This document shows positions 1 through 25,507 of a stretch of DNA of 25,507 bases, in pieces; the first letter of the stretch is position 1, and every line of letters begins with the position of its first letter. Below the pieces are notes generated by a model. That model was not told the origin of the DNA and ran no database searches. It worked only from the letters and a program-made list of their open reading frames with translations. The DNA is taken from positions 1 to 25,507 of IMG/VR virus record IMGVR_UViG_3300031706_000040; one strand, written 5' to 3'. The position numbers and the translations under genes were made by a program. Source of the DNA: a virus.

Positions 1-242
1 GTGCTGGTGCCGGACTAGACAACACCGACCAAGCATACCAAGGCATTGGTAACGTAGTGAGAATGGGTCAGGGCTTGGCTACCGAAGCACAGGCGGGGAA
101 TATATCTCTGATGCAATCAGGACTAGACCGAGTAGGCGCACAAGCCGAGGCTGACTTCGCCAAGTCTAGCTCAATTCAACAAGTCGTAGGTACTGCTGCT
201 GGTATGGGCGCAGGCTATGGCCTCAAGCAGAGTACTGTCTAA
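1..242 (+). CDS. Virion-associated protein, C-terminal fragment (5' end outside window)
   Basis: The reading frame is open from the window edge (first full codon at position 3), so only the last 79 residues are visible. An internal GTG at 57 is not needed as a start. The fragment is rich in Ala, Gly and Gln and ends in a Gly/Ala motif (GTAAGMGAGYGLK). Its TAA stop overlaps the next gene's ATG (TAATG), so the two are translationally coupled. Composition and position upstream of the giant polyvalent protein suggest a small internal or tail-associated virion protein, like the Ala/Gln-rich proteins in this position in T7-like and marine podoviruses; this is inference. The tail resembles parts of the next two genes, suggesting a duplicated family. 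No catalytic motif is seen. Confidence 0.7.
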   Translation, partial: AGAGLDNTDQAYQGIGNVVRMGQGLATEAQAGNISLMQSGLDRVGAQAEADFAKSSSIQQVVGTAAGMGAGYGLKQSTV

Positions 243-790
243 TGATTGATTACAACAGTTATATAAGCATGCTTAATCCCAATACGGCTAATCAAGTAGA
301 AGACTTTTACTTTCCTAATGCTGATGGTTCCAAGCGTGGCGTACCTACATATTCTGGCGCAGATCTCAATCCTTATTCCGCGATTAACCCAAACAAATAT
401 TCAGGAATGGATCGTAAAGACAATCCTGCGGATAAGTTATATGCCGACTTAATTCGTGCGCAGACGAAAGACTATAACCAGAGATTTGCTCCGGTAGAAA
501 ACTTTCTGGCAAATGAAATTACGGCCACTGGAACTAGGTCTCTCGCGGGTGATATGACAAGAACACGGGAGGCAGTCACAGGTGCCGGTCAAAACGTCAG
601 AGGCCAGCAAGATCGCTCTTTGGGTCGTTACGGGTTGTCATCTAATAATGCTGGCGCGGGTCAGGGCGAGATCTCTACATTAGTCGGTGGCCTCAACGAT
701 ACGAAAGCCAGAGACGTTGACCGCCGCACTGCACTACTCACAGGCAGCATGAGCGGTATCGCGCAAAACGCGAAGGGAGCAGGAAAATGA
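242..790 (+). CDS. Hypothetical virion-associated protein (182 aa)
   Basis: This is a 182-residue soluble protein with no signal peptide or membrane segment. The N-terminal half is Asn/Tyr/Pro-rich (NPYSAINPNKYSG). The C-terminal half has Arg/Gln/Gly-rich helical sequence (GQQDRSLGRYGLSSN, DVDRRTALLTGSMSGIAQN) typical of small podovirus structural proteins. The ATG overlaps the previous stop (TAATG) and the TGA overlaps the next start (ATGA), so it belongs to a tightly coupled late operon. Its last 30 or so residues can be aligned by eye with the visible start of the preceding fragment. A role in the virion is inferred from position; no enzymatic motif is seen and no specific family is recognised. 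Confidence 0.8.
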   Translation: MIDYNSYISMLNPNTANQVEDFYFPNADGSKRGVPTYSGADLNPYSAINPNKYSGMDRKDNPADKLYADLIRAQTKDYNQRFAPVENFLANEITATGTRSLAGDMTRTREAVTGAGQNVRGQQDRSLGRYGLSSNNAGAGQGEISTLVGGLNDTKARDVDRRTALLTGSMSGIAQNAKGAGK

Positions 791-1422
791 CAATCTTAGC
801 AGCGGGCTACGGGCTTAGAAATCTAGCAGGCAAGGGCATGGCAAGTGTGGCTAAGGCTGAGTCAGTTGAAAATCAACAACAGCTAGCCATCGATCAAGCC
901 AAGCAGGGTCAAACGACACAAACTCTATCGACGGGAACAGGTATTGGGGCCAGCTTCGGTGTCAATAAAGTTTTAGATAATGCGAAGACCGCAAAAGACG
1001 CTAACGCCGCACTTAATAAATCGTTTACTGGTCAAGGCACTGTTGGCAACTCAGGTGGAGGTCTTACGTTTACGCCTGATCCGACCCTTAATGCAGCAGG
1101 AGAGTCAGTGGCAGGCAAGACGCTCACTGGCGTTGACGCTACTACAAAAATCAACGAACTTGCAGCAACCGCCGACCTTGCTACCGCAGGAGAAGTGGCC
1201 GAGGTGGCGCAAGTTGCCACAGAAGCAGTAGCAGTAGGCGGCGAGGTAGCTGGCACAAGTGCTGTAGTTGCCGAAGCTGGCGCAGGTGCTGTAGCTGGTC
1301 AAGCTGGTGCAGCTACTGCCGCAGCTTCAGGTACTGGCACTGCCGCCACTCTTGGAGCAATCGCTGCACCCGTTGCAATAGGATTAGGTGTTGCATTTCT
1401 TCTTTCTGAATTATTTGACTAG
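787..1422 (+). CDS. Ala/Gly-rich virion protein with C-terminal hydrophobic segment (211 aa)
   Basis: The start overlaps the previous stop (ATGA), with AGGA just upstream. Residues about 35-60 (AIDQAKQ followed by GTGIGASFGV) resemble the C-terminus of the truncated first gene. The middle (about residues 120-185) is a low-complexity Ala/Val/Gly/Thr tract. The C-terminus (about 188-209, AAPVAIGLGVAFLLSELF) is a single strongly hydrophobic segment followed by a short acidic end. Together these suggest a small virion protein that touches or inserts into a membrane during DNA delivery, which is inference. The low-complexity stretch gives long minus-strand open frames that are shadows. Confidence 0.78.
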   Translation: MTILAAGYGLRNLAGKGMASVAKAESVENQQQLAIDQAKQGQTTQTLSTGTGIGASFGVNKVLDNAKTAKDANAALNKSFTGQGTVGNSGGGLTFTPDPTLNAAGESVAGKTLTGVDATTKINELAATADLATAGEVAEVAQVATEAVAVGGEVAGTSAVVAEAGAGAVAGQAGAATAAASGTGTAATLGAIAAPVAIGLGVAFLLSELFD

Positions 1423-1431
1423 GTACTAACG

Positions 1432-3003
1432 ATGGCTATTAACAATTATGGTGGTTTTGCTGAAGGCTTCAAAGGTGGCTTTGGGTTAGTCAACGATGTG
1501 ATTGATCGGAAGAACAAGCAAACTAATATAGAGGACGCGGCTGAAACTCAGAAAACTCAGTTTGGCTTAACGCTAGATCAGAAAGCAGACGAGGCAGCGG
1601 CCACCGCCGCTTACCGGCAGGATGATTTAAAGATAAAAGGCGTAGCAGCTCGTCAGGCCGCAGGGCTTAATGCAACAAGGGCCAAAACTGCCGGAGTAAC
1701 AGCGAATACTGCTAGCATAAACGCGAAAACAGCACAGAAAAAGCAGGACGATCTAAGTGATCCAACCAGCCTTGCTTATCAGCTCAAAAAGCAGGAGATC
1801 GATAAAGGTAAAATAGATCAGAAAGAACTTGAGAGAACAATCGCGGTCGCGACTCGACAAGACGATAATTTGACTTCAGCGTTTCGCATATCTGAACTGT
1901 ACAAAGCGGTAAATGATAGTGGTGGCATATATAGCGATGCGCTCTATGACCAAGCAATGGACGCTATTGATCAAAACACAGGCACCAACTTTGCACTGGG
2001 TTACCTTAGCTCTGATGCGGCACAGCAAGATGTAGCAGTTTTGGACGAGTTTATTGCGGGTCTAGCCACTGGGGGTTCTGTAGAGGCAAGCCCCAATGTT
2101 CTGAAAGCATTCGATCAGACATTCAATATTAATCAGTCGGCTAACTTAGGTGCAACGATCAACGCTGACTTTACAAACGCGCCCCTTGCCATGCAAGCAG
2201 GTGGAAAGTTTGGTGATTATAAAATTATAGGTCAGGGATTGTATCAGCTAGATAACCAAACCCCCGCGCCAGTTAATGGTAAGCAACAGCCCTCTGCTAT
2301 AGGCGGCACGTTATACGTAATGACTCAAAATAACCAAGGCCAGATGATCCCTTACTTTCCTCCGCTAACGTCTGGACGGAGTAATAAAAATAACACACCT
2401 TTGGCCATTAATATGGATCATGCCTTGTCGGCTACAGCAGGCAAAGCCTACATGATTCAGCAAGTAGGGGCGAAGATCAAACCCCTAGTGAGGGATGCCT
2501 CGATAAAATCCAAATTTGGCGATAACGAAGGGGGTAACGGTGTCGCTGAATATAACGCGGAAGTTGACCGCCGTATGGATCAAGCCATTAAGGGTTTGCA
2601 GGGAGGCAGCACCAATATATATCTGGGTTCGGACACGGGATTGACTAACCAGCAGCAACTGGAGCCTAAGGAGCTGGACAAGATGCGGGCGAGAGTGCAG
2701 GAACACTTAATATATGGTCAGGTTAAGGAGCCACAGAAGCAACAAGTTATGGATTGGCTGGCGGCAGAGGAAAGCGCGTTAAAACAATTTCGAGTCAAGG
2801 GCTTGAAGAACCGAGGTGAAAAGACGCTAGGAGAAATTGTTCCACCGAATGCTTGGACTCCGCAGTTAATCTCAGCCCTTTCGACCCAGATAGGTGAAGG
2901 CAAAGCGGATACAGATGGAGCGGCTACTAGCGAACTAATTGATCGAGAGCAGTTCCTACAGCAAATGGGCGCTCTCAATCTGACATCCCAACTGGAGTTT
3001 TAA
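1432..3003 (+). CDS. Hypothetical internal/structural virion protein (523 aa)
   Basis: This 523-residue protein starts 9 bases after the previous stop and ends directly against the next start (TAAATG). After a Gly/Phe-rich head (NNYGGFAEGFKGGFG), residues about 25-150 are Ala/Gln/Lys/Asp-rich heptad-like helix, probably coiled coil. Residues about 150-400 look globular and include a Gly/Pro-rich stretch (GQGLYQLDNQTPAPVNG). The C-terminus is again helical and charged. No signal peptide or catalytic motif is visible. Its place directly before the giant polyvalent protein matches that of T7 gp15-type internal proteins, so an internal core or ejection protein is the best guess; no sequence similarity to gp15 is claimed. 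Confidence 0.82.
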   Translation: MAINNYGGFAEGFKGGFGLVNDVIDRKNKQTNIEDAAETQKTQFGLTLDQKADEAAATAAYRQDDLKIKGVAARQAAGLNATRAKTAGVTANTASINAKTAQKKQDDLSDPTSLAYQLKKQEIDKGKIDQKELERTIAVATRQDDNLTSAFRISELYKAVNDSGGIYSDALYDQAMDAIDQNTGTNFALGYLSSDAAQQDVAVLDEFIAGLATGGSVEASPNVLKAFDQTFNINQSANLGATINADFTNAPLAMQAGGKFGDYKIIGQGLYQLDNQTPAPVNGKQQPSAIGGTLYVMTQNNQGQMIPYFPPLTSGRSNKNNTPLAINMDHALSATAGKAYMIQQVGAKIKPLVRDASIKSKFGDNEGGNGVAEYNAEVDRRMDQAIKGLQGGSTNIYLGSDTGLTNQQQLEPKELDKMRARVQEHLIYGQVKEPQKQQVMDWLAAEESALKQFRVKGLKNRGEKTLGEIVPPNAWTPQLISALSTQIGEGKADTDGAATSELIDREQFLQQMGALNLTSQLEF

Positions 3004-6000
3004 ATGCCGATTAATTCTATCAAGCCTCAGGACGATGATGCCTATTGGGACAAGTTATACGCTGAAGAAGACACGCTGCCTAAGACATATAATCAGGCTG
3101 CTCCAGAGCCTGAATCAGGTAATTTTGTGCGCGGCTTAAACGCTAGTGTCAATCAAGCTCAGGCGCTAGGGGGAGGCCTAAAGGCGGCAGTTGGCTCTCT
3201 TGTTGGGCAAGATGACTGGGTCGCTTCTGGAATGCAGGACTATGTCCGAAATATGGAGGAGGCTGAAGGATATGCTGGCGATGTAATGAGCGTTACAGAC
3301 ATCGAGTCTGTTACAGATGCTTCAGCATGGATGGCTTACACGCTAGGCACATTAGTACCTGATGTAGTTAGCGCTGTAGCATTAGGCGGTGTGGGCGGGG
3401 TAGTTGCAAAATCGGTAGTAAAAAAAGGCGCACAAAAATTTGCCGAAGACAAAGTAGAGAATGCAGCACAAGAATTGTTGCAGGCTGGCGTAGAGAAAGA
3501 TGCTGCCGCATACGTAGCCGAGTTTATGGGTACAGCCATAGTCAAAGACCAAATTAATAAAGCCGGTGTTAAGACGGCTATAGCAACCTCTGCCACCTAT
3601 GGAGGATTACAGGGTACTGGTGCATCGTTTGCAAGAATACTTCAAGAGACGGGCGTTGAAGCGCCCCTGACTGCACTAGGTGTTGGTATCGTCACGGGTG
3701 GGCTAGAAGCACTTCCGTTTACCAAAGCATTTGATGCTATGTTTCCGTCGAGCATGAAAAAAGATTTCCAAGAATACATTGCTGCCGGAATAACTGAAAA
3801 AGGCACTTGGGCAACTCAAGCAATAAAAGATGCATACGCTATAGGACAAATTAGCTTTGCCACTGAAATAATACAGCATATTGTAGATGAAGAAGCTTTA
3901 GTTTGGGTTAATAACAACTTTTCGGAAAACGAGGCCATGGAGTATTCGGCTTTGCTTACCGATGAGCGCAAAAGAAACGAACTAATTAATGTTGGTGCTA
4001 CCAGCCTCCTAATGGGATCTACACTTGCCGCAGGCACTGTCGCTGGAAAAACACTCACAGGCCAGTATAACCAGCAAACTAATTTTGGCGATCAGGCCAA
4101 ACCTGTTCGCACTCAAACTGCAAATGATCCAGACCTTCGCCTCAAGGTAATTTCTGTTTTAGACCGCTACAAAGCGGCCTCTGAATCAGGACAAACACTC
4201 AATGGATCGCCTATTGATGTTCAGGACACTGGGGTTAGCAATGCTGATTTCTTGGCTGGGGAAACTCTGCCAGACAACACAGGGGTAGAGTCTACCAGCT
4301 TGGTTGACTATGACGGCACACAGATAGATATCCCGAACGATCAACCGCCTAATCTCTCTGTAGAGCAGGGTGGAATCACGGTTGATTCGCCCCCTGCGAT
4401 TGGAAGATCACCTGAAGATGACATAGTCGATGGCTTTCCACTCGCACCAGCTTTTGGAGCGACAGTCGTAGCTGATGGAACGAGAGACGCAGGGCCAGCA
4501 CATACTTGGGACGCTGAAATCTCCCCTTCAGATAAGCCCTTAGGCGACCAGTTGATCCAGTTATCGGCAGCAGCCTTGACTGTAGAAGCTCAAGATCCTA
4601 ATAACACCGATGTAGTCGTTGAGGCCATTGATCAAGATGATATTAACCGGCTGTTTGAGCGGAACAATACATTAAAAATTCGGCAGAACAAAGATGATAC
4701 CGAAGGCCTAGATCTTCCAACCGTTGACGAGGCTTACGGCGAGACCGCTCCGGCGGTGACTAATACCGTTGGAGGCATCATGTCCGACCTCTCAGCGGCA
4801 GGTGTTCCTACTAGCTTTATTGATGCAGTCACGGGCATCTATGTCCACCAAGAGTCTCAGATAGATGCGCCAGCCATTACAGGTACTGGATCTTTTGGCA
4901 TATCAATTAATGCGGATTTAATTGACGGGTCTATGACTGATCCCGCGCAACTAAGTGAGCTAGGCTGGAGTATGACCCATGAGGTTTATCACGCCGCTGA
5001 CTTTAGCATGGGGTTAAGTGACAAAGATCCTCAGTTTGGTATTACGGTTGATAATGATGCGGCTCAACCTTCTGTAGTGATGGGTGACATTATGCAGGAG
5101 CTTTACAATAACTGGGCTGGTGACACTGAGCTAGGCGCTCGTTTTGATTATCCGTTTAATGACTTAGCTGCCGATATAAACGATCTAGATAAAGAGAATG
5201 CTGGAATAAATAAACGCTACAGACAAGAAGCGTTTGCGCAGTTGGGCGCTCTATTTCACTCGAATCCAAAACAGCTACAAGAGCAGGCTCCCTTAGCGTA
5301 TACTTTTATAAAGAATATACGAGACGCAAACCTGCAAACGGCCCTAGCGCCAGAGGCAAATAATGCAAACAACAATAGTCAAACAGAAGCCAATTCCTCC
5401 GAACCTTCAGGCGTATCAGGACAAGTACGGCCATCGCCAGTCACCGGAAGCGTCGAGAGCGCACTCCCTGATGCAGTTAGACCAGATGGCGAAGAAGGCT
5501 CTGGAAGCGGGAGAGCCGATACCGCAGTGGAGGGATCGCAGCAAGACGCGCCTGAACAACGTCAACGATCAGCAGTACAAAAGCCTGACGTAGCTAATGA
5601 TACTCGCGGCCAAGGCAAGCAATATCATGGCACTTCTACTCCAATTAACAAGCTGTCTGAATACACCTACGGCTCACTCAACATCTACGGGCAAGGTCTT
5701 TACACTACCGATGCTATAGATGTTGCTGGGGGCTATAGCAACAAAGGCAAAGGTGCAGCTCCTTCCATCTACTCCGTTACCCCTATTAATGCTCCACGCC
5801 TGTACGATTTAGATTCCGAGATTACTCTCAAAGACCGTAACATCGTCGAAAAAATATTAGAAGATTCTTATCCTCTCGATGAGAGTGATGCGGGCGTTAA
5901 GCTGCACGAAAAGACGCTCGGCAAAATATTGGATCGCGTTCGGCAAGAGTCAGAGGAGAGCGCTGACAATATCCAAGCAGACTTCGACAGCATTGTAGGC

Positions 6001-9000
6001 TATCTTTCCAATAATGGTTATAGGGGTTACAAGCATATAGGAGGCAAATTTACTAACTCAACTCCGCATAATGTAGAAATATACTGGTTTGCTGATACAG
6101 ACATTAATCTTGAGAATACAGATCCTAAGCAGCTTACTCCTGAGCTTAAAACCGTTGCGGCTGAACCAATTACCCGTACTGAAGTTGTCCTCAAAGCTAC
6201 TGACAAAAAGCCTACTTTTAAGAAAGCTCTGAACTGGGAGGATACTGGCAATCACGTTGTCACTTTCCCAGACGGTGACCGCTATGTCTTGTATTTTGAT
6301 GACGATGCATCCCAAGATAGAAAGGCTGATGATGACGAGGTCTATTACACCTCAGAGGATGGAAAGTTACTTGGGGCTGATGCATTGCTTGGTGAGACCA
6401 AGGCAGAGACCATTGAATTACTAAACGACTACCGTAAAAAATTAATGACGGCGGGAGAAAATTCATACAATCTCCCCCTTGACCCAGATGTGGGTGCGGA
6501 AATCGAGGGTAATGCTTGGTCATTCATTGATGACAAGGGAGAAGTAACCGAGAAGCAGTTACGTACCAAGTTCAAGGCTCTTAATGACGATCAGTTTGAG
6601 AATCTTACAAACCGGCTATTAAATCAAGAGGCCGCAGAAGACACTATTATCCTAGAGGACGGTAAGTACCTCTCCGCTGACTATGTTCTGGAAAGAGACT
6701 ACGGTGGTATTGATGATATGAATTTCATCAAGAAGGGTTCTGAATATCTATTACAAAAGTCTAGCGGCCCTGTCGGTGAAAAGAAAACACTACCTGTAAT
6801 CAAGATCACGCCAACTACAAAAGATCCTTCTGGTGAGGTTAAGCGAATGACGGATATTGTGGCAAAGCATCCTGAAGCTTTGTCCTCTCCTGAAGCGTGG
6901 TTGGCGTTTGAGCGTGACCTGACAGGCACCAATGAGACCCTTGCCCCTCCATACGGTCTTATCCGACTATATAACGATATAGACTCATGGGTCTCTTTGC
7001 ATTCCAACCTGACACCCGAACAGCTTGGCGCGGCTGACCGAGGCCTTGCCACCACAAAAAGAATGAAAGAGCTGTATGCCTCTGGTCAAGCCACTCCGAA
7101 TGCCACAGCAAAGCTAATGTTGTGGGGCTTATTGTCCCGCAGACATACCGCCTCAGGCCAAGAGGCTGGGTTCGTAGACTTAATGACAGGCAGCACAGCG
7201 GTATCCGACTTGGCAGACAAGGCGCTAGCCGGAGATGTGTCGGATGCAGACGTAAAGGCTTGGGAAAAACAGGCAACCAAGTTAATTCCTGAAGGCTCCT
7301 TTGGCCGGACGGGTGTGTCCAACGCCAATGACTTTGGCAGATTGATGCAGAAACTAGCAGCGCCGTATGATGAAAATATTACTAAGTTACAAAAACTCCA
7401 CGACCTGATGGCTAGTGATCTCCCTACAAAAGAGGTTCGTCACGAATTTCATATGTTAGTGCAGGGGTCGGGAATTGATAACAAAGTATTTTCTTTTAAC
7501 ATGCTAATGATTGGTCGGGATGATGTCGTTATCCTTGATCGTATTCAGCTAAACTCAATGTGGGATTCTGAGCGCTACGGGAAAAAGATTTACGCAGACA
7601 TTGCTGACGAATTCAGTGGGTTACGTGGGCTAGCCCGATATGAGGCTATTGAAACTTCACTGCAAAACAAAGTTAAAGACTTTTACAAAAAGCTTGGTCG
7701 GCCAGAAGATGCATCGGTAGGTCGTTATCACTGGGAAAGCTGGGTGAGAGACTCAGGTCAGGTGGTCGCACACCCGACTATGCAGGGTCTAGAGAAAGAT
7801 ATTAAGGGAGAGTCAAGCCCTTACGCTTTTATTGGCGCTCCAGAAGGAAAGATGAATACATACGCCTACTCCGCAATATACGGGAGAGACAATGAAGGCA
7901 CCCCTTACTATGTTTACCCCGATTCTAAAGGCACCTTCCACAGATTTAATTTAGATAAGTGGGATGTGTTTAAAAAAGAGATCCAGAAGCCTCAAAATGG
8001 TATAGTGGATAAAAGCTTTAGAGTAAGCCATTTTGATAAAGGAACACCATGGTATGAATCAGATCAAGTCAACAGGCAAAAGCTCGACGAACTCGTCGAA
8101 TCTTACGCAGAAAGAGAGGCAGCTGAAAGAGAATATGCTTCTGAAAGAGCTGTTACAAGTAGTGCCACCGATGGCACCGGACTCGCCGACAGACGAAAGC
8201 AAGTCTACCGAAGCCTTCGTAGTGCCGCGACACCTGATAGCGGGAGTGGCAGAACTGAAGGAGGGATACCCAGACGCTTCCGACGAAGAACTGGCAAACA
8301 TTCTCAAGTACTCGTAGCAGGACAGAAAGTATCCGGCTCCAAGCGAGAGCTTGAGACATCAGCCAAGGCGGCACTACAGGAAGTAGAAAGCTTTAACGGC
8401 ACAGTCATTGAACTGGCCTCAAACAAAACCAACGCAAAACTATTCGCAAGCAAAATTCAGGCTGGAAAGGATGCAAGTCCTTTCGGTGCTGCTGTCTATA
8501 TGTACGCCGAATCCGACTATCAGAACATGAAAATGTTTATGACTGAGGATGGTTCAGCGGGTATAGCTGTCGCAGATGGCGATACTATTGTCTCTCTTTA
8601 TAATACCGGCACCCACAAGAACGTAACCTATTCCCTAGCTTCCCTCGCTGTTGAGGAGGGGGGGCTGTACTCTGATGCATTCGACACTCAACTGCCCTAT
8701 ATATATCAGCACGTTGGGTTCAGGGTTACCTCCCGCCTTAAATGGGATGACACTAAGGCTCCTGACAATTGGGACAAAGGTCAATTTAAAGTCTTTAACA
8801 AGGGCGAGCCTGACGTTGTGTTCATGGTCGTTGACCCTGATTACTTCGGCCCATACTCAAAAGATGTTGGCTACTATGTAGAGGACTATGATGAGGGCAT
8901 GCGCTCCATTCGTGAGACTCGCAGGCCTGAGCAAGAAAGAATATCTCCCAAGTTAAAGCAAGCGGTGCAGGATCGAATTGATCGAAACATTACTGCCGCC

Positions 9001-12000
9001 GAGCTTAATGACATCTTCAGAAAAGAAGGTCGTTATGTTAAGCCCATGCATCCCGATATGATTGCTCCGCTAAAGGCTGACTCTCATTACACCAATGCAC
9101 TTGCCATAACAAACAAAGAAGGTGTCGATAAAAAGACCGGCAAGCAGAAGCCAAGGAAAGAAACTTACTGGATGGCTGATGCGCTGGTAGACGGAGAGAG
9201 ATACGGGTCTCGACTAGACATTCCAGCCTACAAAGACCCAGATAAATATGAGCGGGCTGACATCGTTACAATGCACACGCCGAAGCGCAACGGTAATAAT
9301 GTATCTGCTGGCGCAAGGCTTGGGTACTATCCTACGGTTCAGCTTCGAGGCGTTTTGTTTTCGTCACCAGAAAAAGCCACCACTAAAATTGCTATTGGCG
9401 CAGAAAAAAATACTATCGCGACCATCGAAGGTAATTACGTTGCGGCAGACCATGAGCAGAACAGACTAGACTTTATAGCCGCCATGGATGATCCGGCTTG
9501 GACTCAGGTCTCAATGAATCCAGAGCGTCATTCTTTCTACTACGATCTAGCAACGCAAACTCCTGTAGTTTCGGCTAGTGAAGTAATTCAGGTAGGAAAC
9601 TTAGTAATAGCCAAAGATGTTGTCTATGACGATGTTGAGGAATTCTCATACATCAAAAAGAAGCAAACCAACAAAGAAACTAACACCCTTGATGATGGTT
9701 CACCATCTACCAGCCAGTTTACTTACAACGATGAGATTGACTTACAGACATACAACCTGCGCCGTTTCAAGGCCACCAAGACATACAAGTCTTTAGTCGA
9801 TAAGTATGCGCCCATGGAAGACTTTGAGCGGCAGGCGGCAGAATACCTAGAATATGGCCGTCTTCCCGCACCTATCTCTCCACGCGATCAAGAAAACCTA
9901 ATGCACGGTAAGGTGCAGGAAGATCTAAAAGCGTTCAATGAAAACTTCGTAGATCCTATTGGAGACATGATTGCTAAGACTGGAGTAGATGTTGAGGCCG
10001 TTGGCTTGTATCTGTTAGCCAAGCATGCCCCAGAAAGAAATGAGGCAATTGCAGAGCGAGTGAAGGCACAGCGCGAGAAGAATATCGCTACTACCGAGCG
10101 GGAGATTAATCGGCTCTTGGATGATGTTGGTATTGATCATACTGTTGCTCTCGCCACCCAAAAGAAAAAGCTTGAGGATTACAGAACGCTACCCTTACCG
10201 TTTGAGGGAACCGGTTCGGGCATGACAAGCGAGCAATCTCAGTCAATCCTAAGCTTTGCTGAAAGGGACGGCATGGCAGAAGACATGGAAGCCATTGCAG
10301 GAAAAGTCTACGAGATGATGGACTATCAAAGAAACCTCATGGTCGAGTACGGTCTTCTCGATGAGGCATCCATGGAAGACTGGTTGGTGAGGTACAAGTT
10401 TTACGTCCCCTTAAAAGGTTTCTACGATGCCTCTGATCCAGATAAGTTTAAGAAAGGAACAGGAACCAAAGGGTTCTCTATAGTCGGCAGCGAAAGCATG
10501 AAGGCAAAGGGTAGAAAGACACTGCCTGCCAACCCGTTGCTGAATGCTTTTGAGGATGTTCAGAAAAAAATAATTCGGGCGAGAAAAAATGAAGCATCCC
10601 AAACCTTACTAACACTGCTTAGTGATCTAGGTGATAGCCAGTCCTACAATATATACAATAACAAGTATCGCCCAATGATGGAAAGCGACCCATTGACCAT
10701 GCAAGACATGAAGCAAATGTCAAAAGATACAAGGGCCAATGGTGACCGAAAGTATATAGAGGTTAAGAGGGGTGGCCAGACATTCTTTATTGAGTTCAAG
10801 AGTGACACGCTAAATGCATCGCTGCAAAATATGGCTGTGGATGGATTAGATAAGGCCAATAAGACAGTCGAAGCCGTTTTTTCAGGCCTCACCCGATTCC
10901 AAACCTTTCGCCGCAACATGCTGATTAACTACAACCCGTCTTGGGGATTAGTTAACCCGATCCGAGATGTGCAGACTGCTCTGATGTTTGCCTTGTCTGA
11001 GAGTGACAAGCTAGGTGGTCGGCTTAACGGGAAAGGCGTGGTTAAAGAAATGACCAAAGAATACTTCCCGTCCATGCAGGCTTTGTACAGGTTTTACAGG
11101 GACAAACCAGCAAGGGAAGGCAACGAGTTGGATAGATATGCGGCTGAGTTCCATGAGGACGGCGCGGCTACAGGCCTGATCTTAATGAAGGATCAGGGAG
11201 AGCAGTTAAGGATAATTATAAATAAGCTCAACAAGAGTCCATCAAGGGAGGCTATCAAATCTGTCGGAAAATTTGTTGAAGACTTTAACACAACCATGGA
11301 GAACGCTGTTCGATTGTCGATCTATGTCGCATCTCGCAGATCTGGCGTTGATAGGGCTACGGCAGCGACCCTAGCCAAAGACGTAACGGTTAACTTTAAC
11401 CGTAAGGGTGAGTCTACCGCTACAATAAATGCGCTATATCTTTTCTTTAACGCAGCAGTTCAGGGTAACGTCAATATCGCTCAGGCTATGGCCGCTCAAG
11501 AGAGGGTAACCGAAAATCCAGATGGGACAAAAGAGTCTAAAAAGCAACGGTTCACAAAGGCAAGAGCCGCCGCCACGGGGTTAGTTGCAATGGGCTATGC
11601 ATTCTCACTCATTAACCAGTGGAATTCTGAAGAGGATGATGATGGGGAACTAAAATATCAAGACATCCCTGAGCATTCAAAGAACCGTGTTCAGCTCATT
11701 ATGCTTAACTCTACCGAGGGGGCGGCTATCCCTCTGTCCTATGGATATAACTTCTTTACCAACATAGGTCGTTTGGGCGCTGAAATGCAGTCTGGCGTGA
11801 CAAGTACCCCTGATGCGGCAATGGCCCTAGTTGATAACTTTTTTCTTAACTTTGTTCCCATTACCCACTCGAAAGGTGATTCAGTTGAGGAGAACCTTAG
11901 AGGCTACTATCCTGACATTTTAGAAGTTCATCTAGATCTAATGGCTAATAAAAACTTCTTTGGCAGCGACATATATCAGAAACAAAACCCGCTGTTCATT

Positions 12001-12624
12001 CCGAAGGCTAGGTCTCATACGGGCCGCAAATCAACGCCAGACGTTTACAAGAACGCTACCGAGTTTTTAAATGACGCTACAGGAGGAGATATGTATCGGG
12101 AGGGCAGCGTTATGGGTTTCAACACCTCATTTAACCCAGACAAGATCAAGTATATTTTTGACTATCTTGCGGGTGGTTTGGGGCGTGATGTAGTGAAGCT
12201 GGGTGATCTGGTTGGCAAGGTTGCTAGCGGCAATGCCGATGAAATCACCGCAAGGTCTATTCCTGTTGTTGGCACATTCGTAAAGGAAACTTCAGATTAC
12301 GAGGATAGATTTGAATGGTATGATAATTTCACGTTCATAAGGCAGGTCAACGCAAGATTCAAGACGGCTCAAGAGGATCTTGATACCGATGAGTTAACGC
12401 GATTACGTCAGGACTATAAGCATTACGGGCAAGTCATGGGAATGCATAAGCTGGTTGAGAAGCAAATGAGGGGATATGCTAAACAACGAAAGATAGAAGA
12501 GCGATTCAATACTAACGCCGATGATCGTACAATGAAAATACAGTCATTGCTCGATAAAGAGAACAAGCTGGTTGACCACTACAATAAGGCCTTCAGAAAA
12601 GCTACGGAGCTATCAAAGCAATAG
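3004..12624 (+). CDS. Giant phage polyvalent protein (3206 aa): metallopeptidase, ART-like, GNAT-like and LPD38-like modules
   Basis: This single open frame of 3206 residues follows GGAG and a direct TAAATG junction. Order of parts: residues about 1-355 are helical with three hydrophobic Gly/Ala segments (near 105-140, 220-245, 330-352) that may contact membrane. HEVYH at 659-663 is a HExxH zinc-peptidase motif, with E742 (RQEAFAQLGA) a candidate third ligand. A disordered linker (about 780-870) leads to an ADP-ribosyltransferase-like module: YHGTS 874-878, GQGLYTTD 896-903, candidate catalytic Glu 1025 in NVEIYWF. An unassigned helical region spans about 1290-1620. A GNAT-like region (about 1800-1940) ends in PDVVFM. 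A conserved strand motif (HSFYYDL, about 2176) follows. The C-terminal third, with NPSWGLVNPIRD (2644-2655) and FNRKGE (2798-2803), resembles LPD38. Such multi-enzyme proteins are known in phages and are thought to be injected with the DNA. Domain calls are by eye. Confidence 0.93.
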   Translation: MPINSIKPQDDDAYWDKLYAEEDTLPKTYNQAAPEPESGNFVRGLNASVNQAQALGGGLKAAVGSLVGQDDWVASGMQDYVRNMEEAEGYAGDVMSVTDIESVTDASAWMAYTLGTLVPDVVSAVALGGVGGVVAKSVVKKGAQKFAEDKVENAAQELLQAGVEKDAAAYVAEFMGTAIVKDQINKAGVKTAIATSATYGGLQGTGASFARILQETGVEAPLTALGVGIVTGGLEALPFTKAFDAMFPSSMKKDFQEYIAAGITEKGTWATQAIKDAYAIGQISFATEIIQHIVDEEALVWVNNNFSENEAMEYSALLTDERKRNELINVGATSLLMGSTLAAGTVAGKTLTGQYNQQTNFGDQAKPVRTQTANDPDLRLKVISVLDRYKAASESGQTLNGSPIDVQDTGVSNADFLAGETLPDNTGVESTSLVDYDGTQIDIPNDQPPNLSVEQGGITVDSPPAIGRSPEDDIVDGFPLAPAFGATVVADGTRDAGPAHTWDAEISPSDKPLGDQLIQLSAAALTVEAQDPNNTDVVVEAIDQDDINRLFERNNTLKIRQNKDDTEGLDLPTVDEAYGETAPAVTNTVGGIMSDLSAAGVPTSFIDAVTGIYVHQESQIDAPAITGTGSFGISINADLIDGSMTDPAQLSELGWSMTHEVYHAADFSMGLSDKDPQFGITVDNDAAQPSVVMGDIMQELYNNWAGDTELGARFDYPFNDLAADINDLDKENAGINKRYRQEAFAQLGALFHSNPKQLQEQAPLAYTFIKNIRDANLQTALAPEANNANNNSQTEANSSEPSGVSGQVRPSPVTGSVESALPDAVRPDGEEGSGSGRADTAVEGSQQDAPEQRQRSAVQKPDVANDTRGQGKQYHGTSTPINKLSEYTYGSLNIYGQGLYTTDAIDVAGGYSNKGKGAAPSIYSVTPINAPRLYDLDSEITLKDRNIVEKILEDSYPLDESDAGVKLHEKTLGKILDRVRQESEESADNIQADFDSIVGYLSNNGYRGYKHIGGKFTNSTPHNVEIYWFADTDINLENTDPKQLTPELKTVAAEPITRTEVVLKATDKKPTFKKALNWEDTGNHVVTFPDGDRYVLYFDDDASQDRKADDDEVYYTSEDGKLLGADALLGETKAETIELLNDYRKKLMTAGENSYNLPLDPDVGAEIEGNAWSFIDDKGEVTEKQLRTKFKALNDDQFENLTNRLLNQEAAEDTIILEDGKYLSADYVLERDYGGIDDMNFIKKGSEYLLQKSSGPVGEKKTLPVIKITPTTKDPSGEVKRMTDIVAKHPEALSSPEAWLAFERDLTGTNETLAPPYGLIRLYNDIDSWVSLHSNLTPEQLGAADRGLATTKRMKELYASGQATPNATAKLMLWGLLSRRHTASGQEAGFVDLMTGSTAVSDLADKALAGDVSDADVKAWEKQATKLIPEGSFGRTGVSNANDFGRLMQKLAAPYDENITKLQKLHDLMASDLPTKEVRHEFHMLVQGSGIDNKVFSFNMLMIGRDDVVILDRIQLNSMWDSERYGKKIYADIADEFSGLRGLARYEAIETSLQNKVKDFYKKLGRPEDASVGRYHWESWVRDSGQVVAHPTMQGLEKDIKGESSPYAFIGAPEGKMNTYAYSAIYGRDNEGTPYYVYPDSKGTFHRFNLDKWDVFKKEIQKPQNGIVDKSFRVSHFDKGTPWYESDQVNRQKLDELVESYAEREAAEREYASERAVTSSATDGTGLADRRKQVYRSLRSAATPDSGSGRTEGGIPRRFRRRTGKHSQVLVAGQKVSGSKRELETSAKAALQEVESFNGTVIELASNKTNAKLFASKIQAGKDASPFGAAVYMYAESDYQNMKMFMTEDGSAGIAVADGDTIVSLYNTGTHKNVTYSLASLAVEEGGLYSDAFDTQLPYIYQHVGFRVTSRLKWDDTKAPDNWDKGQFKVFNKGEPDVVFMVVDPDYFGPYSKDVGYYVEDYDEGMRSIRETRRPEQERISPKLKQAVQDRIDRNITAAELNDIFRKEGRYVKPMHPDMIAPLKADSHYTNALAITNKEGVDKKTGKQKPRKETYWMADALVDGERYGSRLDIPAYKDPDKYERADIVTMHTPKRNGNNVSAGARLGYYPTVQLRGVLFSSPEKATTKIAIGAEKNTIATIEGNYVAADHEQNRLDFIAAMDDPAWTQVSMNPERHSFYYDLATQTPVVSASEVIQVGNLVIAKDVVYDDVEEFSYIKKKQTNKETNTLDDGSPSTSQFTYNDEIDLQTYNLRRFKATKTYKSLVDKYAPMEDFERQAAEYLEYGRLPAPISPRDQENLMHGKVQEDLKAFNENFVDPIGDMIAKTGVDVEAVGLYLLAKHAPERNEAIAERVKAQREKNIATTEREINRLLDDVGIDHTVALATQKKKLEDYRTLPLPFEGTGSGMTSEQSQSILSFAERDGMAEDMEAIAGKVYEMMDYQRNLMVEYGLLDEASMEDWLVRYKFYVPLKGFYDASDPDKFKKGTGTKGFSIVGSESMKAKGRKTLPANPLLNAFEDVQKKIIRARKNEASQTLLTLLSDLGDSQSYNIYNNKYRPMMESDPLTMQDMKQMSKDTRANGDRKYIEVKRGGQTFFIEFKSDTLNASLQNMAVDGLDKANKTVEAVFSGLTRFQTFRRNMLINYNPSWGLVNPIRDVQTALMFALSESDKLGGRLNGKGVVKEMTKEYFPSMQALYRFYRDKPAREGNELDRYAAEFHEDGAATGLILMKDQGEQLRIIINKLNKSPSREAIKSVGKFVEDFNTTMENAVRLSIYVASRRSGVDRATAATLAKDVTVNFNRKGESTATINALYLFFNAAVQGNVNIAQAMAAQERVTENPDGTKESKKQRFTKARAAATGLVAMGYAFSLINQWNSEEDDDGELKYQDIPEHSKNRVQLIMLNSTEGAAIPLSYGYNFFTNIGRLGAEMQSGVTSTPDAAMALVDNFFLNFVPITHSKGDSVEENLRGYYPDILEVHLDLMANKNFFGSDIYQKQNPLFIPKARSHTGRKSTPDVYKNATEFLNDATGGDMYREGSVMGFNTSFNPDKIKYIFDYLAGGLGRDVVKLGDLVGKVASGNADEITARSIPVVGTFVKETSDYEDRFEWYDNFTFIRQVNARFKTAQEDLDTDELTRLRQDYKHYGQVMGMHKLVEKQMRGYAKQRKIEERFNTNADDRTMKIQSLLDKENKLVDHYNKAFRKATELSKQ
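5363..5593 (+). CDS. Candidate overprinted small gene inside the giant gene's first linker (76 aa)
   Basis: This ATG frame lies in the +1 frame relative to the giant gene, entirely inside the segment that encodes its disordered linker. AGAGG stands seven bases before the ATG, an acceptable ribosome binding site. The product (for example LMQLDQMAKKALEAGE and IPQWRDRSKTRL) has the balanced composition of a folded helical protein, and from about codon 12 onward third positions are mostly G or C. The giant-gene frame over the same bases is Ser/Gly/Pro/Gln-rich and looks less constrained. No family is recognised. It may equally be a chance frame created by a GC-rich linker. Confidence 0.3.
   Translation: MQTTIVKQKPIPPNLQAYQDKYGHRQSPEASRAHSLMQLDQMAKKALEAGEPIPQWRDRSKTRLNNVNDQQYKSLT
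8135..8317 (+). CDS. Candidate overprinted small gene inside the giant gene's second linker (60 aa)
   Basis: The frame is open from about 8033 in the same +1 relative frame as the nested candidate at 5363. The protein-like part begins at the ATG near 8135 (MLLKELLQVVPPMAPDSP) and ends with LKEGYPDASDEELANILKYS. The upstream part looks like a shadow. Over the same bases the giant protein reads as an Arg/Ser/Gly-rich linker (GRTEGGIPRRFRRRTGKHSQ). Only a weak purine-rich site (AAAGAGAAT) precedes the ATG. No family is recognised, and chance remains a real alternative. Confidence 0.25.
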   Translation: MLLKELLQVVPPMAPDSPTDESKSTEAFVVPRHLIAGVAELKEGYPDASDEELANILKYS

Positions 12625-12634
12625 ACTCCGTAGC
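12601..12634 (+). terminator. Hairpin spanning the stop codon of the giant gene
   Basis: GCTACGGAG (12601-12609) pairs perfectly with CTCCGTAGC (12626-12634). The stem continues as CTAT/ATAG (12610-12613 with 12621-12624) past one bulged A, leaving a 7-base loop. The TAG stop lies in the inner stem. There is no T-run afterwards (ATCTCTAAGA), so it is not a classic intrinsic terminator; it may protect the late mRNA 3' end. Confidence 0.5.
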
Positions 12635-12782
12635 ATCTCTAAGAAACTGAGGAGAGCTAAATAAGATCATCCTTCGCGATCATAGTTAAACCGAAAAGAA
12701 CGCACAGACATACAACGACCATTGAGAAAAGTCCTAAAGAAAGTTAAGTGGGGTACTACGTAAGAGGGAATATTATACAAGT

Positions 12783-12830
12783 ACGGGATAGCTAGTAAAA
12801 ATGCTATCTAGCTATCCCGTTCATGTATTT
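12783..12830 (+). terminator. Probable late-operon terminator (13-bp hairpin)
   Basis: A perfect 13-bp inverted repeat, ACGGGATAGCTAG (12783-12795) with CTAGCTATCCCGT (12808-12820), encloses a 12-base loop and is followed by a T-rich stretch (TCATGTATTT). It lies about 160 bases after the last late gene and before attP. The T-tract is imperfect. The symmetry means it could also stop leftward transcription from the integrase operon, or act as a protein-binding site. Confidence 0.6.
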
Positions 12831-12856
12831 ACTGCATGATAATACTCTAATTAACC

Positions 12857-13103
12857 ATTTAAGGTTGTGGTACACGGATTAAATTACTACGCTTTAAAGT
12901 GTGTTAAGTCATTGATTTATATAGCAATGTCCTGAGCAACCTTGCCAAGGTTGGGGTCGCGAGTTCGAACCTCGTTTCCCGCTCCATTTACACAAATCCT
13001 CCTATTAATCAATGGGTTATGGGGGTTAGGTGGTACCTCAACCTTATCTGGGTTGGGGCCGCCTACTGTTTTACTGTGTTTTCGAATCGTAAATTTAAGG
13101 TTG
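12857..13103. repeat. Direct and inverted ATTTAAGGTTG/TAAGGTTG repeats flanking the attP core
   Basis: ATTTAAGGTTG occurs at 12857-12867 and 13093-13103, about 70 and 107 bases from the core edges. The inverted 8-mer CAACCTTA is at 13039-13046. Tyrosine integrases of the lambda type bind short arm sites on both sides of the core, so these are candidate arm-type sites. This is inferred from repetition and placement only. Confidence 0.5.
12937..12986 (+). other. attP: attP core, 3' part of tRNA-Gly(GCC)
   Basis: The 50 bases read as a tRNA 3' part. The anticodon stem CAACC/GGTTG encloses loop TTGCCAA (anticodon GCC). The T arm GCGAG-TTCGAAC-CTCGT follows, then acceptor strand TTCCCGC, discriminator T and CCA. 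This agrees closely with gamma-/betaproteobacterial tRNA-Gly(GCC) as recalled. The matching 5' half (acceptor GCGGGAA and D arm) is absent upstream, so this is not a complete tRNA gene. Integrases commonly use tRNA 3' ends as attB so that integration restores the gene. With the integrase next to it and phage genes on both sides, this is best read as attP. Confidence 0.85.
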
Positions 13104-13159
13104 GACTACCCCCTTTTCGCACTTGGGGAAGCCCTTTCTTACGCAGTTTTGCAGCTGAA

Positions 13160-14254
13160 CTATAACTGCGCATGCATCTCATCTAGTCTTCTCGACACCT
13201 TCTTCTTGTGAGCCTTGTTTTGGTGAGCGTAACGCGCAACCGAGGCTGGAGTTGACCACCCTCCCTGAACCATAATTTCTGACTCAGTGCTTCCATTTTG
13301 CACATGCCATGTCGCAAACGTATGCCTAAGCGAGTGAAAACGCACCCAAGGAGGTAATCCAGCCAGCCTTACGGCCTTTTTCCATGTCGGATTGGTCATA
13401 GAGCTTCTACAAAACGGGTTGCCCAGTGACTGATGGCGATGATTCCGCCCCAGCATCGTAGACCACTTCGACTCGCCGCCTTGAATAAAGACGTAATCCA
13501 GTGCTGGCCGAGCCGGATTAGTACCGTCTCGATACAGATGAGTTTTTAGGTCAGGGTATGTTTTTAGCAATTGTTCCCGCACCTTTAGCTGCATTTGTAG
13601 CACTTTCCTCGCCTGAGGATTTACCTGAATATTATGGGCTTCGCCGCCTTTCATATGTCTAGAAGGAATATTAATCTCCTTTTGATCAGGAGATATCCAT
13701 TCCCAGAGCATCATCCGAACATTAGAATTTCTTAATCCGGTGGCTAACGCCATTCTCATCATCGAGGCACGAAGAGGATCAAGCCAGCGGATTAACTTTG
13801 CCGCATCTTCCAATTCGAGCCATTCCTCACGCTTTACCTCTTCCTCCATCTCCTCAAACTCAGGGAAGTCATCAAACTTTACACTCAGCCTCTTGCGCGA
13901 AAAATTACATAGCGCCCTCAAAACCTTCGTGTAGTTATTGATGCCACAAGGCCCAAGACCCTTATCATTCCTCACCGATTCGGTCATATCAAACGCATCG
14001 AGAGAATTGATCGAGGACATTTGCCTGCCCTTAAAACGTCCAGACGTTTCATCCCAAACAATGCTTAACTCCGGTCGTTTACTGTGGTACTTCGGAGAAT
14101 AGGCATACACCTTTTTTGTCTTTTTATCTAACAGACCTTTCGGTTTATCATCGGCCATCCACATGACGCAGTGGCGCACCGTCTCCGACTTTGCGTTACC
14201 AAACTTCTTTGTAGGTGCGTTTAAGTATCGTTTTGCTGCTTCTTCAAAAGTCAT
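13160..14254 (-). CDS. int: Phage tyrosine integrase
   Basis: A site-specific recombinase expected to join attP to the host tRNA-Gly gene. Catalytic elements of the tyrosine recombinase family are visible: Arg in LATGLRNSNV, Lys in RHMKGG, His-x-x-Arg in FHSLRHTFA, the Gly-Gly-Trp of VQGGWST, and the nucleophile Tyr in VARYAHQ. The N-terminal part (MTFEEAAKRYL, then RKRLSVKFDDF) fits arm-binding and SAM-like core-binding domains. The length, about 364 residues, is normal. The start at 14254 is preferred because GGAGAAG lies 3-9 bases before it; a longer ATG at 14266 lacks a binding site. It is the last gene of the leftward operon and reads toward the attachment core. A 14-base sequence just upstream recurs inverted near the core. 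Confidence 0.95.
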   Translation of the reverse strand: MTFEEAAKRYLNAPTKKFGNAKSETVRHCVMWMADDKPKGLLDKKTKKVYAYSPKYHSKRPELSIVWDETSGRFKGRQMSSINSLDAFDMTESVRNDKGLGPCGINNYTKVLRALCNFSRKRLSVKFDDFPEFEEMEEEVKREEWLELEDAAKLIRWLDPLRASMMRMALATGLRNSNVRMMLWEWISPDQKEINIPSRHMKGGEAHNIQVNPQARKVLQMQLKVREQLLKTYPDLKTHLYRDGTNPARPALDYVFIQGGESKWSTMLGRNHRHQSLGNPFCRSSMTNPTWKKAVRLAGLPPWVRFHSLRHTFATWHVQNGSTESEIMVQGGWSTPASVARYAHQNKAHKKKVSRRLDEMHAQL

Positions 14255-14274
14255 AATCTTCTCCATTTAAGTGG

Positions 14275-14288
14275 ACTTTAAAGCGTAG
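14275..14288 (-). repeat. 14-bp repeat upstream of int, inverted copy at 12887-12900
   Basis: ACTTTAAAGCGTAG at 14275-14288 is the exact reverse complement of CTACGCTTTAAAGT at 12887-12900. It contains the palindrome CTTTAAAG. One copy lies just upstream of the integrase start, the other 36 bases from the core, so it may be a binding site for the integrase, an excisionase or a regulator of int. Confidence 0.5.
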
Positions 14289-14368
14289 AAGCGCATTTAA
14301 TATATCGTATGCACTTCTATTTATCAAATCTTTGGCGCGATATTCTTTTTTGCAGGCGAGGGATTGAG

Positions 14369-14608
14369 CTAAATGCAGACTAAATCATAGCCATGCTCAC
14401 CTTCGAGCATATAATGGCCTTCGTCCGTAAACATTTCGGTAGCGGCTTCATTTCCCAGATCTATCATGGCGATGACGGGGTAGTCAGCATGCTTCCCCAT
14501 CTCTTTTATCAAGCACACCCGCATACCACTGCGGGTACACAGCGAACGGCTCCACGGGATTCCGAGCTGGGGATCATTTTCAATAAGCTGTTTGACTCGT
14601 TCAGACAT
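14369..14608 (-). CDS. Small phage protein of unknown function (79 aa)
   Basis: A 79-residue protein starting at the ATG at 14608, preceded by AAGGAA at a good distance; an in-frame ATG at 14656 has no such site. The pattern SLCTRSGMRVCLIKEMGKH, then YPVIAMID, an acidic turn, EGHYMLEGEHGYDLV resembles a widespread family of short phage proteins of unknown role with the layout PV-T-R-G, yPivg and a C-terminal y-DL. It lies between the integrase and a 130-residue unknown on the leftward operon. A hairpin (14667-14687) separates it from the gene upstream, so it could be partly uncoupled from the recombination genes. Confidence 0.7.
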   Translation of the reverse strand: MSERVKQLIENDPQLGIPWSRSLCTRSGMRVCLIKEMGKHADYPVIAMIDLGNEAATEMFTDEGHYMLEGEHGYDLVCI

Positions 14609-14666
14609 AGCATTTCCTTGTAAGTAGCGGCTCGTTTCAGGGGACTGGTGAGCCAAGCCAGCTAAC

Positions 14667-14697
14667 GGGCGGGTTCATGAACCGCCCCCCTTAGGGG
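14667..14697 (-). terminator. GC-rich hairpin between two leftward genes
   Basis: GGGCGG (14667-14672) pairs with CCGCCC (14682-14687) around TT-CATG-AA with one bulged G. An alternative stem CCCC/GGGG (14687-14690 with 14694-14697) overlaps it. It lies just past the stop of the 130-residue gene in the leftward direction. No T-run follows, so it may attenuate rather than stop transcription. Confidence 0.4.
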
Positions 14698-14701
14698 AAA
14701 A

Positions 14702-15094
14702 TCATCGTCTTTTCTGCGCGTCATGCCGCGTGAGATTATATTTTTTCGGGGCATTGACCGAGAGCATCGCTTGCGGGATCATCTGTTCGGGAACTAGATC
14801 ACCGCGCCCGCAGGCCTCGCAGAACTTCTTGGTTTTTAGGTGCCACTTTTGAACGCCCACCATCGAGACATTGACATCATCTTTGAGCCAGATGCCTCCA
14901 TCTCCCGCAGTCATTAAATGTTCTACGACCCCGTCTTTTGAAGTCACATTTACGACCGCAGTTTGATGACCCCGATAATCCTTAACCTTTCGAACCCAAA
15001 GGCGATGCTCGAAGCTCCCCTCAAGATTTGCAGGGTCAAGGTTCTCACCACCATATAGGATGCTATCCACAGAACGTGTGATTCGTAATGGCAT
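14702..15094 (-). CDS. Hypothetical protein with C-terminal CxxC (130 aa)
   Basis: A clear ribosome binding site (AGGAG) precedes the ATG at 15094, nine bases after the previous gene's stop. The N-terminus (MPLRITRSVDSILYGG) and alternating beta-strand character faintly recall CsrA-like RNA-binding proteins, but the match is too weak to name. Near the C-terminus FCEACGRGDL carries one CxxC pair, which could bind metal only with partners such as nearby His, or by dimerisation. The end is basic (HDAQKRR). It sits downstream of the exonuclease and SSB-tailed protein, so a nucleic-acid role is plausible but unproven. Confidence 0.75.
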   Translation of the reverse strand: MPLRITRSVDSILYGGENLDPANLEGSFEHRLWVRKVKDYRGHQTAVVNVTSKDGVVEHLMTAGDGGIWLKDDVNVSMVGVQKWHLKTKKFCEACGRGDLVPEQMIPQAMLSVNAPKKYNLTRHDAQKRR

Positions 15095-15103
15095 TGCGGT
15101 CTC

Positions 15104-15535
15104 CTAAAACGGGATATCGTCATCTGGCAAATCGGCAACAGGTGCCTGCCCAGTTGGCGCATTAGCCCTCTGTGGTGCAGAAGGTTTGGCACCGGAGTCA
15201 GTAAAAGCTTTTAGGTCGGGCATATTGTTGCCTAACCATGCGCCTTTAATATGCAGGCAGGGTGCGCCCGTTGATGTCTTTTCGGCATGCCCTTTCCAGT
15301 TCATGCGCATAGTTTCGGCACCGGACTGGTTCAGGCCTTCTTGGAGCCAGTCAATAAGGTTCTGGCCGATTTGTAAAAAACCATCATAGTCATGCGCTTT
15401 GTCATCGGTTGCCCATGCTTGCCCTTTTTCTCGCAAAGTAGCCAGACGCGCCAGCTCCATTTGCTTCTTTTCAGGGGCTAATTTATAGAGTCGGCCATTT
15501 CCAGCCTGTACTTCAAAAGTTTGTGTTTGTTGCAT
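15104..15535 (-). CDS. Protein with SSB-like acidic C-terminal tail (143 aa)
   Basis: The protein ends in PDDDIPF, the signature tip of bacterial single-stranded DNA-binding proteins that recruits exonucleases, primase and recombination partners. A Pro/Ala/Gln-rich linker (about residues 113-134) precedes it, as in SSB. The first 110 residues (DGFLQIGQNLIDWLQEGLNQ, MRMNWKGHAEK, CLHIKGAWLG) do not obviously read as the usual SSB OB-fold, so this may be a divergent phage SSB or another protein using the SSB tail to dock. Its ATG overlaps the exonuclease stop (TGATG), linking it to the exonuclease and annealing protein. The role as SSB is inferred from tail and context. Confidence 0.8.
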   Translation of the reverse strand: MQQTQTFEVQAGNGRLYKLAPEKKQMELARLATLREKGQAWATDDKAHDYDGFLQIGQNLIDWLQEGLNQSGAETMRMNWKGHAEKTSTGAPCLHIKGAWLGNNMPDLKAFTDSGAKPSAPQRANAPTGQAPVADLPDDDIPF

Positions 15536-16563
15536 CAGTGTTCTCCGTGCGTAATTGATATTTGTGTTGAGCCATTGGTACGCCTGAAATTCTCAAGCTG
15601 CTCGTCTTTTTCTAGCATTGCCTCTTCACCACCTAGAAATTCAAACGCTAGCTTGAAATCGATAGGAGGCGTTTTCTTGGTAATTTTTACGAGCGTCAGG
15701 CCGTTGCTCACGCTTGCTGAATACTTTGATCCGATAGTCTTTTTTAATGTATCTGACATTTCTGATAGCTCTTTTAAGCTTGCTAGCTCGTCACTGACAC
15801 GGCTTTTGATATCAGCTATTCGGGCATGTACCTTGCTCAACTGATTTAAATCTTCGTCTGTCTTAACCGTCTCGAAATCATTCTTAACGATAGGATCGGT
15901 GTACAGCATGCGTGTATCTTCATGCTCATACTGAGATTGAATATGTCGATACCAAGCGTGATAAAGATCCAGCCGAGAGATCGTTCCCTTGTCCGGCTGT
16001 GGCAAATATTTGCGCGATAACTGCTCCATTAAAAAGCCCTCATTACGCTCAATGCGCTCAAGGGTGTACTGAGGATCGGCAGTGGGGGAGTCGGCTAAGA
16101 AACAAATAAAATCGCAATAATCGACATCCAAACATTCCATTTGCATGTGGACTTGCATCAGATACATCGAGCGCTTGGGGCTGAAGATGGAGTAAGGTTC
16201 TTTGGTGTATTTTGGGTACGGGCATTTAATTTCAATACAGCCCTCTAAACCGATCAACCCGTCTGGCGAGGCCGCTAAAAAATCATACTTGGGGTGAATG
16301 ACAAGACCCGTTTCCTCAACCGTATAATCTTGGAGCTTTTCTAAAAAGATACGGGCATGGTCTTCCATCATCTGGCCATGAGCCACCGCCGGAACCATCG
16401 TGAATTCGCTCTCCGCGCCCGACAACGCCCTGACTTCTTGGCGAACCAAGTCAGAAGGCTTCATGTAAGGATGCTTGCCTTCGAGGGCAGCGCAAACCGA
16501 TGCTTTGATCAAACCGGCTCGCGCTAAATGCCACTCAGGTGATCCCTGAATAGCGAGGCTCAC
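15535..16563 (-). CDS. exo: YqaJ/lambda-type viral recombinase exonuclease
   Basis: A PD-(D/E)XK nuclease expected to resect one strand from double-stranded DNA ends and hand single strands to the annealing protein encoded just upstream. The N-terminus GSPEWHLARAGLIKAS is the family signature. AHGQMMEDHARI carries the helix-1 Glu. The active site is seen as ASPDGLIG followed by CIEIKCPYP (Asp, then Glu-x-Lys). YLMQVHMQMECL is the conserved Gln helix. The C-terminal third is a Lys/Glu-rich helical extension. The start chosen is the GTG at 16563, which overlaps the upstream stop (GTGA) and has GGAGG eight bases before it. An ATG at 16629 would add 22 residues overlapping the upstream gene and lacks support. 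Confidence 0.92.
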   Translation of the reverse strand: MSLAIQGSPEWHLARAGLIKASVCAALEGKHPYMKPSDLVRQEVRALSGAESEFTMVPAVAHGQMMEDHARIFLEKLQDYTVEETGLVIHPKYDFLAASPDGLIGLEGCIEIKCPYPKYTKEPYSIFSPKRSMYLMQVHMQMECLDVDYCDFICFLADSPTADPQYTLERIERNEGFLMEQLSRKYLPQPDKGTISRLDLYHAWYRHIQSQYEHEDTRMLYTDPIVKNDFETVKTDEDLNQLSKVHARIADIKSRVSDELASLKELSEMSDTLKKTIGSKYSASVSNGLTLVKITKKTPPIDFKLAFEFLGGEEAMLEKDEQLENFRRTNGSTQISITHGEH

Positions 16564-17183
16564 TTCTCGGCCCTCCAGCCTTTTGCTTGGCAGACCTCTT
16601 CCCAGCGCGTGGTGTTCTGGTCTTCCCATCCGCGATTTCGCAATCCATCCGTAAAGCGCTTAAAGATTTTTTGTCCCGCTGATTTATTTGTGGCTTCCAA
16701 TATTTTCGTTGTCAGCCACAGATCTTCTATCATCTGTGCTTCAGTGACTTCAGGCATCTCGGTGGGAACGGCAAAGACAGGATCAGGCTTTTTGAGCCAC
16801 ATCGTATAGCCTAGACCAAATTCTCCTAAGGCTTTTACTCTAGCCCTTTGCTTGGCTGTGTTTATGTCCATCGCTGTCGGAGCTTTGATAGCAATGCCAG
16901 ATCGATGAACGGGCAGGTAGGTGATCACAGTGTGAGTGCCGATGGTCATCCGACATCTGACTTCAGCACTACCATCGTCGAAGTAATGCACTTCTCGACC
17001 AGCTTGGTCTTCACTAAATTCCCACGAATATTCGGGAAAGACACCCATCATTAATTCGTGAGCCTGCATCCACGGGAGATATTTTAGGATTTGATCGCTT
17101 AGATGTTCTGTTTCGGTGCAGAGGGGGGCTACATCAATTTTTGAAAGGGTATTCCAGATATGTGCTTTCGTCAGCGCTTCCAT
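16560..17183 (-). CDS. DUF1071 (Sak-like) single-strand annealing protein
   Basis: The product is expected to bind and anneal single-stranded DNA, acting with the next gene's exonuclease as a Red-type recombination pair. Features of the DUF1071 family are visible: WNTLSKIDV near the N-terminus, YLPWMQAHELMMGVFPEYSW, an acidic segment followed by EVRCRMTIGTHTVITYLPV, and the family hallmark PTAMDINTAKQRARVKALGE then FGLGYTMWL. The C-terminal 70 residues are helical and Trp/Lys-rich. The length of 207 residues suits the family. It is the first gene after a candidate promoter on the same strand (17214-17242) and overlaps the exonuclease by four bases. Sak proteins are related to Rad52 by fold; this placement is from recalled family features. 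Confidence 0.9.
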   Translation of the reverse strand: MEALTKAHIWNTLSKIDVAPLCTETEHLSDQILKYLPWMQAHELMMGVFPEYSWEFSEDQAGREVHYFDDGSAEVRCRMTIGTHTVITYLPVHRSGIAIKAPTAMDINTAKQRARVKALGEFGLGYTMWLKKPDPVFAVPTEMPEVTEAQMIEDLWLTTKILEATNKSAGQKIFKRFTDGLRNRGWEDQNTTRWEEVCQAKGWRAEK

Positions 17184-17213
17184 GTAATCGTCTCTTCAGT
17201 TTGCTAAGACGAT

Positions 17214-17242
17214 ATCTTAACAATCTAAAGAGGTAATTACAA
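17214..17242 (-). promoter_or_regulatory. Candidate sigma70-type promoter for the recombination genes
   Basis: On the minus strand, TTGTAA (17237-17242) and TAAGAT (17214-17219) are separated by exactly 17 bases, each matching four of six consensus bases, about 30 bases before the annealing protein gene. A TATGCAttT-like element (17241-17250) close to the repeated TTATGCAA sequence overlaps the -35 box, suggesting repression. Confidence 0.45.
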
Positions 17243-17266
17243 TGCATAAGTAGTAATTCTATGTAA

Positions 17267-17821
17267 TTAAGTGGATTTAAAAAGCGGGCTAACATTTTTC
17301 TTGTTTTGTATGTTTGCCTTTTTTAAAGCAGCTACGGCGAGGGCATCTTCGTTTTTCTGCATTGCAACTAAATCTAATCGTGAGTGACCATTTTCGAACG
17401 CCCAGCTTTGAAAGCTCTCAAGCAGCTCCATCCATTCCTGATTTGAAGAGTCCAGCTTTGGAGCGACCGGAACACTGAATTTTTTTCTGTCAATCCCATC
17501 TTGAAATAACGTCTTTACGCCGTTCCGGCTAGGTAATGTCGCCCAAAGCTTTAAGCACCTGCGCTGATGCCAGCCCTGAACTCCGAGCCGAAGGGTTAAC
17601 GCTGCAAATTCCTGCATAGCAGGAGTCTTCAAGTAAAAATGTTCCCGCCACTTCGGTTTGAAGTATCCAAAACGTATGTTTTTAAGGTGAGTTACTAAGT
17701 CTTTTTCGGCTCCGAACGTCATTTTTCCAGACCAGTCATGCTTGTTACGATGCTGATTTGCATGTCCGAGATTTTTGACTAAGGGGGATCCGAAAGGGAT
17801 CGGCACTGTGGTATCGCTCAT
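17267..17821 (-). CDS. Hypothetical protein (184 aa)
   Basis: A 184-residue soluble protein with a good ribosome binding site (GGAGA eight bases before the ATG). It is rich in Lys, Trp and aromatic residues (HDWSGKM, FGYFKPKWREHFYLK, GVQGWHQRRCLKLW) and basic overall, which would suit DNA or RNA binding. No catalytic motif or family is recognised. It sits between the repressor and the recombination genes on the leftward strand, with about 230 non-coding bases upstream that contain one TTATGCAA site (17880-17887), so it may have its own regulated promoter. A role in lysogeny control or recombination is possible from context only. Confidence 0.75.
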   Translation of the reverse strand: MSDTTVPIPFGSPLVKNLGHANQHRNKHDWSGKMTFGAEKDLVTHLKNIRFGYFKPKWREHFYLKTPAMQEFAALTLRLGVQGWHQRRCLKLWATLPSRNGVKTLFQDGIDRKKFSVPVAPKLDSSNQEWMELLESFQSWAFENGHSRLDLVAMQKNEDALAVAALKKANIQNKKNVSPLFKST

Positions 17822-17879
17822 GTATTATTTCTCCGCGTTTGACCTAAAAAATTTTACGTCACCGGATGAACTCATGCAT

Positions 17880-17887
17880 TTGCATAA
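17880..17887 (-). promoter_or_regulatory. TTATGCAA site upstream of the 184-aa gene
   Basis: TTGCATAA on the plus strand is the reverse complement of TTATGCAA. The same 8-mer occurs twice in the divergent control region. The surrounding bases (ATTTATGCAAATGCAT on the minus strand) extend the similarity to the copy at 18541. The gene downstream starts about 60 bases away, a suitable distance for an operator. Confidence 0.45.
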
Positions 17888-18049
17888 ATTCAATTCAGAA
17901 ATCTATAATTTCACACAAAAAAGAAGCTGTCCATCACTATCTGCAATTTGTGGCAATGTTTTTTTAAGAAGGCCAAAAAAAAGTTATTAATAGATGTGCT
18001 TGTCTGCTAGAAAGATCCAGCGAACAAAAGTGGTGCGGTTGACTTGCAG

Positions 18050-18478
18050 TTACTCGACGAGAAACATCCCGACATTTTCTAAAAGAAACTCAGTCTTATC
18101 TTCTTCTTGATAAAGCATGACCATCAGTTTTGCAAAGTTGTCAGGCGACAAGATTGTATCCTTCTGAATCTCGTAATCTTTTAAAATCTTACACAGCCGT
18201 GCAATTTTGTCGGTCGAGAGTGTATCTCCGCTGCTTACTCCGTTGACCCACAAATTACTATCAATGCCGTACAAATTACAGAATCTGAGAAGCGCTACGC
18301 AATCGCGTGGCAGGCAACCCGTAAGCCAGCCTGAGGCTGTTGCAGGTGAAACGCCTAGATCGCTTGCCAGTCTGCTCGCTCGCCCCCATGTCGGGATTCC
18401 CGCTGACTCAAGTTCAGCGTTGATGATAAGGGATCGCTGCTGTTTCGTAATTTTTTCGTCTAAATCATGCTCAACCAT
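18050..18478 (-). CDS. CI-like HTH repressor (142 aa, no S24 peptidase domain)
   Basis: A probable lysogeny regulator. Residues about 30-75 form a helix-turn-helix of the phage repressor type: RASRLASDLGVSPATASGWLTG, followed by an aromatic-rich third helix region ending in DSNLWVNG. The C-terminal part (about 85-142) is helical and has a pattern seen in short phage repressors (LSPDNFAKLMVMLYQEE); there is no self-cleaving Ser/Lys peptidase domain, so induction would not be by LexA-type autoproteolysis. AAGGAG gives a strong ribosome binding site at 18478. It is transcribed divergently from the replication operon, the usual place for CI. Repeated TTATGCAA sites on both sides are candidate operators. 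Confidence 0.85.
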   Translation of the reverse strand: MVEHDLDEKITKQQRSLIINAELESAGIPTWGRASRLASDLGVSPATASGWLTGCLPRDCVALLRFCNLYGIDSNLWVNGVSSGDTLSTDKIARLCKILKDYEIQKDTILSPDNFAKLMVMLYQEEDKTEFLLENVGMFLVE

Positions 18479-18518
18479 TGTTCGCTCCTTGTTCTGATGG
18501 GTAGGTCTTAATTACGGG

Positions 18519-18548
18519 AGTGTACCTCTTTCTACTGCACTTATGCAA
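18519..18548 (-). promoter_or_regulatory. Candidate repressor promoter overlapping a TTATGCAA operator
   Basis: On the minus strand TTGCAT (18543-18548) and TACACT (18519-18524) are 18 bases apart, upstream of the repressor gene. The -35 element lies inside the TTATGCAA copy at 18541-18548, so a protein bound there would block this promoter. Consensus matches are modest (three and four of six). Confidence 0.4.
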
Positions 18549-18582
18549 ATGTGTTCTTTTCGTTAGGCCTGCAAAACATCTG

Positions 18583-18626
18583 TTATGCAATTATTTCTTG
18601 ATTTCATGTTCGAATGCATAGATAAT
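18583..18626 (+). promoter_or_regulatory. Candidate rightward early promoter with adjacent operator
   Basis: TTGATT (18598-18603), a 17-base spacer and GATAAT (18621-18626) form a good sigma70-type promoter about 50 bases before the initiator gene. A TTATGCAA copy (18583-18590) lies just upstream and GAATGCATA falls in the spacer. This is the expected site for a lytic promoter opposed to the repressor gene. Confidence 0.6.
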
Positions 18627-18676
18627 ACACCAATACATTCAATTAACTCACACAGATTAGATCACAAGGAAGCTAA

Positions 18677-19411
18677 ATGATTTTCAGACGCGCATCTTAC
18701 CCCCACGAAAGTTTTACAACAATCCCAAATTCGCTCCTGCGCGGCACAAATAAGGCTTCGGAGGCGCGAAGTGACGGCATTTCACCTGAAGCTCTGGGTG
18801 TTCTTGCCTACTTGCTTTCACATAAAGAAGATTGGCAAGTCACAAATCGACAGCTTCAGAAGGTATTTGGTGTCGGAGACAGCAAGATAACGCGCATCAC
18901 TAGGGAGCTTGTGACCGCTGGATACATTGCCCGACCAAATCAGCGGGCCGCAACAGCAAATTGGGATTGGGATGTCTTTGACAGCGTCTCACTAGATCGG
19001 GATTTTCCAGATCCCAGTATTCCAGATCCCAGTATTCCAGATCCCAGTATTTCAGATCCCAGTTTTCCAGATCAAATAAATACTATAAGTAAGAATAACA
19101 ATAGGAAAGAAAAACAATCATGGAAGAAAGAGCTATTCGCGGCTTCCCCAGAATATATTCGTCAAGCGGTTTGGCAGGAGTGGTGGGAACACAAGATCCT
19201 TAAAAACTCTGGCCGAAGACCAACGGCTTCGATGCTGACTAGACAGACCAAAGACTTTGAGCTGATCGCAGGCGCAGGGTTTGATGTTGGGGCAGTCGTA
19301 TCTTTCGCGATTAGCCGAGACTGGCAGAAAATTGGGGATGTCACTTGGGAGGTGTTAGGGCAGTTCAAGAATGACACTCGGCATGATGATCTTATGGGTG
19401 CAGTGAAGTGA
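18677..19411 (+). CDS. Winged-helix replication initiator (lambda O-like organisation)
   Basis: Probable origin-binding protein. Residues about 1-105 look like the winged-helix domain of phage initiators: SYPHESFTTIPNSLLR, then SPEALGVLAYLLSHKEDWQVTNR, VFGVGDSKITRITRELVTAGYI. Residues about 110-132 are a tandem PDPSI repeat encoded by 15-base DNA repeats (19005-19074). The next stretch is Asn/Lys-rich, and the C-terminal domain (about 150-244) is helical with Trp-rich segments (AVWQEWWEHKIL), probably for helicase recruitment. A DNA-binding N-terminus, repeats in mid-gene and an A-rich tract right after them are also the layout of lambda O and its origin; no sequence homology to O is claimed. 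AAGGAAGC gives the ribosome binding site. First gene of the rightward operon; it overlaps the primase (GTGA). Confidence 0.82.
   Translation: MIFRRASYPHESFTTIPNSLLRGTNKASEARSDGISPEALGVLAYLLSHKEDWQVTNRQLQKVFGVGDSKITRITRELVTAGYIARPNQRAATANWDWDVFDSVSLDRDFPDPSIPDPSIPDPSISDPSFPDQINTISKNNNRKEKQSWKKELFAASPEYIRQAVWQEWWEHKILKNSGRRPTASMLTRQTKDFELIAGAGFDVGAVVSFAISRDWQKIGDVTWEVLGQFKNDTRHDDLMGAVK
19005..19074 (+). repeat. ori: Iteron-like 15-bp tandem repeats, candidate replication origin
   Basis: Unit TTCCAGATCCCAGTA occurs at 19005, 19020 and 19035 exactly, at 19050 with two changes, and as a 10-base partial copy at 19065. An A-rich, roughly 80% A+T tract follows (about 19073-19118). Iterons beside an A/T-rich unwinding region within the initiator gene is the lambda-type origin layout. 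The repeats also encode a PDPSI protein repeat, so a purely coding origin is the alternative. Confidence 0.65.
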
Positions 19412-20304
19412 TCGACATTCGAGAGCTATCTCGACAGCTCGGTGATCACGCGAGCGGCATCTGCCAAGAGCTATTTCCTGATGGCAAAATTGAAAGCGGC
19501 TGTTACAAGGTTGGGTCGATCTCAGGCGAGAAGGGCCGATCAATGTCGGTCTACCTGCACGGCGAACAAGCAGGCAAATATATGGACTTTGCCACAGGAG
19601 AGGGCGGGGACATGCTCGATCTCATACAGCATGCGATGGGGCTAACGCTTGTCGAAGCGATGGATTGGTCAAAGAAGCGATTTAATGTACGCGATAACGT
19701 ACAGTCCAAAAAGTTTAGCGCGGTAGAAAAAAAGACCTTCCAACTTCCCAATCTGCCAGAGCAGAGTAGCTCGCAATTGCTGCACGGCTACATGGAAGGT
19801 CGTGGATTTAGAGACGTTGGCGAGATTTGCTTCAAGTGGAAGATCTATGAGACTACGTCACACCGTGGTTCAGATGTGGTGTTTCCGTACTACGATGCCT
19901 CCGGTGAGCTAGTGTTTTTAAAAACGAAGCCGATCAACCATGACGGCAATCCGGCAACTCAGAAAGACCTGAAGCCTATTTTGTATGGGTGGCATTGCAT
20001 GCCCGACAACGCGAGAGAGGTCTGGCTCGTCGAAGGCGAATGGGATGCGATTGCATGCAGTGAGCTGGGATACCCCGCTCTGAGCGTTCCATTTGGTGGG
20101 GGCAAGGGAGCAAAGCAGACCAAGTGGATTGAGAACGAATACGATAATCTCAGTCGCTTTGAGCGCATCTTGATAGCTACCGACATGGACGAGCAGGGTG
20201 AGCTTGCCGCCGCAGAAATAATGACTCGGCTAGGCGAGCGATGCGTCCGCATCAATCTTCCGAACAAAGACATTAATGATATTTTGAAGGGGGCATTGGT
20301 ATGA
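19408..20304 (+). CDS. Toprim-domain DNA primase
   Basis: Expected to lay down RNA primers for phage DNA synthesis together with the helicase encoded next. The N-terminal half (SMSVYLHGEQAGKYMDFATGE, GGDMLDLIQHAMG) matches the region before toprim in phage primases of the T7/DnaG-like group, but the four-Cys or CHC2 zinc ribbon is not evident (only Cys near 19 and 32). The toprim core is clear: VWLVEGEWDAIACSELG (catalytic Glu motif) and RILIATDMDEQGELAA (Asp-x-Asp). About 298 residues is short, typical of a phage primase separate from its helicase. The GTG start overlaps the initiator stop and the TGA overlaps the helicase ATG. Confidence 0.88.
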   Translation: MIDIRELSRQLGDHASGICQELFPDGKIESGCYKVGSISGEKGRSMSVYLHGEQAGKYMDFATGEGGDMLDLIQHAMGLTLVEAMDWSKKRFNVRDNVQSKKFSAVEKKTFQLPNLPEQSSSQLLHGYMEGRGFRDVGEICFKWKIYETTSHRGSDVVFPYYDASGELVFLKTKPINHDGNPATQKDLKPILYGWHCMPDNAREVWLVEGEWDAIACSELGYPALSVPFGGGKGAKQTKWIENEYDNLSRFERILIATDMDEQGELAAAEIMTRLGERCVRINLPNKDINDILKGALV

Positions 20305-21251
20305 GTCCTCATTATGAAAAAGCCCGTGCCATTCTCTCAATGTGCTATGAGGAAGCTGTCTGGAAAGATCCGACAACACTCCGAAGCGTTATGGAATTTG
20401 AAGAAGACCTAGACCAGTTTTTCAGCATGGAAGAGGACACTGCTGGGTTCGGTTCTGGATGGGCCAAGCTCGACGAAGAAGATATTCGCTTCCGTCCTTC
20501 AGAGCTTTACCTCATGGGCGGCATTAACGGCCACGGCAAGTCGCTGTTGCTCGGACAGTTGGCGCTAAACGCAGTAGAGCAGGGCCAAAAAGTTCTGATC
20601 GCAAGTATGGAGATGCCTGCTCGCGCAACCTTAGGGCGAATGATGCGTCAAGCGGGGGGCGTGGTCTCACCGCCAAAACTCTATCGCAAAGCCTTGCTCA
20701 ATTGGCTGGCCCCAAATCTTTGGCTGTTCGTGGACAAGCTAACGCCGAAGCCCAAAGATCTCATGGATTGCTTCGAGTACGCATACCGCAGGTACGGTAT
20801 CAATATGTTCGTCATTGATTCTCTCACGAATATGGTTCGGCAGGATGATTACGAGGGTCAGCAAAAGTTTATTGAGATGCTCGTCAATTTCAAAATGTCA
20901 TTTCCCGTCACGATTTTTCTCGTCACTCACGTGAGAAAAGGTGAGAGCGAGTACACCGCGCCGAATAAGTATGACATCAAGGGTTCTGGCTCAGTTACAG
21001 ATCTCGCAGATGGCGTAATTATGATTTTCAAGAATAAGAAAAAGATTGAAGCTGTGGCTCAAGCAAAGATGTTGTGCGAAGAGCTTGACGAAAAATATGC
21101 ACGGCAGTGGGACAGTTACCTTGAGGTTTTAAAGAATCGTAACGGACAGTATGAAGGAAAGATCGGGTTTGAATTTGATGTGGATTCTATGCAATTTAAA
21201 GAGAGACGCGGCTCGAAACCCAAACAATATATCAATTACTCAAAGGATTAA
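20301..21251 (+). CDS. DnaB/T7 gp4-type replicative helicase
   Basis: A RecA-fold hexameric helicase that would unwind the fork and couple to the primase. Walker A is GGINGHGKS (Lys80, Ser81). The ASMEMP segment (about residues 98-103) carries the conserved Glu. Walker B is FVIDSL (Asp173). VTHVRKGE followed by DIKGSGSVTDLADGVIMI is the conserved C-terminal helicase region with its switch and Ser/Gly motif. It lacks the DnaB N-terminal helical domain and has only a 50-residue leader, so it looks like a stand-alone version of the gp4 helicase half with the primase in the preceding gene. ATG overlaps the primase stop and is preceded by AAGGGGG. Confidence 0.92.
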   Translation: MSPHYEKARAILSMCYEEAVWKDPTTLRSVMEFEEDLDQFFSMEEDTAGFGSGWAKLDEEDIRFRPSELYLMGGINGHGKSLLLGQLALNAVEQGQKVLIASMEMPARATLGRMMRQAGGVVSPPKLYRKALLNWLAPNLWLFVDKLTPKPKDLMDCFEYAYRRYGINMFVIDSLTNMVRQDDYEGQQKFIEMLVNFKMSFPVTIFLVTHVRKGESEYTAPNKYDIKGSGSVTDLADGVIMIFKNKKKIEAVAQAKMLCEELDEKYARQWDSYLEVLKNRNGQYEGKIGFEFDVDSMQFKERRGSKPKQYINYSKD

Positions 21252-21253
21252 AA

Positions 21254-21592
21254 ATGGAAGATCAAGAAAATTTTGCACATAACGTGCGGATGGCGGGGCA
21301 GGGCATCGAGACTGCCGAATACGAGCTTGCCGTTGCCGATGCGGAAGAAAAGAAAATCATTGCGCAAGTGATGATTCAGGCTGAACTCGCCGCAGGATGC
21401 AAGACCAATGCCGCGCAGATTCGAGCGGCAGACGAAAGCCCGCAGGTCTTTGATGTCCGACTGGCTCGCGGAAAAGCGAAGGGCAAACTTGCGGCGGCAA
21501 AAAGCAACATGGTCGCAGCAGAAATGGAATTTAAATTGTGGCAAAGCAATATGGCCACGACTCGATTTGATAAACGAATCTATAACTCTTGA
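21254..21592 (+). CDS. Small coiled-coil phage protein of unknown function (112 aa)
   Basis: AAGGA stands seven bases before the ATG and the gene begins two bases after the helicase stop. The protein is almost entirely helical, rich in Ala, Glu and Lys, with heptad-like spacing (residues about 15-50 and 70-105), and ends in MEFKLWQSNMATTRFDKRIY. Small proteins with this pattern (helical, ending in E-x-W-R-x-x-x-A-x-x-R) are common in phage early regions; their function is not known to me. Position in the replication operon suggests an accessory DNA-metabolism role, without direct evidence. Confidence 0.8.
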   Translation: MEDQENFAHNVRMAGQGIETAEYELAVADAEEKKIIAQVMIQAELAAGCKTNAAQIRAADESPQVFDVRLARGKAKGKLAAAKSNMVAAEMEFKLWQSNMATTRFDKRIYNS

Positions 21593-21600
21593 GAGATATT

Positions 21601-21801
21601 ATGAAGCACGAAATATTAAGAAATTTGATGCACGAAAAAGACATTAATCAAAGTGATTTGAGCCGTGAAACCGGAGTTCCCCAACCGACTATTCACCGGA
21701 TTCTAAATGGACACACAAAGTCTTCGAATTACAAGACGATGAAATCCATTGGCACATACTTTGATGTTTCGGTTGACTATTTACATTCTGAGATGGAATG
21801 A
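21601..21801 (+). CDS. Cro-like HTH regulator (66 aa)
   Basis: A short XRE-family DNA-binding protein. INQSDLSRETGVPQPTIHRILNG is a textbook helix-turn-helix, followed by the remaining helices ending in YFDVSVDYL. There is no other domain. The ATG at 21601 is used here; a TTG at 21589 overlapping the previous stop would add four residues. The next gene starts inside its stop codon (ATGA). A small HTH protein on the rightward operon, opposing a CI-like repressor on the other strand, fits a Cro-type role at the TTATGCAA sites, though it lies unusually far (about 2.9 kb) from the control region, so an anti-repressor or late switch role is also possible. Confidence 0.85.
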   Translation: MKHEILRNLMHEKDINQSDLSRETGVPQPTIHRILNGHTKSSNYKTMKSIGTYFDVSVDYLHSEME

Positions 21802-22106
21802 AGGGCCGATCCGCAAATGCAGAGGAGCGGCGATGGATGGCCACCATCCGCGAAATCGGTTGCTGTGTTTGCAAAAAAACTATGTCGGTTACCACGCCTG
21901 CTGAGATTCATCACATCGCAGGTAAGACTGCACCGAACGCGCACTTACTAACTATACCTCTGTGTTTTTTTCATCACAGAGCAGGAGAAGACAATGCACA
22001 ATATACATCTCGACACCCAAGCAAAGCCCGATTTATCGAACGATACGGATCAGAAGAAGACCTGCGAGAATGGACAGCCAGACTTGTCGGGTGGAGTCCC
22101 GACTGA
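21798..22106 (+). CDS. ref: Ref-family RecA-dependent HNH nuclease
   Basis: The product resembles phage P1 Ref (recombination enhancement function), a nuclease that cuts DNA within RecA-made displacement loops. Zinc/HNH residues are visible: CCVC near residue 22, EIHHIAGKT near 36, HLLTIPLCFFHHRAG near 49, then YTSRHPSKARFIERYGSE typical of the family C-terminus. At 102 residues it is shorter than P1 Ref and lacks its basic N-terminal extension. The ATG overlaps the Cro-like gene's stop. It may act with the exonuclease, annealing protein and resolvase in genome recombination; whether it needs host RecA here is unknown. Confidence 0.87.
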   Translation: MKGRSANAEERRWMATIREIGCCVCKKTMSVTTPAEIHHIAGKTAPNAHLLTIPLCFFHHRAGEDNAQYTSRHPSKARFIERYGSEEDLREWTARLVGWSPD

Positions 22107-22107
22107 A

Positions 22108-22425
22108 ATGTGGAGAGCATTACAGATAGCGCATCCGGCTATAGAAGCAAAAGCAGAAAAGACCGGCCTTGAGGCGTGGGATGATGTATCTAGCATAGAA
22201 GAGAATGTCTTCACGCCAACGCACTACGCCCCAGATGGCGGGATCGAATGCATAGACGTTATGGTGCAGCAATATGGGCTTCAGCGGGTAAAAGACTGGG
22301 CTGAGATAACATCCTTCAAATACCAGTGGCGCAATGGCAACAAAATCGGAAATTCATCGACTCAAGACAAGATGAAGTCGATTTGGTACACCCGATTTTC
22401 TATCGGGGATGATCCGCGAAAATGA
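22108..22425 (+). CDS. DUF3310 protein (105 aa; alternative start at 21994)
   Basis: The core THYAPDGGIECIDVMVQQYG, then WAEITSFKYQWRNGNKIGN, KMKSIWYTRF is the DUF3310 signature (HY-IECid, kY-R, D-KA-wY). This small domain is common in phages and occurs in T7 gp1.7, a nucleotide kinase, but these short versions lack an ATP-binding domain and their job is unclear. The ATG at 22108 starts one base after the Ref stop. An ATG at 21994 has a stronger ribosome binding site (AGGAG, seven bases) and would add 38 residues overlapping the Ref gene in another frame; that extra part looks unstructured. The stop overlaps the next start (ATGA). Confidence 0.85.
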   Translation: MWRALQIAHPAIEAKAEKTGLEAWDDVSSIEENVFTPTHYAPDGGIECIDVMVQQYGLQRVKDWAEITSFKYQWRNGNKIGNSSTQDKMKSIWYTRFSIGDDPRK

Positions 22426-22808
22426 TTAACGGCAGAGCAAAAGGACACGCCTTCGAGCGGGATCTTATCAAGATGTTTCAGGATGAGTTTGGATCATGCG
22501 CTGATCATCTCAAAAGAAATCTGGATCAGTATCAAATAGCAGGCAAGGCTGACATCGAGTTTAACAATCTCATGATTGAAGCTAAACGCTATGCGCACGG
22601 TAGCTGGCATAAAGACAGTTGGTGGCAACAAACACTGACTTCCGCAGGCGAGAGCCATATCCCTGTTTTGATCTATAAATTTGATCGTCAGCGCATTAAG
22701 TTTGTGTTTCGACTTGAGGACATTATGTCTGACACATCCCAGAACGGAACGGCAACCGTGGAGCTTGAGGAAGGCATCATGCTGATGCGTGAGCTGCTGA
22801 CTCTGTGA
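22422..22808 (+). CDS. PD-(D/E)XK nuclease, Holliday-junction-resolvase-like
   Basis: A small nuclease of 128 residues. NGRAKGHAFERDLIKMF supplies the N-terminal Glu (Glu12), KADIEFNNLMIEAKRY supplies Asp44, Glu53 and Lys55 of the PD-(D/E)XK site, and the segment SWWQQTLTSAG, PVLIYKFDRQ matches phage and archaeal-like resolvase/VRR-type nucleases. It would cut branched recombination or replication intermediates before packaging. It overlaps the genes on each side by four bases in the replication operon. The exact class (Hjc-like or another recombination nuclease) cannot be fixed by eye. Confidence 0.82.
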   Translation: MINGRAKGHAFERDLIKMFQDEFGSCADHLKRNLDQYQIAGKADIEFNNLMIEAKRYAHGSWHKDSWWQQTLTSAGESHIPVLIYKFDRQRIKFVFRLEDIMSDTSQNGTATVELEEGIMLMRELLTL

Positions 22809-23098
22809 AGCCAGATGCTTTTAACGCGCAGATAAAAATTGCGGCGGAAAAAACATACTACCCCCAGTGCCAAGAATACATAAGGGGGAGCATGCATGCA
22901 GACTTTCACTTGATGGCGAACGCCACGCTGATGTATTACCTGCCCCGAAACATTTTAAATCTCAAGACAAAAGAAGAGCGCAAGGAGGCTATCGACTCAA
23001 TCCCTGAGGATGCCATGCCAGCTCATTTTAAGCAGTTTGTGGTCAACGGCGTGAGATCGCTATGGGCCAAAGACAGGAAGGCTAAGACAAATGGGTAG
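22805..23098 (+). CDS. Hypothetical protein (97 aa)
   Basis: A GTG start overlaps the upstream stop (GTGA). The product is helical, with an aromatic and Met-rich N-terminal half (YYPQCQEYIRGSMHADFHLMANATLMYYLPRN is the region in question, residues about 18-50) and a charged C-terminus ending AKDRKAKTNG. There is no signal peptide and no recognised motif. It lies between two nuclease-like genes and its stop overlaps the next start by eight bases, so co-translation is likely. Function unknown. Confidence 0.78.
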   Translation: MKPDAFNAQIKIAAEKTYYPQCQEYIRGSMHADFHLMANATLMYYLPRNILNLKTKEERKEAIDSIPEDAMPAHFKQFVVNGVRSLWAKDRKAKTNG

Positions 23099-23519
23099 AC
23101 CGCTTTACGAGACAGACGCAGACCTGAGTCGCGAGGGTGCAGTAATCACCGAAGCATCCGAGGTTTGGCGATGCGATTACTTAAAGTTACCGATCAGTTA
23201 CCGACTGGATTTTGCAATGATCCGGTCTAGAAAGATTGTCGGATTGTGTGAGGTGAGATGCAGGAATGTACTTTTAAATACATATTCCACTATACATGTT
23301 TCGGTAATGAAGCGATCTGCGGCGCAGTTGCTCACAGCGCAGGTCAAGGTGCCGAGCTTATTCTTAATCAAATACCAAGACTGCATGCGCTATATCGACT
23401 TTGCCGAAGAGCCGGATTACATATCCATTGGAGGCAGAACAGGCGCAAATCGAAGAGACGCTGACGATGTGGAGTTAGTTGCAAACTACAGCGTGAAAAG
23501 ACTTAAACAACTGAGGTAA
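23091..23519 (+). CDS. Possible PD-(D/E)XK-like endonuclease (142 aa)
   Basis: The sequence has a restriction-fold-like layout: RPLYETDADLSREGAVI near the N-terminus, Tyr/Leu/Pro motif YLKLPISYRLDFAMI containing Asp40, a turn, then GLCEVRCRN with Glu54 where the catalytic strand would be. Arg56 stands where Lys is normal, so the site is either divergent or inactive. The end GGRTGANRRDADDVELVANY resembles the Gly-Arg-x-x-Arg-x-D tail seen in small phage proteins of this type. It overlaps the previous gene by eight bases (ATGGGTAG). Assignment as a nuclease is by pattern only. Confidence 0.72.
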   Translation: MGRPLYETDADLSREGAVITEASEVWRCDYLKLPISYRLDFAMIRSRKIVGLCEVRCRNVLLNTYSTIHVSVMKRSAAQLLTAQVKVPSLFLIKYQDCMRYIDFAEEPDYISIGGRTGANRRDADDVELVANYSVKRLKQLR

Positions 23520-23525
23520 TCATAG

Positions 23526-23666
23526 ATGATAGATTTTTTATTTGGGCTGATCGTGATCGGGGCGCTTATCTGTGCGTTAACAGGTGCGGGCTTGCTTGTC
23601 CGAGATGCAGAACGCCGTCAAAAACACCGTAAACTTATGAAAAAAGGAAAAAATAATGGGAAGTAA
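23526..23666 (+). CDS. Small single-pass membrane peptide (46 aa)
   Basis: A 46-codon gene below usual length cut-offs. Residues 3-25 form one hydrophobic helix (FLFGLIVIGALICALTGAG), followed by a basic tail (RRQKHRKLMKKGKNNGK), so it would insert as a single-span inner-membrane peptide with its positive tail inside. AGG lies about ten bases before the ATG. Its last bases overlap the next start (ATGGGAAGTAA). It fits exactly the gap between two genes of the operon. Possible roles include a regulator of a host membrane enzyme or a holin-like or superinfection peptide; none can be proven here. Confidence 0.6.
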   Translation: MIDFLFGLIVIGALICALTGAGLLVRDAERRQKHRKLMKKGKNNGK

Positions 23667-23982
23667 AATCCCGCACAAGGTAGAATTTAGAGGTGAGCAT
23701 GAATATTTTGTGCATGGCCAGTCGTACACGTATGCGCAGTACAGCGGTTGGACATATGATAATAATTTTGAAGATGGTGTGATCTTATCGACAATGAAGG
23801 GGAGGCTAGGGCAGGTGCCTTTCGCAGAAGAAAAACATTTGTTGTCAGTTTCAGAGTACAAAGAGCTAGCTGATCAGAATGGCATGACAGCTTGCGGGAA
23901 AGTTAAAACAGGCGCGAGCGTCACTCGTTTTGAGCATGCTATTGAAGTGAAATCTCAGGAATGGCTGTCTAAAAAGCTATAA
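23656..23982 (+). CDS. Hypothetical protein, last gene of the rightward operon (108 aa)
   Basis: AAGGA precedes the ATG at a good distance. The N-terminal half is Tyr/Phe/Gly-rich and probably beta (HEYFVHGQSYTYAQYSGWTY), while the rest is mixed with acidic and Lys-rich stretches. No signal, membrane segment or family is recognised. It overlaps the membrane peptide gene by 11 bases and ends just before a hairpin terminator shared with the convergent small-gene operon. The opposite-strand 94-codon frame over this gene is a shadow. Confidence 0.75.
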   Translation: MGSKIPHKVEFRGEHEYFVHGQSYTYAQYSGWTYDNNFEDGVILSTMKGRLGQVPFAEEKHLLSVSEYKELADQNGMTACGKVKTGASVTRFEHAIEVKSQEWLSKKL

Positions 23983-23990
23983 TTTTATGC

Positions 23991-24026
23991 AAAAAAAAAG
24001 CCCCAACCGAGTTACCGGAAGGGGCT
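23991..24026 (-). terminator. Bidirectional intrinsic terminator between convergent operons
   Basis: AGCCCC (23999-24004) pairs with GGGGCT (24021-24026), with an inner CCG/CGG pair (24007-24009 with 24016-24018). On the minus strand the stem is followed by nine T residues, a classic intrinsic terminator for the leftward genes. On the plus strand it is followed by a weaker TGTTTG. The leftward HTH gene's stop codon lies inside the hairpin. Confidence 0.8.
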
Positions 24027-24242
24027 GTTTGATACCTTGATTTTCAATAGCTCTATGTTTGCTTTACTTATCGTTGCTGAGTAAGCAGAGTCTGGCGATC
24101 TGCGCCAATTCTGCACAGTGTATTGCGATACCTGAAGCATCTCAGCTACTGACTTAGCATCCAGTTTATGCTCGATCATGATGTCATCGAGTTCGGGGTT
24201 CTTCCCTGTGAAGCTTTTTGATCCTGCTACTCTCCCGCCCAT
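24012..24242 (-). CDS. Small HTH DNA-binding protein (76 aa)
   Basis: A helix-turn-helix is visible in the middle: ELDDIMIEHKLDAKSVAEMLQ, then VSQYTVQNWRRS, followed by a helix ending IELLKIK. The N-terminus is short and Gly/Lys/Arg-rich. The ATG at 24242 has GGAGG seven bases upstream. A GTG directly before it (24245) overlaps the previous stop. It is the last gene of the leftward operon and its stop lies within the terminator hairpin. It may regulate the convergent or its own operon; targets are unknown. Confidence 0.78.
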   Translation of the reverse strand: MGGRVAGSKSFTGKNPELDDIMIEHKLDAKSVAEMLQVSQYTVQNWRRSPDSAYSATISKANIELLKIKVSNSPFR

Positions 24243-24502
24243 CACGCCGCCTCCCTAGATCTATCTCGATCATCCCAACAAGCCCCTTGGTGCCACTCGT
24301 GGAAGATTTGACGCATCGCTTCATCCGCCCAGTCTGCATAGGCATGCGTCTCTAGCCAACGACTAAGACCTTTTTGCCTTGAAAGAATACTTATATGGGC
24401 ATGGAACTCTGAAGGGTAATGGTAGTCTCGAATATTAAGCTCCCAATGGCCGATATCACTCAATATGTCATCTTTAAGAATACGTACATAATGCTTGTCC
24501 AT
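24242..24502 (-). CDS. Hypothetical protein (86 aa)
   Basis: Start at the ATG at 24502, with GGAGG seven bases upstream; a GTG directly before it (24505) is alternative. The protein is rich in Trp, His, Asp and Tyr (IGHWELNIRDYHYP, FHEWHQGACWDDRDRS). An ILKDD segment and helical middle (SRWLETHAYADWADEAM) suggest a small globular protein. No family is recognised. It is flanked by equally small unknown genes with overlapping stops and starts. Confidence 0.72.
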   Translation of the reverse strand: MDKHYVRILKDDILSDIGHWELNIRDYHYPSEFHAHISILSRQKGLSRWLETHAYADWADEAMRQIFHEWHQGACWDDRDRSREAA

Positions 24503-24861
24503 CACACCACCTCCAGTTGAGCGTTAACCTTGTTATAGATTTCCTCGCAAAAGGGGTTAGCGGAAAGATCACTTATCAGGATCATTGGGTCACCCTCAGA
24601 CCCGTTGGCATAGATCAGATAAAACCAACCAAGGTCTTTGCCATCTTTGTCAAAAGGGGTAAGGATATCCTCTCCAGTACTCGACATAGCCTCAAGGATC
24701 GCGTTTAGGTTGCTTGATTTCTCAAGGCAGTCCTCTTCGCCATCGTTGATGGAGATGGTGCATTCAGCGGCCAGTAGCTCATTGATCAGGCACTGAGCCG
24801 CAACTCTGTCATCCATGTTGCAATGTTCCGGCAGTCGTGGGTTAAAAGTTAAATCACTCAT
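24502..24861 (-). CDS. Hypothetical acidic protein (119 aa)
   Basis: The ATG overlaps the upstream stop (ATGA), with GAGGAGGA just before it. The product is strongly acidic (DGEEDCLEKS, TPFDKDGKD) with a conserved-looking core GWFYLIYANGSEG, PMILISDLSAN that reads like alternating beta strands. Acidic small proteins in phage early operons are sometimes DNA mimics that block host nucleases or polymerase, but nothing specific supports that here. Function unknown. Confidence 0.74.
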   Translation of the reverse strand: MSDLTFNPRLPEHCNMDDRVAAQCLINELLAAECTISINDGEEDCLEKSSNLNAILEAMSSTGEDILTPFDKDGKDLGWFYLIYANGSEGDPMILISDLSANPFCEEIYNKVNAQLEVV

Positions 24862-25085
24862 AATGTATCCTCCTCTATTTTACAGCTCCAACTCATATCC
24901 CCTATATCTCTTTTGGCAAAGTTTTGGACGCGAGAGTGCATATCTTCAAGACCACCCGCCCAACAACATTCTTCAATAAATGTGCCAACGCAAATATCTT
25001 TTTCTGTATGCTCGAACTGTCTTAAAAAGGATTCGATTGCATTTTCTTGATTGCGGTTTATTTCAATAGTCATATTAATTTTCAT
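24858..25085 (-). CDS. Hypothetical protein (75 aa)
   Basis: GAGGAGGATATT places a strong ribosome binding site before the ATG at 25085. The sequence begins with a basic/polar strand (MKINMTIEINRNQENAI), then an acidic helix region and several Cys and Trp residues (IEECCWAGGLEDM, MSWSCKIEE). No family is recognised. Its stop overlaps the next gene's start. Confidence 0.7.
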   Translation of the reverse strand: MKINMTIEINRNQENAIESFLRQFEHTEKDICVGTFIEECCWAGGLEDMHSRVQNFAKRDIGDMSWSCKIEEDTL

Positions 25086-25186
25086 AATATCCTCCTCAGG
25101 ATTGTGGTTGTGTTCAAAATAAACACTAAGAAACTACCCGTGGGTAGCTTCGTGGTGATTACTCCTCATGTTTAGTCACAGATCAT

Positions 25187-25372
25187 CTACTTCGCCTGCT
25201 CAATATCACTGCGCAACTGTGATGATTCAAAGTTACAACGTGTTGATCGCTCAAAAAAGTAAAGGTCATTCTGTGAAAAAATTACTCTGCAATCTGAATT
25301 GTTGCAGTCATAACACGGCTCTTCGTGTGCAACTATGGTTGGGCCGTTATCTTTGTGAGTTTGTAATGTCAT
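25187..25372 (-). CDS. Small Cys-rich protein, possible metal-binding (61 aa)
   Basis: GGAGG stands seven bases before the ATG at 25372, and the ATG overlaps the preceding gene's stop (GCATGA), which makes this a real gene despite its size. CYDCNNSDCR (residues about 20-29) holds three closely spaced Cys, with another Cys near residue 46, enough for a single zinc site. The rest is polar and charged. No family recognised; a small zinc-binding regulator or inhibitor is possible. Confidence 0.65.
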   Translation of the reverse strand: MTLQTHKDNGPTIVAHEEPCYDCNNSDCRVIFSQNDLYFFERSTRCNFESSQLRSDIEQAK

Positions 25373-25507
25373 GCTTCCACCTCCTCATTTAGTTGATTTA
25401 AATACCTGCGGCGCATTTTTACAACGCCAGAAGGTATTCCGTTAGCTTCGGCAATCTCGCGCACTTCATGCATGGCAATTTTGCGCTTATCCACTAATTC
25501 AAAGATA
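25369..25507 (-). CDS. Partial CDS at window edge, HTH-like C-terminal part (5' end outside)
   Basis: The minus-strand frame is open from the right edge to a TGA at 25369-25371 that overlaps the next ATG; 45 residues are visible. They read IFELVDKRKIAMHEVREIAE, then NGIPSGVVKMRRRYLNQ, with an acidic end. The segment HEVREIAEANGIPSGVVKMR looks like the helix-turn-helix of a small phage regulator or terminase-like DNA-binding domain. Its beginning lies outside the window. It is the most upstream visible gene of the leftward small-gene operon. Confidence 0.6.
   Translation of the reverse strand, partial: IFELVDKRKIAMHEVREIAEANGIPSGVVKMRRRYLNQLNEEVEA

Follow-up and report, generated by a model that had tools for sequence, protein, structure and literature searches.

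A giant phage polyvalent protein with a constant peptidase and LPD38 chassis around a slot of interchangeable modules

Polyvalent proteins and the giant gene of the window

Polyvalent proteins are multi-domain phage proteins, predicted to be injected, in which metallopeptidase (MPTase), ART, GNAT and LPD domains are combined (Iyer et al. 2017, PMC5512222). The ARTs published for this class are of the H-Y-D type, GNATs adjoining ARTs have already been reported and an Asp three residues past the HExxH motif marks the phage-type variant of the MPTase (PMC5512222). What these peptidases cut is left open in that paper, the argument of which favours autoprocessing for such domains, as does the precedent of P1 DdrB. 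Another giant phage protein, gp69 of Burkholderia phage JC1, was detected by mass spectrometry (51 unique peptides) in CsCl-purified virions (PMC9144972, Table 6).

In this study, a stretch of 25,507 bases, constituting an entire IMG/VR record (hereafter the window), was analysed. It carries an ORF of 3206 codons (3004-12624, plus strand), which begins with ATG and is free of internal stops. The giant protein encoded by a second contig (IMGVR 3300031848_000856) differs by 1 aa, and the two contigs show 5 mismatches in 15,993 aligned bases. MPTase, GNAT, LPD38 and ART-like domains, i.e. at least two unrelated domains of the polyvalent repertoire, all lie within this single ORF; judged by its sequence, the giant protein is therefore a phage polyvalent protein, a known class, as the first-pass annotation had claimed. 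The same annotation also suggested that it would be an unusual takeover tool, and this view was not upheld, since MPTase, ART, GNAT and LPD together are a documented theme of PMC5512222 and the combination is not new. Newly resolved here is its organisation into chassis and cargo; the active site of its ART is doubtful, and one of the cargo domains is probably new. The features are as follows (coordinates in the window, all on the plus strand):

1432..3003 (+): upstream neighbour of 523 aa; an ORF of ~500 aa holds the same place in relatives
3004..12624 (+): ORF of the giant polyvalent protein (3206 aa), carried almost unchanged by a second contig
3004..4443 (+): N-terminal chassis region, aa 1-480, with a hydrophobic stretch near 116-140; in all orthologues reaching it (37-51% identity)
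4711..5373 (+): predicted zincin-like metallopeptidase domain, aa ~570-790; invariant HExxHxxD and ExFAQxGA, AF2 model, Foldseek
4978..5001 (+): HEVYHAAD motif (H659, E660, H663, D666); HExxHxxD kept in orthologues whether close or distant
5227..5229 (+): Glu742, predicted third zinc ligand, in E-x-FAQ-x-GA; invariant in all orthologues tested
5410..5439 (+): motif GVSGQVRPSP, aa 803-812, in the disordered linker; conserved, and a candidate site of processing or docking
5599..6144 (+): ART-like cassette, aa 866-1047, with H875 and Y900 conserved and E1025 not; sub-threshold PF18760 match, Foldseek
6151..6753 (+): alpha/beta module, aa ~1050-1250; in 15 of the 18 other orthologues
6991..7803 (+): predicted HhH-GPD/Ogg DNA-glycosylase-like domain, aa ~1330-1600; hhalign, Foldseek, invariant K1494 and D1512
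8296..8898 (+): GNAT-like acetyltransferase module, aa ~1765-1965; phrog_2563, fold order of the model
8926..9633 (+): module, aa ~1975-2210; weak likeness to phrog_586 / mycobacteriophage L5 gp82, below cut-off
9631..12603 (+): C-terminal chassis region, aa 2210-3200; phrog_14770 (4e-140), phrog_616 (1e-110)
11653..12270 (+): LPD38 domain, aa 2884-3089; PF18857 (E 1.6e-25)

Sequence searches of Pfam, NCBIfam and the PDB with the whole protein returned little besides LPD38, and a DNA-level search of phage records matched nothing. When PDB chains were searched with sequence profiles of the peptidase, the ART, the GNAT and the 1330-1600 block, no credible match was obtained, and in Foldseek searches of the PDB no module match reached E 0.001. 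Among genomes, the sole match was a contig of a MAG (Flavobacteriales ANT-36) that may be mis-binned, and a host assignment was dropped.

Terminase and portal genes were not seen within the window. The upstream 523-aa neighbour gave no match in profile searches and shows no homology to JC1 gp68. Beyond the giant gene and oriented against it lies a tyrosine-recombinase integrase (13160-14266, minus strand; PF00589, E 4e-22), which suggests a temperate phage. It is followed by a phage recombination pair, i.e. a RecE/YqaJ-type exonuclease adjoining a Sak-type single-strand annealing protein (15535-17183, minus strand), and by a replication module (18677-21251, plus strand) composed of a DnaD/O-like initiator, a 298-aa ORF and a DnaB-type helicase.

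The constant chassis and its variable slot

Scans of viral contigs yielded about 20 orthologues, and the comparison table covers 18 besides the window protein. Their alignment revealed two constant parts, aa 1-863 (the N-terminus and the metallopeptidase) and aa 2210-3200 (the C-terminus with LPD38), whereas between aa 863 and 2210 whole modules (ART-like, HhH/Ogg-like, GNAT and two others) are gained or lost. The MPTase is present in all 18 other orthologues and the C-terminus in each of the 16 that extend to it; the HhH/Ogg-like module occurs in 10, the GNAT module in 8 and the ART-like module in none of the 18. By this comparison of sequences, the protein has a chassis, the fixed N-terminal peptidase region and C-terminal LPD38 region of which flank a slot where modules are exchanged. 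In one orthologue (L016, 11096-13738) the same slot holds a different cargo matching DUF7178 (E 1e-10), so still further modules are accommodated there. This makes a design testable, in which delivery and processing parts stay constant and phages exchange effectors in the slot.

In the peptidase region, H659, E660, H663, D666 and E742 are retained without change down to relatives of 27-31% identity. The annotation had proposed HEVYH (659-663) with a downstream Glu as metal ligand and had named conservation of HExxH in homologues as a check on it; both hold, and since E742 is invariant in every close and distant orthologue tested, the HExxH is not a chance occurrence. D666, likewise invariant in orthologues, is the Asp of the phage-type variant. 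A His ending strand 2 (YVH/FVH) is kept in close orthologues and is shifted or missing in distant ones. The blocks of the AF2 model mostly reach a pLDDT of 85-96. When a model comprising the MPTase and the ART was compared with the PDB in Foldseek, zincins predominated, every one at E > 0.001; PPEP-1, an MtfA-type hydrolase and zincins of the lethal-factor type were the neighbours of the peptidase. The prediction of a zincin-like metallopeptidase at aa ~570-790 is supported by the conservation of these residues, with a zincin fold suggested by the weak structural matches.

The peptidase is followed by a linker of ~75 aa (aa ~790-865), predicted to be disordered (pLDDT 20-31). Within it, every one of the 20 close family members compared (the window counted, some being near-duplicates) has G[ILV][SR]G[QE][VI]R[AP][PS]P, and distant L136 has a related form. 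Conservation of a motif in a disordered stretch between peptidase and cargo suggests self-processing and not cleavage of host proteins, and GVSGQVRPSP is likely to be the candidate site at which this would occur; it could also be a docking site. If the motif is a cut site, it would help to identify the substrates of the peptidases in polyvalent proteins.

At the other end of the chassis, the LPD38 domain anticipated by the annotation scores 90.7 bits (cut-off 27). With the C-terminal 910 aa as query, 129 phage records were matched, among them Vibrio phage 252E42.2 (E 1e-106, 99% of the query covered). JC1 gp69 is a C-terminal homologue as well (E 2e-31, over ~830 aa only, 22% identity), and because it was found in virions, we infer that the window protein is probably carried in the particle and injected into the bacterium. 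The virion finding for gp69 is the strongest experimental evidence for carriage of the chassis, indirect as it is for this phage. In one relative (L004), the upstream genes match internal virion and tail or tail-fibre proteins.

Modules of the slot

The GNAT assignment of aa ~1765-1965, which agrees with the first-pass annotation, is well supported by sequence matches and by the predicted fold. The region matches phrog_2563 (E 2e-8) and belongs to a family with at least 265 viral relatives, and almost all of those inspected in full lie inside large multi-domain proteins. In the model, the segment W1801-1912 is arranged as beta1-alpha1-alpha2-beta2-4-alpha3-beta5-alpha4-beta6, i.e. in the GNAT order, and weak structural matches are NatB (8bip) and a phage N-acetyltransferase in BFVD. 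Relatives include proteins of Limnohabitans phage DC33, Microbacterium phage Barnstormer (gp4) and Haloarcula tailed virus 2 (HATV-2, gp117). Their acetyl-CoA loop, (Q/R)xxGx(G/A), is KGIG-like in HATV-2 gp117, RGIA in Barnstormer gp4 and degenerate in the window protein. In Barnstormer, the GNAT of this family is fused to a VG15-type minor capsid protein encoded between the portal and scaffold genes. In HATV-2 (gp117-gp118; L039:2986-4092), a solo GNAT of the family adjoins a gene for an Ogg-HhH-like glycosylase, an adjacency that suggestively parallels the pairing of GNAT and HhH-like modules in the window protein.

The ART-like cassette has the motifs YHGTS, GQGLYTTD and NVEIYWF (874-1028), and its best Pfam match is ART-PolyVal (PF18760, E 0.0029 on the segment). 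The ART-like layout described in the annotation stands as far as these motifs and this match go; the profile score is sub-threshold (18.8 bits against a cut-off of 31.2). Foldseek matches of the segment are RES and diphtheria-type ARTs (weak, E 0.2-0.8), the model having a pLDDT of 40-85 there. The best Foldseek match of the combined MPTase and ART model was 9k3a chain B (E 2e-3, the aligned stretch not being reported). This chain was ruled out as a zincin: it is gp27, which bears an ART-like motif and lacks HExxH, and gp28 is the M23/transglycosylase protein. The stretch 864-1045 is cleanly missing from all 18 other orthologues, even from those 64-66% identical downstream, and its relatives reside in giant proteins otherwise unrelated to the window protein; in two of these giants, the part towards the C-terminus matches a virion structural family. 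ART ancestry of aa 866-1047 is likely.

Catalytic activity of the cassette is uncertain. Of the ART residues whose conservation the annotation had set as a check, H875 and Y900 are invariant over seven sequences (the window and six relatives) and Glu1025 is not. Glu1025 had been proposed as catalytic and could not be maintained in that role: the position is Lys in all six relatives, which makes ART activity doubtful, and it is His1022 that is invariant in that strand. The H-Y-D active site of the published polyvalent ARTs was not found in the window ART either, the strand-5 position being E in the window and K in the six relatives. These observations would fit a cassette that is catalytically dead or of another chemistry and retained for binding, a reading we regard as tentative, at somewhat less than an even chance. 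Against it stand the invariant H875 and Y900 and the acidic residue of the window copy at position 1025. Some active ARTs lack the Glu.

The block at ~1330-1600, which the annotation had left unassigned as a possible further domain, proved to be a real one, among the most conserved parts of the protein wherever it is present. Pfam gave no match to it. Comparison with an hhalign profile of Ogg-HhH proteins gathered from genomes gave P 1.1e-4 (score 35.9, probability 56%); none of 60 column shuffles scored above 21.0, three unrelated profiles scored about 14-15, and comparing Ogg with nth, a genuine pair, yielded 2.2e-5. K1494 and D1512 align with the catalytic Lys (hairpin) and Asp pair of Ogg and are invariant in 16 sequences, down to 28% identity. 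On these grounds, we lean towards a predicted HhH-GPD/Ogg-like domain. The less probable but still substantial alternative is a helical domain of structural or adaptor type that has no relationship to DNA glycosylases: it would fit the silence of Pfam, the absence of a significant match to the endonuclease III (nth) profile and the weakness of the best PDB match in Foldseek (endonuclease III, 8a5c; prob 0.66, E 0.47), and is opposed by the margin over the shuffles and by the aligned, invariant Lys/Asp pair. If real, the Ogg/HhH-like module would extend the predicted injected repertoire by an activity on DNA bases, with K1494/D1512 as the residue pair to test.

Proposed action and comparison with known systems

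The reading we prefer, with a probability of roughly 0.7, is that of a virion-carried polyvalent protein with chassis and cargo, in which the peptidase frees the modules at the linker. The chassis would bring the protein into the particle and from there, together with the DNA, into the host cell. The metallopeptidase would cut the conserved disordered linker (aa ~790-865), and within the first minutes the freed modules would work on targets of the host or the phage. Proteins or nucleic acid may be the targets of the GNAT, DNA bases those of the HhH-like domain and a host protein that of the ART-like domain, if active. A stronger version, in which the fixed peptidase and the linker motif free interchangeable effectors that include a new injected family of DNA-glycosylase-like proteins beside the GNAT, both acting together on DNA bases, either in an attack on the DNA of the host or to shield or edit the phage DNA as it enters, appears improbable; the HATV-2 gene pair is cited for such joint action.

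The annotation had proposed that the metallopeptidase is itself an effector cleaving host proteins. Host targets are conceivable, as the fold neighbours include host-directed zincins and PMC5512222 leaves the matter open; we nevertheless consider this unlikely, although less so than the joint action on DNA bases, given that the peptidase is a constant part of the chassis whereas the recognisable effector modules vary, that the conserved linker motif lies directly downstream and that the P1 DdrB precedent and the argument of PMC5512222 favour processing. Least probable of all is a purely structural ejection protein (a pore or conduit) with enzyme-like modules that are idle in the host. It would account for the hydrophobic stretch of the N-terminal region, where hydropathy is maximal in windows beginning at 116-121, and the top Foldseek match is a cyanophage A4 pre-ejectosome protein, which likewise has an ART-like motif; against it, the invariant active-site residues of the peptidase and HhH domains and the turnover of slot modules fit selection for activities.

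Among known systems, gp27 of Anabaena phage A-4L (PDB 9k3a chain B, from the cyanophage A4 pre-ejectosome) resembles the window ART in bearing SLYHGT...GSGTYF, and it differs from the window protein in lacking HExxH and from the window ART family in having no profile-level sequence match to it. DC33 gp45 is likewise giant (3125 aa) and carries the same GNAT family, together with a significant ART-PolyVal match (E 8e-22) and LPD22; in a direct search no homology to the window protein was detected beyond the GNAT, which in DC33 is preceded by another helical module. This pre-GNAT module (aa 871-1345, L037), which a further 33 proteins of the set contain, showed no HhH similarity when tested for it. 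DC33 is filed under Inoviridae in GenBank, at odds with its 39-kb genome and giant polyvalent protein.

JC1 gp69, a Bcep22-like 'DarB-like' giant virion protein (PMC9144972) encoded by the final gene of the virion module, shares with the window protein the homologous C-terminal ~830 aa with LPD38 and contains an HExxH. In contrast, it is 4515 aa long, its cargo is LT-like, methylase/helicase-type and others, and outside the C-terminal ~830 aa no similarity is detectable. The polyvalent proteins of PMC5512222 are likewise very large and have the zincin MPTase (HExxHxxD phage-type variant), ART, GNAT and LPD38; their late-gene context is possibly shared by the window protein. The window protein differs from them in its ART without the H-Y-D signature, in its predicted HhH/Ogg-like domain (the word 'glycosylase' is absent from the text of that paper) and in the fixed chassis and variable slot, which were resolved through the comparison of orthologues.
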